Below, piece after piece: positions 1-64,000 of a stretch of DNA of 64,000 nt (position 1 is the first letter of the stretch; every line of letters begins with the position of its first letter). The position numbers and the translations under genes are program-made. The DNA is from a virus. Under the pieces are notes generated by a model that was not told where the DNA came from, searched no databases, and saw only the letters and a program-made list of their open reading frames with translations. Location: the IMG/VR virus record IMGVR_UViG_3300025000_000053, positions 1 through 64,000 of that record, one strand, 5' to 3'.

Positions 1-239
1 TTGAGTAATCCGCAGCCAAGTCTCTAATATATTAGAGAAAGGTTCAACGACTATCCTTTAGCTTTGAAATAAGCAACAGGAGTAGGGCTCAAGTGAGTGG
101 GTGAAAATCCCTTAAATCGAAATAGGAAGCTCCTTAATGAATAATTCATTAAGGATGAAGATATAGTCTAGTATCTTATCGAAAGATAAGGAAGTTCATA
201 AGAGAACTGTATTGTTTAACGAACAATATGAATATATCG
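1..239 (+). ncRNA. Group I intron, 3' half (copy 1, truncated by window edge)
   Basis: The segment is nearly identical to the 3' part of four other introns in this window (ending at 18694, 40915, 48210 on minus, 51650 on minus). Shared blocks include AATCCGCAG near the start, TTCAACGACTATCC (5' strand of P7), a block around 80-115 reading AGTAGGGCTCAAGTGAGTGG, and ATATAGTCT (3' strand of P7). By comparison with copies whose splice sites are fixed by protein continuity, the intron ends with the G at 239, after AATATATC. The loop that carries an HNH gene in copies 2 and 5 is short here (about 21-42), so this half carries no ORF. The 5' half and the 5' exon lie outside the window. Confidence 0.9.
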
Positions 240-404
240 GATCAAGTATCATTAAAGGTATTATTTTCTCAAGAAGCTAATCTTGAGGCAGAAAGAATTA
301 TGAAATCAAAAGGTCATATTCTTAATATCTATGGACAAAATATGAGAAAGACAACAAATGAAGGTGCTCATACTTTATTTATGCTAACGAAGTTTAATAA
401 ATAA
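240..404 (+). CDS. 3' exon of an intron-split gene, product unrecognised
   Basis: After the intron the frame GAT CAA GTA runs 54 codons to TAA at 402-404 and reads DQVSLKVLFSQEANLEAE at its start and NEGAHTLFMLTKFNK at its end. The ATG at 229 lies inside the intron and is probably not a start: the other ORFs that appear to begin at this intron position are also 3' exons. I do not recognise the protein from this C-terminal piece. Since the other four copies of the intron sit in essential core genes (RNAP, terminase, portal, DNA polymerase), this is probably a conserved core gene too, which is inference. A terminator follows directly. Confidence 0.7.
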   Translation, partial: DQVSLKVLFSQEANLEAERIMKSKGHILNIYGQNMRKTTNEGAHTLFMLTKFNK

Positions 405-411
405 ATAATAA

Positions 412-444
412 AAATATATGTGATTTATTCACATATATTTTTTT
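412..444 (+). terminator. Rho-independent terminator
   Basis: AAATATATGTGA (412-423) pairs with TCACATATATTT (429-440) and a T tract follows. It ends the intron-split gene at 404. Confidence 0.8.
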
Positions 445-445
445 C

Positions 446-476
446 GTATTTTTAACATTAATAGATATATATTATT
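446..476 (+). promoter_or_regulatory. Candidate phage promoter (GTAT box + TATATATTATT box)
   Basis: GTATTTTTA starts at 446 and TATATATTATT spans 466-476, 20 nt start to start. The same two boxes with the same spacing precede the genes at 3494, 25432, 26348 and 30310. The start codon of the next gene is 48 nt downstream of the second box. Confidence 0.6.
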
Positions 477-523
477 TTAGTAATATGAATAAAATAATAT
501 AAATTATAAGGGGGGTTTTCATA

Positions 524-856
524 ATGAAAATAACATTTGATTATACCATGAAGGAAGCCAATTCTATTAACGGTTTAATAACAGAGGCAAATAATGTTGC
601 TAAACTGTTATCTGAAACAAAAGGCGATGTTATTGTTATACCGTTTGAAAACAGGCTTGCAACATTGAAAGTTGTCAAAGGTGAAAAAGCTGTGCTAGAT
701 ATTAATGAAGATTTCTTTATTGATTCTTTGTCGTATTTAACACATGTTTATAACCGAATTGTACCACTTGTTTTAGCTTATAAAAATCTTATACAAGATA
801 TATTCCCTGTTGCAAAAGATTATGTAAACAAATGGTTTCCAAAGAAAGATAAATAA
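524..856 (+). CDS. Hypothetical protein, 110 aa
   Basis: It starts at ATG after a strong ribosome binding site (AAGGGGGG). The N-terminal third is hydrophilic and resembles a small alpha/beta protein; the C-terminal half (about residues 66-110) is hydrophobic and helical, ending in a basic tail (WFPKKDK), so weak membrane association is possible. It is a single-gene unit with its own candidate promoter at 446 and a terminator at 891. I recognise no family. Confidence 0.75.
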   Translation: MKITFDYTMKEANSINGLITEANNVAKLLSETKGDVIVIPFENRLATLKVVKGEKAVLDINEDFFIDSLSYLTHVYNRIVPLVLAYKNLIQDIFPVAKDYVNKWFPKKDK

Positions 857-890
857 ATTTTTATATATTTTTATTTAATTTTACCTAAAA

Positions 891-924
891 AAATAAAGGT
901 GTAATAATCCACCTTTATTTTTTG
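891..924 (+). terminator. Rho-independent terminator
   Basis: AAATAAAGGTG (891-901) pairs with CACCTTTATTT (910-920) and T residues follow. It closes the single-gene unit 524-856. Confidence 0.8.
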
Positions 925-959
925 TGTGTTCCTTGCTTAACACTATTATACTAAATTTT

Positions 960-1412
960 TATTTTCATGAACCCGTTTCCTACTATAAAAAGAAATGGGG
1001 GTGATTAAAGAATTGATAATACAATTTATATAAATATAAAACATATTTATCATAGATATTGATAATATTTTTAACTCAAATAATTTATATCTTCTATCAG
1101 TAAAATAACATATAGAAGGGAGGGATGCCTATATACACATAACGATGTATATGGGATAACCTCTAATTATTTGCGAGTTTAAAAATATTATCTTTATATA
1201 ACTTTATTTAGAATTCGCCTACAAACTCCCCATAGACACTTGTGTATATAGGCAATCTATGATGGATGGGGACACTATCGGTTTAGAATATGATGAAGAA
1301 TAATATGCTACCTATTTGTTACAATGAATTTAGATAGTGTGAAAAAATACCTACTATTTTACAATTAAATATGTTCCGATATAAATAGTAGTAATGGTGA
1401 ATTTATTTTTAT
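960..1412 (+). ncRNA. Candidate structured noncoding RNA (gene-free, hairpin-rich)
   Basis: No plausible coding frame lies between 857 and 1460. Instead there are successive complementary arms: CCCGTTTC 972-979 with GAAATGGG 992-999 (one G-U); CTTCTAT 1091-1097 with ATAGAAG 1112-1118; TGCCTATATACACA 1126-1139 with TGTGTATATAGGCA 1241-1254 (14 bp, perfect); nested inside it TATGGG 1150-1155 with CCCATA 1229-1234 and GAGTTT 1175-1180 with AAACTC 1223-1228; ACACTATC 1272-1279 with GATAGTGT 1333-1340; CTACTATTT 1351-1359 with AAATAGTAG 1383-1391. A terminator follows at 1420, consistent with a plus-strand transcript. Strand and exact ends are inferred. It could instead be a replication or packaging site with strong secondary structure. 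I cannot match it to a named large phage RNA class. Confidence 0.5.
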
Positions 1413-1419
1413 AAAATAA

Positions 1420-1458
1420 AAATAAAGCTCTGTGTAAATAATCCACAGAGCTTTATTT
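1420..1458. terminator. Bidirectional terminator
   Basis: AAATAAAGCTCTGTG (1420-1434) pairs with CACAGAGCTTTATTT (1444-1458), with T runs rightward and the complement of A runs leftward. It can end both the candidate RNA on plus and the gene 1461-1805 on minus. Confidence 0.8.
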
Positions 1459-1460
1459 TT

Positions 1461-1805
1461 TTATTTTTTTTCAATAACATCGGGTATAATTTCTGGTTTT
1501 AAATTTTTAATTTCTTTCTGTTCAGACTTAGTACTTTTATTACTTTGTATAGGAACATTTTGAATTACTACTGGTTTTGATTTAGGGATTTCTTCCTTTA
1601 TATCATTGTCTTTATCAAAATTACGAGCTGTTAATTTAATTTCAGTACCATCTTTAAGTACTTCAACAACATTAACACCTTTACTAATCATAGCAAAGAT
1701 AGTGGAAGTTTGTTCTGTATAAGGACTTAAGATTGGTCCATACACTCCACCCTTTGCCATAATAGGAGCTGTGCTAAGGATTTTAATATTTTTAGTTTTA
1801 ATCAT
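1461..1805 (-). CDS. Hypothetical protein, 114 aa, charged C-terminal tail
   Basis: It has an ATG start with GGAGGGTT upstream. The N-terminal half contains a short beta-rich stretch, with MAKGGVYGPILSPYTEQT near residue 16 and a K-D-G-T turn near residue 52. The last 50 residues are Lys/Glu/Pro-rich and look disordered. It is the last gene of the leftward group 3313-1461, directly after the acidic gene at 1828. The GVYGPILSPYTE segment resembles virion or assembly proteins more than enzymes, but that is an impression, not a match. Confidence 0.7.
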   Translation of the reverse strand: MIKTKNIKILSTAPIMAKGGVYGPILSPYTEQTSTIFAMISKGVNVVEVLKDGTEIKLTARNFDKDNDIKEEIPKSKPVVIQNVPIQSNKSTKSEQKEIKNLKPEIIPDVIEKK

Positions 1806-1827
1806 TTGTTAAACCCTCCAATTTTAT

Positions 1828-2079
1828 TTAATAATTAGTATCCGGAATAAAATTTTCTTTAATATGCTTTAATTTTTCTTCCATATCCTGTTCTTCATCA
1901 AACTCAGGAATTCCGTCAACAAGTTTTTTAATTTCAGTACTTTCATCATCATCTATCAAGCCGGTATCATCCAAGATAGCATCACGAATATCATCATCGC
2001 CACTACTTTGGGCTACAGCTTCCATTAAAAACAGTTCTTGATTACTTTTACGAATATTTTTTTTAAGGTTAGATAACAA
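1828..2079 (-). CDS. Hypothetical acidic protein, 83 aa (TTG start)
   Basis: The frame is open further upstream, but that extension overlaps the preceding gene. The only ribosome binding site (GGGGGT) is 7 nt before a TTG at 2079, giving a protein beginning LLSNLKKNIRKSNQELF. It turns strongly acidic after residue 25 (DDDIRDAILDDTGLIDDDES) and ends in a helical Glu/Lys segment. It sits between a 396-aa protein of unknown function and the 114-aa protein, within one leftward group. No family was recognised. Confidence 0.65.
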   Translation of the reverse strand: MLSNLKKNIRKSNQELFLMEAVAQSSGDDDIRDAILDDTGLIDDDESTEIKKLVDGIPEFDEEQDMEEKLKHIKENFIPDTNY

Positions 2080-2122
2080 TATAATTACCCCCAATCTTTT
2101 TATTAAAATGTTTAAATGAAAA

Positions 2123-3313
2123 TTAGTTATTAGAAACAAATTTATTATAATAATATCGGAGAATAAATAATAACATAGGTATTTTAATATATGAATTAAA
2201 AGTATATTCCATATAATCATATTCTTCTAATTTTTCTAAATTTATATTATAAACTGAATCAATATGTTTATTAAAATAATCTACTAATAAATTTTCAATA
2301 ATAAAATCATCACTAAGTTTAACATCAGTCATTATACTATTTAAAACTTCTTCCTCAATATAATTATCACCACTATTAGTAAATGAAATAGAATTAACAT
2401 TATCCATATAATAAAGAAATATAGAATTATAATTTTGAATTATTGCATTGATATATTTAATACTTGTAGGTAAATTCTTTTTACCTCTTTCTAATAATCT
2501 ATAAATTGATTTCTCATATTCAATCACAAATGATAAACTATCATCTTCATTAACCAAACAAATTGTATTAAAATTATATTTTTCATTAAATAAGATATTA
2601 TTATTAATAAAATGATTTAAATATTTATCATAGAATTTATTACCAAATTCATTATTAAATATAAAGCAATTATATTTTTTATTGAAAAAAAATATTTTAT
2701 ACTTATCAGCTATATATCTATAAATTTCATTTAGTTTAAGTATTTTATAATAATCATCTTCTCGAATTAAACACTTTTCTTGTGTACCAATATTTCTTAA
2801 TACACAATTATATATTTCATTAATTTGATTTTCTAAATCCGTAACTAATTCTCCATAAGCTGATTTTAAAGTAAAAGAAATTTTATAATAATTATTACTC
2901 TTTATAGTATCATATTTAACTTCTGTTACCATAAATAAATAATTTTTATCTAAATATGAAATAGTAAAAAAATCATTTGGTAAAGGTTTAAGTGTATTAG
3001 GAAGAATAATAAGTTCACTATCAAAATTAGTTGTTAAACCCTCTTCTTCTTCACTTAATTCCAACATAATAGATTCTAAACCATATACAGGAAAGTCGTT
3101 TATCTTTTTAAACTTTAGTGGAGAATTTTCCCCTAATAAATCTTCAATATTTTCAAATCCACTATCAGTAATACTATTAATATTATCAATATTATAATAT
3201 GTAACAAATGTAGGATTTTTATCTAAAAATCTAGAATATTGAGAATTCATTCTTTCTTCATACTTAAAAATATTTTCATTAATAAAAGTTTTATCATCTA
3301 TTAAATATCCCAA
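2123..3313 (-). CDS. Hypothetical protein, 396 aa; possible virion protein
   Basis: It begins MGYLIDDKTFINENIF, with GAGAGGAG upstream of the ATG. It is long, Asn/Tyr/Ile-rich and has no membrane segment. Residues 60-150 read as a beta-rich domain (FPVYGLESIMLELSEEEEG, then LPNTLKPLPNDFFTISYLD); the rest is mostly helical. The N-terminal beta domain with its 'position/offset then property' look resembles small tail or baseplate proteins of myoviruses, which is only an impression. It heads the leftward group ending at 1461, and a 180-bp divergent intergenic region separates it from the rightward gene at 3494. Confidence 0.65.
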   Translation of the reverse strand: MGYLIDDKTFINENIFKYEERMNSQYSRFLDKNPTFVTYYNIDNINSITDSGFENIEDLLGENSPLKFKKINDFPVYGLESIMLELSEEEEGLTTNFDSELIILPNTLKPLPNDFFTISYLDKNYLFMVTEVKYDTIKSNNYYKISFTLKSAYGELVTDLENQINEIYNCVLRNIGTQEKCLIREDDYYKILKLNEIYRYIADKYKIFFFNKKYNCFIFNNEFGNKFYDKYLNHFINNNILFNEKYNFNTICLVNEDDSLSFVIEYEKSIYRLLERGKKNLPTSIKYINAIIQNYNSIFLYYMDNVNSISFTNSGDNYIEEEVLNSIMTDVKLSDDFIIENLLVDYFNKHIDSVYNINLEKLEEYDYMEYTFNSYIKIPMLLFILRYYYNKFVSNN

Positions 3314-3384
3314 GATTTACTCAACTCCTCTCATATATTTTAAATTAATATAATGTTAAAAAATATAAAGAAAATGATTTTTTC

Positions 3385-3415
3385 GTATTTTTATTATATT
3401 TATTTATATATTATT
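3385..3415 (+). promoter_or_regulatory. Candidate phage promoter (GTAT + TATATATTATT)
   Basis: GTATTTTTA starts at 3385 and TATATATTATT spans 3405-3415, the same 20-nt offset as at 446. It lies in the divergent region upstream of 3494. Confidence 0.6.
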
Positions 3416-3493
3416 TAAATATATTTAATAAAATAATCTTACTAATAAGGGTAAATAAAAATACTTATTAGATAGAAAGGATGAAAAAAATTA

Positions 3494-3910
3494 ATGGAAA
3501 CTTTAAATGATGTTTTATTACAGAATAGATGTGATTATTATAATGTATGCCTGGAACATGATTGTCCTTGTGCATTAGATAGTAAGGAATTCGATCCCGT
3601 ATTATATAATAAATTACAAGAAGATTATTATAATGATTTAAAATCTCTTGGTTTTATTAATAGTATTGATAGTAGTATTATAGATGAAGATTATTGTGAT
3701 GATGAAAATGATGATAGAGAAGAAGATAATTATATTGATTTTTATATAAGTAATAATGAAATAAAGGTAGGTGATTCTGTAGGATTTTATCCATATGATA
3801 GTTATGATATGATAGAAGGTAAAGTAATAGGAATAGTTGATAAAATTTTATTTATTGTTTGTTATAATGGGAGATTATATAAGGTTGATGAACTCGATAT
3901 TCTTAAATAA
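3494..3910 (+). CDS. Hypothetical acidic protein, 138 aa, with SH3-like C-terminus
   Basis: The ATG start follows GAAAGGATG. Residues 12-30 hold four Cys (CDYYNVCLEHDCPCA), spaced like a small metal or disulfide knuckle. Residues 65-82 are very acidic (DEDYCDDENDDREEDN). The C-terminal 45 residues (KVGDSVGFYPYDSYDMIEG, then KVIGIVDKILFIV) read as a small beta barrel of SH3/KOW type. It is a monocistronic unit with its own promoter and terminator. Function unknown. Confidence 0.75.
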   Translation: METLNDVLLQNRCDYYNVCLEHDCPCALDSKEFDPVLYNKLQEDYYNDLKSLGFINSIDSSIIDEDYCDDENDDREEDNYIDFYISNNEIKVGDSVGFYPYDSYDMIEGKVIGIVDKILFIVCYNGRLYKVDELDILK

Positions 3911-3937
3911 AAGAATGAGTATATTCTTTTATTTTTT
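3909..3937 (+). terminator. Rho-independent terminator
   Basis: AAAAGAAT (3909-3916) pairs with ATTCTTTT (3923-3930), followed by ATTTTTTT. The 5' arm overlaps the stop codon of the gene ending at 3910. Confidence 0.75.
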
Positions 3938-3942
3938 TAGGA

Positions 3943-3982
3943 ACATAGAAAAAAATAAATCAGTATAAAAATTTACTGATTT
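3943..3982 (-). terminator. Leftward terminator
   Basis: AAATCAGTA (3957-3965) pairs with TACTGATTT (3974-3982). On the minus strand a U-rich tract follows (complement of 3949-3956). It ends the leftward array whose last gene stops at 4003. Confidence 0.75.
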
Positions 3983-4002
3983 ATTTTTAATAAATATAAA
4001 AT

Positions 4003-4266
4003 TTAAATATAAAGTTTTTCTTTATACTCATTTAACATATAAATAGCATTATCCCTCTTATCAGTATAAAGTTCTAACAATTCTTGAGGTGACAATAAAT
4101 CCCAATTATCTGTGTCAATAATAAATCTACCATTTTTGTGAAGACTTTGCAATTCTTCTGAAGTAAGAATTAATTTTAGTTTCATATGATGAAATAACAG
4201 TCCTTCTTTCTCAGCTTTCGCAAATAAAGGTTGGAACATTTTTAAAATTTTTTGTTCCTGAGTCAT
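4003..4266 (-). CDS. Paralogue family A member 1, 87 aa, unknown function
   Basis: ATG start 8 nt after GGAGTG. The protein shares a layout with its neighbours at 4284, 4690, 5028 (C-terminal part) and 6440: a helical lead, A..EGLLF, a hydrophobic turn (LTSEELQSLHKNGRFI), then DNWDLLSPQELLELY and a final Lys/Glu helix. Conserved positions across the set are the hydrophobic pair after Gly-Leu, a Trp/Leu-Thr-Pro/Ser-Glu turn, and an N-W-x-L/R motif followed by a Pro-Glu helix cap. This copy has lost the two aromatic Trp seen at the first turn in its neighbours. It is last in the leftward array and just upstream of a terminator. Confidence 0.75.
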   Translation of the reverse strand: MTQEQKILKMFQPLFAKAEKEGLLFHHMKLKLILTSEELQSLHKNGRFIIDTDNWDLLSPQELLELYTDKRDNAIYMLNEYKEKLYI

Positions 4267-4283
4267 AAATAAATCACTCCAAA

Positions 4284-4568
4284 TTATTTTTTATAGGATT
4301 TTTGAATTCTTATTTTAAATGTTTCAAGCTGATTTTCAATATTCCTTTTCCTGCACTCTAACAACTTAACTTCTTCCATAGGATCCCTCAGTATCCAATT
4401 AGGTGGACCCCAAATAAATCGTCCTTCTATATGACATTTTCTTAATTCATCAGGAGTGAACCATGAACCCTCACGTTCCAAATAAAACCATAACCCTTTT
4501 TCATCAGCCTCTTTAAACATAGGCTCTAATGATTCTAAAATAGCATTAATATTTATTGAATTAAACAT
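4284..4568 (-). CDS. Paralogue family A member 2, 94 aa, unknown function
   Basis: ATG start after AGGGGTG. It shows the fullest family pattern: LEPMFKEADEKGLWFYLE (residues 13-30), GSWFTPDELRKCHIEGRFI (34-52), PPNWILRDPMEEVKLL (55-70) and a C-terminal basic helix. It lies 17 nt upstream of member 1, with which it is probably co-transcribed, and is preceded by the TATATATTATT box at 4603-4613. I do not know the family. The W-F-T-P-x-E-L element could be a protein-protein contact loop, which is speculation. Confidence 0.75.
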   Translation of the reverse strand: MFNSININAILESLEPMFKEADEKGLWFYLEREGSWFTPDELRKCHIEGRFIWGPPNWILRDPMEEVKLLECRKRNIENQLETFKIRIQKSYKK

Positions 4569-4602
4569 TTTATCACCCCTAAAATTTTATTCTTATTGTA
4601 TT

Positions 4603-4613
4603 AATAATATATA
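4603..4613 (-). promoter_or_regulatory. Candidate promoter box TATATATTATT (minus)
   Basis: Read on the minus strand this is TATATATTATT, 35 nt upstream of the ATG at 4568. The GTAT box at -20 is not present here. Confidence 0.4.
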
Positions 4614-4689
4614 TTTAATTTTTTAACCTGGTCAATCAAAGATTTTGAAATTTCTTTTTTCTTATGTTACATTATTTTATAACCTCCAT

Positions 4690-4974
4690 TTATAAATCAA
4701 CCATTATTCGTTTATCAGAAGGATTATCAATTGAATCTCTAACATTACTAATTAATTCTTCAATTTTTATTTTCTTAGATTCCAATCTTTTAATCAATTT
4801 TTCAGGATGTTCAAGTCTCCAATTTCTAGATTTAATAAGTTTTCTTTTCATTAAAGACTTAAATTCAGGCACATTATACCAACAACCACTATTCATACCA
4901 AGGAACCATAATCCATTTTCTTCGGCATCTTTAATCATTTGATTTAATATTTCTTGATTTTTATCATTTATCAT
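4690..4974 (-). CDS. Paralogue family A member 3, 94 aa, unknown function
   Basis: A GTG at 4983 overlaps the ribosome binding site region (AGGAGTG), so I take the ATG at 4974, 8 nt after AGGAG; the protein begins MINDKNQEILNQMI. The family pattern is clear: DAEENGLWFLGMNSGCWYNVPEF, in two parts around residue 20, then SRNWRLEHPEKLIKRLESKK. The C-terminus adds a short acidic/basic tail (DKRIMVDL) absent from the other members. A TATATATTATT box lies upstream at 5010-5020. Confidence 0.75.
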   Translation of the reverse strand: MINDKNQEILNQMIKDAEENGLWFLGMNSGCWYNVPEFKSLMKRKLIKSRNWRLEHPEKLIKRLESKKIKIEELISNVRDSIDNPSDKRIMVDL

Positions 4975-5009
4975 ATTAAACACTCCTAAAATTTATTATT
5001 CATTACTTT

Positions 5010-5020
5010 AATAATATATA
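5010..5020 (-). promoter_or_regulatory. Candidate promoter box TATATATTATT (minus)
   Basis: Read on minus this is TATATATTATT, about 36 nt upstream of the start at 4974, in the gap before the next gene's stop at 5028. Confidence 0.4.
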
Positions 5021-5027
5021 TATATAT

Positions 5028-5585
5028 TTAATTTTTTATATAATTTTCAATTTTATTTATCTCTAATTGTATTATTTCTTTTTTTTCATATAAAGAGTTA
5101 AGAATATCGTTATGACCACGTAACTCCCATTTTGTTTTACACATAATATATTCAATATTGTTATAATAATCTATTATTCCATTAGGTGTGAACCAAATTT
5201 TTAAAAATTCATCATAAAGTAATAACTTTTCATTCCTAGCTTTATTAATTAAAGATTCCAATGTTTTAAGATAATTAATTATTTCATTTTTACTAGAAAT
5301 AGAAAAAGATTCATTCCTAGATAAAATATTTGTATAATCAAACAATCCCTCATTAACTAGTTTATCCAAATAATCCGACTGAATAAATTCTATATCTAAA
5401 GGTTTAAAATTTAAAAAACTTACATCTACGTTACCGTATTTATAAATACGGTAGTTATATTCCATTTTACAAGCAGCCCTATAAATTTTAATTAGTTTAG
5501 TTATATCAATATTCTTTTGACATAATTCAAAATACCAGTCCATTAATAATATTGCTTTATCATTATAAAAAGAATTAAAAAGCAT
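5028..5585 (-). CDS. Hypothetical protein, 185 aa, with a C-terminal family A domain
   Basis: ATG start after GGGGGTC. The first ~95 residues (MLFNSFYNDKAILLMDWYF at the start, YNYRIYKYGNVDVSFLNF around 50) are unlike anything else here. From about residue 100 it follows the family A pattern: SLINKARNEKLLLYDEFL, IWFTPNGI, then KTKWELRGHNDILNSLYEKK and a final basic helix. It is therefore a longer family member with an extra N-terminal domain. It lies between a zincin gene upstream and member 3 downstream, in the same direction. Confidence 0.75.
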   Translation of the reverse strand: MLFNSFYNDKAILLMDWYFELCQKNIDITKLIKIYRAACKMEYNYRIYKYGNVDVSFLNFKPLDIEFIQSDYLDKLVNEGLFDYTNILSRNESFSISSKNEIINYLKTLESLINKARNEKLLLYDEFLKIWFTPNGIIDYYNNIEYIMCKTKWELRGHNDILNSLYEKKEIIQLEINKIENYIKN

Positions 5586-5609
5586 GTATAAAAGACCCCC
5601 ATTATTTTT

Positions 5610-6191
5610 TTAATAAACTAATATATTCTTAACTTTATTCCAAATAAATACGAAATGTTCTAAAGCGAACTTATCGGCATATAATTCACTAACATCAAAA
5701 TTATGTGCTATACGTATAGGGTCATATTTATCAAGTTCTGATAATTTAAACATGATACATAAAGTATTTTTAATTATATTATCAAAATAAAAACTAGTGC
5801 TAATATCTTGATTATATTTATATAGTTCATTTAATTGAGCAATGTGACCATACTCATGTAATAAAAGCAAGAGAAAATTTGTTTCTGGGCTTAATTCTAA
5901 TCCAGTATTATATTTTAAAAAATTACCAAATCTTTCATTAGTTGATTTATAAAATTCAGGATATTGTTTATAAAAGCTTTCACAATCCTCATGTCTAATA
6001 TTTATTTCAGCAATAAATCTTTTTTTGTTTTTGTCCGAATAATTTTCATTAAATTCAACAAAAGCAAATTGATCTAAAAGGTCTTCTGGTACTGACTTAT
6101 ATTCCGATTCAATTAATTTAATCTTAACCTTACCATGTTTAAATTTAAATTCCTTTTTACAAAATTGAATACAATTTTCATAGAATGACAT
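5610..6191 (-). CDS. Putative zincin metallopeptidase-like protein (HEYGH), 193 aa
   Basis: Residues 111-115 read HEYGH inside LLLLLHEYGHIAQLNE, the HExxH zinc-binding/catalytic motif. A downstream acidic motif SELYADKFALEH (about residues 168-179) fits the third ligand helix of gluzincin-type peptidases (Glu followed by Ala-Asp). No signal peptide or membrane segment is seen, so it probably acts in the infected cell or the virion. Another protein with the same two motifs is at 36484. The substrate is unknown; the call rests on motifs only. Confidence 0.65.
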   Translation of the reverse strand: MSFYENCIQFCKKEFKFKHGKVKIKLIESEYKSVPEDLLDQFAFVEFNENYSDKNKKRFIAEINIRHEDCESFYKQYPEFYKSTNERFGNFLKYNTGLELSPETNFLLLLLHEYGHIAQLNELYKYNQDISTSFYFDNIIKNTLCIMFKLSELDKYDPIRIAHNFDVSELYADKFALEHFVFIWNKVKNILVY

Positions 6192-6207
6192 ATGCTATAA
6201 CCACCTT

Positions 6208-6443
6208 TTAATATTTTTTAATATAAAAATAACACCCTGGATACTCAACATAATGTATTTCAGTACCTGGTGTGGAGTCGTTATTAAGTGTATAACTAAC
6301 ACCATAATTACTACAACTTAATATATTTACAGCTATATATTCATCTTTTTACTAAATTTTTCATTATAAAATATTTCTTTACGACCCAATACTGCTTCAA
6401 CTAAATCCATAAATCTAGTTAATGGTGTATAATTTGGTTTCAT
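6208..6443 (-). pseudogene. Frameshifted small gene, about 78 aa if repaired
   Basis: ATG at 6443 overlaps the stop of the upstream gene (ATGA) and follows GGGGTGA. The frame reads MKPNYTPLTRFMDLVEAV to about residue 33 and then hits a stop. The -1 frame continues as DEYIAVNILSCSNYGVSYT and ends YPGCYFYIKKY before TAA at 6208. One extra A in the run of five A (T5 at 6346-6350 on plus) would join the two frames. The cause could be genuine decay, a programmed -1 shift on the A-rich run, or a sequencing deletion in the homopolymer. Function unknown. Confidence 0.6.
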
Positions 6444-6736
6444 TTAAAGTCACCCCAATTTAAAACTATATTTTTTATCACCTTAATAATATTATCAATT
6501 TTATTTTTTATTAAACCTTGTAACACTTCAAGTGTTGTTCGCACATCCCATTCATTGATATTAATTCTAGAACTTTGGTATAATATTTTAAATTCACTAG
6601 GACTAAGCCATTCATAACTTACAGTGTTATAAAATAAAAAACCTCCTGTCTTTTCCATATCTTCAACTAATTTATTTAAAGAATCTATTATTTCATAATT
6701 GAATATATGAGATTTATCAAAACCCTTGGATTTCAT
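6440..6736 (-). CDS. Paralogue family A member 4, 98 aa, unknown function
   Basis: The ATG overlaps the stop of the primase gene (ATGA, positions 6733-6736), which suggests translational coupling. Family A features are present but more diverged: LVEDMEKTGGFLFYNTVS, EWLSPSEFKILYQSSRI, NINEWDVRTTLEVLQGL and a terminal Lys/Ile helix. The gene is separated from the other members by the zincin and a frameshifted gene, so the family has spread within this leftward run. Confidence 0.7.
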   Translation of the reverse strand: MKSKGFDKSHIFNYEIIDSLNKLVEDMEKTGGFLFYNTVSYEWLSPSEFKILYQSSRININEWDVRTTLEVLQGLIKNKIDNIIKVIKNIVLNWGDFK

Positions 6737-7764
6737 TTAAATTTAACCTCCTTTTTAATTAAATTAATCTCATTCTTTTTTACACCATAATCTTTTCCTA
6801 AGCTATTATAATACAAATTTATCTTATTGACAAAAGGATTTAATTCTTCGAATAGGTTTTTATAAAACCATGGTTTTTTATCTTTATCTGAAAATATATT
6901 AATAACGACATTTCCTATTACACCTGATTGAATATAAAATTTTAATACATTAATAAACCCACACCCACATACTGCTGTATATATTTTATTACTTTTTTCT
7001 TTATCAAATACATTATAATATAAACCTAAAACATCAAATACACCTTCAGCTATATTCACAGTAATAGTTTTAGGTGAGAGTAAATCAATAGTATTAGGAA
7101 TCGAATAAAACTTTCTAGTATTATCTAGATTTTTATATATGCTGTATTTAAAGTACCTTTTATATTTTCCACTGGTATCTCTAAATACAATGTGTTCATT
7201 CTTAGCTGATAAGAATCCTACATATTTATTATGTAATAAACTGGCTTGTTCTTTATTAGTTGTTATGGTTTTAATATTATTATGTCTAAGAAATTCTCCA
7301 AAATTGAATACTACTTTTAATTTAATAAATTCCTCTTCAGTAATATTTATACCAAGTCTATTCTCAATATATTCTTTCTTCTCTTTCACTAATTCTTTTA
7401 ATACTGATAGTGGTATTTTAAAATCAAAAATATTATTTTTTATACCCAATGTCTTATTAATTTTTCCTATAGTTTCTTTATTATAAGATAATAATTTACT
7501 ATTAATCTGTAAATCATTAATCCTAAATGTTCTCAATATAGATGGAGTCATAACACCTGATATATCACATAAGAAACAATGGAAAATAATGGGTGTATTT
7601 GTGTTCAATTCAATTTTTATAAAGAAGTGAGCACTTGTGCTATTCTTTATACTATCACCACAAAAAGGACAACGAATCACTATTTGTGATTCGTTGACAC
7701 TTTTCGAAGAATGCACACTAAGTAATTTATTTCTTATTTTTAATTTAAAAGAATAATTATCCAT
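6733..7764 (-). CDS. DnaG-type DNA primase (T4 gp61-like role)
   Basis: The enzyme would synthesise RNA primers for lagging-strand replication. The N-terminus carries a CHC2-type zinc finger: CPFC at 32-35 and H62/C63/C66 (FHCFLC). A TOPRIM domain follows, with the invariant Glu in AEGVFD (239-244), a cysteine-rich loop (CGCGF, 266-270), the acidic pair in SDKDK (292-296) and a final GKDYG motif (323-327). Length 343 aa is close to phage primases that lack the helicase-binding extension. It starts at ATG after AAGAGG and lies immediately downstream of a 512-aa unknown gene in the leftward replication block. Confidence 0.9.
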   Translation of the reverse strand: MDNYSFKLKIRNKLLSVHSSKSVNESQIVIRCPFCGDSIKNSTSAHFFIKIELNTNTPIIFHCFLCDISGVMTPSILRTFRINDLQINSKLLSYNKETIGKINKTLGIKNNIFDFKIPLSVLKELVKEKKEYIENRLGINITEEEFIKLKVVFNFGEFLRHNNIKTITTNKEQASLLHNKYVGFLSAKNEHIVFRDTSGKYKRYFKYSIYKNLDNTRKFYSIPNTIDLLSPKTITVNIAEGVFDVLGLYYNVFDKEKSNKIYTAVCGCGFINVLKFYIQSGVIGNVVINIFSDKDKKPWFYKNLFEELNPFVNKINLYYNSLGKDYGVKKNEINLIKKEVKFK

Positions 7765-7776
7765 ATAAAAAACCTC

Positions 7777-9315
7777 TTATAGTTGATTTAAGAAACTTAA
7801 GAATTCATCAGACACAACATCTTGGTTGATTTCAAGTTTTTCACCAAGTTTATCTAGATGATCATAATCAACAATAGTAAATGTTGAATTTAAAATAGTT
7901 GATAATAAATTTAAAATCAAATTAGATTTCTTTATTTCTTCAAGAGTTGAATATTTGTCTTGTATCAATGATTGATACAATGGTGTTTCTTCTAATTTAT
8001 TTAAAAATTTTGTGTTTTGAATAGTACGAGTATTTAAACGACCCTCAATATTTCCACTTATAATTTGCGGAAGATACAAACCACCCTGAATTTGTAATCT
8101 TCTCTTCAGCAATATAACAAGAATTATATATTGCTTTCTTGTTAACAAATTTAAATCTCTATATCCACCAAAATATTTGGCATAGAAATAATGAACCAAT
8201 TGTTTTTGAAATTTATTTTTCTTATGAAATTTCTTATAGAAAGTAATTTCATCTTTAGTAATCTTAACACCAATTTTTTTCTTAATTTTTTTAATTGTGC
8301 TTTTGATATTTACTTCAGATAATATTATCAATGATTCATCTATTTTATTAGAGTTCATTTCAAACTTATCTAAACCACTTAAACCATCTTCACCACTTTT
8401 ATCCGCACTTAATTCAACGAGATTAACTTTATAGTTTTTCTTAATAACAAAATAAAGTTGTTTCTCTAATATAAAAGAATTAAAATTAACAATGTTTTTA
8501 TTAAAAACATATTTAAACATAGTTTCAGTTATGATATTCTTTTTCAATAAACTGTTAAGATAAATTAATGGATCAACACCAAATATTTCTTGTTGTTCCC
8601 ACATTGGTTTATTGGAGGATAAATTCTTATTTATTTTAGCTGATACTGTCACCATTAATTTATTATAAATATTAATACCGTTACCATACAATTCAAATAA
8701 ACCTTTATAAAAAGTATAAATGTAATCAACATCTTTCTTAATGTTATTCACATTAATATATTGAAATACTACTGGAATCATTATTTTAATAGACATCGAA
8801 ATCATCATCATTATCTTGGCATGTTCATTCGTTATCTCTAATGACTCACTATACTTCTTTTTATCATTACTAGTCAAATCAATATAATAATTATCTTCAA
8901 CCATTTTGATAATCTTTTCTTTCATACTATCAGTAAATAATATACCATATAAAAGTTTAATAAAAGTTTTAGGTTTTTTAACAGGTTTAGTTTTATCATC
9001 AATAAAATATTTGAGTTTAAAGTATGACATTAATAATTCATTATTAGTATCATAAAATTTAATAAAATAATTCAAATAATGAATTATACCTTTTTCATTC
9101 TTAATTATACCATTTTCATTTTTTTTATTGGTATTATTAAGTTGATTAACATATGATTCTTTCTTAATAATAAAAACATTCAATGTACTGGCACTATCTT
9201 TTTTAAATATTTTATCAAATGGGATTATTATTAATTTCCCATCACACTTGATGATATTATCTTCTTCTTCGGGCTCCCATTCATCTACTCTTATTAAGTC
9301 GGTAACACAATCCAT
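7777..9315 (-). CDS. Hypothetical protein, 512 aa, in replication block
   Basis: ATG start after GGGGGTGGG. It is a large soluble protein with an acidic N-terminus (DEWEPEEEDN, residues 11-20), a helical middle (Met/Ile-rich near residue 170), a basic patch around residues 345-380 (KKKIGVKITKDE, YKKFHKKNKFQKQ) and a helical C-terminus. I find no Walker, zinc or nuclease motif. The basic central patch and its position directly before the primase suggest a nucleic-acid role such as helicase loading, but this is inference from context. Confidence 0.7.
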   Translation of the reverse strand: MDCVTDLIRVDEWEPEEEDNIIKCDGKLIIIPFDKIFKKDSASTLNVFIIKKESYVNQLNNTNKKNENGIIKNEKGIIHYLNYFIKFYDTNNELLMSYFKLKYFIDDKTKPVKKPKTFIKLLYGILFTDSMKEKIIKMVEDNYYIDLTSNDKKKYSESLEITNEHAKIMMMISMSIKIMIPVVFQYINVNNIKKDVDYIYTFYKGLFELYGNGINIYNKLMVTVSAKINKNLSSNKPMWEQQEIFGVDPLIYLNSLLKKNIITETMFKYVFNKNIVNFNSFILEKQLYFVIKKNYKVNLVELSADKSGEDGLSGLDKFEMNSNKIDESLIILSEVNIKSTIKKIKKKIGVKITKDEITFYKKFHKKNKFQKQLVHYFYAKYFGGYRDLNLLTRKQYIILVILLKRRLQIQGGLYLPQIISGNIEGRLNTRTIQNTKFLNKLEETPLYQSLIQDKYSTLEEIKKSNLILNLLSTILNSTFTIVDYDHLDKLGEKLEINQDVVSDEFLSFLNQL

Positions 9316-9381
9316 TATTAATATCCCACCCCCTAAAAAATACTCTCCGCTTCTGATATGTATTCTCTATTTCTATATTAA

Positions 9382-9392
9382 TATAATATATA
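9382..9392 (-). promoter_or_regulatory. Candidate promoter box TATATATTATA (minus)
   Basis: Read on minus this is TATATATTATA, about 67 nt upstream of the ATG at 9315, in the 117-bp gap before the stop of the next gene. Confidence 0.35.
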
Positions 9393-9432
9393 ATTCATTT
9401 TATCTTATAATATATAGTTTAGGATGGGATAT

Positions 9433-10206
9433 CTATATTTTAGATTTTGTTACATTGGATTTCTTAGCCTTAATTTTACTTATAGGTTTAATTTTATTAA
9501 TAGCTGATTTTTTTACTCCTGATATTTTATCAATAACATTTTTAATCTTACTTTCATTTTTTTTCTTTTCTATAGTTTCTTTCTTACGTTTAATTTCATT
9601 ATTAGCATTCTTTATCTCAATCTTGATTTGATTAATATCACGAATAGACTTATTCAAATCACCTTTATTTAATTTTTTAGAATGAGAATTAAGATAAGAT
9701 TTTGATAAATATTTATTTCTATTTATTAATATATGAAAACCAATAAAATATATTGATTTTTCAAAACTTATAATTTCTCCTGGATTTCTTATTACAGGAT
9801 TATTTTTAATAACATCATTACCAAATTTATTACTAAGAAAATCAATTAATAAATCAAACTGATTAAAAGCATATGCAAAAGTAAAAGTAAAACTTGGTGA
9901 ATTTGAAAAGAATCTAACAAAATAATGGTCTATTGTTACCTCTCTTTTAAAATCTTCATCTTCCATAGTAAATGATACTACTACATCATATGAGTTATTT
10001 CTTTCAGATTCACTATGTAAAATAAAATGAAGAAGATAATCGTCTTTATCTCTATAAATAGTTGGTTCATTAATTTTTTTATTCTTTATTAATGAATAGT
10101 ATCTTCTATTAAGGTCATCCTTAATAAGTTGTCTATTCGGAATTGCATTACTACCTTTACCCATGGGATTGTCGATAAAATCTTTTAATGTCTGTAGTAT
10201 GAACAA
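9433..10206 (-). CDS. Hypothetical protein, 257 aa, basic C-terminal coil
   Basis: TTG start 8 nt after GGGGGT; no other start fits. The N-terminal 180 residues look globular (NPMGKGSNAIPNRQLIKDDL near residues 13-32, then a beta-rich section VTIDHYFVRFFS). From residue 185 on it is a highly charged helix of Lys/Asn/Ile (IKNANNEIKRKKETIEKKK) and a Lys-rich tail, probably coiled coil and nucleic-acid or capsid binding. The 'GKGSNAIPNRQ' segment looks conserved but I cannot name it. It lies between the chaperonin and the 512-aa protein. Confidence 0.7.
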   Translation of the reverse strand: MFILQTLKDFIDNPMGKGSNAIPNRQLIKDDLNRRYYSLIKNKKINEPTIYRDKDDYLLHFILHSESERNNSYDVVVSFTMEDEDFKREVTIDHYFVRFFSNSPSFTFTFAYAFNQFDLLIDFLSNKFGNDVIKNNPVIRNPGEIISFEKSIYFIGFHILINRNKYLSKSYLNSHSKKLNKGDLNKSIRDINQIKIEIKNANNEIKRKKETIEKKKNESKIKNVIDKISGVKKSAINKIKPISKIKAKKSNVTKSKI

Positions 10207-10248
10207 AAGATAATACCCCCTAAGTTAGTAATTTATAAAATCTTATCT

Positions 10249-10277
10249 AGGAATGGTTGCTATTAACAACCATTCCT
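10249..10277 (-). terminator. Hairpin after chaperonin gene, probable terminator or processing site
   Basis: AGGAATGGTTG (10249-10259) pairs perfectly with CAACCATTCCT (10267-10277). The U-run on the minus side is displaced, so it may be a stabilising or weak termination hairpin. Confidence 0.5.
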
Positions 10278-10292
10278 TTAATACTTATATTT

Positions 10293-11969
10293 CTAATGTT
10301 CCCTGTTAGTAATCATAATAGATATATATTGGTTACTGGATAGCAATAAAGATATTATAGATGTTGCAGCTTTTAAAATTTCAACATCCGTTTGACAAGA
10401 ATTAATAATATCTTTAGATAAACACTCATTAACCAAATCCCAACAAATCTTTCCACTAATACATGACTCAATTAATAAGTCAATTGAAAAATTAGCTTTA
10501 CCCTTAAATTTATTATCCATCACTTTACTGAATACTTCAACAAAAGCTTTTCTTAATAATTTTAAAAACCTTTTTTCAGTATCATTAAAATCAGTACACT
10601 CATTTAATAATTCATCTATTACAATCGGTATAATTAAATTACCACCAATATTATATCCATATTTAAATGCTGATTCACATGCTTTTACAGCATCTTCAAC
10701 CAAATCATAATTAGCAGTTTTTTCTAATGAAGAGTTACCACCAACATTTATTACTCCCATTTTACAAGAAAGTTTAGATACTCTTTGTTTTAAGTCATAA
10801 ATTTGACTATTAACAATATTTAAATTTTGATTAGTTTCTTCAACTTCTTTAAGTTTAGCAAGAGCATCATTTAAATATATATCATATGTGGTTTGTTTTA
10901 AAGAATTAAAACCTTTAATAACAGTTGCTTTACTTCCAATTGAAATTTTATCAACTTGCCCAATAAAATATTTGAAATAATCATCTTCTTTATTTTCTAA
11001 ATCAAATAAAGTATTTTCACCAATTAACATACCACCAGTCAACATACAAAAATCATTATAAAATAATTGTTGTAAATTATTAAATAATCCAACCCTTGTA
11101 TAAACAGTTCTACTAGTTCCAGTTGATCTAAATTCTATATTTGCTGTTTGAGAAATAAATTTTAATAACATTTGGTCATAATGTGGAGCTATTACAACAA
11201 CCCTTCTATCAGTTTTAATACCTAAATCAATTACTTTAGATATAATTTTATCAAAATGTGTTTTTTCAAGTTTATGATCAAACATAACGATTAAGGGATT
11301 TTCAATTTCACATATTCCATTTTCATTTTCAGCATATATACTATCTAAATAAGTTATATTAGCTTTATAACCTTCAATAATCTCACATGAAGTTATATTT
11401 GTTTTTGAAGGAGAAAATTCAATACTTGGATTTTTTGTTTCTTTATATATTGTATGGATTATATCTGACAGGGTATTATCACCATTAGTTGAAATCATTG
11501 CCAATTGATAGATCTCTTGATAATCATTATCCTTGGTAATTTTAACCGAAGATTGTAATATTTTATCTGTAATCATTTTAACACAAACAGATAAAATGTT
11601 AATAAAATCCCTAGGTCTTATTTTTTTTAATTCTGTATCTGAATCTAAAAGATTCAATATTGAATTGGCAGCAACTATTGATGATGAACTACCATCACCA
11701 ACTTTAATTACAACTTGTGATGCTATATTGATTAATAATTGTTTAATATTATTATCAATATTATTATCAGAATTGATATTTTTTAATATTTGCCAACCAT
11801 CTTTAGTAATATGCATTTCTCCGAATTTCTCGATTATTGTATTAGACCCATATGGTCCTAAACTTTTTTGTACAGCAGATGAAACTTTATCAAAAATCAT
11901 ATGAATACGTTGTTTAAAATCATCTTCACTAATAATATTCCAATTATTTGTTTCCTCAAAAGTAACCAT
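10293..11969 (-). CDS. Phage chaperonin, GroEL/Cpn60-like
   Basis: This is an ATP-dependent folding chaperonin subunit, probably acting on phage virion proteins. An ATG at 11987 overlaps the ribosome binding site (GGAGGTAGG), so I use the ATG at 11969, giving 558 aa, close to GroEL (about 548). Family signatures: LGPYGSN at 37-43 (nucleotide-binding P loop region), ITKDGWQIL at 54-62 and VGDGSSSSIVAA at 90-101, matching the GDGTTT catalytic loop with Ser for Thr; a C-terminal equatorial segment has GGNLIIPIV and later SCISGKICWDLVN. The middle (apical) part is poorly conserved. No GroES gene is visible nearby. Chaperonins are known from several giant phages. Confidence 0.85.
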   Translation of the reverse strand: MVTFEETNNWNIISEDDFKQRIHMIFDKVSSAVQKSLGPYGSNTIIEKFGEMHITKDGWQILKNINSDNNIDNNIKQLLINIASQVVIKVGDGSSSSIVAANSILNLLDSDTELKKIRPRDFINILSVCVKMITDKILQSSVKITKDNDYQEIYQLAMISTNGDNTLSDIIHTIYKETKNPSIEFSPSKTNITSCEIIEGYKANITYLDSIYAENENGICEIENPLIVMFDHKLEKTHFDKIISKVIDLGIKTDRRVVVIAPHYDQMLLKFISQTANIEFRSTGTSRTVYTRVGLFNNLQQLFYNDFCMLTGGMLIGENTLFDLENKEDDYFKYFIGQVDKISIGSKATVIKGFNSLKQTTYDIYLNDALAKLKEVEETNQNLNIVNSQIYDLKQRVSKLSCKMGVINVGGNSSLEKTANYDLVEDAVKACESAFKYGYNIGGNLIIPIVIDELLNECTDFNDTEKRFLKLLRKAFVEVFSKVMDNKFKGKANFSIDLLIESCISGKICWDLVNECLSKDIINSCQTDVEILKAATSIISLLLSSNQYISIMITNREH

Positions 11970-12048
11970 AACTTTTCCTACCTCCATTTTTATTCTTTTA
12001 GTCTTTAGAAATATGTTGTTTGTGTAGTTGTTTTTAATATTTTAGGGT

Positions 12049-12735
12049 CTATTTAAAATTATAAGGTGAAAATGTTGCAAATTTAAATATTTTTTCCATT
12101 ATAGAATCCTCTACATTAAATCTAGGTATAAGTATATTCTTTTCATCTAAAGTAAAATTATAACCGTAGTTCGCTACAATTATATTAGTATATTCAGATT
12201 TATTTAATTCTAATATAATACCTACATCTAAAATATTTCTAAGGATATAAGTAGTAACTCCTGATAATTTACTGATAACATTAAATAAATTTCCAGTAAT
12301 ATAATTAATTTTTTCCATATCCTTAAATTGAGTTTGTATATCTATATGAACTCTTTTATCATATTTATCTGTATGAATATAAATTTTTTCAGTAAACTTT
12401 TGTTTTAACATTACATGAATACTAGAACTTATTATCAAAGGTTCAGACAATATATACATATCATCATATTTATAAAATATATCATTTAACGATTTTTTAT
12501 AATCAAATTCTTTTTTAGATAGTTGATGAAATATATTTACTTTTCTACGCTGAATACAAAATTTAAGTAAATCAATCATATTTAATTTATCTATTAATGA
12601 AAAGTTAATAAAATTATCATACACATTTCTATATGTAGTTCTCATTTGATGTAAAATAAAAGGATAAGGGTTTTTAATAACTTCATCATAACAAATAAAA
12701 ATTATTTCTGGTCTTTTAACAAACTCGGTACTCAT
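12049..12735 (-). CDS. Hypothetical protein, 228 aa
   Basis: An ATG at 12744 sits within the ribosome binding site (AAGGATG), so the ATG at 12735 is taken (MSTEFVKRPEIIFICYDE). The protein is soluble, mixed alpha/beta, with a basic patch (CIQRRKVNIFHQLSKK, about residue 64) and a beta-rich middle (EKIYIHTDKYDKRVHIDIQT). The C-terminus ends KFATFSPYNFK. No motif is recognised. It lies between the chaperonin and a possible ssDNA-binding protein and is followed by the chaperonin gene with a 79-nt gap. Confidence 0.7.
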   Translation of the reverse strand: MSTEFVKRPEIIFICYDEVIKNPYPFILHQMRTTYRNVYDNFINFSLIDKLNMIDLLKFCIQRRKVNIFHQLSKKEFDYKKSLNDIFYKYDDMYILSEPLIISSSIHVMLKQKFTEKIYIHTDKYDKRVHIDIQTQFKDMEKINYITGNLFNVISKLSGVTTYILRNILDVGIILELNKSEYTNIIVANYGYNFTLDEKNILIPRFNVEDSIMEKIFKFATFSPYNFK

Positions 12736-12761
12736 TTTAATCATCCTTTTTATCTTAAAAT

Positions 12762-12800
12762 ATAAAAAAAGAATATAATGAAAAAATCATTATATTCTTT
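12762..12800 (-). terminator. Leftward terminator
   Basis: AAAGAATATAATGA (12768-12781) pairs with TCATTATATTCTTT (12787-12800); on minus a T7 run follows. It ends the PolB-C to 12809 group. Confidence 0.8.
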
Positions 12801-12808
12801 TAATAATT

Positions 12809-13588
12809 TTACATAAATTGATCAATACTTTCTAAGTTTTCTATATTACTAATGTCATTAGTTTCATTATTTGGTGGTGTAGAATTACTGTTAGAAAAGA
12901 CATTGCTTTGTTTTCCATAAGTGCGTCCTTCAATCCCATGTTTCTTTCCAATACCTTCAAGATATTTCATAGAAGCATCTCTATATCCTTTATCTGCATA
13001 CCTAATGGAATGTGCAGCTCCATTTGATATAGAGTCTCTACTACTTTTTAACAATTTCATAAAAGTAAGTAATTCAGAATGAAGACCAGAAGTAATCTCA
13101 AAGGTTCCTTCCTCTTCATTATAATCATCAACCCTATAAGACCTGTTAAATTCATAACAGATACTCATCTCAGGTTTTTTTGTTTCTTCATTTAGATTTT
13201 TATATATACCAACATATGGTCTATTACTACCAATTTTGTTATTTCCTGTTGCAATAACAAATAAAGAACTTGCACCAACAGGAACACCAATAGATTTAAT
13301 TTTATTGTCTTTAAGGGCAGGAAGAAGTATTTCTACAAAATCATTAATAAGAATTGTTACTTTTTCAGCTGTAAGTGCTGTTGAAACAGTTGTTTCATAA
13401 TCAAATACTTTAGACTCAGTCTGTTTATTTTTATCTAAAGCTGGATTTATTTTAATAGAAATGAATTCATTCCAGAATCCAAATGACAAAGCAGATGGAT
13501 CAAATCCCTCTTTATTTCTAAATTGAATACTTCTAGTATTAACATTAACAACATTTTTTGAATTATTTTGGGAATTGTTAGTAAACAT
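12809..13588 (-). CDS. Possible single-stranded DNA-binding protein, 259 aa
   Basis: ATG start after GGAGG. The body (residues 20-190) is beta-rich with a FGFWNEFISIKINP segment and repeated short strands, ending in a helix. The last 40 residues are polar and low-complexity (Ser/Asn/Thr) and finish in an acidic tip IENLESIDQFM, the layout of SSB proteins that recruit partners by an acidic C-terminus with a terminal aromatic. It lies two genes downstream of the PolB C-terminal half. The call is inferred from layout and context; there is no clear OB-fold motif. Confidence 0.4.
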   Translation of the reverse strand: MFTNNSQNNSKNVVNVNTRSIQFRNKEGFDPSALSFGFWNEFISIKINPALDKNKQTESKVFDYETTVSTALTAEKVTILINDFVEILLPALKDNKIKSIGVPVGASSLFVIATGNNKIGSNRPYVGIYKNLNEETKKPEMSICYEFNRSYRVDDYNEEEGTFEITSGLHSELLTFMKLLKSSRDSISNGAAHSIRYADKGYRDASMKYLEGIGKKHGIEGRTYGKQSNVFSNSNSTPPNNETNDISNIENLESIDQFM

Positions 13589-13641
13589 GTTTTAACCTCC
13601 AATAATTTTATTTATAATAAAGTTCATTATGTTTTTAATTA

Positions 13642-14055
13642 TTAATTTATGATAAAATGTTTAAGCCAGTTACTTTCTTTAGGGTTTCTTAATAAATTAT
13701 TAATAATTGAATATATTGTATATTTCCTACCATTTTTATTAACTCTTTCAAAAGTAAAAATATCTTCATTAGAAAAATCCGGAGTTTTACCAAAAAATCT
13801 ATATATTTCTTTTAAAAATCTTTTTGCTTTCTTTTTTAATAATAAAAATTCTTTACGTGAACAACTAGAACCTAATGTACTTTTTTTTCTATTACCCTGT
13901 AAAACAATAGTTTTAGCCAATTTATATATAAATTGGCTCAGTCTTTTTTTCATATTATTAAAAACATCAACTAAACCATTTGAAAATTTTATTAATACTT
14001 CTTTGAGACTATTAGTAACCTCATTTAATACTTTTGAATCAATATTTAATTTCAT
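13642..14055 (-). CDS. Hypothetical basic protein, 137 aa
   Basis: ATG start after AGGAGG. It is helical and strongly basic (NNMKKRLSQFIYKLAKT; QGNRKKSTLGSSCSRKEF), and its C-terminal section ERVNKNGRKYTIYSIINNL may be a small DNA-binding domain. It lies 12 nt downstream of the PolB C-terminal half and upstream of the possible SSB, so a replication role is plausible. I do not recognise it. Confidence 0.65.
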   Translation of the reverse strand: MKLNIDSKVLNEVTNSLKEVLIKFSNGLVDVFNNMKKRLSQFIYKLAKTIVLQGNRKKSTLGSSCSRKEFLLLKKKAKRFLKEIYRFFGKTPDFSNEDIFTFERVNKNGRKYTIYSIINNLLRNPKESNWLKHFIIN

Positions 14056-14067
14056 ATTATTATCCTC

Positions 14068-15936
14068 CTATATACGAAGTATATTACTATAGTATTCATC
14101 TTCAGTTGTTTTAATAGTTGCAATACCCAAACTATCTAATACCCCATGGAACGTAGATAAGTTATTATTAATAATAGTATTATAATCAATAAACGGTATA
14201 ATCCAATTTGGTATTTTAGGTACATTTCTAGGTAAACCTATAACTTTAACTCCTTTCTCTTTTATTTTCTTATCACTATTATTATATATATTTTCAATAA
14301 TTCTTTCATATATTTCAGGTTCAGATTGTTTTATTCTTTCAATAGAATCTTCATCCATATTAACTTTAATGATGTCAATATGTTCAGGTAATTCTATTGC
14401 ATTATCAGGATAGGTATAATTCCATGCTATTACAGCTCGAACACCCATTTCTCTTAATGGATCTTTGTATGCTCCTAATTCTTTTACTAATTTAGGAATT
14501 AAGAAATCTTTTTGTCCTGATTCTAATGATACTCTAATCATATTTTCTAATTTTTCTAATTCTTTTAAAATATTTGAAATATTAATTTCTTCCGTTGATA
14601 ATAATTGTTCTTTAATAAGATTTTTAAAGAATTTTTCTGTTGCTTCTTTAGTTGATGATTTAACAAAATCTAAACCCTTAATATCAACTTTTTCAGGATA
14701 TATCTCATCACCTTCTCTTAATCTAACACTACTTATATACCTTTTCTTTTTTTGTGTTAGAATAATTCTAGAGAATAAAAATTCATTTTTCATATTTATT
14801 TTATGTCTATATCTTTTAGGTATATTGGCATCTTTTGTATACTTCTTTAAAACGTTAGTAATCATATTAGTTATTATATAAGCTAATATATTAATAGATA
14901 TAAATTTTAATTCAGTTTTATCCCTATTTATTAACTTATCATTAACATTAATAATATCATGTCTAATAAATTTAACCCATTTATCAATAGTCATTATTGT
15001 AGAGTCTGTATCTGAACCAACTACAGTTTTTCTTTCATCATATTTCAATCGTTTTATTCTATTATATGGAGAAAAATTAAAGAAAACAAACTCTTTATAT
15101 AATTTCCATAGTAATTCTAAATCATCTTTTACATTTTTAGGTATTTCATTGGGATTTTTAAATGTATCAATACTTTCTATAATATAAGATAACATATTTC
15201 TTATTTTTCTTAATTTTGAAAATTTAAGTAAGTTATTCTTATAATAAATTCTATTAATATCTTTTTGACTTAAAGTTGATAAATAATTTAAAATAAAATA
15301 ATTGTATTCTTCTTTATAGTTAAAGAATTTTTTCTTTAAATATTTCATTAATTGTTTTAAACTAATATTTTCTAAAAAGTTATCATTAAAATTTCTTTTT
15401 TCTTTAATAACATTAGATAAGAAAAACATACATTCTTCTAAATTATTAAATGGAGCGTTATTTTCTAAAAAAGTTTCAAAACCCATCTCAGCTGTACTAA
15501 TTAAAGATTGGCCGGAACTTGTGATCGCACTTGCAATATATAGATTATAAAAATTTGATGTAGAGGTTCCACTTGCTCCATAAAACGAATTTGCTGCCGT
15601 TTTCTCATTTCCTTGTAATCTATCAAAAGTACCATATTCATAATCATCTTTTTTATACTTTTTTAATTGATTTTTATATTCTTTCCTTAAAGACATAAAG
15701 TTTTCTAACATAACAGCCGCTGGATTTAATGACTCATCCTGATTTTTAAAAAATACACCAAAACCAGAAACTATAGGTTTAGTTTTTTTAACCCAATCAT
15801 AAACTGATATTAAATCAACATTAATAGATTTATGAATATAGTTATTATGAAGAATAGCTTTAGGATTGATTATATTTTTATCTATTATTTTATCTAAAAC
15901 TTTCGATATTTGTTTATCTGTTAATTCAGGATACAT
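14068..15936 (-). CDS. DNA polymerase family B, C-terminal half (palm/fingers/thumb)
   Basis: This gene encodes the motif B and motif C part of a replicative family-B polymerase. Motif B is KTAANSFYG at 112-120 (Kx3NSxYG). Motif C is GSDTDS at 307-312, the YxDTDS site holding catalytic aspartates. An unusually long segment of about 185 residues separates B and C. The C-terminal 200 residues would be the thumb. The exonuclease domain and motif A are absent and sit in the gene pair 51095-54007, about 35 kb away, so the polymerase must assemble from two chains. The frame is open upstream of this ATG to about 16005 behind a perfect AAGGAGG, but without a standard start codon there. Confidence 0.85.
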   Translation of the reverse strand: MYPELTDKQISKVLDKIIDKNIINPKAILHNNYIHKSINVDLISVYDWVKKTKPIVSGFGVFFKNQDESLNPAAVMLENFMSLRKEYKNQLKKYKKDDYEYGTFDRLQGNEKTAANSFYGASGTSTSNFYNLYIASAITSSGQSLISTAEMGFETFLENNAPFNNLEECMFFLSNVIKEKRNFNDNFLENISLKQLMKYLKKKFFNYKEEYNYFILNYLSTLSQKDINRIYYKNNLLKFSKLRKIRNMLSYIIESIDTFKNPNEIPKNVKDDLELLWKLYKEFVFFNFSPYNRIKRLKYDERKTVVGSDTDSTIMTIDKWVKFIRHDIINVNDKLINRDKTELKFISINILAYIITNMITNVLKKYTKDANIPKRYRHKINMKNEFLFSRIILTQKKKRYISSVRLREGDEIYPEKVDIKGLDFVKSSTKEATEKFFKNLIKEQLLSTEEINISNILKELEKLENMIRVSLESGQKDFLIPKLVKELGAYKDPLREMGVRAVIAWNYTYPDNAIELPEHIDIIKVNMDEDSIERIKQSEPEIYERIIENIYNNSDKKIKEKGVKVIGLPRNVPKIPNWIIPFIDYNTIINNNLSTFHGVLDSLGIATIKTTEDEYYSNILRI

Positions 15937-16013
15937 TCGTTTAAATATTTCTATATTATTATCTTTCCAATCTTTTATAAATAAACTTTTATCTATTTTA
16001 GATATATTAATAA

Positions 16014-16020
16014 CCTCCTT
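16014..16020 (-). promoter_or_regulatory. Strong ribosome binding site without a matching standard start
   Basis: On minus this is AAGGAGG. At the ideal distance the in-frame codons are ATT (16011) and ATA (16005), continuing in frame for about 20 codons (INISKIDKSLFIKDW) to the ATG at 15936. Either the polymerase half uses a rare ATT/ATA start or translation begins at 15936. Confidence 0.5.
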
Positions 16021-16140
16021 ATCATAAATTTTAATAAAGAATTAATATTTTGTTATTTGAATTCTTATTTTTTATTTTAATTGAAAAATTGCCTATAGAA
16101 CAATTAATTAAAAAATTGACATTGAAAGGTTGTGTTGTTT

Positions 16141-16596
16141 GTGTTATTTAATAAAAATGGAAAATCTGATAGTTTTAATGAAGATTTAACTTCAGATTCG
16201 TTGTCTTTAATTGTTGAAAATATGTTAAAAGAAGAATTGAGTAAAGAAGAATTAGAGGCTTTTTTAGAAGATTCATCTGAAGTTAATTCAGCTATGCGGG
16301 ATGATATATTACTTGAAAGAACTATTGTTAGAATGGATAAGTATGCGAAATTAAATAGAAATCAAAAAATAGCAGTATTCACTATTGCTAAAGAAAGAAA
16401 AGATCCTAAATTCAAAAAACTATTAACTATTTGGAGAATTGAAAGATTCTTAGAAGCTGAACTTATGAAGAAATATGGTAATGAAGGTATGCGTCGGGCT
16501 AAAGCTGGTTTAAATAAAGCCAGAACCTCAACCTCTAAAGTCGTTAAAAATATTGCTACTAAAGTTCATACACAATTTAATAGTGGGCTTAAATAA
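16141..16596 (+). CDS. Hypothetical protein, about 151 aa
   Basis: Start codons GTG 16132, TTG 16135 and GTG 16141 are all in frame after GAAAGGT; the spacing favours 16141. The N-terminal third is acidic and helical (KEELSKEELEAFLEDSSEV), the middle is basic (RMDKYAKLNRNQKIAVFTIAK) and the C-terminus is Lys/Thr/Ser-rich (KARTSTSKVVKNIATKV). No membrane segment. It is a single-gene rightward unit ending in a perfect palindromic terminator. The C-terminal segment loosely resembles residues 365-400 of the protein at 32346; both may be virion or core components, which is a guess. Confidence 0.6.
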   Translation: MLFNKNGKSDSFNEDLTSDSLSLIVENMLKEELSKEELEAFLEDSSEVNSAMRDDILLERTIVRMDKYAKLNRNQKIAVFTIAKERKDPKFKKLLTIWRIERFLEAELMKKYGNEGMRRAKAGLNKARTSTSKVVKNIATKVHTQFNSGLK

Positions 16597-16600
16597 TTAA

Positions 16601-16640
16601 AATAATACTAGATGAATATTCATCTAGTATTATTTTTTTA
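16601..16640 (+). terminator. Rho-independent terminator (perfect palindrome)
   Basis: The 34-nt perfect palindrome 16601-16634 (arm AATAATACTAGATGAAT) is followed by T7. Confidence 0.85.
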
Positions 16641-16657
16641 TGTTCCGTTGATAAAAA

Positions 16658-16668
16658 TATATATTATT
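16658..16668 (+). promoter_or_regulatory. Candidate promoter box TATATATTATT
   Basis: TATATATTATT lies 53 nt upstream of the TTG start of the RNAP gene, directly after a terminator. The GTAT box at -20 is missing here. Confidence 0.45.
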
Positions 16669-16720
16669 AATAGAGAAAAAACAAATAAATAATTTATACT
16701 AAAGAAAGGTGTGACTGTAT

Positions 16721-17520
16721 TTGGAAAATAACATAAAAGAAATTATTGATTTATTAAGTAAAAGGGTATTTATTATTTCTGATATTATGGAAAGTAGGGA
16801 AACATTCAATGAGAATCTTGAAAACATTTATGACTATTTAAAACAAGGTTTCGAAATTAAAGAATTAAGAACTTGTCCAACCTATTTTAGATTTAAAGAA
16901 ACAACTGAAATTCATGCTTTACAATTAAGACATTTCCTTACCAATTTAATGTTTTGGGAACCATTGATGAGACTTGATGTTTCAGATAAATTAGATGAAA
17001 CTTATATAATTGATTGTACTAAAATGTCAACTAAGTTAATTAAGAATTATATAGATAATAAAATTGTTATACCATATAAAAGGATAGTTAATAATAAGAA
17101 AATGAATAAAGTTATTCATGATATGATTTATAATTTATCAAGAATATCAACAGATTTCAATATTATACTTGGTATGAGTATTAATATTGAAACCTTTATT
17201 GATGTTGCTAAAAGAAATCCAAGATTTAATGAAATTATTAGAACACAGTTGGATGAAAATATGCAACCAACTGAGATTGAAGAATATCTAGATAAATTAA
17301 TGCATGAACAAATAGAGATACTAAAAAATGATGAAAAAGATAATTTATTAAAACCAATACTTAAAGCAGGTGCAGGTATAAAAAGTAAACAATTAGCAGA
17401 GTTCTCAATTTCAGGCGGGTTAAAACCGAATCTCAGTGGTACTACAATACCTATCCCAATTAATACTAATTATGTAGTCGGTGGACTAAGAAATATATCT
17501 AATTATTATATAGATTCCCT
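16721..17520 (+). CDS. RNA polymerase beta-prime subunit, C-terminal half, exon 1
   Basis: TTG start after AAAGGTGTGA. Exon 1 runs to the T at 17520, two bases into codon 267; joined to 18695-19901 it gives 668 aa. The end of exon 1 matches the beta-prime region before the bridge helix: KPILKAGAGIKSKQLAE, GGLKPNLSGTTIPIPINTN, GGLRNISNYYIDSL correspond in order to bacterial SGARGSAAQIRQLAG, KPDGSIIETPITANF and GLNVLQYFISTH. The catalytic NADFDGD segment is not here, so the subunit is split over at least two genes, as in phiKZ/AR9-type phages. The protein would form part of a phage multisubunit RNAP for phage promoters. Confidence 0.9.
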
Positions 17521-18694
17521 AAATTACATTGGGGCTTAGTATAGTAATATACTTCGAACAACTTCTTTAATTGTCGGGGAAGCTCTAAGAGCCTAAAACT
17601 ACCAAGCTATAATAGTGATATTATGGTGGCTTAATCTAATCAATTAAGATACGGTAACAAGGTTTTAGGATTGAGTAATCCGCAGCTAAGATTCTTTACC
17701 TTAATAAAAAAATTAGAATAAAAAATATTGGGTTGAAATTGGAGGTGAAGTAATGAATGATAAATATTATGCTCGAAAAATGTTAATAATAATTAGACTT
17801 AAACCTACAATTTATAGAACTATTTATATTAATAATAATCCTACTAGGTATGAAGTTAGTAATTACGGTGATATTAGAAATAGTAAAACTAATTTGATTA
17901 TGAGACCTACTACTGATAATAAAGGATATATGAGGATTTGTTTAACTATTAATGGTAAAAAGATTACAAAAAAAATTCATAGATTAGTAGCAGAATGTTT
18001 TATTCATAAAAAATATAGTTTTCAAAATCAAGTTAATCATAAAAATAGGATTAGAAATGATAATTATGTATGTAATTTAGAATGGGTTACAGCTAAACAA
18101 AATCAGGAACATTCATATTTAGTTGGAGGACCAAGAAAAGTTAAAAAAGGTGAAAAGATGTTTAACGCTAAACACTATGAAATAGATATAATAAAAGTAT
18201 GTGAACTTTTAGAAAGAAAATTTAAATCAAAAGTAATTAATGAAATAACTGGTGTAAATAAACATGTTATAAATAAAATAAAAGAAGGTAAACTCTGGAA
18301 ACATATTTCAAAAGACTTTAATATACCTAGTCCTCGACAAAAAGAAATATATAGCTATAAATTAAAAGAAAGAATAAAAGAATTACTAATATTAAAACAT
18401 ACTTCAACCCAAATAATTAATATTTTAGATTTAGAATATAGTCAACCATATTATTCTTTAATCTTCAATATTAAGAATAAAATGAAAAAAGGTAAAGAAT
18501 AAAGTTCAACGACTATCCTTTAGCTTTGAAATAAGCATTAGGAGTAGGGCTCAAGTGAGTGGGTGAAAATCCCTTAAATCGAAATAGGAAGCATCTTTAA
18601 TAATAAAGATGATGATATAGTCTGGTATCCTAAGGAAAGCTTAGGGAAGTTCATAGGAGAACTGTATAGACTAACAATCTATATGAACTTTACG
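17521..18694 (+). ncRNA. Group I intron in RNAP beta-prime gene (copy 2, HNH-bearing)
   Basis: The 5' splice site is set by P1: exon ...TTCCCT pairs with internal guide GGGG in ATTGGGGCT, with the final U opposite G. The 3' end is the G at 18694 (ACTTTACG). Joining gives D-S-L-G-G-R-K-S-L, which aligns without gaps to the start of the bridge helix (bacterial S-T-H-G-A-R-K-G-L). P2 is AGTAT/ATACT after P1, P7 is GACTAT/ATAGTC. Core blocks TTTAATTGTCGGGGAAGCTC and AATCCGCAG are shared with the other copies. The HNH gene 17753-18502 sits in the loop before the P7 5' strand. Confidence 0.9.
17753..18502 (+). CDS. HNH homing endonuclease with NUMOD4-like N-terminus (intron-encoded)
   Basis: ATG start after GGAGGTGAAG. 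The N-terminal part (RYEVSNYGDIRNSKTN, about residues 34-49) fits NUMOD4. The HNH domain follows: KIHRLVAECFI, NQVNHKNRIRNDNYVCNLEWVT and QNQEHS, with the His-Asn-His residues in HRLVAE, NHKN and NLEW. Helix-turn-helix-like repeats fill the C-terminal 110 residues (VNEITGVNKHVINKIKEGK-like, ILDLEYSQPYY). It would cut an intronless copy of the RNAP gene and spread the intron. The stop codon lies just before the P7 strand, so the core is not disturbed. Confidence 0.9.
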   Translation: MNDKYYARKMLIIIRLKPTIYRTIYINNNPTRYEVSNYGDIRNSKTNLIMRPTTDNKGYMRICLTINGKKITKKIHRLVAECFIHKKYSFQNQVNHKNRIRNDNYVCNLEWVTAKQNQEHSYLVGGPRKVKKGEKMFNAKHYEIDIIKVCELLERKFKSKVINEITGVNKHVINKIKEGKLWKHISKDFNIPSPRQKEIYSYKLKERIKELLILKHTSTQIINILDLEYSQPYYSLIFNIKNKMKKGKE

Positions 18695-19901
18695 AGGTGG
18701 AAGAAAATCTTTAATTATGAGTAAACTTGAGATGGGGAATTCTGGACATTTCGCAAGAATGGTCATGTTACTTGTTTCAAGTATTAATTTATCAAAAACT
18801 GTTGATTCATGTAATAGTGTACATCCAATAAAAATTGAACTATCTTCTAAAGAACATTTGATAAGAATGAGAGGTAGATATTACAGGACTATGTATTCTA
18901 GGAATTATCAATTGTTACGAGGAGATGAATATAATTTAATTAATGAAACTATTTTTGTTAAATCGCCTGCTACATGTGCATGTAAAGATGGTATATGTAA
19001 AATGTGTTATGGTGATTTATCTTATATAAATAAAGATATTACTATAGGTGCATTTGCTGGTACAAAAATTACTGAACCCGTATCACAAAATATTCTATCA
19101 TCTAAACACTTATTAACAACTAAATCACAAAAAATAGAATTCAATGAAGAATTCTATAAGTTTTTTAATATAAGTGGTAATGAAATCATTATTAATTCAA
19201 ATGAAGATAATGATGATTTAGATTTAGATGATTATACCTTACTTATAATTAAAAGTAATATTAAAACAATAGCAGATTATGATGATAATGATATGGAATT
19301 TAATGAATATGTAAATCTATTCCATGTATATAATAAGAAAACTGATGAAATGATAGAAATAAAAGAAACTGAAGAAAAAGATTTATATATATCTCCTGAA
19401 TTAAGAAAATTATTTAAGAAAAAAAGTAAGAAAGAAGTTTATGAGATTGATTTTAAAACTCTTGATGATGATAATAGAATATTCGTTATAGAAGTACTTA
19501 ATAATGAATTAACTAGACCTCTGTATGATATTATAAGGTTAATTGATAGAGTTGATTATAGAATCATACATTGGAACTGTGTAACAATTGATCAAATGTG
19601 TCAAAAGATGTTAGACTTAATAATAGAGTCTGAAATTAATTCAGATTCAGTTCATGGTGAATTAATACTAACACCATTACTAAGAGATAAAGACAATATA
19701 TTAGAAAGACCTAAATTCAACAGATATTTTAATAATGATGATGGATATCAAATATTAACAGTTAAAGCTGCTTTAGAGAAACATCCATCAGTATTAGTTG
19801 GCTTATCATTCCAAGCACTTGATAGACAATTAACAAACCCATTAACATTTAGAAAGAAAGAAAGTTCATTTATTGATCCTTTCTTTAAAGAAAGACCATA
19901 A
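18695..19901 (+). CDS. RNA polymerase beta-prime subunit, C-terminal half, exon 2
   Basis: The exon begins AGGTGGAAG; in the spliced frame it reads GGRKSLIMSKLEMGNSGHFAR, aligning with the bridge helix (GARKGL...NSGYLTR). Next come a zinc-binding element CACKDGICKMCYG (bacterial counterpart CDTDFGVCAHCYG) and the trigger-loop region IGAFAGTKITEPVSQNIL followed by SSKHLLTT, keeping the Glu-Pro, Gln and catalytic His but replacing the Met-Arg pair. The C-terminus carries an acidic insertion (NEDNDDLDLDD) and ends with PSVLVGLSFQALDRQLTN, near the bacterial C-terminal signature. The ATG at 18717 is not a true start. Confidence 0.9.
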
Positions 19902-19924
19902 AAAATAAAAGGAGTTGTTTTGTA

Positions 19925-20344
19925 ATGGAAAACCTTAAGATAAAATTAAAATATAAAATAGGAGAACCTGATAATAATTTATTAATTAGTAAAGAAATTT
20001 GGAATAAATCTTTAGATAAACTTAAAGAATTAATAGAAAGAAATTCCTTATTAGTTACTTTAGGTAAAGAAGAACCATTATTTACGGATTTTTTCAAAGC
20101 TATTGGTAGAATAAAAGAGATAAATGATGAATATGCTATTATTGAATTAATTAAAGATGTCAATAGTACTAAAAATACTATTGACATTATCGGAATTGAT
20201 AATTTGAGATTGAATTTTAATGCTTGGTGTAAATATGATAAAATAGATAATTTAAAGGTTGTTACTAGACTTACCTTAGGAACTTTTTATATAGATTATT
20301 GTTCAACACCAAGTCATACTAAAAATAAAAGAGGAGCTGTATAA
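19925..20344 (+). CDS. Hypothetical protein, 139 aa, downstream of RNAP
   Basis: ATG start after AAAGGAGT, 23 nt after the RNAP stop, so probably in the same transcript. The sequence is alpha/beta with a helical N-terminal half (WNKSLDKLKELIERNSLLV) and a beta-rich second half (IKEINDEYAIIELIKDV; LKVVTRLTLGTFYIDYC). No motif was recognised. A small RNAP-associated factor is conceivable from position only. Confidence 0.7.
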   Translation: MENLKIKLKYKIGEPDNNLLISKEIWNKSLDKLKELIERNSLLVTLGKEEPLFTDFFKAIGRIKEINDEYAIIELIKDVNSTKNTIDIIGIDNLRLNFNAWCKYDKIDNLKVVTRLTLGTFYIDYCSTPSHTKNKRGAV

Positions 20345-20345
20345 T

Positions 20346-21380
20346 ATGAAAAAACCACATCTTTCTGTACAATATAAAAAAGAGTTAGAGTTAGGTTGTG
20401 TTTTACCAAATCAATTTGATATTATATCAAAAGTTGGTAATTATGATGATGTAAAAGTTATTAATACTATTAAATTTCAGGAAGGTTCTGTTGAAGAATT
20501 TGGAATTAATGGTATTACTGAAGAGAGTTTATTATCAGTATTACTAATAAGATTTGAAGAGCTTCTTCAAAAGAGTCCTCTTTCTTGTGAAAAATATAAA
20601 CTATCATTAGAATTAGTAAATACACTATTACAATTATTAACAAAAACCGATGAAAATTATCTAATTCAAAATAACATAAGTAAAACAACTCTAAATCTTT
20701 TACTTGAAAAAAGAAAAGAAATTAAAGAAGAAATATTAACTAGAAAAATAACTCCAAAGCAGAGATTCATTAATCTTATTGATGAAGCTATTAAAAGGAA
20801 TATTAATCGTATTATGATTATTATACAGCAAATAGATAATTATGATTGTGAGCCAATTCATAATTATTATGGAAGTATGAATAATAATTGTTTTTCTGAT
20901 AAATTAAGATATAAGCTGATTGGTATTGAGACAGATGGGTTTAATACTTTAAAAAATGATATTATAGAAAATTTTGACGATGAATTAGTTCATAAAATAT
21001 TTAGTAAAACACTAATCTCTAGATTTTGTTATAGTAATTATATTGATAATGAATTCAATGAAAACATTTGTAAGTTATTAAATTTTAGACCATATAAACT
21101 CTATAATTCACCTAAAAAATGTTTATTAGATTATATTAAATACTCTGTTAGTATTCTTAGGAAATATATTGGTTATATTATAGAGGATTATAAAAAAGAA
21201 GTACGTCTTATAATGATTGATAATTTTTATGTACAAGACATAGAATTTATAAAAAGTCGTTTTAATGATGAATTAAATAATAAAAAAGAAACTCATTCTA
21301 TTATTGGATTTTATTCAAGTGATGATATTGATGAATTTAATAATATGATAGAAATAATGAAAAAAAGTAGATTTTATTAA
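20346..21380 (+). CDS. Hypothetical protein, 344 aa, with GxNGITEExLL motif
   Basis: The ATG lies one base after the upstream stop, behind GAGGAG. Residues 39-66 read as INTIKFQEGSVEEFG then INGITEESLLSVLLIRFEE. I recall a similar FQxGP..E.G.NG.T.E.LL pattern in short phage proteins of unknown function; the rest (mostly helical, KEEILTRKITPKQRFINL and onward) is not familiar. It has no membrane segment. It is the last gene of the RNAP unit and is followed by a long terminator hairpin. Confidence 0.65.
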   Translation: MKKPHLSVQYKKELELGCVLPNQFDIISKVGNYDDVKVINTIKFQEGSVEEFGINGITEESLLSVLLIRFEELLQKSPLSCEKYKLSLELVNTLLQLLTKTDENYLIQNNISKTTLNLLLEKRKEIKEEILTRKITPKQRFINLIDEAIKRNINRIMIIIQQIDNYDCEPIHNYYGSMNNNCFSDKLRYKLIGIETDGFNTLKNDIIENFDDELVHKIFSKTLISRFCYSNYIDNEFNENICKLLNFRPYKLYNSPKKCLLDYIKYSVSILRKYIGYIIEDYKKEVRLIMIDNFYVQDIEFIKSRFNDELNNKKETHSIIGFYSSDDIDEFNNMIEIMKKSRFY

Positions 21381-21394
21381 AATAATTATGTATT

Positions 21395-21452
21395 AATAAA
21401 TCATAGTTTTAGTAGTATATAATTTATACTATAAACTATGATTTATTTTTTA
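21395..21452 (+). terminator. Rho-independent terminator (15-bp stem)
   Basis: AATAAATCATAGTTT (21395-21409) pairs with AAACTATGATTTATT (21433-21447), then T5. Confidence 0.8.
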
Positions 21453-21465
21453 TAAAGAATTTAAA

Positions 21466-21476
21466 TATATATTATA
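21466..21476 (+). promoter_or_regulatory. Candidate promoter box TATATATTATA
   Basis: TATATATTATA follows a terminator and lies 67 nt upstream of the ATG at 21533. Confidence 0.4.
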
Positions 21477-21532
21477 TTGGTATAAGTTTTTATTATATAT
21501 AATAAAATATTTAAATTTTAGGGGGTATAAAA

Positions 21533-21790
21533 ATGGTAGGTAGAGGAACTGTGGGAGCTTTAAATAATTTAGTAAATGAATTTTGTGAAGTGTCTGAAGA
21601 CAAGTATAAAATAGTTAAGTTAAAAGAAAATATTAAATTCACTAGCAATTTTAAAGGAACAATTGAAGATTTAAAAAATGGTTTATTATATTTATTTGAA
21701 AAAAGCCATTCTGGTGATTGTCTTTGTCTATTGAATGATAGTCATTTAGTACTTGTTGATAGAAGAGATGTTTTAGATATAGTTTGTTAG
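21533..21790 (+). CDS. Hypothetical protein, 85 aa
   Basis: ATG start after GGGGG. Small alpha/beta protein with a Gly-rich start (MVGRGTVGALNNLV), a Cys-containing centre (SGDCLCLLNDSHLVLV) and an acidic end (DRRDVLDIVC). First gene of the rightward helicase unit; 37 nt before the helicase. Unrecognised. Confidence 0.7.
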   Translation: MVGRGTVGALNNLVNEFCEVSEDKYKIVKLKENIKFTSNFKGTIEDLKNGLLYLFEKSHSGDCLCLLNDSHLVLVDRRDVLDIVC

Positions 21791-21827
21791 ATATATAATT
21801 TTATTGGGAGATGGAGGATGTAACTAA

Positions 21828-23786
21828 ATGAATGAGTTAAAAAAATTAGAATTACCAATTCATAATTATAGGGATGAAATTTTATCAGCTGTTAAAGAAA
21901 ATCCTGTTGTGATTATTACAGCTGAAACGGGTGCAGGTAAATCAACTCAAGTACCCCAATTCCTTATGGAAGAGGGATATAGGGTAGTTGTAACACAACC
22001 TAGAAGAATTAGTTGTACAACTTTAGCTTCAAGGGTAAGTGATGAGATTGGTTGTGAACTTGGAACTATAGTTGGATATCGTACAGCATATGATAGAAAA
22101 TGTAATGATGATACTGAAATATTATTTTGTACGGATGGTCTTCAACTTGTTCGTGAAATAAATAATAATGGCTTAACAGATGTTCTTATAATAGATGAAG
22201 TCCATGAATGGAATATTAATATTGAAACTTTAGTAGCATGGACTCATAAACAAATAGAAGAAGGATGGTCTATAAAAGTTATTTTAATGAGTGCTACACT
22301 TGAATCTAATGAATTGGCATTATTTTATGGTGAAGATACACCTATTATAAAAGTACCTGGGAGACTTTTTAATGTAACAAGTCAAGAAGATTCACACTAT
22401 AGATTAATTTATAATATTGAAAACCTTGTTAAAGAAGGTCGTAATGTTCTCGTATTCTTACCAGGTAAAAAAGAAATCGAAGAAACTTGTGATGAGTTAA
22501 AATATTCTCAAGCAATAGTTTTACCCCTTCATGCTGAACTTGATTTAACTGAACAAGAAAAATGTTTTTTAACTTATGAACAACCTAAAGTTGTAGTTGC
22601 TACGAATGTTGCTCAGACTTCTATAACAATTCCAGATATTGATGCAGTTGTTGATTCTGGAGTAGAAAGAAGGGTTGAGCTCGTCGATAATATAGAAGGT
22701 TTATATTTAAAAGATATTAGTCAAGCGGACTGTTTACAACGTAAAGGTAGAGCTGGAAGAGTAAAAGAAGGTATTTATATACTTTGCTCGGATGTATCAT
22801 TTAAAGAACGTCCAGTTTTCTCTATATCTGAGATAAATAGATCTAGATTAGATCAATTATTTTTACGCCTTGCTGTTGTAGGCATTGATGCAACAAAACT
22901 AGAATTTTTCCATCAACCAAATATAGAAGATCTACTTGAAGCTAAAAGAACTCTCCATGTTTTAGGTGCCATGTTAGATGATAAAGTAACCACTATCGGT
23001 AGACTCATGGGAAAATTACCAGTATCAGTTCATATAGCTAGAATGATTGTTGAAGCCGATAAACTTGGAGTTGTTGATGATGTAATAACAATTGCATCTA
23101 TATTGGAAACATACACTGGAACTCTTCGTGATAGAAATGGTAGATGGTTATCTTTTACATCAGAACGTAAAAGTGATTTATTAGTAGAACTCGATCTATG
23201 GAATTTAGCACAAGGTAAATTAGCAAAAGACCTTCATGAATTCGGTATATTTAAAAAATCTTATTATAAAGCAAGAGAAATTCGTAATAAACTATATAAA
23301 TCACTAAATGGATTAGTACAATTTGGCTCTAACGGTAAACGTGAATCTATTATGCAATCATGTGTTGCTGGTATGATAGATCATGTATATTTTAATAGTT
23401 TCATCGGATACCAAAATAGTAAAGATACCATTGGGCGTAATATATCGAAAGATAGTGTTACTAATATTTATGGTGGGAGTAAATTAATTGTAGGTCTACC
23501 AAAAGATATTCAATTTATTGGAAGATGGGGTAATAAATGTATTATAAATTTAGTTTCAATGTGTACGGAGATTGATGCAGAGCAATTAATTAAAGTAGCC
23601 CCACAGTTTATCCAAATTAAAGAGGGTATCAATCCTTTTTATAGTGTTGAACAAGATTCATGTTATTCAACAAAAAGAATTTTGTTTAATGATCAATTAA
23701 TTAAAGAAGAAATTGTTAAAAGTCCAGAACATGAAAAAGCAAGTGAACTTTTTATAAATTGGCTCGCTTGTAACATGGTTATATAA
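21828..23786 (+). CDS. HrpA/HrpB-like DEAH-box RNA helicase
   Basis: SF2 helicase of the DEAH/RHA class, probably remodelling RNA or ribonucleoprotein. Motif I GAGKST at 35-40, motif Ia TQPRRISC (56-63), motif II DEVH at 123-126 (DEAH variant), motif III SAT at 155-157, motif IV region VLVFLPGKKEIEE (208-220), motif V ATNVAQTSITI (258-268) and motif VI QRKGRAGR at 304-311. The C-terminal ~300 residues would hold the winged-helix and ratchet domains of this class. Length 652 aa is shorter than bacterial HrpA (about 1300) and close to a minimal DEAH helicase. ATG start after GGAGATGGAGG. Codon use is slightly less AT-extreme than its neighbours, possibly a sign of later acquisition. Confidence 0.9.
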   Translation: MNELKKLELPIHNYRDEILSAVKENPVVIITAETGAGKSTQVPQFLMEEGYRVVVTQPRRISCTTLASRVSDEIGCELGTIVGYRTAYDRKCNDDTEILFCTDGLQLVREINNNGLTDVLIIDEVHEWNINIETLVAWTHKQIEEGWSIKVILMSATLESNELALFYGEDTPIIKVPGRLFNVTSQEDSHYRLIYNIENLVKEGRNVLVFLPGKKEIEETCDELKYSQAIVLPLHAELDLTEQEKCFLTYEQPKVVVATNVAQTSITIPDIDAVVDSGVERRVELVDNIEGLYLKDISQADCLQRKGRAGRVKEGIYILCSDVSFKERPVFSISEINRSRLDQLFLRLAVVGIDATKLEFFHQPNIEDLLEAKRTLHVLGAMLDDKVTTIGRLMGKLPVSVHIARMIVEADKLGVVDDVITIASILETYTGTLRDRNGRWLSFTSERKSDLLVELDLWNLAQGKLAKDLHEFGIFKKSYYKAREIRNKLYKSLNGLVQFGSNGKRESIMQSCVAGMIDHVYFNSFIGYQNSKDTIGRNISKDSVTNIYGGSKLIVGLPKDIQFIGRWGNKCIINLVSMCTEIDAEQLIKVAPQFIQIKEGINPFYSVEQDSCYSTKRILFNDQLIKEEIVKSPEHEKASELFINWLACNMVI

Positions 23787-23809
23787 AAATAAAGGAGTGT
23801 GATAATAAT

Positions 23810-24826
23810 ATGAATTTATCCTCTATAATAGTATACAATCAACAAATACAACTGAATGCCCGAAAATTTAATATTCAGGCAGGTGAAGACATTTTTCCAA
23901 TAATGTCTAAATCTCAATGGAAAGAACACTTAACTAATCTATTAAATGGTGCAAGAAATTTATCAGAAATTATAGATTTAAGTATTCTTCAGATTCCTCA
24001 ATTAGATTCAGAATTAATTGAGATAATAAAAGAATTTAATCCTGATTTTATTACAGTTGACAATAATATTCTACATATAGAATATGGTAAAGAAGATGAT
24101 AAATACTATTGTCGAACTAATGTTGACGAAAATTTTGCACGTAATACTATATTAGATAATATAGTATTACCTGGAGGTCGTATTGTTGAAATTTATTGTA
24201 ATAATATTTCAGCCAATAATTTTATAAATTTAGTAGAAAAAATCGAGGGTGAACGAATAAAAAGACGTTTATCTCAGATTTCAACTAAATATGAAAAATG
24301 GACATCTAAATTAGACAATGTGTTGGAATGGATACCAGAAATTGGTTCCAAAGTTGAAATTACACGTAAGGATAATGGAAAGGGTGAACCAATCAACGGT
24401 TTTATAACATTGAAAATGGAACACAATGGGTGGACAAAATTTATTACAGAAGATGATAGATATAAAGTGATTGTTGATACCCAAAGTATTATTGAACAAA
24501 TAATGAAATTATTTGTTGACGAGATTTTTACAATAAATAGAGAAGACCCATGGTACAAAAATGAAGGAAGCTTTTTTTCAAATTGGCGATTAACTGAATT
24601 GGGTCAACGATTGCTAGATAAATTTAATGAACTTGCTAATGTTGACTATATTGAAAACTTATCTATTAATAATATAATAGATAGGATTAATAATATTAAA
24701 GGTCTTATATCATCTACTAAAAATGAAATTGAATTTGGTGGAAAGGATAAAGCAATAAAAAATCTTAATAATTCTATAGAATTATTAAGAGATTCTTTTA
24801 ATGCAAGTAAATGTTATAAAAAATAA
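23810..24826 (+). CDS. Hypothetical protein, 338 aa
   Basis: ATG start after AAAGGAGTG, 23 nt behind the helicase. The N-terminal half is globular alpha/beta (EDIFPIMSKSQWKEHLTNLL; CRTNVDENFARNTIL), the centre has a beta-rich patch (GSKVEITRKDNGKGEPINGF) and the C-terminus is a charged helix. No catalytic motif is visible. Position suggests co-expression with the helicase and the Nudix protein. Confidence 0.7.
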   Translation: MNLSSIIVYNQQIQLNARKFNIQAGEDIFPIMSKSQWKEHLTNLLNGARNLSEIIDLSILQIPQLDSELIEIIKEFNPDFITVDNNILHIEYGKEDDKYYCRTNVDENFARNTILDNIVLPGGRIVEIYCNNISANNFINLVEKIEGERIKRRLSQISTKYEKWTSKLDNVLEWIPEIGSKVEITRKDNGKGEPINGFITLKMEHNGWTKFITEDDRYKVIVDTQSIIEQIMKLFVDEIFTINREDPWYKNEGSFFSNWRLTELGQRLLDKFNELANVDYIENLSINNIIDRINNIKGLISSTKNEIEFGGKDKAIKNLNNSIELLRDSFNASKCYKK

Positions 24827-24845
24827 AAAAAGGGGCTGTTTTATA

Positions 24846-25280
24846 ATGTTATCCCATCAAGTTGCATCAGTTTTTATCATTAATGATAAAAATGAAATTC
24901 TATTAATTAATCACAAAAAACTTATTGTTTGGCTTCCACCAGGCGGTCATGTTGAACATGAAAAAAATGAATTAATTCATCATGCTGCAATTAGAGAAGT
25001 GATGGAAGAGACTGGTGTTCATTTTAAGTTTATAAGTGGTGGGAAAGGTGATATGAATAAAGTATTAGGTTCATTACCTTTACCCTCATTTATTCAACTA
25101 GAAGATTTAGGCGATCATTATCATGAAGACTTTATTTATGTTGGACTATTTGTTTCAAATGATATACCTAAAGAAGCTACAGAAATTAAATGGTTTAACA
25201 AAGAAAGTATTAATTCAATTAATACTTTTGAACATGTTAAAAGACATCTTCAAATAATTTGTAATAGATATTTTATTTAA
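24846..25280 (+). CDS. Nudix hydrolase
   Basis: Hydrolyses a nucleoside diphosphate linked to some group X. The frame is open upstream, but the ribosome binding site AAAGGGGCTG favours the ATG at 24846, giving 144 aa. The Nudix box is GGHVEHEKNE (33-42) then REVMEETGV (50-58), with the Mg-binding Glu pair E54-E55 and the R50-E51. The spacing between Gly and the first Glu is slightly longer than the classical box. The PPGGH start and a C-terminal EIKWFNKESI segment are typical. Phage Nudix enzymes may cleanse the nucleotide pool or act on NAD-like or capped substrates; the substrate cannot be told here. Confidence 0.9.
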   Translation: MLSHQVASVFIINDKNEILLINHKKLIVWLPPGGHVEHEKNELIHHAAIREVMEETGVHFKFISGGKGDMNKVLGSLPLPSFIQLEDLGDHYHEDFIYVGLFVSNDIPKEATEIKWFNKESINSINTFEHVKRHLQIICNRYFI

Positions 25281-25285
25281 TAAAA

Positions 25286-25317
25286 ATAAAGGAGAGAAAA
25301 TCTCCTTTATTTTTTTC
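25286..25317 (+). terminator. Rho-independent terminator
   Basis: ATAAAGGAGA (25286-25295) pairs with TCTCCTTTAT (25301-25310), then T6. Confidence 0.8.
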
Positions 25318-25348
25318 GTATGTTTGTACTATTCATTTATATATTATA
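25318..25348 (+). promoter_or_regulatory. Candidate phage promoter (GTAT + TATATATTATA)
   Basis: GTATGTTTG starts at 25318, immediately after the terminator T tract, and TATATATTATA spans 25338-25348, again 20 nt start to start. Confidence 0.6.
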
Positions 25349-25431
25349 TTAACATAATAGGATATAATACACACTAAAAATATATATTAAATATATCTTA
25401 TTAAAAAATAAAAAGAGGGGGAATTTTTTGT

Positions 25432-26184
25432 ATGAGTAGAAAGTTATTGGTTAGTATTATTATCTGTTGTTTATTATGTATTTGTGGAGGTGCTTTTGCT
25501 AATCAACCAATAATTAAGATTGATCTTATTACTAGGGACTTTTCATCAACCCCCCTAGTAAATGAAAATGGTACTTTATTAGCTCCAGCTAAACCTATTG
25601 CTGAAGCATTTAGGGGGACTGTTAAAGGTACTGTTAATACTTGCTATGTGTATATAAATCGTGGTAATAAATGTGTTGTTTTGAATCCTACTAATATAGG
25701 GGAATATTATCTTCAAGAGGGTAAGTATGTTAAAAGTAAAGATACCTCAATTGCAGGACAAGTAATAAATGGAAATTTATATATACCTATAAGAGCTTAT
25801 GTTGAAGCTCTTGAAGGTAGAGTTCTATGGGATGGAACTAAAAATACTGTAATGGTTTATACTGATTCTGCTGATGTTAACTATTTTTTAAGTAAGCAAA
25901 AATTAGAACCATCCTCTAATCAAAATTCAGAATCTTCTAATGTAAGTGTATCAGAAAATTCACTAGATAGAAATGGTAATGAAATCCAAATAGGAGATAT
26001 TGTTTCATCTGGTGGATTTTATGGAAATGTGCAGCAAATAAATGGTAGTAGAATATTAGTTTATTGGGATAGTAAATCAGAATTCATTCCCGATAAAGAT
26101 ATTACTTTCTGGGCATCCATAAATGGAATTAGATATAAATCCAGTAATTGGGTTGATTCTAGTGGTGTATTAATAGAAAGATAA
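25432..26184 (+). CDS. Secreted protein with copper-amine-oxidase-N-like stalk domain, 250 aa
   Basis: Residues 1-23 form a signal peptide (MSRKLL, hydrophobic core, AFA cleavage site before NQ). Residues 35-140 fit the copper amine oxidase N-terminal domain used as a surface stalk in Firmicutes: LLAPAKPIAEAFRGTV, YVYINRGNKCVVLNPTN, NLYIPIRAYVEALEGRVLW, NTVMVY. A Ser/Asn linker (PSSNQNSESSNVSVSENS) leads to a small beta domain (GDIVSSGGFYGNVQQING), resembling an SH3/KOW-type barrel. An exported phage protein could alter the host surface, for example superinfection exclusion or lysis timing; this is inference. It probably came from a Gram-positive host. Own promoter and terminator. Confidence 0.8.
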   Translation: MSRKLLVSIIICCLLCICGGAFANQPIIKIDLITRDFSSTPLVNENGTLLAPAKPIAEAFRGTVKGTVNTCYVYINRGNKCVVLNPTNIGEYYLQEGKYVKSKDTSIAGQVINGNLYIPIRAYVEALEGRVLWDGTKNTVMVYTDSADVNYFLSKQKLEPSSNQNSESSNVSVSENSLDRNGNEIQIGDIVSSGGFYGNVQQINGSRILVYWDSKSEFIPDKDITFWASINGIRYKSSNWVDSSGVLIER

Positions 26185-26193
26185 ATTTTTATT

Positions 26194-26231
26194 AATAAAA
26201 GAACTTTTAATTAAGTTCTTTTATTTTTTTA
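26194..26231 (+). terminator. Rho-independent terminator
   Basis: AATAAAAGAACTT (26194-26206) pairs with AAGTTCTTTTATT (26213-26225), then T-rich. Confidence 0.8.
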
Positions 26232-26262
26232 GTATTATTATATATTTTAAATATATATTATT
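26232..26262 (+). promoter_or_regulatory. Candidate phage promoter (GTAT + TATATATTATT)
   Basis: GTATTATTA starts at 26232, TATATATTATT spans 26252-26262, spacing 20 nt. The first start codon behind it is the small ORF at 26348. Confidence 0.6.
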
Positions 26263-26347
26263 TCATTGAATAAAATATTATTCCCACAATAAGGGGAAAT
26301 AAATATACTTATTGTATATATCTAAGATGATATATTTAGGAGGTGTA

Positions 26348-26425
26348 ATGAATTTTATCTCATCATTCTCAATTTCGTTAATTTGTTTCTGTGTTCCATA
26401 TATGTTTTTTAAACTTATATTTTAA
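26348..26425 (+). CDS. Small hydrophobic peptide, 25 aa
   Basis: ATG follows AGGAGGTG by 3 nt. The reading MNFISSFSISLICFCVPYM then FFKLIF is one membrane-spanning helix with two Cys. It stops 12 nt before the next ATG and 2 nt before its ribosome binding site, a compact two-gene arrangement. It may be a small membrane effector or only a leader peptide tuning translation of 26438. Too short for a family call. Confidence 0.45.
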   Translation: MNFISSFSISLICFCVPYMFFKLIF

Positions 26426-26437
26426 GGGGGTATTAAA

Positions 26438-26878
26438 ATGAGTTCAATGAATACTCATCAATATGTAATTATAACTTTACCAAGTTCTATTTATGATTCT
26501 AGTAGGGAAGTGGCATCTTTATCATTAAAGAATTATATTTTTCAGTTTTGTCAAAAGCATGGAATTACTCCAGCTAAATTTCCTGTAGATATTTATAGCA
26601 CATATAACAAATGTCCAGAATATTACTGTGATGGTAGTAACCCATTTGAAATTATTGATGCTAATTTCGATGGAATAAAGTTAATTTCCAAAAAGGAAAA
26701 AGTTGAATTAGCTGTAGCCATTGAAACAAATTTACCATGTGAGAATATTGTTAGACTTTTTGAACTAAAAATTATTCAAGGGTTTTCAGTTCATGTTTTC
26801 GGCTCAATATTCCGTCATGATAACATATCGGGTTTATTAGCAAAGTTGTTCAAGATAATCAATGAAAAAAAGAAATAA
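26438..26878 (+). CDS. Hypothetical protein, 146 aa
   Basis: ATG start after AAGGGGG. A soluble alpha/beta protein: MSSMNTHQYVIITLPSSIYD at the start, CPEYYCDGSNPFEIIDANFDG near residue 65, helical end (LAKLFKIINEKKK). The paired Cys (C66, C70 in CPEYYC) might be structural. Unrecognised. It follows the 25-aa peptide gene in one short unit. Confidence 0.7.
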   Translation: MSSMNTHQYVIITLPSSIYDSSREVASLSLKNYIFQFCQKHGITPAKFPVDIYSTYNKCPEYYCDGSNPFEIIDANFDGIKLISKKEKVELAVAIETNLPCENIVRLFELKIIQGFSVHVFGSIFRHDNISGLLAKLFKIINEKKK

Positions 26879-26898
26879 AATTTTGTTCTTTGCCATTA

Positions 26899-26924
26899 TC
26901 CAACACTAATAAAAAAGTGTTGGA
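26899..26924 (+). terminator. Hairpin after 26878, weak terminator candidate
   Basis: TCCAACAC (26899-26906) pairs with GTGTTGGA (26917-26924), but no T tract follows, so termination is uncertain. Confidence 0.35.
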
Positions 26925-27017
26925 TACATGAAAAGAATTATAACGCTTGCAAGTGCGAAAATACTTGCATCGTCATTGTAATTAAAAAATATTACTTTGA
27001 CGTAAAAAGGAGGAAAA

Positions 27018-27545
27018 ATGAAAAATAATAGTTTTAAGAAATTAACAGAGCAAGAAAAGAAAGCAATGTTACTTGCTGTTATTGCCAAAAGAACTGAAGG
27101 TAAGTTAAGTAAAAGTCAGTTGGAATATATGGTTAGAGATATTCCAACAGATGTGCAATATAGCATTAAAGTAATAACTGATGCTAAAGAATTTGCAAAG
27201 GCTATTACTTTACCTGACTATGAAATGAAACATTCATGGGCAGGAGAAACAAAATGTAATGCTGAAACTAATATTTTATTAATTTCAGGTATAAAATTTG
27301 GTAGAACAAAACATTATCAATACCTTGATAATGGTAGTTTAACTAGTGAAGAAAAATGGAACTCTTTACCAGATTTTGATGTGAATGAAATTCATGCAGT
27401 TGCAGTTAGTATTCGGTCTTTTAGTGATTATAACAATGAACACTACAACAATACTGATAATTTCATTTATATTTATATACCTTCTAACATGGCCTTTATT
27501 GTGTCAAAAGAAGTTCAATATATTCTTGATAATTTCTCTATTTAG
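27018..27545 (+). CDS. Hypothetical protein, 175 aa
   Basis: ATG start after AAAAGGAGG. The N-terminus is basic and helical (NNSFKKLTEQEKKAMLLAVI, residues 3-22), the rest is a mixed alpha/beta domain with GMETN/Thr-rich loops (CNAETNILLISGIKFGRTK). No motif recognised. It is followed by a zinc-ribbon gene in the same direction. Confidence 0.7.
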   Translation: MKNNSFKKLTEQEKKAMLLAVIAKRTEGKLSKSQLEYMVRDIPTDVQYSIKVITDAKEFAKAITLPDYEMKHSWAGETKCNAETNILLISGIKFGRTKHYQYLDNGSLTSEEKWNSLPDFDVNEIHAVAVSIRSFSDYNNEHYNNTDNFIYIYIPSNMAFIVSKEVQYILDNFSI

Positions 27546-27610
27546 TTTTCATCGGTTTGGTGTTATCCGTTAAACACTAAATAAAAATTTTAATAAAATG
27601 AGGTGATGAT

Positions 27611-27784
27611 GTGATTAAAAGAATGACATGTGATGACTGTGGTAATACATTTTCAACTAATACAGAAAATGTAAATGACCAAGGTATGGTTCTTGATGTT
27701 CAGTGTAAATGTGGTAGTTGGGAAGTTAATATAGCCAAAGATGAAAAAGTTGAACAAATACTTCCTAAACATTTAAGGAAATAA
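27611..27784 (+). CDS. Small zinc-ribbon protein, 57 aa
   Basis: GTG start after GAGGTGATG. The protein begins MIKRMTCDDCGNTFS and has a second pair in VQCKCGSWEV, giving CxxC...CxC, a zinc ribbon. The remainder is short and charged. Such minimal zinc ribbons often act as adaptors or transcription-linked factors; nothing more can be said. It lies between 27018 and a terminator. Confidence 0.7.
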   Translation: MIKRMTCDDCGNTFSTNTENVNDQGMVLDVQCKCGSWEVNIAKDEKVEQILPKHLRK

Positions 27785-27796
27785 TCAGATTTAATT

Positions 27797-27837
27797 AATA
27801 AGAGAACTTTTTAATAAGGTTCTCTTATTTTTTTTAT
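27797..27837 (+). terminator. Rho-independent terminator
   Basis: AATAAGAGAAC (27797-27807) pairs with GTTCTCTTATT (27819-27829), then T8. Confidence 0.8.
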
Positions 27838-27854
27838 ACTAGGAGGTGTACTAT

Positions 27855-29294
27855 ATGAATATTATTAAGGCTAAACATACTTCAATTATTATTCCTAATT
27901 ATAATTTAGGTGATAATTTAACATTGGAACATAGTTTATCAGTTTGGAATGATAGTTATTATAGATATGATAATAAAGGCTTTTATTATAATAAAAGCAC
28001 TAAAGAATTATTATTACCAAGAGGTTTAGATTTAGGTTATTTAGAAAAAGTTTTTAATTTAAATATAGATATTGATTTTAAACCTGATCCATATGAAACA
28101 GTTTCATACAGATTAAAGGTAGAACCAAGAAATGATATACAAAGAAAATCTATTTGTTTTTTAATTGGAGAAGATGATTTTTCATATACTAAAAAATATT
28201 CTCAGTTAGCTTTAAATTTAGGTACTGGGGATGGAAAAACGTATACTGTTATAGCATCACTTTCATTTATAAGAACAAAAGCTATTATATTTACTCATGT
28301 TAATGAGTTAAAGAAACAATGGATAAAAGAGATTAAAAAATTTACTGATGTAATAGACTCTCAAATATGTAATATTAGTGGTGGAGCTACTATAAAAAAA
28401 ATATTAAAATCCGATAAGCTACCTTATAAAATTTATCTTGTTAATCATAGAACCATTAATAATTATGGTGAAACACATGGTTGGGATAAAGTGACTGAAT
28501 TATTTCAAAAGATTAAAGTTGGGGTTAAAGTTTATGATGAAGCCCATTTTGAATTTGATAATATAATAAAAACTGATTTACATACTAATACTAAAAAAAC
28601 TATTTATTTAACAGCTAATTTTGAGAGATCTGATTTTAAAGAAAATAAATTATTTAATTTATGTTTTAAGAATATTGCTAAGTATGGTGTTGAAACAAGA
28701 CATGAAAAAAGAAAGCATATTGTATATTTAGGTTTATTATTCAATAGTAAACCTGATATAGTTAACCAAGCTTCTATAAAGAAAAGACATGGATTTGATA
28801 AAAATACTTATATTGATTATCAAATAAAAAAAGGAAAGATATTTGATGTATTATTTTATATAATGTATTATTTTCATGATAAAGAAGGTAAGATGCTAGT
28901 ATTATCTTCTAAAATAGAATCTACTGAAGTAATAGCAAAATATTTAAAAGAAGAATTTCCTGAAAAAACTGTAGGTGTTTTTAATTCTACTATAAGTGAA
29001 AGTGATAAAATTAAAGCATTACAATGTGATATAATAAGTTCAACTCCTAAAAGTTTAGGAACTGGGTTAGATATACCTGATTTAAGATTTATTATTATGA
29101 CAGAACCATATAGTTCATCTATAACAGCTAACCAAACATCTGGTAGATTAAGAGAATTATCTCCAGAAATATATACTTTTTTTATTGAGTTGGTTGATAC
29201 TGGATTTAATAAAGTTCATAGTATGTATAAATCTAGAATGAAAATATTTAAACAAAAATGTGCTAAATTGGTTCAATTAAAATACACTGAATAA
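27855..29294 (+). CDS. UvsW-like SF2 DNA helicase
   Basis: A recombination/branch-migration type helicase, likely acting on DNA junctions as T4 UvsW does. GTG at 27846 overlaps AGGAGGTG, so the ATG at 27855 is the start, giving 479 aa. Motifs: Q-like PRNDIQRKS before Walker A GTGDGKT (123-129); TIIFTHVNELKKQW (motif Ia region); DEAH (228-231) in VYDEAHFEF; LTANFERS (motif III); a C-terminal RecA domain with ISSTPKSLGTGLDIPDL (motif V) and QTSGRLRE (motif VI). Length is close to T4 UvsW (587 aa) without its N-terminal extension. No promoter box is seen directly upstream; the preceding terminator might be read through. Confidence 0.85.
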   Translation: MNIIKAKHTSIIIPNYNLGDNLTLEHSLSVWNDSYYRYDNKGFYYNKSTKELLLPRGLDLGYLEKVFNLNIDIDFKPDPYETVSYRLKVEPRNDIQRKSICFLIGEDDFSYTKKYSQLALNLGTGDGKTYTVIASLSFIRTKAIIFTHVNELKKQWIKEIKKFTDVIDSQICNISGGATIKKILKSDKLPYKIYLVNHRTINNYGETHGWDKVTELFQKIKVGVKVYDEAHFEFDNIIKTDLHTNTKKTIYLTANFERSDFKENKLFNLCFKNIAKYGVETRHEKRKHIVYLGLLFNSKPDIVNQASIKKRHGFDKNTYIDYQIKKGKIFDVLFYIMYYFHDKEGKMLVLSSKIESTEVIAKYLKEEFPEKTVGVFNSTISESDKIKALQCDIISSTPKSLGTGLDIPDLRFIIMTEPYSSSITANQTSGRLRELSPEIYTFFIELVDTGFNKVHSMYKSRMKIFKQKCAKLVQLKYTE

Positions 29295-29300
29295 AATAAA

Positions 29301-29311
29301 TATATATTATT
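29301..29311 (+). promoter_or_regulatory. Candidate promoter box TATATATTATT
   Basis: TATATATTATT starts seven bases after the helicase stop and lies 33 nt upstream of the GTG at 29344. Confidence 0.4.
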
Positions 29312-29343
29312 AAGTAGAATAAAAAATAAAGGGGTAGATAAAT

Positions 29344-29550
29344 GTGATTAATATTAAGAAAATTGAAGTATTAATGTATGAGATGACAATTACAGCAGAT
29401 GACATGTGTGAACTTTGGGAGATTATGAATACAATAAATAGAGGGGATTCAATAGGTACTGGTGTTATTAAGAGTGCTGAAAAATTTTTTAATAAACTTG
29501 AGGATATTAGACCCGGTGGTGGCTTTGAACAAAGAAAATATGTAAAGTAA
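29344..29550 (+). CDS. Hypothetical protein, 68 aa
   Basis: GTG start after AAAGGGGTAG (the ATG three bases upstream is immediately followed by TGA). Helical protein with MTITADDMCELWEIMNTI and a Gly-rich end (IRPGGGFEQRKYVK). Unrecognised. It is followed by 29600 with its own ribosome binding site (AGGAGG). Confidence 0.65.
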   Translation: MINIKKIEVLMYEMTITADDMCELWEIMNTINRGDSIGTGVIKSAEKFFNKLEDIRPGGGFEQRKYVK

Positions 29551-29599
29551 TAATTATATATGTCATAATATTTAATAAAAAATAGGAGGTTTATTATAA

Positions 29600-30181
29600 A
29601 TGAAACAATATCTTGTAACCTGCGGTATAATACCACAATCAGGTGAATGTAAATTTGGAGAAAAATGTACTCCTAAAATGTGCCCAAATTTTATACACAA
29701 TTTATCAGATAAACAAAAAATTATTGAGATTATTAAACATCATGTTATATTTAGTGATGATGAACTATTTGAGGAACACCGATTTGTTGGTAAAGCTGCA
29801 AATGGTAAGTATTTTTATTTATGGGGAGAAAAATATCTTACTGATGGTTTAATACCAGTAATAAATCTTGGAAATACAGATAGTGGTATTATGTATTTTA
29901 ATACTAAGGATGATGTTATCGAAGCATTTAATATTGTCCTTGAAATAATTGAATTTTCACAAAAAGAACTTCTTGGTAAAATATGTTTTAATAAACATTC
30001 GATTAGTCATAAAGCTGTAATAATAAATAGTAGTATTTGTTATTTAGATGAAGAAACAAATGAAATAAAGGTAATAGATAATAAGTTAAATTCTTTACTC
30101 TTTTGTACCATTAATAATTTATATTATGAAAATTATTTAAATCTATTTATGAAACTTAAATATGATGACTTGTTACCATAA
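29600..30181 (+). CDS. Hypothetical protein, 193 aa, Cys cluster at N-terminus
   Basis: ATG start after AGGAGG. The N-terminal 35 residues hold four Cys (TCGIIPQSGECKFGEKC, then TPKMCPNF), a possible zinc or disulfide knuckle. The rest is an alpha/beta domain with an aromatic section (NGKYFYLWGEKYLTDGLIP) and a Gly-poor C-terminus. No known motif. Unit ends in a very strong terminator. Confidence 0.7.
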   Translation: MKQYLVTCGIIPQSGECKFGEKCTPKMCPNFIHNLSDKQKIIEIIKHHVIFSDDELFEEHRFVGKAANGKYFYLWGEKYLTDGLIPVINLGNTDSGIMYFNTKDDVIEAFNIVLEIIEFSQKELLGKICFNKHSISHKAVIINSSICYLDEETNEIKVIDNKLNSLLFCTINNLYYENYLNLFMKLKYDDLLP

Positions 30182-30189
30182 ATATATAA

Positions 30190-30232
30190 AATAATAAGTG
30201 ATGATTATATAATCATCACTTATTATTTTTTT
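30190..30232 (+). terminator. Rho-independent terminator (17-bp stem)
   Basis: AATAATAAGTGATGATT (30190-30206) pairs with AATCATCACTTATTATT (30211-30227), T run after. Confidence 0.85.
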
Positions 30233-30233
30233 A

Positions 30234-30264
30234 GTATTTTTAACATAATACTTTATATATTATA
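30234..30264 (+). promoter_or_regulatory. Candidate phage promoter (GTAT + TATATATTATA)
   Basis: GTATTTTTA starts at 30234 in the terminator's T tract and TATATATTATA spans 30254-30264; spacing 20 nt, as at 446. Confidence 0.6.
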
Positions 30265-30309
30265 AATACATATATAGAAAAGATTTAGTTGTATTGGAGG
30301 TGAGATTAG

Positions 30310-30576
30310 TTGAAAGCAAAAATAGAAACAAAAATAGGTTTAAATAAAGATGAATATATTAAATTCTTATCATTAACTGAAATAAGTTCAGGTGAATGGA
30401 TAGCACTAACTAATAACAATAGGGAATTAAGTATTACAGTAATTGATGGGAAAGAATTAACTGTTACTGTAAAAGAATCTAAAGAAATATTATTTAAAAT
30501 AATATTTCGTGGATGTGTAAATAGAATAGTTCTTATTAGAAATCTATTACAATTACATGGATATAAAATTGCTTAA
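30310..30576 (+). CDS. Hypothetical protein, 88 aa
   Basis: TTG start after GGAGGTGAG. Small alpha/beta domain (TEISSGEWIALTNNNRELSI; TVIDGKELTVTVKESKEIL) ending in VLIRNLLQLHGYKIA. A single-gene unit between a candidate promoter and a bidirectional terminator. Unrecognised. Confidence 0.7.
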   Translation: MKAKIETKIGLNKDEYIKFLSLTEISSGEWIALTNNNRELSITVIDGKELTVTVKESKEILFKIIFRGCVNRIVLIRNLLQLHGYKIA

Positions 30577-30581
30577 ATTTA

Positions 30582-30618
30582 AAAGTACAGTGATTTTTTC
30601 ACTGTACTTTATTTTTTT
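30582..30618. terminator. Bidirectional terminator between convergent genes
   Basis: AAAGTACAGTGA (30582-30593) pairs with TCACTGTACTTT (30599-30610). T7 follows rightward; it separates 30576 (plus) from the stop at 30620 (minus). Confidence 0.8.
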
Positions 30619-30619
30619 G

Positions 30620-31345
30620 TTAAATAATGAATATTGGACTCTGTTCTAAATGTGAAATATCTCGATATTTCTCAATCATTTCTTTTCTATCAGATTCAGC
30701 GTTAGACCATTCATCTATTTTTAAAGATATTGTACCATAAGCTGTTTGAATTTCATTATAATGCTTTAATGTATTATATAAGAATCTTTTAATATCAATT
30801 AATGCTAATTCATAAAAACTTTCCCATTGTGTTGATGGTATTGTGGCCAGATTTGTAGTATGGGCTAACCCAATTTCAACATCAATTTCACCATACATTG
30901 TTGCAAAATTATATAATACTAAAATATTAGGTTCTTGAAATTTAAATGTCATCGGTGGGGCAGCAACCGACATTAAATCAGCACTAGCTTGACCTAACAT
31001 TAATGATTCATATGTTGAAATTTCTCCATCAAATATTGGAGATGTATATCCATTAGAAAAAGATTTATTTTTAGGATTTACATTCTTTATCATTATAACT
31101 TTTTTATCACCAAAAATATCAGGTAATTTATAAGATGATTCACTGTAATTAGAATTTAAACAAGTTAGAGTTCTTATATCTAAATTTAATTTCATTGTGT
31201 AAGGAAAGAATACACTATAAGATGTTAAAGACTTTAATTTAATAACATTAAACAATGTTTCATCAGGTTTTTCAAAAGGAAGAGCTAATCCATATATACC
31301 TAAATCCATTTTTATAGAAGTTAATAAATCACTAACATTTATCAT
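30620..31345 (-). CDS. Probable virion or head-completion protein, 241 aa
   Basis: ATG start after GAGTGGTG. The N-terminal half holds beta strands (LKLKSLTSYSVFFPYTMKL), the centre a Gly/Ser loop (YTSPIFDGEISTYESLMLGQ) and the C-terminus a long helix pair (FYELALIDIKRFLYNTLKHY, then SDRKEMIEKYRDI). The final helix pattern resembles tail-terminator/neck proteins of large myoviruses. It lies 23 nt downstream of the prohead protease in the same direction, supporting a virion assembly role. Function is inferred. Confidence 0.55.
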   Translation of the reverse strand: MINVSDLLTSIKMDLGIYGLALPFEKPDETLFNVIKLKSLTSYSVFFPYTMKLNLDIRTLTCLNSNYSESSYKLPDIFGDKKVIMIKNVNPKNKSFSNGYTSPIFDGEISTYESLMLGQASADLMSVAAPPMTFKFQEPNILVLYNFATMYGEIDVEIGLAHTTNLATIPSTQWESFYELALIDIKRFLYNTLKHYNEIQTAYGTISLKIDEWSNAESDRKEMIEKYRDISHLEQSPIFII

Positions 31346-31368
31346 TTTTTATCACCACTCTTATTTTT

Positions 31369-32199
31369 TTATAGTCTTGACATAAAATGAGTAATATCTC
31401 TTTTTATTTTATCCTCAATTTTTACAATAAAAGTAGAACCATTTTCTTTTAAAATCACATTTTTAAAATCAGATGTAACTTCCATACTTTCACTTACAAC
31501 TTCATATATATTAGAGACCAATTTAATATTCTTTGATTCAGTTTTGATAAAATCAACAATTTGTGATTCTTGAACTGTAGTTAATAGATTTTCTTGTATA
31601 GTGTTACCACTAAGTTCAATATTTTTAATAATTTTTTTAATTGGAACTGAATCATCTCTATACGCTTTATCATGACTAGGAAGTATAACCCAATCATATG
31701 TAACAACATGACCTCTACTATTAATTAACCCACCATTAGCTGTTTTAACAACTTTAGCTAATGCTCTTAGACTAAAAGCAGGTTCCATTCCCTGTAAGAT
31801 AGATTTAGTCATATCTTTACCAAAATGGTCATTATCTAATGTCTCAATTCTTCCTCTTAATAAATTACCAGATAAATTAAATGATAAAATTTTATGAGAT
31901 GTTAATTTAGGATCAATTACTAATATACGTTTTGGATCATCTGATGTTGGATGACCTGCCTCACCACACCATGAGTTCTTTAATATTAATTCACTAATAT
32001 GAGGAGCATTTAATGATTCCATCATAGGTTTATCAACATATAATCTCCCGTTTCTATTTTTTATATTAAACTCTTGTAATACTGTATCAAACTGTAAATA
32101 AAATAAATTATCTCTATTGATTGTTTTTAAATTTATTGGTTTAACTGGTTCTGAAACAGACTCCCTTATAAGATAAGCGACAACTTCTTGTTTTTGCAT
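31369..32199 (-). CDS. Prohead maturation protease (T4 gp21-like)
   Basis: Cleaves the prohead core/scaffold and capsid during maturation. ATG start after AAAGGAG; 276 aa. Diagnostic stretches: NIKNRNGRLYVDKPM (47-61), CGEAGHPTSDDPKRILVID (79-97) with the conserved His, LLRGRIETLDND (113-124), and MEPAFSLRALAKV (139-151) with the catalytic Ser of the herpes/T4-type fold. The C-terminal ~100 residues (LPSHDKAYRDDSVP, then Ile/Lys-rich) may be a scaffold or self-cleaved tail. It lies on the strand opposite to the capsid gene, which is 2.5 kb to the right. Confidence 0.85.
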   Translation of the reverse strand: MQKQEVVAYLIRESVSEPVKPINLKTINRDNLFYLQFDTVLQEFNIKNRNGRLYVDKPMMESLNAPHISELILKNSWCGEAGHPTSDDPKRILVIDPKLTSHKILSFNLSGNLLRGRIETLDNDHFGKDMTKSILQGMEPAFSLRALAKVVKTANGGLINSRGHVVTYDWVILPSHDKAYRDDSVPIKKIIKNIELSGNTIQENLLTTVQESQIVDFIKTESKNIKLVSNIYEVVSESMEVTSDFKNVILKENGSTFIVKIEDKIKRDITHFMSRL

Positions 32200-32345
32200 A
32201 ATTATATAATCAACTCCTTTAAGTTATTTTATAGGTATTTTTAAATTATTGTTTTTGGTTGTTCATATAATTCTTATAAATAAAGTCTTTATTTGTAACA
32301 CAAACAAATATTTAAATGAATATTTATAAAGGAGTGAATTAATTT

Positions 32346-33899
32346 ATGAATATAAACATAGATAGAGTTTTATCTAATGTAAAAGTTAATACTATTAAAA
32401 AAGAGTTTACTATTTTAAAAGAAAACTATTCGGCTGTAAATTCAATTAATTTTTTAAAGTTTGTACGTTCCCAACCTATTGATACTATTTTTGAGAATTC
32501 TCAATATATATTTTCAGAATTAAGAGAAGGATATAAATTTTACAATAGAATTTTAAAATCCTTTGATTTATCATTAGAACAACTACAAGTTCAACAAAAT
32601 AAATTAAATGATTTTATAACTAAATGTAAAAATGAAAAATACAATAATAAAAATCATCTTATTTCACTTAATGAATCTATTGAGTTTATTAAATCGGAAA
32701 TACAATATAAAAATAGTTTTGAATATTTAAAAGAATCCATTATTTATGATATTCATTGTAATTATCTTCAGCCAGTATTGGAAAATAATATTAATGACAT
32801 AATGGATGAAATTATATTAGATATAAATTATGAGCCTGAACTTTTGTCTGATTATCAAGCTCTTATTCAAAATATAGAAAAAAATTATATATTAGTAACA
32901 GGAAAGAACTTTCCTTTAATTCTAACCAAAAACACTGTTCTTATTTTATCTATGGGTGGAATTATAGCTGGAACACTTCTTATATTAGTTTTATCAATAC
33001 CTTTGCTGATAGTTAATTCAATTATAGAAAAAAAATTAGATACTAAATATATTGAATCATATAAATATTGTATAAGGAAAGAAATATCAAGATTGAAATT
33101 ATCTAAAGAAGAGGATGTTAATAGAAAGAAAAATACTGATAAATATATTGACCAATTGGAATTGGCATATAAAAAATTAGATGAGTTTAAAGGTAGTAAT
33201 ATTATTAAAGAAAATACTGGTTCAGTAACAACTATAAATGAGGATGAAAATGATTTAACAACCACCATTTTAACTCAATTTATTGATACTTTAGTATTTG
33301 ATGAAGAAGAAGATGACGAAACTGAAGACATGCAAATTGAATTAGAAAATTTTAATATTTTAATTAGAAATATAAGAAAATTACAATCATTAAAAGAAAG
33401 AGAATATTTACAAGAAAGTTTAATTAATGATGCTAGTAGAAAGGTTGCTCATGCAGTTCGTTCTACAGGCAAATCTATAAGTAATGCTGGTACTAATGTT
33501 AAAAAATCAACTAATAATGTTGTAGATGCTTTTAATGATACAATTGATAAATATAGAAAAATGCAAGCAAATGAAAGAAGAAATAGAATTATTGAAGGTG
33601 GTTCTCAATTTACTTTAATGAAAATAATTAAATATGGTATTGCAGTTGGGGGAATTTGGGCTGTTTCACCAGCTTTAGCAGCTATAGGTTTATTGGCTTC
33701 AATTGCTCTTGATATTAGAGCTGATGATAAAGCAAGAAAAAAAATTCTTGATGACTTAGAAGATGAATTAAAAATAGTTGAAGCTAAAATAGAAGATTCT
33801 AGAAATGATGAACAAAAAGAAAAAAAATATCAATTAATGAGAATTAAAGGTAAATTAGAAAAAGATATTGCTCGAATTAAATACAGGTTAAATGATTAG
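32346..33899 (+). CDS. Large coiled-coil protein with hydrophobic segments, possible virion/core protein
   Basis: ATG start after AAAGGAGTG; 517 aa. Long charged helices fill residues 40-180 (FDLSLEQLQVQQNKLNDFI; NNKNHLISLNESIEFIKSE). A membrane helix follows at about 197-227 (TVLILSMGGIIAGTLLILV), a second hydrophobic stretch near 430-450 (GGIWAVSPALAAIGLLASIA). The C-terminus is a basic/acidic coiled coil (KARKKILDDLEDELKIV, EKKYQLMRIKGKLEKD). Between lies a basic Ala/Ser stretch (SRKVAHAVRSTGKSISNAG). Placement between the prohead protease and capsid genes suggests an inner-head or injected membrane protein. Function inferred. Confidence 0.6.
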   Translation: MNINIDRVLSNVKVNTIKKEFTILKENYSAVNSINFLKFVRSQPIDTIFENSQYIFSELREGYKFYNRILKSFDLSLEQLQVQQNKLNDFITKCKNEKYNNKNHLISLNESIEFIKSEIQYKNSFEYLKESIIYDIHCNYLQPVLENNINDIMDEIILDINYEPELLSDYQALIQNIEKNYILVTGKNFPLILTKNTVLILSMGGIIAGTLLILVLSIPLLIVNSIIEKKLDTKYIESYKYCIRKEISRLKLSKEEDVNRKKNTDKYIDQLELAYKKLDEFKGSNIIKENTGSVTTINEDENDLTTTILTQFIDTLVFDEEEDDETEDMQIELENFNILIRNIRKLQSLKEREYLQESLINDASRKVAHAVRSTGKSISNAGTNVKKSTNNVVDAFNDTIDKYRKMQANERRNRIIEGGSQFTLMKIIKYGIAVGGIWAVSPALAAIGLLASIALDIRADDKARKKILDDLEDELKIVEAKIEDSRNDEQKEKKYQLMRIKGKLEKDIARIKYRLND

Positions 33900-33913
33900 G
33901 AGGTGTTATTAAT

Positions 33914-34660
33914 ATGGATTTTTTTGATGTGTTATTAGAAGCTAAAAAATCTAAATCAACAAAAACACCATCTAAAAAAACTATTAAAGTAGATAGTCCT
34001 TCAAATAAAACTACTGATTACTCAGATGATGTTAAAATTGATAACAAAGACGATAGTAAAGATGATGACAGTAATAATAAAGATAATGATGTAACTGACT
34101 ATACAGATGATGAAAATAATAAAGATGATAATACAACAGATTACACATCAGAAGATGTACAAAAAGATCCAACTGATAATCCTGATGATAGCACAGATAC
34201 AACAGATGAAAATACTGATGATAATATAGATGGTACTAATGATTATACTGATGAAAATATGGATGACAATACAGATGATTCATCTGATGATACTGATAAT
34301 TCAGACTCAACTGATGAAAGTTCAGATGATGATAATAATGAAAAAATTAAAAATAATAGTTTATTAAAAGATTATTTAGATCTTTATTATTTAACAAAAA
34401 ATACTATTACTAAATTATCAAATTTAGATAAGAGCGATATAATACTAAATAAAGTTTCAACACAAGTTATTTCAAATTTAAATAAAATTCAAAATCAAAT
34501 ATTTAGTTTTATTTTATATAAGTTTTCAAAAAATAATTATATAAATAACCTATATCAATATAACTATTTTATTGAAGCCTTTAGAATTAATATTGAAATG
34601 GTAAAAAAAATAAGCTTTTTTGTGACCAATAAACAAAACAAATATATAAAAAATCAATGA
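33914..34660 (+). CDS. Asp-rich acidic protein, possible prohead core/scaffold
   Basis: ATG start after AGGAGG. 248 aa; residues 30-150 are a low-complexity Asp/Thr/Asn repeat of the type DDNTDDSSDDTDNSDS, net strongly negative and probably disordered. The N-terminal 20 residues (MDFFDVLLEAKKSKSTKTP) and the C-terminal helix (YLDLYYLTKNTITKLSNL onward) are ordered and could anchor to other core parts. Next to the prohead protease and the capsid gene, this fits a T4 gp67/gp68-type core component that is degraded during maturation. This is inferred from composition and context. Confidence 0.6.
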   Translation: MDFFDVLLEAKKSKSTKTPSKKTIKVDSPSNKTTDYSDDVKIDNKDDSKDDDSNNKDNDVTDYTDDENNKDDNTTDYTSEDVQKDPTDNPDDSTDTTDENTDDNIDGTNDYTDENMDDNTDDSSDDTDNSDSTDESSDDDNNEKIKNNSLLKDYLDLYYLTKNTITKLSNLDKSDIILNKVSTQVISNLNKIQNQIFSFILYKFSKNNYINNLYQYNYFIEAFRINIEMVKKISFFVTNKQNKYIKNQ

Positions 34661-34676
34661 GAGGAAGTGCCAAAGA

Positions 34677-36383
34677 ATGTACGAATACTTAGATGACAAT
34701 CAAAACCCGACGAGGGTAATTGGCTCGTTTACTATGGATAGAAATACAGATTTTAAAGACAATTTTAAAGCTCTTGTTGAAAACTTCAAAGGACATTACA
34801 GTATTGACCCCATTGATGATTTACTTAAAATTTTAAAAGTTGATACCTTAAGAGAAGATTATAAAGACCAACTACTTGGTGATGTTGATACAGGACAGAT
34901 TGATGATATGTATTATTCATTACATCCTCAAAAACTAAGTCAATTGTTTGAAAACACATGCCTAGAACTTATTAAAGAATCTTCGGACATCGGACAATTA
35001 TCTCCGATTGTTGGTATTTCATTACCGGTACTTAAAAAAAATTATTTGGAATGTCATTCTAAAGATATTGTTATGACAGAAATCCCCACCAAACCAATTA
35101 TTAAAATTGCGTTTGAAAGAAAATTTTTAAAAGATAAACCTGGTAATAAGTATTATATTCCTGAAATTTTTTATGATGGTTCTTATGCGGATGTAGTTGC
35201 AAAAACTAAAGGTGCCGCTATTGTAAATACATGGTTTCCGGCAGATGAAGGAGTAACATTACCCTTCCAAGATTTACCGATTATGAGATTGTCAGGTGGT
35301 TCTCTTGAAACAAGAGACAGTCTTGCTTATGATTTCTGTATTGAAGCTGTTAAAATGACTGTTGATGGTGAGGATAAAATCATTGATGGTTTAAATGTTC
35401 AGGCTGATTTTGGTTCCAACAACTCTTTTAACTATCGTGTTAAAACTGTAAATGCAGCTGGTCAATCTGTAGAAGATATAATTACAGGTCAGGTGGATAC
35501 CTATTCAGGTTCCGTATCTGTTGCGTGTACAAGTGGTAAAATAACTAAAGTGAGATTTGGTGGACACTTAAGTAATGAAAATAACGTTGAAACCGTTGAA
35601 CTGGATAAAGAAAGAGTGACCAAAGAATGGAAAATTCCTGATGGTCAAAGAATTAACACCGGTTTGACCATTGAGAAAATTAAAGATAACCGTGCTTTAT
35701 TTAATACAAATCTAACTGCTGATATTATTACTGATATGAGTACGGTTTTGACTCATTTCGAAGACAGTAATATTCTACAGTTTTTAGATGACAGTTTTGG
35801 TAAATGGAAAGATAAAAAAGACCTACCTTTTGGTTATACTGGTGGTTTTGTCGAAACCTCTAGTTTTAACTGTTTCCCAACTTCAAGTGTTCACATTCCA
35901 ATTTCACAATGGATTAATACTGAACTTAAGTTTTATTTGACTCGTCTTATTGATGAACTCAAAACAAAACTCAAAATCACCGATATGATGTTTGTTATTT
36001 ATGGTAATCCAAGTAATATTACTTTGATTCAAGATAATGTTAAATGGGTTATAGATGAGGATACGAAAATCGGTGGAATTCAACTTGAATACAAATTTGG
36101 TGTACTTACCGGTAATAAGAGTAGAGTTCACGTTGTAAGTTCATTGAAAGTTCCAAGGGAGAAAGGGCTACGTATTGTAGCATTTCCTCTGACTCAAGAA
36201 ACAATTACATTCAAGCATTACAAATATAGTATGAACATTGAAAATGTTTACAGAAATCCAAATACTCCGCTGATTCCCAACATTATGGGAACCTCCAGAT
36301 ATTTAACAACTGAAGTTCTTCCAGTTCAAGGTGGAATGACTTTGCTAAATAATGATTTCGGTATTAGTAAATACTCTTCTTAA
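34677..36383 (+). CDS. Major capsid protein (T4 gp23-like role)
   Basis: Forms the head lattice. ATG after GAGGAAG; 568 aa. The first ~110 residues are acidic/helical (QLFENTCLELIKESSDIGQLSP), probably removed or reordered on maturation; the rest is a beta-rich HK97-like body (TEIPTKPIIKIAFERKFL; CFPTSSVHIPISQWINTELK; YGNPSNITLIQDNVKW) closing with MSRYLTT-type C-terminal PLIPNIMGTSRYLTTEV. The coding sequence is visibly richer in C/G than its neighbours, as expected for a highly expressed structural gene. It sits 16 nt after the Asp-rich gene. Confidence 0.8.
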   Translation: MYEYLDDNQNPTRVIGSFTMDRNTDFKDNFKALVENFKGHYSIDPIDDLLKILKVDTLREDYKDQLLGDVDTGQIDDMYYSLHPQKLSQLFENTCLELIKESSDIGQLSPIVGISLPVLKKNYLECHSKDIVMTEIPTKPIIKIAFERKFLKDKPGNKYYIPEIFYDGSYADVVAKTKGAAIVNTWFPADEGVTLPFQDLPIMRLSGGSLETRDSLAYDFCIEAVKMTVDGEDKIIDGLNVQADFGSNNSFNYRVKTVNAAGQSVEDIITGQVDTYSGSVSVACTSGKITKVRFGGHLSNENNVETVELDKERVTKEWKIPDGQRINTGLTIEKIKDNRALFNTNLTADIITDMSTVLTHFEDSNILQFLDDSFGKWKDKKDLPFGYTGGFVETSSFNCFPTSSVHIPISQWINTELKFYLTRLIDELKTKLKITDMMFVIYGNPSNITLIQDNVKWVIDEDTKIGGIQLEYKFGVLTGNKSRVHVVSSLKVPREKGLRIVAFPLTQETITFKHYKYSMNIENVYRNPNTPLIPNIMGTSRYLTTEVLPVQGGMTLLNNDFGISKYSS

Positions 36384-36394
36384 TACAAATATAT

Positions 36395-36431
36395 AAAGAT
36401 TATAGGTTAATAACCTATAATCTTTATTATT
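36395..36431 (+). terminator. Terminator after capsid gene
   Basis: AAAGATTATAGGTT (36395-36408) pairs with AACCTATAATCTTT (36412-36425); a loose T-rich run follows. Confidence 0.7.
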
Positions 36432-36483
36432 TATTTCAAAGAACACTTTAGTAATATAAAACAATTGAAAGGATGGTTATAAA

Positions 36484-37722
36484 ATGTCAGATTCTATACT
36501 AAAAATAGTTGAAAATTGTTTTAAAGAAATAAAAGAAAAAGTAAATATTTTATCTAATTTAAATATAATTGAACGTAATATAAATAGATTATTTGATTTA
36601 AATTTTAAAGTTAGTATTGTAGAAAATAATATTAATGAATTTTTTGGTATGAGTGTCTTTCCATCAACAAATCTTATTGATAATGTTATTTTAGCAACAT
36701 TTAAAAGAGATGTTAGAACACAATTAGATATTATAATGAAAATGTGGGGAGAAGAAAGAGATTGGTTTTTAGAAATAGATAGTATATTATTATATGATAA
36801 AAATTTAAATGTTAATCCATCGGAAATTGTAGCTGTATTATTACATGAAATAGGCCATGTTATTCATTCTAATGAAGCACCACAAAGATTTGTTAGACTA
36901 GTTAAATATTCATTGATGAATATTAATTTTCATATTAGAGAATTATGTAAAAATGATACAATAAGAAAATTATTTTCATTAGCACTAATTGAATCATGTA
37001 TAACTAAAAACTTTAATATAATTCAATCTAATACAGAAGTTATTGCAGATAAACATGTAATAAAATTTGGTTATGGTGATTCTTTAAATAATTTTATTGA
37101 TAAATTAATTACATCACAAAATAATAGATTAGTTGAAAGAACAGATAAAGATAAAGACATAGATGTGAAAATTATTATTAAATGGACAATAGATAATATT
37201 AGTGAATTAGAATTTAGGAAAAATAAATTAAGAAGTACAATACAAGCTGAAATGCTAGGCACATCAAGTATGTATATTAAATCATATCTTAAAAAACTAG
37301 CTGTTATATTTTTTGGTGAACAAGGTGCTGATAGTTATAAACAGATCTTATCTGAACAATATTTTGTTGAAATGTGTAATTTAAGTAAAACAAAAGTTAT
37401 TAAAGAATTCTTTGATAAGTTTGGTAAAATTAAAAAGATTCAACAAAGTGATATTGATATTCTCTTTATTGAATTTGATAAAATGCAAAATAATAATGAT
37501 AAAATTTACCTTATTGAATTAATTCATGATAAATTAGATACTATTAGTATGGCTTTAGAATGTATTAATAATAATGAAAAAGATAGAGTTCAACAAAGTG
37601 AAACTACTCTTAAAGGATTTAAAACTCAATTAGAAAAGTTAAGATTACAAACTTTGAGTATTCATCTTAAAGAAAAAGAATATGGTTTATTTATTAAATA
37701 CCCAAAAGGATATGAGGGTTAA
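36484..37722 (+). CDS. Putative zincin metallopeptidase (HEIGH), 412 aa
   Basis: Residues 121-125 are HEIGH in AVLLHEIGHVIHSNEA, followed by an acidic helix NTEVIADKHVIKFG (about 183-196) that fits the gluzincin third ligand. The C-terminal half is helical and charged (EVIADK to YGLFIKYPKGYEG). ATG start after GAAAGG. It lies between the capsid and the tail fibre genes, so it may process virion proteins or be carried in the particle; the substrate is unknown. A smaller protein with the same pair of motifs is at 5610. Confidence 0.65.
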   Translation: MSDSILKIVENCFKEIKEKVNILSNLNIIERNINRLFDLNFKVSIVENNINEFFGMSVFPSTNLIDNVILATFKRDVRTQLDIIMKMWGEERDWFLEIDSILLYDKNLNVNPSEIVAVLLHEIGHVIHSNEAPQRFVRLVKYSLMNINFHIRELCKNDTIRKLFSLALIESCITKNFNIIQSNTEVIADKHVIKFGYGDSLNNFIDKLITSQNNRLVERTDKDKDIDVKIIIKWTIDNISELEFRKNKLRSTIQAEMLGTSSMYIKSYLKKLAVIFFGEQGADSYKQILSEQYFVEMCNLSKTKVIKEFFDKFGKIKKIQQSDIDILFIEFDKMQNNNDKIYLIELIHDKLDTISMALECINNNEKDRVQQSETTLKGFKTQLEKLRLQTLSIHLKEKEYGLFIKYPKGYEG

Positions 37723-37773
37723 ATAAAAAATAATAAAGTTTATATTTTTTACATGGAGGTGTACAATAATTTT

Positions 37774-39444
37774 ATGAATATAATTAGTCAGATTCAACAT
37801 AGAAGGGATACTACAGCTAATTGGGAATTAAATAATCCTATATTAAATGAAGGTGAATTAGGAATAGAATTTAGAACTAATGGATCTACAGGTGTTAAAA
37901 TAGGTGATGGGACTAGTACATGGAATGATTTAGTATATATTAGTGCTGATGGTATTACAGTAGAAACACAGGAAGCTATTGATGATATAGCTGGTGAAGG
38001 GAGAACTATTGAAACAGTTAAAGGATTAAGTGATATAGTTAGTAATCATTTGGATGATATTGCAAAAGTATTTAAATTGGCTACAGAGCTAGGAATGGTG
38101 GATAATGACGAAACAAAAGCTGTTGCAAACTATGAAATTATTAATACTTTCCTAAATGGTGGAGAAAATAGAGTAATATTTTTAAATGGTGGTAAATTTT
38201 GGATTAGTGAAAAGTTAAGGTTAACTCTACCCCATACATCTATATTAGGAAACAATAGGGGTAAAAATCTTGATGTATCTTGTATTGCTGGAAATTTTGC
38301 TGATACTGTAATTGAAGTGGCTATTATCTCGGGGGATAATGGCTCGTATATTCAAAACATAGCTATAGACGGTAATGATGTAGCAACAATGGGATTAGAT
38401 ACTGGAAACAATAATTTCCATGATAATTTGTTTGACGGAATTTATATTGATAATATCAATGGTGTTGGTTTTCATGTAGGTGAAAATAATTATTCATCCA
38501 TTTATTACAGAATATTTACTGGAAGTGAATGCTCGGTAGGTTTACAATTAGAAAGTGAAGCAAATCAACAAAGTAGTTTTCGAGATTGTAAATTTCTTGG
38601 AATTACTTATGGTGGTATTATTGGAACTGATGATAATGTAAAAGAAGAATTAAGATGTATTGATTTTTCAGGTTGTTTATTTAATTCTCCTGGTACCCCG
38701 TTGAAATTTAACAAGTGTAGTTACGGGATAGAATTTCAAAGAACATGGGTGGAAAAATCTACTTCTGGTATATTATCAGACTATTTGATAATTTTAGGTT
38801 CCATAGATACCAAGGCATCTGGCATAACATTTACTGACACACATTTCCAAAGTAATGCATTAACTAATTATACATTTCATTGGAAAAACGCAGATGCAAT
38901 TAATTTTATGGGTAATGTAAAAATTAATAATAGTGTAAATGGGTTTATAGATGCAACTGGAGCAATTACAGTAAATTCAAACAGTATTTTTTTGGCAACT
39001 GGGGCACCAAATCCTACAACAGTAGTTAATGGATTAAAAATTTCACAATTGTTTAAGCTATACTTGGGTGATTCTGTTGTTACAGACCCTCAGTTTAAAA
39101 CGTCTGTGTATATTGATTTAGATGCACAAACAGCTGCTTCACCAAACGGAGTTCTTATAAGATCAAGACGTAAGAGTGAAACACAGGACAGAGTTTCACT
39201 AAAAGAATCAGGGTTATATTTTGGTGACGGATCTATTGCTGCTGATACTAGATTTGCAAGAAAAAGTGCAGGTGTGGGGGGTATGGGAACAGGTCAACAT
39301 TTTCAACTTGATGGTACTTGGGATGGTGGTCATTTTCTGATGGGTAATTATCATATGTGGATTGACGGGACCGGAAAACCAAGACTTAAAAATGGTGCTC
39401 CGACGAGTGATACAGACGGAGTTATATTTAGTGCAATAGTATAA
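37774..39444 (+). CDS. Tail fibre/receptor-binding protein with beta-helix body
   Basis: An ATG at 37753 overlaps the ribosome binding site (GGAGGTG), so the ATG at 37774 is used, giving 556 aa beginning MNIISQIQHRRDTTANW. The N-terminus has the Mtd/tail-fibre signature GELGIEFRTNGSTGVKIGDGT then TWNDL, a trimeric attachment module. A right-handed beta-helix-like body follows, rich in G-x-x-x turns (FDGIYIDNINGVGFHVGEN; FRDCKFLGITYGGII). The C-terminus reads DGTGKPRLKNGAPTSDTDG, a typical fibre tip ending. It probably binds the host surface. Base composition is less AT-extreme than its neighbours, consistent with modular exchange. Confidence 0.75.
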   Translation: MNIISQIQHRRDTTANWELNNPILNEGELGIEFRTNGSTGVKIGDGTSTWNDLVYISADGITVETQEAIDDIAGEGRTIETVKGLSDIVSNHLDDIAKVFKLATELGMVDNDETKAVANYEIINTFLNGGENRVIFLNGGKFWISEKLRLTLPHTSILGNNRGKNLDVSCIAGNFADTVIEVAIISGDNGSYIQNIAIDGNDVATMGLDTGNNNFHDNLFDGIYIDNINGVGFHVGENNYSSIYYRIFTGSECSVGLQLESEANQQSSFRDCKFLGITYGGIIGTDDNVKEELRCIDFSGCLFNSPGTPLKFNKCSYGIEFQRTWVEKSTSGILSDYLIILGSIDTKASGITFTDTHFQSNALTNYTFHWKNADAINFMGNVKINNSVNGFIDATGAITVNSNSIFLATGAPNPTTVVNGLKISQLFKLYLGDSVVTDPQFKTSVYIDLDAQTAASPNGVLIRSRRKSETQDRVSLKESGLYFGDGSIAADTRFARKSAGVGGMGTGQHFQLDGTWDGGHFLMGNYHMWIDGTGKPRLKNGAPTSDTDGVIFSAIV

Positions 39445-39464
39445 ATTAGGAGGTGTGAAACTTA

Positions 39465-39737
39465 ATGGGACTGATTCAAAGAGTTGAATTTGAAAATGGG
39501 CTTATAGCAGAAAATTGCTACCATAAAGTTGGAAGTGTAAGTCACGGTGATAATACCGGACTGATTGAATTATTATTATACAAAGATCAGCCTGCCAAAA
39601 ATGATGGTAAACCAGTAATTGATAAAAAGTATTATGTGTTTATACCTTCAGTTGAGGACAATGCACCTAATGCTAAGAAGCAGGCATATTTGTATTTGAA
39701 AAGCTTACCAGAATTTACAAATGTTATTGATGCATAA
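39465..39737 (+). CDS. Hypothetical small protein, 90 aa, after tail fibre
   Basis: ATG start after AGGAGGTG. A compact domain: IQRVEFENGLIAENCYHKVG, DNTGLIELLLYKDQPAKNDG, KKQAYLYLKSLPEF. Similar short proteins follow fibre genes in many phages as chaperones or tip extensions; here that is only inferred from position. Confidence 0.6.
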   Translation: MGLIQRVEFENGLIAENCYHKVGSVSHGDNTGLIELLLYKDQPAKNDGKPVIDKKYYVFIPSVEDNAPNAKKQAYLYLKSLPEFTNVIDA

Positions 39738-39796
39738 TAAATATATGATATACAACAATATATATGTTGACAAACCAAATATATAAATTAATAATA

Positions 39797-39831
39797 TTAA
39801 AACTTATCTTTATAATAAAGATAAGTTTTAA
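39797..39831. terminator. Terminator-like hairpin
   Basis: TTAAAACTTATCTTTAT (39797-39813) pairs with ATAAAGATAAGTTTTAA (39815-39831). The loop is one base, so the real stem is shorter. Confidence 0.65.
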
Positions 39832-39884
39832 TATATTTTAACATCTCAATAAATCATATATATATATTAAGGAGGTTTTATCAT

Positions 39885-40529
39885 GTGAAGAAACCATATA
39901 TTTATGATTTAGAAACTAAGAATTTATCTTTTATACAAACGGCTAAAGATTTACATATACTTGGTATTAAGAATAATGTATTTTTTTTAAAGCTATATGA
40001 TAAATCTTTAAAGAAAGTTGATCCCCATTCACCATTTTTAACAGATGATCAAATTATTAAAATTATTAATGAGTGTATGATTAACCCTTGGTATTATTTA
40101 AGAGAGGTTGCAAGGATTCCAGATCAGGGTGGTCGTGGTATAAGTTACCAGTTAAATAGAGGTAATTTAGCATCTACTTGGTGTTATTTAAATGGTATAG
40201 ACGACTATTTAGTATTACCAAGACAAATAGGTAAAACACAAAGTAAACTATGTATAATAAATTGGACATTTTTACTAGGTACTACTAATTCACAATTTAT
40301 GTTTTTGAGTTTAGATCAAACGGCCGCTAATGAAAATCTTGATAGGTTAAAAAAACAAAGAGATTTATTACCTCCTTATTTACAATTTAAACTAGTAACT
40401 TCAGATGAAGGTAAAATTATTAAAGAAATTGATAATGTTAAAACTCTAGTTAACCCAGTTAATAATAATAAAATTGTAACTAAACCTTCTGCTAAATCAA
40501 CTGAAGCTGCTGAGAAAATAGGTAGGGGT
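39885..40529 (+). CDS. Terminase large subunit, exon 1 (ATPase)
   Basis: GTG start after AAGGAGG (the ATG just upstream is followed by TGA). Exon 1 has 215 codons and ends at the T of 40529. Walker A variant LPRQIGKT at 111-118, adenine-binding Q motif region and coupling helix follow (FMFLSLDQTAANENLDR). Joined to 40916-42334 it gives a 687-aa packaging motor that pumps DNA into the prohead. The in-frame tail beyond 40529 (NFLAPTYSNIC) is intron sequence and not part of the protein. Confidence 0.9.
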
Positions 40530-40915
40530 AATTTTTTAGCCCCAACATATAGTAATATATGTTAAAAACTTCTTTAATTGTCGGGGAAGCTCTTAGAGCC
40601 TAAAACTACTAAATTAATATAGTAATATATTAATGGCTTGGACTAATCAACCAAGGTATAGTAATAAGGTTTTAGGATTGGGTGATCCGCAGCTAAGATT
40701 CCTGTATACAGGAATAAAGTTCAACGACTATCCCATGGATCTAAAATGATCATTAGGAGTAGGGCTCAAGTGAGTGGGTGAAAATCCCTTAAATCGAAAT
40801 AGGAGACTCCTTATTATTTAATAATAAGGATGAAGATATAGTCTAGTATCCTAAGGAAATCTTAGGGAAGTTCATAAGAGAACTGCATAGATTAACGACC
40901 TATGTGAATATATCG
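40530..40915 (+). ncRNA. Group I intron in terminase gene (copy 3, no ORF)
   Basis: 5' splice after GGTAGGGGT: exon GGGGU pairs with internal guide GCCCC at about 40539-40543 (U opposite G). The stem AACATAT/ATATGTT right after is P2. P7 is GACTAT (40726-40731) with ATAGTC (40838-40843). The 3' end is the G of 40915 (AATATATCG). Splicing joins K-I-G-R-G to N-T-Q-P-I-Q-M-Y-D-E, so the break lies just before Walker B. Length 386 nt is identical to the portal intron. Confidence 0.9.
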
Positions 40916-42334
40916 AATACTCAACCAATTCAGATGTATGACGAAGTAGAATTTACGAGTTATATTAAAACTATTATTGAAGCTGCTGCCATGGCGTTTA
41001 AAACGGCTTCAGACAATGCTAAGAGAAATAATGCCCCTTATTCAAGGTCCCTACTCTCAACTCCTGGTGATCTCGATACTAAAGCTGGACAAGATGCCAT
41101 GGAAATAATTAGTAAGACATATAGATGGACTGAAAAATTTTATGATATGAAGATAGATGATGTTAAAGAAATTATAAAAAATAATTCAGAAAATAGGATA
41201 GTTTATATTGAATATGAGTATAAACAATTAGGAAAAGATGAAGAGTGGTTTAATGATTCATGTGCAATAATAGGTAATAACCCATTAAAAATTAAGAGAG
41301 AAATATTATTACAAAGAATGAGAGGTTCTTCTAATTCCCCATTTGAACCAGAAGATTTAGAACTTATTAGGGAAAAACAGGGTAAAATAATTGAAGAAAT
41401 CTTTATTAATAAATTATTTAGATTAGATGTTTATAAACCATTAGTAAGAGATAGGATATATTTTATATGTGTTGACGTTTCTAAAGGTTATGGTCAAGAT
41501 AATTCAGCCGTAGTAATATTAGACCCATATGAATTAAAACCTGTGGCAGAATTTGAATCGCCATATATAGGTGTAACTCAACTAAAGAATTTTTTATATA
41601 CACTTGTTAAAAAATATTTACCTAGAAGTATTTTATGTATTGAAAGAAATGAAAATGGTGAATCTATATTAGATGGATTGAGATATACTGATATAATGCA
41701 TAATTTATATTTTGATAAAGATAAAGATCCAATTGCCTCTCAATTAGATGATAGGATGGATAGTCAGGGATTTTTAAAACAAGAAGCTTTAAAACGTAAA
41801 TTATATGGAGTATGGACTGGAACTAAATCAAGACAAGTGATGTTTAGTTTGTTAGAAACACATATTGCAGAGTATAAAGATAATTTTATTTGTGCTAATA
41901 TTATTAATGATTTATTTAAATTAGTTATGAAAAAGAATGGTAAGATTGAAGCTGAGTCTGGATTCCATGATGATTCTATTATGGCTTATTTAATAGGATT
42001 GTATGTATATTATCATGGTAATAATCTACACTATTTTGGTTTTGTTAAGGGTCAGTTACCTGATGAGGAAGAAAGAAATAAAGGATTACAAACATATGAT
42101 GAGATAATGGAAGAAATGCCTGATGAAGAAAGACAATATTTCAATGAAAGTTTTGGTTCTAAATCTATAGATGATTATCAACAACATGTAATAGAAGAAC
42201 TTAAAAGAGTACAAAAAGAACAAAATAGTTTAATTAATATGAGTGGAATGATGAAACCCTCAACATATGCAGAAGAATATGATAATGATGAGAATGAAAT
42301 ATCATTAGATTTCTTTGATGAATTAAATAATTAA
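40916..42334 (+). CDS. Terminase large subunit, exon 2 (Walker B and nuclease)
   Basis: Begins AAT ACT CAA in frame with exon 1. Walker B is MYDEVEF (protein residues 222-228), followed by the coupling motif region and an RNase H-like nuclease: FICVDVSKGYGQDNS with the first catalytic Asp, CIERNENGESILDG with the Glu-containing strand, and FHDDSIMAYLIG with the last Asp pair. The C-terminal 80 residues are acidic and helical. The GTG at 40904, which looks like a start, is inside the intron. Confidence 0.9.
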   Translation, partial: NTQPIQMYDEVEFTSYIKTIIEAAAMAFKTASDNAKRNNAPYSRSLLSTPGDLDTKAGQDAMEIISKTYRWTEKFYDMKIDDVKEIIKNNSENRIVYIEYEYKQLGKDEEWFNDSCAIIGNNPLKIKREILLQRMRGSSNSPFEPEDLELIREKQGKIIEEIFINKLFRLDVYKPLVRDRIYFICVDVSKGYGQDNSAVVILDPYELKPVAEFESPYIGVTQLKNFLYTLVKKYLPRSILCIERNENGESILDGLRYTDIMHNLYFDKDKDPIASQLDDRMDSQGFLKQEALKRKLYGVWTGTKSRQVMFSLLETHIAEYKDNFICANIINDLFKLVMKKNGKIEAESGFHDDSIMAYLIGLYVYYHGNNLHYFGFVKGQLPDEEERNKGLQTYDEIMEEMPDEERQYFNESFGSKSIDDYQQHVIEELKRVQKEQNSLINMSGMMKPSTYAEEYDNDENEISLDFFDELNN

Positions 42335-42374
42335 TAATATAATGTGTTATTTAACACATTATATTATTTTTTAC
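42333..42374 (+). terminator. Rho-independent terminator
   Basis: AATAATATAATGTGTTA (42333-42349) pairs with TAACACATTATATTATT (42352-42368), then TTTTT; it overlaps the terminase stop. Confidence 0.8.
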
Positions 42375-42424
42375 TAATTTAGTAACATTGTTTTAATTAT
42401 GAATAAAAAAGGAGTGTGATTAAA

Positions 42425-43198
42425 TTGAATTATGATGATGATGAATATATTAGAACTAGTGATTTAGATATAGAGATGTTATTAGCAGAATTACCATTTA
42501 ATTTAACAAAAGAAAATATAATTGAACAAATAAATGATCCACTTTCCATTCAGGTTGATTATATAACTACATTAAAAGATAAGTGTGAAATTGTTAAACA
42601 ACAGTTTAGTGATAATTCAGAAGTTATTAAAGAGATTGATATAAAATTGAGATCAGTTTTTGACCTTGTAATAAGAGAAATGAATTATAAATTTAGTTTA
42701 CATGCAAGTTTAGAACAAACTGATGAAGACATTATTAAAATGGGTGAGTCTTTATATACCTATTTAATATTAAGATATAAGAAAAATATTAGTAGGTTTA
42801 TATTTAGATTTATATTAAAAAATAAGAAAGAACTTATTGAAAAATTTGATACAACTAAGAAAAAAGATATTACTTCATTGGCATTAAAGAAACAATTTAA
42901 AAATAAAGATGATGTTATTTTAATAACATCATTACCTAATATTATAAAACATATTATGAATTTAGATATAGAACCTATTGAATTTTTGGATTATATATCT
43001 AAAGGTGAACATTATGATGCTAGTATTATTAAAGATTATATTCTATCAGGACAGATAATAGGTAATTTTATACCAAGATATTTTTATCTAATGATAGATG
43101 AATATGAACATATTATGGATGAAATTCAAACAGATATAAAATTAAAGTTGATAAATAAAATAAAAAACAATGAAGGGAAGAGGATGAAAAATGAATAA
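42425..43198 (+). CDS. Hypothetical protein, 257 aa, between terminase and tail genes
   Basis: GTG at 42416 overlaps the ribosome binding site AAGGAGTG; the TTG at 42425 is better spaced (MNYDDDEYIRTSDLDIEML). The protein is helical and charged, with a basic central stretch (ILRYKKNISRFIFRFILKN) and a final KIKNNEGKRMKNE. Its stop overlaps the next gene by 8 nt, indicating co-translation. A virion (neck or tail assembly) role is suggested by position. Confidence 0.65.
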   Translation: MNYDDDEYIRTSDLDIEMLLAELPFNLTKENIIEQINDPLSIQVDYITTLKDKCEIVKQQFSDNSEVIKEIDIKLRSVFDLVIREMNYKFSLHASLEQTDEDIIKMGESLYTYLILRYKKNISRFIFRFILKNKKELIEKFDTTKKKDITSLALKKQFKNKDDVILITSLPNIIKHIMNLDIEPIEFLDYISKGEHYDASIIKDYILSGQIIGNFIPRYFYLMIDEYEHIMDEIQTDIKLKLINKIKNNEGKRMKNE

Positions 43199-44165
43199 CC
43201 CATTGAGAAGGATTGATAATGAACCGTTAACATTAGATGGTGGTTTTGAAAGTACTAAACTTTTAGAAGTTAATAAAGACAAAGACATTCTAAATATACT
43301 AGGAATTAAATCTAAGTTAAATAACTTTACTCAAATGAGAAATAAAATTGTTAATCAAAAAATATCGGTTATTAATAATAGTGAGGTAATTGATATTTTA
43401 AATGAGCGTACTAAAAATTTAACTGTTTTTCAAATCAAACGGTTAACTAATGAACAAGTTGAAGAGATTTATACTATCAATGGTGAGAAAGTTATTTTAT
43501 CTATTGAAATGGATAATGAAGAAAAAAAGATTAGTTTCATGAGAGAATACTTAATATTTAATAAAGAAAGTTCAGAAGCATTAAGACAAATTGATAAATC
43601 TATAGAAACTTTTGAAAAAGAATTAAAAAAAGATGAGGATGAATTAAATAAGGTTATTAATGAATATGGAGATGTTCAAACACTTATTAAAAATCATCTT
43701 ATTGATAATATTAATAAGTCTACGGATGAAAATATAAAAAATCGTAATATTAAAATTCTTGATAATTTTAATGATGCCTCCACATTAAATATAATTTATG
43801 AACATTATAAAAATCAAAAAGTTCTAAATACTTTACATGATTATAAAATAAGAGCTGAAGGTATTTATAAGAATTATGTTAAGACATGTAAACAATTAAG
43901 TATTAAATCGGACATAACTATTTTTGAGAATTTAGAAATGAAATTCCTACCTCAAAAATATCATAAATATCCGAATCTATTTTTATTTGCAATTATTAGG
44001 TATTTTGCATATAAGAAAGATGACTGTAATAAATATTCTGATGGTATTTTTTTATCTCAGTTTATAGTGAATGTACAAAATCTATTTTGTGATAAATTTA
44101 AAGATAGTGAAGAAAAACAATTATTTATTAATTCAATTATGAAAGTGTTAGATTTATTTTACTAA
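43191..44165 (+). CDS. Hypothetical protein, 324 aa
   Basis: ATG start after GGGAAGAGG, overlapping the upstream gene. It contains several charged helices that read as coiled coil (DEEKKISFMREYLIFNKES; ETFEKELKKDEDELNKVI) and an Asn/Lys-rich helical C-terminus. Situated in the tail-assembly run before the sheath, so a tail or baseplate component is possible. Not recognised. Confidence 0.65.
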   Translation: MNNPLRRIDNEPLTLDGGFESTKLLEVNKDKDILNILGIKSKLNNFTQMRNKIVNQKISVINNSEVIDILNERTKNLTVFQIKRLTNEQVEEIYTINGEKVILSIEMDNEEKKISFMREYLIFNKESSEALRQIDKSIETFEKELKKDEDELNKVINEYGDVQTLIKNHLIDNINKSTDENIKNRNIKILDNFNDASTLNIIYEHYKNQKVLNTLHDYKIRAEGIYKNYVKTCKQLSIKSDITIFENLEMKFLPQKYHKYPNLFLFAIIRYFAYKKDDCNKYSDGIFLSQFIVNVQNLFCDKFKDSEEKQLFINSIMKVLDLFY

Positions 44166-44172
44166 TAAAAAC

Positions 44173-44226
44173 ATTAGGATAAGGTTGTGAATTTTTAATT
44201 CACTTCCTTATCCTAATTTTATTTTT
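44173..44226 (+). terminator. Rho-independent terminator with two-part stem
   Basis: ATTAGGATAAGG (44173-44184) pairs with CCTTATCCTAAT (44206-44217), with GTGAAT (44187-44192)/ATTCAC (44198-44203) inside; T6 follows. Confidence 0.8.
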
Positions 44227-44245
44227 TAAGGTGGGTGATATTTTA

Positions 44246-44977
44246 ATGATTGAAAAATTCTTAAGTGATGATGGAACAAATATAATATTTAATGGAGAAC
44301 AATTAATAGCGTATATACCTGAATTTTATTTTAAAAATGGTAAATTAGGTGAACATTTAGGTTCATCATTAAGAGTTTTTGGTTTATTTAATGTTAGGAT
44401 GAATAATGGGGGTAGACTATCAAAACTTGAAACATTTAATTTACCTTCTATGATTTTTTTATTTCCATCGACAATAGAATACAAAACACTAAAATTAGTA
44501 GATGAACAAGAAGAAGAATGTTATATGGTGTTAAATTTTTTTAAAGGCGGAAAAATAACACCTAACAATATGTCACAAGATGCAACTAATGTAGAATTAT
44601 TTTTAGACCTTATATGTGGTGGTAAATTACCAGAAACAATTCCTTATAATCAAATAATTCAAATATGGCAAAAAAATTTAACTTTAAATAATATTAATTT
44701 AAATGTAACATCAACTGTATTAGAAGTTATTTTAAGTGAAATTTATCGTAATAAGAAAAAACCCGAAGAAACATTTGCTAAATTATGGGGACGCAACCCA
44801 AATATATCTCAATATGAATATAAACGTGCTAATATTAGAGAAATTTGTGCTAGAAATTCTACTTTTGCTGCTTTAACGTATGAAGATATGGATGCTATGA
44901 TAACATCATCTCTTAATATTAAGAATTATAATAGAGAGGAAACTGAATCCCCTATAGAAAAAATAATAAAGATGTAA
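44246..44977 (+). CDS. Probable tail/neck protein, 243 aa
   Basis: A GTG at 44231 overlaps the ribosome binding site (AAGGTGGGTG), so the ATG at 44246 is chosen. The N-terminal half is beta-rich with Gly turns (FFKGGKITPNNMSQDATNV); the C-terminal half is helical and ends EESPIEKIIKM-like. In the middle CGGKLPETIPYNQIIQIW may be an inserted loop. It lies directly before the sheath gene, so a tail-completion role is likely but unproven. Confidence 0.55.
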   Translation: MIEKFLSDDGTNIIFNGEQLIAYIPEFYFKNGKLGEHLGSSLRVFGLFNVRMNNGGRLSKLETFNLPSMIFLFPSTIEYKTLKLVDEQEEECYMVLNFFKGGKITPNNMSQDATNVELFLDLICGGKLPETIPYNQIIQIWQKNLTLNNINLNVTSTVLEVILSEIYRNKKKPEETFAKLWGRNPNISQYEYKRANIREICARNSTFAALTYEDMDAMITSSLNIKNYNREETESPIEKIIKM

Positions 44978-45027
44978 TAATCAATGAGAACAATTAAATA
45001 AAAAAATTCACAAGGAGGTTGAATACT

Positions 45028-46869
45028 TTGCCTGCAATCGGACAAATCATTCCTAAATATACACATCCTCATACAGAAACATTTATTAATGATAATACTG
45101 TATTTGAGGAAATTGTTTCCGAACCAGAAAGTGGTATACGTTTTATTAACGTATTCGCTTCAGCAAAAGGACGAGATGGTGTTGTTTTAAAGAAAAAAAC
45201 ATACACTGATTATATTGAAGAGTATGGTAAACCAAACTATAAATTATTTGGCCAACCTGGTTATATGCCGTATGCTTCTTTAAGAACATTTCAAGCAGAG
45301 TGTAATTGTATGCGGATTATGCCGGAGGATGCCGCTTATGCGAATGTCGTAATTTTAGCTAAAGTTAAAGTTGATACATCTGTAGTTAATAGTCCAAAAT
45401 TACTAATTAGGCATCAAGCAGTATCTCTTGTAGGTCTTACTGATGCAGCGGAGTTATCTGTTAAGGTGGAGCTATTAAAAGACACTGATCCGGATGAAGA
45501 TGATTGGTTAACATATCCTTTATTTGGTGTATATGTACTTGGTAGAGGTATTTATGGTAACACTTTAAGAATAAGAATGAGTGCATCCCCACAAGCAGAC
45601 ATTGATAATGGGTATAAAAATTATCGTTTTGAAATTCTTGATAGTGATGGTGGTTTGGTACGTAAAGAACTATTTACTGGTAGCTTATTTACTGATGCCT
45701 TAGTTGGTTCAAATACTTTATTTATTGAAGAATTAATTAATGATTCTGAAACTGGAAGTAATAAAATTGGATTTTATGTATCTGATAACTCTCTTAGTGA
45801 AATTCTTGACATGTATAATACTAGTGTTGCACCAGATGCTAATTTAACATTACAAACTTTTGATATTATTACAGCTCGCAGTATGACTGCAACTACTTTA
45901 TCTGATATAGTAATTTCAAAAACTGTCGATGATGTTTCTTTAGATGATGTATCAGGTATTTTACTTTCTGGTGGAACAGATGGTTCTTTTTCGATTGATG
46001 CTGATGCTGGAACCAGAGAAACAGCTATTGATGATGCTTATATTAAGGCATTTACAGAAAATAAAGTTCTTTTAAGTAAAAGAAGAACTCCAGCAGATTT
46101 AATACTTGATGCTAATTATTCAGATGATGTTAAAAGAGCTCTTATTAGTTTTATTACTAAAAGATATGACGCATATGGTTTTATTGATGGTGGTATACTT
46201 GAAACTCCAACTGACGCTATATCATGGGCTGAGTCAATGGCATCTTTATCAGATAGAGTATTTTCTAAAGAGTGTAATCACTATTATATAAAAGATCCAT
46301 TTTCAGGTAAATCTATTCCCATGACAATAACATATTTTTATGCTAGTCAATTACCACTCCATTTTAAAACTAATGGTAATAATATTCCATTCCAAGGTGA
46401 AAAATATGCTAAATTAACCGGTTTTGTTAAAAACTCTTTAAAACCAGTTATTGATGCTGATGATGATGATATAAAAGAAGAAATATATAATCTTAAAGTA
46501 AACTATTTCGAATGTATTGCAGAAAATACTTTTATCAGAGGAGTTCAAGGTACATCTCAAAATGTTTGGTCTGATTTATCAGAAGAACATAATATGCATG
46601 TTTTGTTAGAATTAAAAAGAAAAGTTGAAGCTTTAGTAGCTTCAAAATCATATAATTTTGCTGAAAAAGAAGATAGAGTTGAATTTACGGAAATAGCTGA
46701 ACGAATTTTTTCACCATATCGTGGTAAAAAAGTAAGAGAAATTGAAATATATTTTGATATGAATCCTTTTGAAGAAGAAAGAAGTATACTGCATTGCTAT
46801 ATGGCTGTTATTTATAAAACAATAGCTAAAAGAGGTATTATTGAAATTGATATCAACAAGAGGGTTTAA
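45028..46869 (+). CDS. Contractile tail sheath protein
   Basis: TTG start 9 nt after AAGGAGG (an upstream TTG at 45019 is inside the spacing), giving 613 aa beginning MPAIGQIIPKYTH. Sheath hallmarks: the N-terminal EPESGIRFINVFASAKGRDG, repeated strand-loop blocks in the middle, the conserved C-terminal ring domain with VLLELKRKVEALV, REIEIYFDMNPFEEERSIL and HCYMAVIYKTIAKRGIIEI. It forms the contractile outer tube of a myovirus and is followed at 38 nt by the tail tube gene. Coding is richer in G/C than the small genes. Confidence 0.85.
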   Translation: MPAIGQIIPKYTHPHTETFINDNTVFEEIVSEPESGIRFINVFASAKGRDGVVLKKKTYTDYIEEYGKPNYKLFGQPGYMPYASLRTFQAECNCMRIMPEDAAYANVVILAKVKVDTSVVNSPKLLIRHQAVSLVGLTDAAELSVKVELLKDTDPDEDDWLTYPLFGVYVLGRGIYGNTLRIRMSASPQADIDNGYKNYRFEILDSDGGLVRKELFTGSLFTDALVGSNTLFIEELINDSETGSNKIGFYVSDNSLSEILDMYNTSVAPDANLTLQTFDIITARSMTATTLSDIVISKTVDDVSLDDVSGILLSGGTDGSFSIDADAGTRETAIDDAYIKAFTENKVLLSKRRTPADLILDANYSDDVKRALISFITKRYDAYGFIDGGILETPTDAISWAESMASLSDRVFSKECNHYYIKDPFSGKSIPMTITYFYASQLPLHFKTNGNNIPFQGEKYAKLTGFVKNSLKPVIDADDDDIKEEIYNLKVNYFECIAENTFIRGVQGTSQNVWSDLSEEHNMHVLLELKRKVEALVASKSYNFAEKEDRVEFTEIAERIFSPYRGKKVREIEIYFDMNPFEEERSILHCYMAVIYKTIAKRGIIEIDINKRV

Positions 46870-46906
46870 AAAGTTAATAAATTATAATAAAGGAGTGAGA
46901 ATATAG

Positions 46907-47731
46907 ATGCCAGATATTAATACACTACAAACTAATATTAAAAATAATACTAAAGATATGACATTGTATTCCTTATTTTTAGGTGGATTAAATGTAACCT
47001 CTAAAGCACTAGCACAATATGACCCATTAAAAACTGGATATGCGAGAATATTTTTTATAAAAATGCCTCCTTTTATGAAAACCATTTTACCTGAAAAAAC
47101 TAAACAATTTAAACATTTACTCGAATATGGATTCGTAGGGATAGATGGTTTGCAAAACATTTCAATGGAGTTTGAACAAGTTACGGGTGGTTATGCCGGA
47201 AGACAATTTGAAATACCGACAGTCGCTAAGGATGAAACTAATAGTCTTACTGTTAAAGTATATGAACAAGCAGGTTCACCTGTTAGAGAATATACTGATA
47301 TGTGGATTTCTGGTATTGCAGACCCATATACTGGGCTTGGACATTACCATGGTGCATTGGAAATAGCGAGTGCAGGATTAACATATTCTCAAGTAAATCA
47401 TTCTGGGGAAGCAATTTATGTTGAAACTGACCCAACCGGTCGTAGTAATGGTATTGAGTATTCATGTCTATTATCTAATTTGGTACCTAAAACTACAAAA
47501 ATGGATCATTTTAATCAAGAGGCTGGTAGTCATCCAATTGTCCAGACTGATATTGAATTTACTGCAACCAGATATCAATCTCCTCAAATTAATGAAATTG
47601 CAAAAGCATTAGTTGCTAAATTTAAAATCCTTAGGGATTATTTAAGTTTTAATTCTCAATATACTATTACAGATGTAGCTAACATGACAGTACCTAATAT
47701 TAGTGATTGGGGTACTTCTGGTACAACTTAA
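46907..47731 (+). CDS. Tail tube protein
   Basis: ATG after AAAGGAGTG; 274 aa, a size normal for the tube subunit. The body is beta-rich with GGYAGRQFEIPTVAKDETN, VREYTDMWISGIADPYTG (a loop-helix-loop typical of tube/hub folds) and SCLLSNLVPKTTKMDHF near the end. Ordered directly after the sheath as in T4-like tails. It ends at a perfect 38-nt palindrome which also ends the portal gene from the other side. Confidence 0.8.
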   Translation: MPDINTLQTNIKNNTKDMTLYSLFLGGLNVTSKALAQYDPLKTGYARIFFIKMPPFMKTILPEKTKQFKHLLEYGFVGIDGLQNISMEFEQVTGGYAGRQFEIPTVAKDETNSLTVKVYEQAGSPVREYTDMWISGIADPYTGLGHYHGALEIASAGLTYSQVNHSGEAIYVETDPTGRSNGIEYSCLLSNLVPKTTKMDHFNQEAGSHPIVQTDIEFTATRYQSPQINEIAKALVAKFKILRDYLSFNSQYTITDVANMTVPNISDWGTSGTT

Positions 47732-47736
47732 AAAAT

Positions 47737-47774
47737 ATTTATGTCTATACTGAATATTCAGTATAGACATAAAT
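47737..47774. terminator. Bidirectional terminator between tail tube and portal
   Basis: The 38-nt palindrome 47737-47774 (arm ATTTATGTCTATACTGAAT) separates two convergent genes and is T/A flanked on both sides. Confidence 0.85.
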
Positions 47775-48209
47775 TTATTGTTCAGTTGTTGCTTCATCAG
47801 GATTCTCTAATTTAAATTTTTCATACTCTAATTTAGAATCCTCTATCACTTCATCAAACATTCTCCAAGGTAACATAGGTAACATTTCTCTTGATGCCTT
47901 ATTCATAACAATATCTTTAATTTTATTATCTTTATCAGTTGGAGTAAGATTTTCACCTGTTGTTGTTTTTAACATAAATGCTAAAACTTGATCGGCGTTT
48001 GAAATTAAATCACTCATATTCATAGTATTTAATGCTTTTGGTAAATTTAAACTATATATAAAAGTTTCAATTATTTCTTGGGGTATTTCAGTACTAGAAA
48101 ATTTCATTACTTTTTTATAAAATTCAGTTATATTAGGGTTAAAATCAAGTTGATCACTTACAACTCTACCAATAAATTTAGCATTAGCCATAACTAAAGT
48201 TTTGGCATA
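47775..48209 (-). CDS. Portal protein, exon 2
   Basis: Exon 2 begins TAT GCC AAA ACT at 48209 and continues from exon 1 as N-E-A-D | Y-A-K-T-L, matching the conserved INEADY.. stretch of gp20-like portals. It adds a further 144 residues ending EKFKLENPDEATTEQ. The GTG at 48221, which looks like a start, is in the intron. Spliced length is 742 aa, larger than T4 gp20 (524). Confidence 0.85.
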   Translation of the reverse strand, partial: YAKTLVMANAKFIGRVVSDQLDFNPNITEFYKKVMKFSSTEIPQEIIETFIYSLNLPKALNTMNMSDLISNADQVLAFMLKTTTGENLTPTDKDNKIKDIVMNKASREMLPMLPWRMFDEVIEDSKLEYEKFKLENPDEATTEQ

Positions 48210-48595
48210 CGATATATTCACATAGGTCGTTAATCTATGCAGTTCTCTTATGAACTTCCTTATCTTTTGATAAGATACTAGACTATATCTTCATCCTTAT
48301 TATTTCTAATAAGGAGCTCTCCACTTCGATTTAAGGGATTCTCACCCACTCACTTGAGCCCTACTCCTGTTGATCATTTCAGATCCAATGGGATAGTCGT
48401 TGAACCTTTCTCATAGTAATACTATGAGACTTGGCTGCGGATCATCTAATCTTAAACATTATTACCTTACTCAGGTTAATTACTCCTGACCACTTATACC
48501 ATCGCTAATATAGTTTGGTAGTTTAAGATTTAAAGGCTTCCCCGACAATTAAAAGAGAATTGGTATTATAGATTGCTCTATAACCTGACTAATAA
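48210..48595 (-). ncRNA. Group I intron in portal gene (copy 4, no ORF)
   Basis: Minus strand. 5' splice after CTGAT (48596), which pairs with internal guide GTCAG, last U opposite G; 3' end G at 48210 (AATATATCG). P2 stem GTTATAG/CTATAAT follows P1. Core blocks identical in sequence type to the other copies. Length 386 nt equals copy 3. The exon joining restores NEADYAKTLVMAN. Confidence 0.9.
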
Positions 48596-50389
48596 ATCAG
48601 CTTCATTAATATAATTCATTATTACTGATGGAACTCCACTTCCATTAATATATGATGTTTTCAACATTTCCATTAAATCTGTATTTAATTGTATGTCCTG
48701 ACCTGCTAATACATCAAATTCTATACCCTTGTCTCCTGTTCTACCTACAGGAACAAAAATACCTTTAGCATGACCAATTTTAGATACCATCGTATTATAA
48801 TTCAGTAAATCCATAAAATTTATATCTCTTTCTTTCATAGTTCTAGCAACATCTTGTAGTTTATTAATAATATTTGCATCTATACCAGAATTTTTAATAT
48901 AATTAATTCTAGTATCATTAGATTTACTAATAATAGAAACCATTTTAAATATTAATAATGCCAGATAAAGCTTAGCATAAAATAATGATTTCATTAATAT
49001 GCTAGTACCTTCACCTTCTTCATTCTCATTGACAGTAAATTCAGTTATATAATCAACTGGTATAAATTGAAATTTTATTTTCTTCTTATACATTTCGTTA
49101 TAAGATAGGCAGTTCATTATTAATTCTTTAAATTTAATATTTTCTTCTAAATATTTCTTATTAAATGCTTTAACAATCTTTTCAGTTAATTTAGTTAAAA
49201 ACATATTTTCAAGTTCAGGTGTATTGAGATTCACTGTATTAACTCTTATTGTATTTATAAAAGGAGATTTAGTAATAGGTGATGATTCATGTATATAATA
49301 ATAACCTATAACATGTTCCATTATTTTAACTGGTATCATTTTTTTAGGACTAATTAATTTTATATAACAATCAGTTATATTATCAAAATTATTATTTTTA
49401 TCTTTTTCTGTAGATATAGTTCCATCATTAAAAAATGAAGATATTGAATTAGTTCTATTTTTAGTCTTAGCGTTATTTTTAATGGCTTCTTCAACATTTT
49501 TCTTAAATTTTTCATCAGTAATAAGTTCCGATACATCTACACCTTCTAAAATAGGTATATGTACAACATCATTTTCAATCTCAATGTCTTTAACTAAACT
49601 ATTTATTTCATTTTTTAAAGATGATGGATTACTTTTAATATTACCTTCATTTTTTAATTCAGTTATAAAATTGTCATCAATAGATTCAGTAATAGAAAAT
49701 GTTGTTAATTCTTTATTTTTCTTATCATAAAAATTTTCAAATAGTTTTGAATATGGTACAGTATATGCATAGTACTTACCATATTGTAGAGTTTTCGGTA
49801 TAATATGATTCTTTAATTTATTTGCTAATTTAAATTTCTTTTCTAAATTTTCAACTAAAGAAATATAACTTTGTTTATCCTCTTCACTACAGTTAGAACT
49901 TTTAAATTGTAAATTTCTAGATATAGATTGAGTTACATCATCAGCTGTTACAATAGCATCCCTAGTTGCATTAACAGCTTCCTCCAATTCAAATAAATGA
50001 CTACAGATTAAATCAAGGTCTTCATATAAAAGATTTTGATTTCTATATCTTTCATTAAAAAATTGAAATACAGCATTATCTTCTGCTGAAAATATATCTT
50101 CAATTTTTTTTATATTTGAAAATTGTTGATTGTCATAATCATTAAATAATTTTACTAAAAATGTTGAAACATCTTCACCAGTAAAATCAGTTAATTTTTT
50201 TATTTCATGATAAATAACATCATCAACTTGGTCTGATAATTTCTTTAATTCTTTTTCTCTTTTAGTATCATTAGAAAAAGTATTAAAAGATATTTTATCT
50301 ATTAAATCCGTAAATAAAGAATTCAATTTTACTAAGGGCTTTTCAATTTTTTTTACAACTTTTTTTTTATCATCTTTTTCATTACTCAC
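48596..50389 (-). CDS. Portal protein, exon 1
   Basis: GTG start after GGGGTGTG. The dodecameric portal closes the head vertex and guides DNA. Exon 1 has 598 codons and ends in SGVPSVIMNYINEAD. The first 60 residues are basic and acidic (EKDDKKKVVKKIEKPLVK), then portal-like body with KYYAYTVPYSKLFENFYDKK, QFIPVDYITEFTVNENEEG, SLFYAKLYLALLIFKMVSII and the wing-stem section GHAKGIFVPVGRTGDKGIEF. The gene is on the opposite strand to the terminase and tail genes. Confidence 0.85.
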
Positions 50390-50419
50390 TTATTCACACC
50401 CCTTATTATTTTTTAATAA

Positions 50420-50450
50420 AAATACTAGGATATATTATATCCTAGTATTT
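50420..50450 (-). terminator. Leftward terminator
   Basis: AAATACTAGGATATA (50420-50434) pairs with TATATCCTAGTATTT (50436-50450); on minus a U-rich run follows. It overlaps the end of the clamp-like gene. Confidence 0.75.
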
Positions 50451-51083
50451 AATACATGTATACTTATGAAATAAGTTAAAATAATTAGTTTCTGATACTA
50501 TTAAACTTTCAAATAAATTACTATTAATAATATCTTTAAAGTAAATATTATTTTTTATACTTTTTAACATTAATGGTATTAGTTTAGAAGTTAATCGTAT
50601 TTTATAGTTATTCTCCGAAAAAGTAATAATATTCTTACTATTTAATTTTTTTATTATATCATCTGATAATATTATTTTATTAGTATTATTAAATTCATTT
50701 ATTTTATTTAGAGCTATTTTATATAGAATAACTAATTCTTTTGTTAATGAATTGATATTAGTTAAAGTTCCTATTTGAAAAACATTATCACCTTTTTCAT
50801 CTGTTAATAATATTTTGTCTTTTGAAATTGTTAAATATTTTATATGCTTTTTATTTTCTTGAATAACTTTAAATATATCCTTGGAATTTATACAAAATAT
50901 TTGTTTTTCTTCAATCATACTAAAGACTTGAACATCCATTTTACCAAAATGTTCTCCATAGCTCAAATGTTTATCATCGTTAATAAATAATATAGTACCA
51001 TCAGAAAATATAAAATATTCTGTAGATACCTTTTTAGCTAATTGGTTAAATTCATTTATTTTATTTACTTCAATTTTATACAT
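50442..51083 (-). CDS. Possible sliding clamp (T4 gp45-like), 213 aa
   Basis: ATG start after AAAGGAG, directly behind the polymerase motif-A exon. Size equals gp45 (228 aa). The sequence has a repetitive strand-helix rhythm with KIEVNKINEFNQLAKKV, FSDGTILFINDDKHLSYG, DIFKVIQENKKHIKYLTIS and a second half with LTSKLIPLMLKSIKNNI, as expected for a two-domain clamp. No diagnostic residue exists for this family, so the call rests on shape and position. Confidence 0.45.
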   Translation of the reverse strand: MYKIEVNKINEFNQLAKKVSTEYFIFSDGTILFINDDKHLSYGEHFGKMDVQVFSMIEEKQIFCINSKDIFKVIQENKKHIKYLTISKDKILLTDEKGDNVFQIGTLTNINSLTKELVILYKIALNKINEFNNTNKIILSDDIIKKLNSKNIITFSENNYKIRLTSKLIPLMLKSIKNNIYFKDIINSNLFESLIVSETNYFNLFHKYTCIKY

Positions 51084-51094
51084 AAAATACTCCT

Positions 51095-51649
51095 TTATAC
51101 TACAAGTTTATTAATATAATAACTATTAACATCATTAATATCAATAATTAATTTACTCTTAGGTTTAATATTTAATTCCTCTTTTATAATAGAGTCTATT
51201 TCTTCTAACTTAGGAAGATTGAAAAATGCATGACCTAAACTATTCAAATCACCAGTTAACATATTATCTACAAATATTTTTCCTATATCTTCTTTCTTAC
51301 CCTTATCATCAATATCTTCAATATAATTAGGTAACTCTTTATTAGTTTCTATAATTAATTTACCTATCATAGAATTTGGTTCAATATTAAAACAAATAAT
51401 AATACTTGGATACATAGCAGAAAAATCCATATCAATAATATTATCAAATATAAATTTACTTTTTTTACCTAAAATTTCAATACCAACATGTGAGTTTAAT
51501 AATGGATTAGCAACTAGTGCTCCTGCAAATTTTTCATCTTCTTCTTCCTCATTATTTTTAACTGATTCTACACCATATTGAATATTATTGTTATTACCTA
51601 TTATTAAACCTTGTTTATAAAATTCTATATATGCACGATTTTTTAAGAA
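51095..51649 (-). CDS. DNA polymerase family B, N-terminal half, exon 2 (motif A)
   Basis: From the splice site the frame reads FLKNRAYIEFYKQGLIIGN, a conserved pre-palm segment. Motif A is DFSAMYPS (protein residues 492-499; the D-x-x-S-x-Y-P-S palm site holding a catalytic Asp). The chain ends 100 residues later with INDVNSYYINKLVV and a stop, before motif B. The next gene's ribosome binding site follows at once, so the end is genuine. Spliced protein 601 aa. The C-terminal half is at 14068-15936. Confidence 0.85.
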   Translation of the reverse strand, partial: FLKNRAYIEFYKQGLIIGNNNNIQYGVESVKNNEEEEDEKFAGALVANPLLNSHVGIEILGKKSKFIFDNIIDMDFSAMYPSIIICFNIEPNSMIGKLIIETNKELPNYIEDIDDKGKKEDIGKIFVDNMLTGDLNSLGHAFFNLPKLEEIDSIIKEELNIKPKSKLIIDINDVNSYYINKLVV

Positions 51650-52756
51650 CGTATTATTCACATAGGTCGTTAGTCTATGCAGTTCTCTTATGAACTTCCT
51701 TATCTTTCAATAAGATACCAGACTATATCATTAACCTAATAATTTCTTATTGGGCTACTTCCTATTTCGATTTAAGGGATTTTCACCCACTCACTTGAGC
51801 CCTACTCCTAATGATCATTTCAGACCCAATGGGATAGTCGTTGAACCTTTTACCTTTTTTCGTATTCTGTCAATAACATTTCTGACGGCGTCATTATTTT
51901 TTAAAAATAATTTTTCTTTGATTTCTTTATTACTAAATCCCATTTTAATTAAAGAAATTATTTCTTCCTTTAATTCAATAGGATATTTTAGAGTAAAGTT
52001 AAAATCTTTTTTGGGTGGGAACTCATATTTTTTTGTTACATGTCTCCAAAATTTTTTATAATATAACTCTGTAATATATGACTGGCTTAAATCATATTTC
52101 AATGAAAGTTCTTTTGTAGTTTTCCCTTTCACTAAATCATTACAGATTGATATGATTAATTTTTTAGGATATTTATTAAAATGACTCCGTTCCCCAATAC
52201 AGGTTAAACCAATATCCCTAGCATGTATAGAATTATCTTTATGAGTTGACCATTCCAAATTATTAGAATAATTATTTTTTACATTACCGTCTTTATGATT
52301 AACTACTGGAAGATTATCGGGATTGGGAATAAACGCTTTTGCGACTAATCTGCTAATTTGTCTTCTATATTGAATACCATTTATATATAAATTAACATAT
52401 TCCCGTTTATTTTTAAATTCATTATTTTTTAATATTCTTCCAGAAACAGAATTTCTAACTCTACCAAGATCGCTAATTAAATATTTAGTTTTAATATTAT
52501 TAATTATAATCGGTCTAAAAAATTCAACATTAACTTTCATATTTTTCACCCTTTCTTTTTATTAGCGTCTAAAGAGTTTAAAAGGAATTTTGGCTGCGGA
52601 TTACTCAATCCTAAAACCTTATTACTATACCTTAGTTAATTAGACTAAGCCATTAATATATCACTATATTAACTTAGTAGTTTTAGGCTCTAAGAGCTTC
52701 CCCGACAATTAAAGAAGTTTTCTATATATGTTACCACATATAGGGTCTAATAATTA
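51650..52756 (-). ncRNA. Group I intron in DNA polymerase gene (copy 5, HNH-bearing)
   Basis: Minus strand. 5' splice after ACGGTT (52757): exon GGUU pairs with internal guide GACC, U opposite G; P2 stem CTATATGT/ACATATAG. 3' end G at 51650 (AATAATACG). Joining gives F-R-Q-T-V | F-L-K-N-R-A. Core blocks as in the other copies; the HNH gene sits in the same loop as in copy 2, but its stop lies inside the core. Confidence 0.9.
51815..52540 (-). CDS. HNH homing endonuclease (intron-encoded), overlaps ribozyme core
   Basis: The ATG at 52540 is preceded by AAAGGGTG; a GTG at 52549 overlaps that site. N-terminal NUMOD4-like part (YLISDLGRVRNSVSGRILK), HNH domain SRLVAKAFIPNPDNLPVVNH then HKDGNVKNNYSNNLEWSTHK with the His-Asn-His triad, NUMOD/HTH-like C-terminus (TKELSLKYDLSQSYITELY; MGFSNKEIKEKLFL). 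The last 12 codons (KGSTTIPLGLK) are read through the P7 5' strand, so protein and ribozyme share about 36 nt. It should cut intronless polymerase genes. Confidence 0.9.
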   Translation of the reverse strand: MKVNVEFFRPIIINNIKTKYLISDLGRVRNSVSGRILKNNEFKNKREYVNLYINGIQYRRQISRLVAKAFIPNPDNLPVVNHKDGNVKNNYSNNLEWSTHKDNSIHARDIGLTCIGERSHFNKYPKKLIISICNDLVKGKTTKELSLKYDLSQSYITELYYKKFWRHVTKKYEFPPKKDFNFTLKYPIELKEEIISLIKMGFSNKEIKEKLFLKNNDAVRNVIDRIRKKVKGSTTIPLGLK

Positions 52757-54007
52757 AACCGTTTGTCTGAATACTTTTTTATAAGTTGTTGCATTGGTAT
52801 AAGAACGTTGATAAACATTATCAATATCGTTAACCTTCCTTTCAATACCTAATTGAAGTAAAACATCTTTAATATTATACATAACAAATTTCTTATAATT
52901 TCTGTATGGTAAAGTTTTAATATTACCATCTTCAGCATAATCTAATTTTTTATCACTAATCTCTTTTTCTGCAACATAAGTAAGAGCATTGGAACGTAGT
53001 TCTGATCCTCCTTTTCGTAAACTCGCATACACTATCATTTGGTCTAAGAAAACAGTATAAGAAGATATTTTAAAATAGTCTCCTTTATTTGCTACTTTAA
53101 AGTTTCTCATATCCTTTACAAACATTAGTTCTTTTATGTTAAAATCAGGATGACACATTACCTCTTTTGGGTCTAAATCTAACTCTTTCATCCTAGCTAT
53201 CATATACGGTACATCAAATCCGATATTCCATATCATTAGAAAATCTCGTTTAAGAGTATTTATTAATTTAAATGTATCTATTAGTAATTCACTTTCATCC
53301 TCATACATATAAATATTGTAATTTAGTTTCCCATATGATTCATCAAATGTATTATGAAGTTCTTCAATAAAATTATCTATATCTTTTTTAAATTCTTCTA
53401 TTTGAGGATTATTTTCATTTTCTAAAAGAAAAGTAAAACAAGTATTAGTTGTTTCATCTATTAAAGTAATTGCATTGATAGGGCATTCACCATCTTTAGG
53501 GAATCCAACTACTTCTATTGAATCAACCTCAATATCAAGATATGTTTTAGTTATAGGTTTAGGTTTATCATTATGATAATTTAATAACCATTGTATTCTA
53601 TACCAATTTTCAATATTATAATCTGAACCAAATACATATCTATATTTATGTAAATTATTAATAGCATATCTATTTCTGGTTTCTATCTTTTGTTTAATAT
53701 AAGTTAAATATTCTTCACCAGCTTGTTTAGCTATATAAAAAGGTAAGTCTTTATATTTGGCTCGGTGACATTCAGTTTCGTTTAAAGGACTAAATGATTT
53801 ATTATGTTGAAAGTTTTTAAATTCTTCTTTTGTAAAATAAATTTCCATTTCAGGCTCATCTATAGTTAATATATGTTTCTCTCCAGTAGTTAAATCTTTA
53901 TAAATAATGTCAAGACTGTCTTTATACTTTCTTTCCTTATTAGGATAATGATAAATTGTTTCTAAAAACATTATGTTATTACTTTTTATTTTTCCGAGAA
54001 AATTCAT
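52757..54007 (-). CDS. DNA polymerase family B, N-terminal half, exon 1 (3'-5' exonuclease)
   Basis: ATG start at the head of the leftward unit; the 130-bp gap to 54138 is divergent. Exon 1 has 417 codons. Proofreading exonuclease motifs: Exo I YLDIEVDS (DIE at 158-160), Exo II NIGFDVP (261-267), Exo III YNIKDV (377-382). The N-terminal ~150 residues are the usual pre-exo domain. The exon ends KKVFRQTV, continued by FLKNRAY in exon 2. Polymerase function needs the partner chain at 14068-15936. Confidence 0.9.
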
Positions 54008-54137
54008 TCAATTCACCACCAATTCAAATATTTTTTATTTAAAAATTTGTTACTAAAATAATTGAAAGCTATCATTTTGGTACTGGCTATATTATATGAA
54101 TTAATTAACAAAACACAATAATAAGGGGGTTGATATT

Positions 54138-55244
54138 ATGAATAAAAAATTATTTACTGTAGATATTAAAATACCTTTAAAAGATAATGAATTATTAGAA
54201 GGAATTCGTTCTTTAACTACACCAATATATCAAAAGAATGAAAAAAATAATTCATTTACTTTATCTTCAATAAGTAATAATAAAAAAAAAGAAAAGAAAA
54301 AAAAGAATAAATTTGATAATATAGAATTAATGGCTGGTGGTGAAATAAAAAATATAGCAGATGACAATATTGAAAGAAATGAAGATACAAATCTAATAGA
54401 CATAGATGAATTACTTAGGGATGAGGATGATGATATAGGGAATTTGATTATTAATGAGCAAGGAAAAAATTATAAAAAATTAAAAGAGAAAGAAGATTAT
54501 AAGAAAGAATTTGCTGAAGAGTTAATTCTATTATATAGATTATTAGATGAAACTAATGTATTTGGTAAAGAACTAGAAAAAAAATATAAAAGTTTAGATG
54601 GGACTAAAGTTAGAGGTATTAATAAATTTGTTTTTGATTTAGGTTTATTAGTATTAAATTCTAAGCAAAGTAAATTAAATATACTAAAAGAAATTTCATC
54701 AGTGAAAAAATCTATTATTGATTTGAAGATTAAGGCTGATGGTAAAAAAGATGCTGCTTTAAATACAATGACATCAGAACATTTAGCTTCTTCATATCTT
54801 AAAGCTGTTGTTAATCATGGTCGTTCTGATTTCATAAAAGAAATGAATAATAAAGATACTTATAGTGGAATAATAGAATCAATAAATTCAGATTCAGATG
54901 ATAATAATATTGAAGGTTATAATGAAAAAGAATTTAGCAATTATAATGAGTACATTGCTTCAAGATTAGAAAAGGAAAATAATCCTTTTAGAAGTAGTGA
55001 TGGTAGTAAATATATTGAGTATGAGAATTTAGAAGTAAAGCTTCATATAAAAAAATGTGTTGATACTGGTGAATGGGAATTTGTTGCATTAGATAAAGAT
55101 AAACAACAAATATTTGATTATCCGGTACCAACTAAAAGAGATGTTGGTAAAATGAAATTTAGTCCTGATGGAACATATGCAACAGATTCAAGAGGAAGAA
55201 GTTATAGAGTAACAGAATATTTTTCTAGTATGAGTGATGAATAA
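54138..55244 (+). CDS. Hypothetical protein, 368 aa, basic/coiled-coil
   Basis: ATG start after AAGGGGG. The N-terminus is structured (FTVDIKIPLKDNELLEGIRS), then a Lys run (KKKEKKKKNKFDN), an acidic helix, a long coiled coil region (KSKQSKLNILKEISSVKKSI-like) and a C-terminal beta domain (CVDTGEWEFVALDKDKQQIF; FSPDGTYATDSRGRSYRV). The last domain resembles a small baseplate or virion structural module. Sole rightward gene in this stretch; ends in a perfect palindrome. Confidence 0.65.
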   Translation: MNKKLFTVDIKIPLKDNELLEGIRSLTTPIYQKNEKNNSFTLSSISNNKKKEKKKKNKFDNIELMAGGEIKNIADDNIERNEDTNLIDIDELLRDEDDDIGNLIINEQGKNYKKLKEKEDYKKEFAEELILLYRLLDETNVFGKELEKKYKSLDGTKVRGINKFVFDLGLLVLNSKQSKLNILKEISSVKKSIIDLKIKADGKKDAALNTMTSEHLASSYLKAVVNHGRSDFIKEMNNKDTYSGIIESINSDSDDNNIEGYNEKEFSNYNEYIASRLEKENNPFRSSDGSKYIEYENLEVKLHIKKCVDTGEWEFVALDKDKQQIFDYPVPTKRDVGKMKFSPDGTYATDSRGRSYRVTEYFSSMSDE

Positions 55245-55284
55245 AAAAATAATAGATATGGGAATTCCCATATCTATTATTTTT
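55245..55284. terminator. Bidirectional terminator (perfect palindrome)
   Basis: The palindrome centred between 55264 and 55265 (core AGATATGGGAATTCCCATATCT with flanking A/T arms) separates the convergent genes 54138 (plus) and 55290 (minus). Confidence 0.85.
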
Positions 55285-55289
55285 ATTAA

Positions 55290-55453
55290 TTAATAACAAG
55301 TTGATACTATTTTTAGAGCCTTTTCTAACCCTTTAATCATTCCCTGTAATTCTAAATCTTCAGGGTTCTCTTTTAGTTTAATATCTAATTCTTTTTTTCA
55401 TCTGTAATCTTTTCAATTACATTATCATATGCGATATCGGCAAACATTGACAA
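55290..55453 (-). pseudogene. Frameshifted small gene, about 55 aa if repaired
   Basis: TTG at 55453 lies 7 nt after AGGAGGT; the frame reads LSMFADIAYDNVIEKITDE and then stops at TAG. A second frame continues as ELDIKLKENPEDLELQGMI and ends ALKIVSTCY before TAA at 55290. One extra A in the run of seven A (T7 at 55392-55398 on plus) would join them into a helical protein. Causes as for 6208-6443: decay, programmed shift or sequencing error. Confidence 0.55.
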
Positions 55454-55465
55454 AAATACCACCTC

Positions 55466-56302
55466 CTATTTTTTAATAATTTCTTTCATTGTACATTCTA
55501 AACAAAGAATACCCAAACCTAATATATTAAACACAGGGATTGTTCTTTTATCACATTTTACACAATTATCAACCCCCATATATTGATGAAGTAACATACT
55601 TTTATCATAAAATAAAATAGGGAATAAATTAATTTTAGCTTCAGATAAAAATTTTTTAATACAATCTTCACAAAGAATATATTCTTGATTAGTATTATCT
55701 CGTATATGGTAAAATGATTCGGATATGCAATTACATTTAATTGCTCCCTTTTTAACAGGTTTATCTTCAATAAAAGCTTCCAATAATTGTTCAGAGTTTT
55801 TCTTTACATATTCTCTAATATTAGTATTATTCATATTATTAAAAAACTTTACATGAAGGCTTTCATTTGTTCTAAACGGAAGGTATGCTGATTTAATTTC
55901 ATGATTATCATCTTCCTCATTTTTAATATAAAATTCTTCTATTCTCCATTTAAATATAGCAAGAATAACTTGTATCCATGAAAGCAATCCTGTATTTCTA
56001 AAATCATACCATTTAGTTAACTCATAGGTTTCTGAACCAATTTGTATATCAAAATCTAACTTCTCAGGAATATTTAGATATTCTTGATTTAAGAATTTAG
56101 TAACTTTTTCATAACCTCTAGTGTTACTTTCTTCACTAAATCCCCTATACTTAACTCTTTGTGGATATACTTTTGTTATTTCTTTGTCATCATTAATATT
56201 ATCAACAATAGCCCAACCAAATACATGAAGATTCATATTCACATACCATAACATACCACTATCTCTAAATTCCTGCCACGCATCTTGAACTAACTTATCC
56301 AT
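55466..56302 (-). CDS. Family B protein (W..F...G.LWY repeat) with zinc knuckle, 278 aa
   Basis: An ATG at 56320 sits in the ribosome binding site (GGGAGG); the ATG at 56302 is the start. Two copies of a pattern known from phage and Firmicute proteins are visible: DAWQEFRDSGMLWYVNMNL with HVFGWAIVDNI and PQRVKYRGFSEE (residues 5-70), then KWYDFRNTGLLSWIQVILA with FKWRIEEF and LPFRTNESL (residues 95-150). The C-terminal part has CxCx..., C..C and CxxC motifs (AIKCNCISESF; YILCEDCIKKF; DNCVKCDKRT; ILCLECTMKE), two zinc knuckles. Function unknown; paralogue of 56787. Confidence 0.7.
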   Translation of the reverse strand: MDKLVQDAWQEFRDSGMLWYVNMNLHVFGWAIVDNINDDKEITKVYPQRVKYRGFSEESNTRGYEKVTKFLNQEYLNIPEKLDFDIQIGSETYELTKWYDFRNTGLLSWIQVILAIFKWRIEEFYIKNEEDDNHEIKSAYLPFRTNESLHVKFFNNMNNTNIREYVKKNSEQLLEAFIEDKPVKKGAIKCNCISESFYHIRDNTNQEYILCEDCIKKFLSEAKINLFPILFYDKSMLLHQYMGVDNCVKCDKRTIPVFNILGLGILCLECTMKEIIKK

Positions 56303-56367
56303 TATTTTAAAACCTCCCATTTTTCTTTTGTATTAAAATTTATATTAATCGTATTATCAATATTAAT

Positions 56368-56415
56368 ATTTGGATATTAAACTATCAATTAGGATTGATA
56401 GTTTAATATCCAAAT
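56368..56415. repeat. 22-bp perfect inverted repeat
   Basis: ATTTGGATATTAAACTATCA (first 20 of the 22-nt arm, 56368-56389) is repeated inverted at 56394-56415 with a 4-nt loop TAGG. There is no following U run on either strand, so it is not an ordinary terminator. It lies between 56497 and 56302, just left of a 47-nt degraded gene fragment. Confidence 0.8.
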
Positions 56416-56431
56416 TCAGAACTTTTTATCA

Positions 56432-56478
56432 TTTTAAGTAAAGATCTTTTAATATTATTCACCAATACATTTTTATCT
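56432..56478 (-). repeat. Degraded copy of a gene 3' end (direct repeat A1)
   Basis: About 40 of 47 bases match 56746-56791. On minus it encodes DKNVLVNNIKRSLLKMIKSS without a start codon, the same peptide as the C-terminal extension of 56787 in another frame. It looks like a remnant of a duplicated gene end. Confidence 0.6.
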
Positions 56479-56496
56479 ATTTATATGATAAGGAAA

Positions 56497-56709
56497 CTAT
56501 TCACCGAATGCACCAAAAGTTAATATACTAGTAATAATAAAAGAAATTGCAAATAAAAATAAACCTGTAAAAATTTCAATTAATATTTTAAATACAATCA
56601 AATAATCATTATTTATCCATATTTCTTTTAATATAGGTATGGTTAAAAATATATTGAATAATGATATTATGCCAATAAACATAATAAGAAATAATGAATC
56701 TTTTACCAT
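56497..56709 (-). CDS. Small membrane protein, 70 aa, two transmembrane helices
   Basis: ATG start after AGGAGATG. Hydrophobic stretches at about residues 6-24 (FLIMFIGIISLFNIFLTI) and 41-65 (IEIFTGLFLFAISFIITS) with a short polar turn (KEIWINNDY) in between, typical of a two-pass membrane protein. Function unknown; position in an accessory block, between a family B gene and its remnant. Confidence 0.7.
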   Translation of the reverse strand: MVKDSLFLIMFIGIISLFNIFLTIPILKEIWINNDYLIVFKILIEIFTGLFLFAISFIITSILTFGAFGE

Positions 56710-56745
56710 TTTATTATGTCATCTCCTAATGAGAACATTTTATTG

Positions 56746-56791
56746 TTTTAAGTAAAGTTCTTTTAATATTATCAATTACTACATTTTTATC
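56746..56791 (-). repeat. Intact copy of the repeated gene 3' end (direct repeat A2)
   Basis: Matches 56432-56478 at about 40 of 47 bases. On minus it reads DKNVVIDNIKRTLLKTIKCS in the frame shifted by one from the ORF of 56787, suggesting that gene lost or gained one base near its 3' end. Confidence 0.55.
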
Positions 56792-57377
56792 CAATATAAT
56801 CAGTCTTATCTATAATAGTTTTAAAATTTATTGGATAACAATAAAGTTTCATTATTGATTTTATTTTTATTTCTTTAATTTTATTTGTTGTACCTGTTAT
56901 AAAATCATCTTGCAATAAAAAACGGTGTCTATAATCAAATAACTTAATTCTAATTGGTAAAAATAAAATATTATCTTTATTATAATAAATAAGTTCCCAA
57001 CCAAAAGTTTTTAATACTGTATTGATATATTTCAATACTCCTGTATAAATAAACCCATACCAACAATTTTCCTCTTTATTAACATATTTCGAAGTCTTTT
57101 TAGTTAATATGACTTCAATTATATTTTTATTCTTTTTATATTCTAACTCATAGTTAAAAATATTTTTATTTACTATTTGTAACATATTACTTTCTATGAA
57201 GTCATTCCAAAGAATATTAATTGTTAGATTATCATATTTTGTTCTTTCATGCACTTTACATATATATTCCGGTGATTTAAATTCATTAAACATTATTAAC
57301 ATATGATTATACCATAATTCTTTATACTCTTTAAGTAACTTATTTTCACATGTTTCTGTTTTTAATAAAAATTCCAT
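56787..57377 (-). CDS. Family B protein, 196 aa, possibly with frameshifted C-terminus
   Basis: The ORF start at 57392 lies in the ribosome binding site (TTGGGGTG); ATG at 57377 is used (MEFLLKTETCENKLL). The repeat pattern seen in 55466 recurs: WYGFIYTGVLKYINTVLKTF then GWELIYYNKDNILFLPIRI (about residues 120-160). The ORF ends at IDKTDYIG, but in the next frame DKNVVIDNIKRTLL continues to another stop, so one base may be off near 56790. Unknown function. Confidence 0.65.
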   Translation of the reverse strand: MEFLLKTETCENKLLKEYKELWYNHMLIMFNEFKSPEYICKVHERTKYDNLTINILWNDFIESNMLQIVNKNIFNYELEYKKNKNIIEVILTKKTSKYVNKEENCWYGFIYTGVLKYINTVLKTFGWELIYYNKDNILFLPIRIKLFDYRHRFLLQDDFITGTTNKIKEIKIKSIMKLYCYPINFKTIIDKTDYIG

Positions 57378-57400
57378 TAATAAACACCCCAATATATTAT

Positions 57401-57816
57401 TTATTCTAAAGTTTTTACAAAATCAATTAATTTATTGATATATTCATCTCTTATACAAAGCATTAATTGAACAGTTTCATCATTTTTAAGCCAAATAAAT
57501 CCTTTTTTACCTATTCTTTTAGATAACTCATCATAATATTCTTGACATTTATTAATCGTTTCCATTTGTATATCTTTCATGTCATCTATTTTCTCATCTA
57601 TAATAGGTTCATGAAAATATAAGGTATCATTTTCCTTACAATATCCACATATACAACCCCAAGGTTTTTCTGTTAAATTCATTATTGACAACTTATATTT
57701 TACAGGTAAATCTAAGTTAGGTCCTATTCCCCACAAATATTATCAACATCATGATCATGAAATCTTTCATGAACTAAAACGGTGTTTTCATTTGTTGGAA
57801 CTAGCTCATATTTCAT
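57401..57816 (-). pseudogene. Frameshifted family C gene (GCICGYC), about 138 aa if repaired
   Basis: The ATG at 57816 (after GGGGATG) begins MKYELVPTNENTVLVHE, matching the start of the paralogue at 58298 (MKYFLIPPG). After NICG the frame stops; the next frame continues GPNLDLPVKYKLSIMN and LTEKPWGCICGYCKEN, again like the paralogue. One extra G in the run of four G (C4 at 57729-57732 on plus) would repair it. The TTG at 57736 could restart translation but has no clear ribosome binding site. CxCxxC suggests a small zinc knuckle. Confidence 0.6.
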
Positions 57817-57844
57817 TTAATTCATCCCCTATATTATTCATATT

Positions 57845-58231
57845 TTAATTACCATAATCTATTTTTAAAAGTTTACCATTTTTATATCCCCAATTATTTA
57901 CCCCACAATCATCTAACATAAAATCTTTCATTTTATCATCTTTATATCTTTCTTCTATCATTTCAACAAATGGTAACCAAGAATCATGGGGGTTATATCC
58001 ATCTATAACAACAAAATCGACTTTTTCCATAATTAAAAACAATCCAAATCTATTACAATGATAAACTTTTGCTAAGTCTTTATGACTGCCGGAAAAAATC
58101 TTTTCATTTAAATTATGAATTATTCCCCTTATAAAAAGATTATAATGTTTTATATTGGGTATTTTAATAACAAAATTCTTAAAAATAAAAACTATTCTAG
58201 TGTTTCCTCTTTTATCAATATTAAAAAACAT
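57845..58231 (-). CDS. Small protein-kinase-fold-like protein, 128 aa
   Basis: ATG start near GGAGGC. Order of motifs resembles a minimal kinase or aminoglycoside-phosphotransferase fold: a Lys in FVIKIPN (residues 22-28, like VAIK), a hinge-like LFLIMEKVD (65-73), a catalytic-loop-like LDDCGVNNW (106-114, D....N) and a metal-motif-like KIDYGN (123-128, like DFG). It is much shorter than an active kinase (about 250 aa), so it may be a degenerate or pseudokinase adaptor. The motif reading is suggestive, not certain. Confidence 0.5.
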   Translation of the reverse strand: MFFNIDKRGNTRIVFIFKNFVIKIPNIKHYNLFIRGIIHNLNEKIFSGSHKDLAKVYHCNRFGLFLIMEKVDFVVIDGYNPHDSWLPFVEMIEERYKDDKMKDFMLDDCGVNNWGYKNGKLLKIDYGN

Positions 58232-58297
58232 TTTTTGCCTCCTTATTTATTAGGACAATCATTTTTTAGTTATAAATATCGGTTTTGTTAAGTTACT

Positions 58298-58543
58298 TTA
58301 TATAATTTTTTTGATAGAGTCGTACATTTCTAATTTCATTCTCGTTATTTCATCCACATTATCATGTTCATGATAATATAATGTGTTATTCTCTTCACAA
58401 TAACCACATATACAACCCCATGGCTTTTCAGTTAATGGTATGGTTAAAGTAATGAATTGTTTCATATCTCCAGGAGAGTTATTACTAATAAATACATTAA
58501 CTTTTACATTATAACTTCCGGGTGGTATCAGAAAATACTTCAT
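58298..58543 (-). CDS. Family C protein (LTEKPWGCICGYC), 81 aa
   Basis: ATG start after AAGGAG. Begins MKYFLIPPGSYNVKVNVFI, then LTEKPWGCICGYCEEN (residues 43-58) with CxCxxC and HE after (TLYYHEHDNVDE). The paralogue at 57401 is frameshifted. The motif is a small metal-binding knuckle; no known family is recognised. A TATATATTATA box lies about 35 nt upstream of its start (58578-58588). Confidence 0.7.
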   Translation of the reverse strand: MKYFLIPPGSYNVKVNVFISNNSPGDMKQFITLTIPLTEKPWGCICGYCEENNTLYYHEHDNVDEITRMKLEMYDSIKKII

Positions 58544-58577
58544 AATATTTATTTCTCCTTTTTATTTATTCTTAATT

Positions 58578-58588
58578 TATAATATATA
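58578..58588 (-). promoter_or_regulatory. Candidate promoter box TATATATTATA (minus)
   Basis: Read on minus it is TATATATTATA, 35 nt upstream of the ATG at 58543. Confidence 0.4.
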
Positions 58589-58653
58589 TTTTTATAATAT
58601 TTAAAAATTATATATTTAATCTTGTAAATATTTATCTAAATAAGATAAATAAT

Positions 58654-58956
58654 TTATTTAGAGAAATACCCATTACATTTTTCACACTTATAAATTTTTA
58701 TATTACCATAACTTTTATGTTCTTTTTTTAGTGATGTTATGAATTTATATAATCTTGAACAGTTACACTGATTAAAACTCTTCAATATTTGTAATTCTTT
58801 TTTATACCATGATAAACGTTTTTCTTCTCTTAGTAACATACCAATCCCTGAATCTGTAATATGACACCAAGAGTATTTAGATATTTGGTAATGTGCATTT
58901 AATGATGTTTGAGTTTGCTCAATTTTATTTTCAAATATTTTAATAATTAAATTCAT
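58654..58956 (-). CDS. Hypothetical protein, 100 aa, C-terminal zinc ribbon
   Basis: ATG start after GGGAGATGAGGG. Helical N-terminal 60 residues (KIEQTQTSLNAHYQISKY), then a CNC..., and CEKCNGYFSK with CxxC at residues 91-94, so a zinc ribbon with C69/C71 as the other pair. Follows the gp46-like gene in the same direction. Possibly a small DNA or RNA adaptor; unknown. Confidence 0.65.
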   Translation of the reverse strand: MNLIIKIFENKIEQTQTSLNAHYQISKYSWCHITDSGIGMLLREEKRLSWYKKELQILKSFNQCNCSRLYKFITSLKKEHKSYGNIKIYKCEKCNGYFSK

Positions 58957-58977
58957 TTAATAAAACCCTCATCTCCC

Positions 58978-61638
58978 TTATTTAAAAATTATGTTTTTAT
59001 TCTTATAATTATCTAATTCAACATTAGATGTTAGTATTAAATCAACTGGATAACTATCAAACATGTTATTATGTGTTATTAAGAATATCTGTTCCGCTTT
59101 TATAATATCAAGCTGTATGTCTAGTATATTAAGAAACATAATTCTATTTTTTTGATCCAATGTGGCATCAATTTCATCTAATAACATAATATTATATTTT
59201 TTTATAGATTGCTCTATTAGAGCAAAGGACAAAGCTATTGAAACAAAGCTTCTTTCTCCTTGAGATGTGTGAATAATATCATCAATTTTCATATTATTTT
59301 TAATGTACGGAATCTTAAATTCCTTTTCATTAATTTCAAAATCATCTATTTCTAATTCACCTTTATATATAAAATCTAATAAATTATTAACAATCATTTT
59401 AGTATTTTTTAAATATAATTGTATGAATAATAAGGGTATACCTTTATTAGATGATACTGATTCTTTGATTAGTGAAATTTCATCAAATTGTTCTTCAAGG
59501 ATATTTCTTTCTTCATTTAATGATTTAAATTCCCTTATTTTAAATTTAATATTATTAATCTCATTTTCTATCTTCTTTATTTGTACATCATAATTACTTA
59601 TTTCTTTCTTATAAATATTTATCCTATTAAAATAAACTTCTGTTTCTTGAAGTTTATTTTTCTTATCTTTAATATATTTATCAATTTCATCATATCTTTC
59701 TTCTAATAGTATTAACCCATTATTTAAAAATGTATATGATAAATATAGTTCTTTAGTATTATTGTATTTATCAATAGTAATATTTAATTGATTAGTATTA
59801 TCTTTTAAATCACTTATTTGATTTTCTAATGACAAAATATCATCATTAATCTTATTTATTTCATCTTGTAATACTTTCAATGATTTAGAATTCTTCTCTA
59901 TAAAAATCATTTCTCTTTTAATTTCTTTAATTTTATCATTAATAGATAAATAATCTTCATAGTCTTCTAAAACACTAATATATTCAGTAATCTTCTCTTC
60001 ATCAAAGAATGTAATATATTCCTTAATAGAATTAAGAAGATTATTAATATTGAAAAATTCTTCTGGTAATTTATCTAATAATTCTTTATTAGTCTTAATC
60101 AGTAAATAAATATAATTCATATTTTTACTAATAGAATCCATGGTTATATAATATTCTCTTCTAGTTTCAAGTTTATTATTTTCTTGGTTTAGTTTTTCAA
60201 TAGGTGTTTCTGTTTTAGATGAATATCTATTATAAAAATTAATATATGGACATTCATTTTCTTTACAACCAGGAGTTTTAAACATAACGAATAAACCTTT
60301 ATTAGTAAAACCACTTTCATTAAGATTCATAAGTTTAATATTATTCTTATTTATCTTATCATCAATTCTAAGAATATTTTCTTTAATTATACCATCTAAA
60401 TTACTCTTATTTATTATATGATTAATTACTTCAATTACAGCATTAGAATTAAAAGTATAAATATTAGAAATAATATTATTAATTTCTTGCATTAGTCTTA
60501 AAGCTCGTAATAGTTCTTCTTTGGTACATTTAGGATTAAAATCTCTAAATATTTTTTTATAATTACTTTGTTTATTATTTAATTCTATATAGAAATCATT
60601 TAGTTTAATATACTCAACTTCAGATATAAGATATTTTAATTCATTATCAAGTTCTTCTCTTTTTAAATAAAGTTTATCCAATTGAGTAATATAAAAACTA
60701 ATCATATTTTTATTAGATTCAATTTTACTATTAGAATTATATATATTCTTATCTAATTCTTTTATATTATCAGAAACATTTCCTATTATAATAAGATTCA
60801 TTTTACTTTTTTTCTTTTTAATAGATTGAATTTCAATATGAATATCTTTTAATAACTCAATATGTGATTTTAAATCATTATTAAATGATTCTATTGAATC
60901 GGGTATTATTGATTCAATAGTAGTATTATATTTCCATATTAAACCTATATTATTTTCTCTATGTTCCTTTAACTTATTTAACTCTAATTCTAACTTCTTT
61001 ATTTCATTCTTTAATTCTTTAATATCAATAATTCTCAACTTATCTATTTTATCAACAACTGATTTTAACATAACTCTTAATAATTTACTATCCTCATTTA
61101 TCTTCTTATAAAATTGAGAATATATATCAATATCAGATAATAAATCTGATGTAAATCCTTTTCTTTCAGTTGCTTTCATATCAATAAAATTAGTTACATT
61201 AGAACCTAATCTAATTAATTTTAAGAAATCTAATTCTAATAAAAATTCCATTAAAATACATTCTTTAAATGAGTTAACATTACCATTAGGATTTAATTCA
61301 ATATCATTCTTAGATATAAAGCTCTTAACGCTAATTCCATTTTTAGAATTAATGTAATGATGTTTAATTACGTATAAAATATCATCATCTTTTATATGTA
61401 TTTCCTTATAACCATTCTCACCTTCTATTATTAAATTAGTGTTATTTCTGACATCCATATTACCAGGATAAGGAAAAGGATGTAAATGACTTATTAAAGA
61501 TGTTTTACCTGAACCATTATCACCTACTAATAAAATAACCCTATTTTTTGATTTAGATATATCTATTTCAATAGTCTTTCTTCTCATAGAAGAATATATA
61601 CTAGCCATATTTTTTAAACATAAATAAAGTATTTTCAT
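58978..61638 (-). CDS. Recombination nuclease subunit, Rad50/SbcC/gp46-like ATPase
   Basis: A DNA double-strand-end processing ATPase (with a gp47/Mre11 partner expected outside the window). 886 aa, ATG start after GGAGGTG. Walker A GDNGSGKT at 39-46, very long coiled coils (residues ~170-700), a zinc-hook-like Cys pair in the centre (GCKENECPY; classical hooks are CxxC, this one CxxxxC), then signature TSQGERSFVSIALS and Walker B with D-loop LLDEIDATLDQKNR near the C-terminus, and a final LITHNN. Coding is typically AT-rich. Confidence 0.9.
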   Translation of the reverse strand: MKILYLCLKNMASIYSSMRRKTIEIDISKSKNRVILLVGDNGSGKTSLISHLHPFPYPGNMDVRNNTNLIIEGENGYKEIHIKDDDILYVIKHHYINSKNGISVKSFISKNDIELNPNGNVNSFKECILMEFLLELDFLKLIRLGSNVTNFIDMKATERKGFTSDLLSDIDIYSQFYKKINEDSKLLRVMLKSVVDKIDKLRIIDIKELKNEIKKLELELNKLKEHRENNIGLIWKYNTTIESIIPDSIESFNNDLKSHIELLKDIHIEIQSIKKKKSKMNLIIIGNVSDNIKELDKNIYNSNSKIESNKNMISFYITQLDKLYLKREELDNELKYLISEVEYIKLNDFYIELNNKQSNYKKIFRDFNPKCTKEELLRALRLMQEINNIISNIYTFNSNAVIEVINHIINKSNLDGIIKENILRIDDKINKNNIKLMNLNESGFTNKGLFVMFKTPGCKENECPYINFYNRYSSKTETPIEKLNQENNKLETRREYYITMDSISKNMNYIYLLIKTNKELLDKLPEEFFNINNLLNSIKEYITFFDEEKITEYISVLEDYEDYLSINDKIKEIKREMIFIEKNSKSLKVLQDEINKINDDILSLENQISDLKDNTNQLNITIDKYNNTKELYLSYTFLNNGLILLEERYDEIDKYIKDKKNKLQETEVYFNRINIYKKEISNYDVQIKKIENEINNIKFKIREFKSLNEERNILEEQFDEISLIKESVSSNKGIPLLFIQLYLKNTKMIVNNLLDFIYKGELEIDDFEINEKEFKIPYIKNNMKIDDIIHTSQGERSFVSIALSFALIEQSIKKYNIMLLDEIDATLDQKNRIMFLNILDIQLDIIKAEQIFLITHNNMFDSYPVDLILTSNVELDNYKNKNIIFK

Positions 61639-61663
61639 AAGTTCACCTCCAAAAATATAAAAA

Positions 61664-61695
61664 AATAATAGACTATATAAATATAGTCTATTATT
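61664..61695 (-). terminator. Leftward terminator/hairpin before gp46-like gene
   Basis: AATAATAGACTATAT (61664-61678) pairs with ATATAGTCTATTATT (61681-61695); on minus an A/T-rich tail follows. It ends the gene at 61718 and precedes the ribosome binding site of the next. Confidence 0.75.
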
Positions 61696-61717
61696 TTGTA
61701 GTTGATAATTTAAAAAA

Positions 61718-62044
61718 CTAATTTGAAATACTTCTAGAAATATAATCTATTTTTTTCAATTCCTTAGATGTTTTATTTAAAATGACACTAATCCCATAAA
61801 TAATATCAGATGAATTTAATAAAAAGGCTTTAACATCACGACTCTTAGATAAATCTACCATTAAAATATCTTTATCAAAATGTAACGGTAACGAATCACT
61901 CCATGCTATATTATATCCATCATCATTTTTACAGACAGAAATAGGAACAGGGCTATTTATTACAAAATTACCAACAAGTGTGTGAGTAACTTTTAATAAT
62001 TCTAATAAATTCTCAGCAGCTTTAATTATATTTTCATTTACCAT
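61718..62044 (-). CDS. Hypothetical protein, 108 aa
   Basis: ATG start after GGGGGT. Mixed alpha/beta: LLKVTHTLVGNFVINSPVP, DDGYNIAWSDSLPLHFD, then LSKSRDVKAFLLNSSDI. The Val/Ile/Pro-rich centre with an invariant-looking W may be a small fold. Unrecognised. It lies between the YopX-like gene and the gp46-like gene. Confidence 0.65.
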   Translation of the reverse strand: MVNENIIKAAENLLELLKVTHTLVGNFVINSPVPISVCKNDDGYNIAWSDSLPLHFDKDILMVDLSKSRDVKAFLLNSSDIIYGISVILNKTSKELKKIDYISRSISN

Positions 62045-62053
62045 GGTGACCCC

Positions 62054-62365
62054 CTAATTTAAATTTAGTCTATTATTTTGATATATATTACCAACAATTT
62101 CACAAATTGAATTAACATCTTTTAATTGATAGCCTGCATAAAAGATACCATCTTTAAAAGTCACTGGTTTAATAGTTTCTTCTTTTTCTGAAAAGAAATT
62201 TTTATATTTCACTAAAAATCCACTATAAATTTTTTTACCATTTTTATCCCGTAATCCAGTATATAAAAGTTTCTTATGACTATCTGGGTTTAAAGTTAAA
62301 CCTCTTCTTATATCAATAATTCTACCATCACAAGTTATTACACATTTATCTTTTTTCATATTCAT
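62054..62365 (-). CDS. YopX-like protein, 103 aa
   Basis: The central and C-terminal pattern KLLYTGLRDKNGKKIYSGF, VKYKNFFSE, FKDGIFYAGYQ, CEIVGNIYQN is characteristic of the YopX family found in many Gram-positive phages and plasmids. Function of YopX proteins is not known. ATG start has only a weak ribosome binding site; the frame is nonetheless clearly coding. It follows 62418 in the same direction. Confidence 0.8.
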   Translation of the reverse strand: MNMKKDKCVITCDGRIIDIRRGLTLNPDSHKKLLYTGLRDKNGKKIYSGFLVKYKNFFSEKEETIKPVTFKDGIFYAGYQLKDVNSICEIVGNIYQNNRLNLN

Positions 62366-62417
62366 TTTTATTTATATACCAAATAAGGAATTCAATATTC
62401 AAAATAAAGAACCTCCT

Positions 62418-62696
62418 TTATTCAACCGGAATTAAAATTACTGCTGGTATACCTCTAGGTTTATCGGGACATAAATCTTTCTCAGAAAACCCCTGTGCAA
62501 TTAACTTATCCGACAATTTTCTGATATATATCCCACCAGAAGTTTTAGTAGTTTTATCAGGTAAATAAATACATTTTTTTATTTTTTCCAGTGGTTTTAT
62601 ATTCTCGGTACTTCTAGGATTGTTTCCTATGACAAGTATATCATTGTCATTGTAAGGTTTTAGTAATTTAATTAAATCTTTTTTTCTTATATACAT
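62418..62696 (-). CDS. Hypothetical protein, 92 aa
   Basis: The ATG at 62711 overlaps the ribosome binding site (ATGGGGGT), so the second ATG at 62696 is used (MYIRKKDLIKLL). Beta-rich C-terminal half (GIPAVILIPVE) and a Gly/Asn loop (NDILVIGNNPRSTEN). Unrecognised. Part of a run of small leftward genes. Confidence 0.65.
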   Translation of the reverse strand: MYIRKKDLIKLLKPYNDNDILVIGNNPRSTENIKPLEKIKKCIYLPDKTTKTSGGIYIRKLSDKLIAQGFSEKDLCPDKPRGIPAVILIPVE

Positions 62697-62715
62697 ATTT
62701 TTTACCCCCATAAAT

Positions 62716-63150
62716 TTATTTTATTGAACTATTATATATACTAAAAACCTCTTTTACAATTTTATCAACTGTAGGAGAATTAATTCTATTACAACTAAAT
62801 TCAATTTCATATTCATCAGTAACTGGAATTTCTTTTAATTCTTTTTTATTACTGAAAATACTTAAAAATATGTTATGGTCTGTTCGTGTATTTTCTAAAA
62901 TCATTGTATATCTTTTTGCATGATAAATATGTTTCTCTAAAAATCTACAAAAATATATTTTACTGGAAAAATAATCCCCTGTAGTAAAGTCTTTCATATT
63001 CTTTGCATATATAACTCTATTCTTTTCTAAATCTAAATACCAAAAATACTCAGTATTATCATTTAGAGGATAAATTCTCCAATCTTCTTTATAACCAAAA
63101 TATTTATATATTAATTCCTGTAACTTAAAATATTTATCAAGTAATTTCAT
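62716..63150 (-). CDS. Hypothetical protein, 144 aa
   Basis: ATG start after GGAGG. Aromatic-rich N-terminus (YFKLQELIYKYFGYKEDWR, WYLDLEKNRVIYAK), Cys-containing centre (FLEKHIYHAKRYTMILENT) and acidic/hydrophobic end. Resembles a small soluble enzyme or binding domain but no catalytic motif is clear. Unrecognised. Confidence 0.65.
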   Translation of the reverse strand: MKLLDKYFKLQELIYKYFGYKEDWRIYPLNDNTEYFWYLDLEKNRVIYAKNMKDFTTGDYFSSKIYFCRFLEKHIYHAKRYTMILENTRTDHNIFLSIFSNKKELKEIPVTDEYEIEFSCNRINSPTVDKIVKEVFSIYNSSIK

Positions 63151-63168
63151 TTTTCCTCCTCATTTAAC

Positions 63169-63321
63169 TTATATTTTAATATCAATAACTAAACCACCAT
63201 TACTATTTTCAGATGGTTTTTTATCCTTTTTTTTCTTTTTCTTTTCTACTTTCTTTTGAAACTTTTCTAACATATCAAATACATCATCAATACAGAAATT
63301 ATCAACGTCTATTTTAGCCAT
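63169..63321 (-). CDS. Small basic protein, 50 aa
   Basis: Behind AAAGGAGATG the ATG at 63321 begins MAKIDVDNFCIDDVFDML; the longer frame upstream has no ribosome binding site. The middle is a run of Lys (KKKKKKDKK) and the end VLVIDIKI-like (GGLVIDIKI). Probably a small DNA-binding or coil protein. Unrecognised. Confidence 0.6.
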   Translation of the reverse strand: MAKIDVDNFCIDDVFDMLEKFQKKVEKKKKKKDKKPSENSNGGLVIDIKI

Positions 63322-63353
63322 ATAAAACATCTCCTTTTTTATTTTATTTAAAT

Positions 63354-63364
63354 AATAATATATA
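63354..63364 (-). promoter_or_regulatory. Candidate promoter box TATATATTATT (minus)
   Basis: Read on minus this is TATATATTATT, 33 nt upstream of the ATG at 63321. Confidence 0.4.
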
Positions 63365-63398
63365 TTCATATATGATTTTGTTGTTGAAATAATAAAAA

Positions 63399-63426
63399 AT
63401 AAAATCCAATAATTATTGGATTTTAT
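63399..63426 (-). terminator. Leftward terminator (palindrome)
   Basis: ATAAAATCCAATAA (63399-63412) pairs with TTATTGGATTTTAT (63413-63426), with an A run to its left on plus, i.e. U run on minus. It ends the gene 63442-64000. Confidence 0.75.
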
Positions 63427-63441
63427 TATATAATAAAATAA

Positions 63442-64000
63442 TTAATATTTCTCTAATAACTTACTAAATTTATTAACTAATAATAAGGATAAATCTTCAT
63501 CCTTTAAGTTAATGTTATTAGCCTCTTTGCCAAATAAATAAATTAAACGTGTGATACCAAACTCAGAAACCAATGAAGTTATTTTTTCTTTACTTTTTAT
63601 TGATAAAGGAATTTTTATTTCTTTTTCAAATAAATTAAAAAATATCTCATCCTCTTTAGAAGGAGTATAGTACAGTCCATGAATTGCCCAGTTTCTAACT
63701 ATAGAAACAAAATAACCAAAAGTCTGTTTTTTCTCATCATCTTTTCTAGAAAATACATCTATGGCCGCTTCTAAATATTTAATAGGGTTAAGCTTACGTG
63801 AAGTAAGATAAAAATATAATTCTTTTATACCCTTAACTTCAATATCATGTTCATGAATATTTGGGGATATATTTTTCCTATAATAATTTATTAAATGGTC
63901 TATTTCAGTACCAACTTTATCAACTTTATTCTGAGTATTATTTTTTGTCTGCATTCTACTCCATGCTGACCTAACTGTAGTGATAAGTATATTCTTATCT
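63442..64000 (-). CDS. Hypothetical protein, C-terminal part (gene runs off the window)
   Basis: The frame is open from the window edge (DKNILITTVRSAWSRM before MQTKNNTQNKVDKVG) to TAA at 63442, so the ATG at 63954 is probably internal; it has no convincing ribosome binding site. The body is helical: IKELYFYLTSRKLNPIKYLEA, QTFGYFVSIVRNWAIHGLYY, ending LVNKFSKLLEKY. Helical proteins of this layout sometimes act as replication organisers, but no motif supports a function here. Confidence 0.55.
   Translation of the reverse strand, partial: DKNILITTVRSAWSRMQTKNNTQNKVDKVGTEIDHLINYYRKNISPNIHEHDIEVKGIKELYFYLTSRKLNPIKYLEAAIDVFSRKDDEKKQTFGYFVSIVRNWAIHGLYYTPSKEDEIFFNLFEKEIKIPLSIKSKEKITSLVSEFGITRLIYLFGKEANNINLKDEDLSLLLVNKFSKLLEKY

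Follow-up and report, generated by a model that had tools for sequence, protein, structure and literature searches.

For the region at positions 960-1412 of this viral genome, the initial annotation had proposed a large structured noncoding RNA with no gene inside it. The DNA analysed, here called the window, was the first 64 kb of a viral record of 249,853 bases. A comparison with related phages makes it likely, in our judgement, that the region is instead the mRNA of a micro-protein with a split ribosome-binding site, in which a helix would bridge the distance between the Shine-Dalgarno sequence (SD) and the start codon and would probably also form part of a two-state switch.

Genomic setting and fold of the region

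The gene upstream of the region encoded an RNA polymerase beta-type subunit and was interrupted by group I introns, and among phages the structural protein encoded nearby at 2123-3313 (phrog_3013, Pfam head-tail joining) most closely matched AR9, PBS1 and Staphylococcus jumbo phages. Because of these structural-protein matches and the intron-broken polymerase gene, the virus is, as judged from its sequence, an AR9/PBS1-like jumbo phage. The record was collinear at its two ends, with the last ~22 kb (G000:228000-249853) matching window positions 1-21181 at about 80-89% identity, probably as the assembly ran round a circularly permuted genome into a second strain and produced a strain chimera. 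A second copy of the region in the same record was therefore no longer considered a duplication, since the collinear contig ends make it an orthologue. The copies are called A (the window), B (record positions 229,306-229,716) and C (contig 3300025010_000028, locus L012), and all three came from close relatives in one metagenome. No tRNAs were found in the 64-kb window. Mutually related group I intron 3′ ends were found at window positions 1-227, 18496-18694, 40676-40918, 48207-48453 and 51655-51850, where they interrupted genes for RNA polymerase, terminase and DNA polymerase, and HNH/NUMOD4 homing endonucleases were encoded in or beside introns at 17753-18502 (+) and 51815-52549 (-).

The RNA of 960-1412 had a minimum free energy of -99.8 kcal/mol and was more stable than shuffled sequences, with a z-score of -4.25 (-4.3 when rounded) on the plus strand and -3.3 on the minus strand; the plus strands of B and C gave z-scores of -5.1 and -5.9. 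The 14-bp arms that had been described (TGCCTATATACACA and TGTGTATATAGGCA) were an exact match, the nested 6-bp pairs TATGGG/CCCATA and GAGTTT/AAACTC were real and were kept in two orthologues, and the terminator described at the end of the region was found, as was a terminator-type hairpin on the other side (Table 1). A perfect inverted repeat of at least 14 bp was present in about 1-3% of the shuffles of A or B, so the length of the stem alone is not decisive, and what decides is its conservation with compensatory changes. The stem was maintained in B and C despite changes in both arms, arm-length changes included, and the arms thus covaried in two orthologues at the very helix for which covariation had been suggested as a check; the both-arm changes that separate B from A are natural compensatory changes. 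All wobble pairs were G-U on the plus strand and would be mismatches on the minus strand, which places the RNA on the plus strand. In C, ORF110 was only a broken remnant, showing that the RNA is independent of ORF110.

As the initial annotation had stated, the RNA belonged to no family that could be named: a search with Rfam gave 0 matches at the gathering threshold for ROOL, GOLLD, OLE or riboswitch and leader classes in the window, and positions 1-2500 had no match even with the E threshold raised to 10. Among the relatives, the Rfam matches at E up to 0.5 were limited to group I introns that lay outside the interval and a sub-threshold, chance-level match to HCV_SLVII (L089, E 0.23). The matches to RF00028 (L011 2880-3168 and 1412-1772, L092 5620-5961) were all in the upstream RNA polymerase gene only. 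Two covariance models, R1 and R2, were built from A, B and C and recovered only these orthologues. Weak R1/R2 matches to Machias, BpSp and LPJP1 were put down to chance; the one in Machias lay antisense within a coding gene, and the one in BpSp was inside a predicted ORF. When the region was compared with phages and plasmids by BLAST, all matches were to low-complexity AT sequence, and degenerate core patterns gave only chance-level matches in viral and genome collections.

Table 1. Features in and around the region, in window coordinates (., no strand assigned)
Feature	Position	Strand	Remarks
Upstream terminator-type hairpin, 14-bp perfect stem	888-923	.	parts ORF110 from the RNA; also in B and C
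Possible promoter AACACTATTATA	939-950	+	fits AR9 late consensus AACA-N6-TA; weak, not conserved in B/C
P0 hairpin CCCGTTTC/GAAATGGG	971-1000	+	near 5′ end of leader; kept in A/B/C, loop variable
D1 domain, SD-hiding fold	1070-1183	+	94-97% identity; SD unpaired probability 0.01
D1 stem P1	1073-1085/1165-1179	+	computed fold
D1 stem P2	1091-1097/1112-1118	+	computed fold
D1 stem P3	1119-1123/1160-1164	+	computed fold
D1 hairpin P4	1127-1136/1146-1155	+	computed fold
SD GAAGGGAGG of micro-ORF	1115-1123	+	135 nt upstream of ATG
Bridging helix, 5′ arm	1126-1139	+	just after SD
Anti-SD AACCTCT	1158-1164	+	CCTCT pairs with GGAGG (P3) in SD-hidden fold
P5 closing stem GAATTCGCC/GGTGAATTT	1211-1404	+	encloses ORF domain
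Bridging helix, 3′ arm	1241-1254	+	ends 4 nt before ATG
Micro-ORF MMDGDTIGLEYDEE, 14 codons	1259-1303	+	motif [DE]G[DE]T[IVM]G, six lineages
P7 stem ACACTATC/GATAGTGT	1272-1340	+	ORF interior to 3′ UTR
Downstream terminator-type hairpin	1413-1465	.	common to region and converging ORF114

A micro-ORF with a conserved peptide motif

The description of the region as 450 gene-free nucleotides held to the extent that no ORF of at least 40 aa was found, but an ORF of 14 codons with a conserved motif was present. Distant relatives were gathered with the 3′ exon of the polymerase gene as bait, and a tiny ORF was located between the polymerase gene and the ORF114 homologue in the window lineage, L085, L092, L087 and L089. 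The encoded peptides were MMDGDTIGLEYDED in C, MDDRDDIILDGDTIGVEDDDNDNE in L085, MDEGEDIILEGDTIGGFE in L092, MNLYNIGDEDFDFVWEGETIGIEV in L087 and MRITLTDRILRSGPYEGETVGRPA in L089. In G003 the peptide was MDEENIFEGDSLVLDGETMGIESNEYVM, with the motif DGETMG, and the ORF adjoined the ORF114 homologue alone. In all, six AR9/PBS1-like phage lineages carried the motif in a tiny ORF adjoining an ORF114 homologue, and the length of the micro-protein varied from 14 aa in this phage to 28 aa.

Across the six motif codons, 11 of the 12 first and second positions were invariant and none of the 6 third positions, and this codon-wise conservation supports a coding rather than an RNA signature. Searched for as degenerate DNA, [DE]G[DE]T[IV]G matched once in each genome of five relatives and twice in the chimeric contig of this phage; these matches were confined to the tiny ORF by the ORF114 homologue, and the reversed-pattern control gave 0 matches. 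With a looser pattern, an additional match of the [DE]G[DE]TMG type was seen away from the micro-ORF locus in G006, the phage of L087 (86454-86470 (-), L120). The motif was not found in AR9, Machias, LPJP1 or BpSp, and tblastn of the peptide against the phage collection gave no match. This putative micro-protein, with its [DE]G[DE]T[IV]G motif, is previously unseen; gene finders drop ORFs that are this short or that have no adjacent SD, which would leave both the micro-protein and its start architecture invisible to annotation.

The AR9 early promoter is AAATATATATTAT-N6-G (PMC5312081). The leaders of L085, L092 and G003 began just after a match to this promoter, and in the window the motif was located at 464-477, before ORF110. 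The long L085 leader (6370-6610) also contained SD-led mini-cistrons upstream of the micro-ORF, encoding MECPG, MAFYDGERSPCT and MFSFITSGKYYKF.

A candidate split ribosome-binding site

The distance from the SD to the ATG was 135, 138 and 136 nt in A, B and C, 400 nt in L085, 300 nt in L092 and 68 nt in G003. Two of the six lineages, L087 and L089, were without this split arrangement and had an SD directly upstream, with the ATG 8 and 6 nt beyond GGAGG, respectively. The four split lineages had in common that the stretch immediately following the SD paired with the stretch immediately preceding the ATG over 13-16 bp. With the arms in parentheses, the bridges were GGAGG-GA(UGCCUAUAUACACA...UGUGUAUAUAGGCA)AUCU-AUG in the window, GGAGG-GUAG(GCUACGUAUAUUC...GAAUGUAUGUAGU)AAGUAUU-AUG in L085, GGUGG-UGAAAA(GCUGCAUAUAUUAUAA...UUAUAAUAUAUGUAGC)CCUCU-AUG in L092 and GGAGG-GAAAU(14 bp)CAAUAUU-AUG in G003. 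The helix energies were -22.7 kcal/mol in the window (-22 to -24 in A/B/C), -20.6 in L085, -19.7 in L092 (16 bp) and -17.7 in G003, and were matched by 0, 2, 0 and 3 of 2000 shuffles, respectively. No other tested window of each RNA paired equally well with either arm. Each helix flanked both the SD and the ATG and covered neither. With the helix looped out, the effective spacing, counted from the last G of GGAGG or GGUGG, was 6 nt in the window, 11 nt in L085, 11 nt in L092 and 12 nt in G003, and thus exceeded the optimum in the three lineages with 11-12 nt.

The SD positions had first been picked by eye, and blind scans of SD-ATG pairs served as an unbiased check. When every SD-ATG pair 60-420 nt apart was scanned on both strands of the window (n = 1,023), the bridge of the micro-ORF ranked first by 6 kcal/mol. 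A blind scan of five other loci placed the micro-ORF site first in L103 (the phage of L085), L112 (the phage of L092, with a tie), L023, L012 and L009. The tie in L112 was with an SD-ATG pair at 11254/11313, 54 nt apart with a bridging helix of -19.7, which is possibly a second split site or merely a local hairpin. The arm sequences were unrelated between lineages, the loops shared no alignable sequence, and the far relatives yielded four independent helices. Since the arms pair in each split lineage even though their sequences are unrelated, it is whole-helix covariation that conserves the architecture.

We propose that the ribosome would bind the strong SD and that pairing of the two arms would loop out ~135 bases, leaving the SD about 6 nt from the ATG. 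Split sites were shown experimentally for genes 25 and 38 of T4, where the spacing is reduced from 27 to 11 nt and from 22 to 5 nt (PMC3014915). There, as proposed here, the SD is too far from the AUG and an RNA helix restores a working distance, and the hallmarks of the T4 type, an SD more than ~20 nt from the AUG and a helix giving about 6-12 nt of effective spacing, were found in four lineages. In contrast to T4, where about 16 nt are looped out, the loop here would span about 60-390 nt and thus be several to about twenty times longer. The helix is a long-range one of 13-16 bp with a built-in alternative fold that hides the SD, its sequences are wholly different between lineages, and the gene would encode a micro-protein of 14-28 aa. 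If true, this helix-guided selection of a start codon over 135-400 nt would extend the T4 principle by an order of magnitude. The ribosome-binding site of E. coli thrS (PMC3936740) likewise contains a structured domain, which is accommodated without unfolding. However, nothing linking the region to a tRNA synthetase or a tRNA-like domain was seen here, and it is the SD itself that a long-range helix sets apart from the AUG. In a limited literature search, no description of such long-range SD-AUG bridges was found.

Competing folds and alternative explanations

When A, B and C were folded to minimum energy, the 5′ arm paired locally in P4 and the GGAGG at 1119-1123 paired with CCUCU at 1160-1164 in P3. 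The probability that the SD was unpaired was 0.01 in A/B/C and 0.23-0.37 in L085, L092 and G003, and in G003 the AUG itself was predicted to be paired. Nested-energy models favoured the SD-hidden fold over the bridged fold by 10-16 kcal/mol; with the bridge as a pseudoknot that replaced P4, the totals were about equal before any pseudoknot penalty. The P4/P3 fold would hide the SD and break the bridge and would thereby compete with the bridged fold. Because the same 5′ arm joins either the local P4 or the bridge, the RNA is probably a two-state translational switch, with the SD hidden and far away in one state and free and delivered in the other; the two folds would act as off and on. The trigger could be co-transcriptional refolding, temperature or a factor; transcription would reach P4/P3 before the 3′ arm, and completion of the transcript might therefore cause refolding. 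Translational riboswitches, RNA thermometers and ribosomal-protein operators also have two exclusive folds, one of which pairs the SD with an anti-SD. They differ in that no known aptamer was seen here (no Rfam match) and in that the alternative fold would both free the SD and deliver it to a distant AUG. If true, this would be a natural strand-exchange switch for translation. Tentatively, and short of calling it probable, we suggest a class of switchable ribosome bridges in phage mRNAs, in which a strand either hides the SD locally or delivers it across hundreds of bases; the architecture would be kept while the helix sequences are replaced, and the switch would time the micro-protein with the [DE]G[DE]T[IV]G motif.

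The structured leader might instead merely repress the micro-ORF through P3/P4, with the long-range helix as a by-product and with initiation at a weak site by the ATG or by another mechanism. The SD-hidden fold is indeed the one of minimum energy in A/B/C, and in the window an AGG is present 7-10 nt before the ATG. We nevertheless regard repression alone as unlikely, given that the helix recurs in four lineages in the same position around both the SD and the ATG, that it outranks other bridges by a wide margin at nearly all of the scanned loci, and that the ATGs of L085 and L092 have no SD nearby.

Less probable still is a large structured noncoding RNA similar to ROOL or GOLLD in which the micro-ORF is coincidental. 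Like those RNAs (PMC12286853), the region is a large, strongly structured phage RNA in an intergenic slot of its own, set off by two terminators. The fold was strong in three orthologues, the leaders of L085 and L092 were long, and conservation was above that of the flanking genes (identity among the copies was 94-97% in the D1 core and about 91% in the D2 core compared to 59-91% in the flanking ORFs). Unlike ROOL and GOLLD, the region had no Rfam match, was shorter (about 0.45-0.5 kb), contained a conserved ORF and lay in a window without tRNAs. In two of the six lineages only a short ordinary SD-led ORF filled the slot. Since six lineages share a coding motif in the micro-ORF whose third positions vary freely, the region is probably not noncoding. 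Of the structured noncoding RNA first proposed, a structured RNA on the plus strand thus stands, but its noncoding nature most likely does not. The initial annotation had counted a match to a coding element against its proposal, and such an element is largely what was found: a conserved micro-ORF, to whose start codon the long hairpin would join a distant SD. If the mRNA reading is true, leaders of micro-genes may account for some of the structured RNAs regarded as orphans in giant phages.

Removal of the SD-ATG stretch from the RNA, as a self-splicing intron or a mobile insertion, is very improbable: group I introns are abundant in these phages and unsplit relatives exist (L087, L089), but the inserts of 68 nt in G003 and 135 nt in the window are too short for group I or II, and no Rfam intron match fell in the interval (E threshold of 10 for the window and 0.5 for the relatives).

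Elsewhere in the window, four adjoining small ORFs (87-185 aa; 4003-5585 (-)) resembled paralogues with a W-rich 'LWF...P.EL' pattern, and the two that were tested had no Pfam match. The phage also encoded a Cpn60/TCP-1 chaperonin at 10293-11987 (-) (Pfam PF00118, E 8.6e-22).
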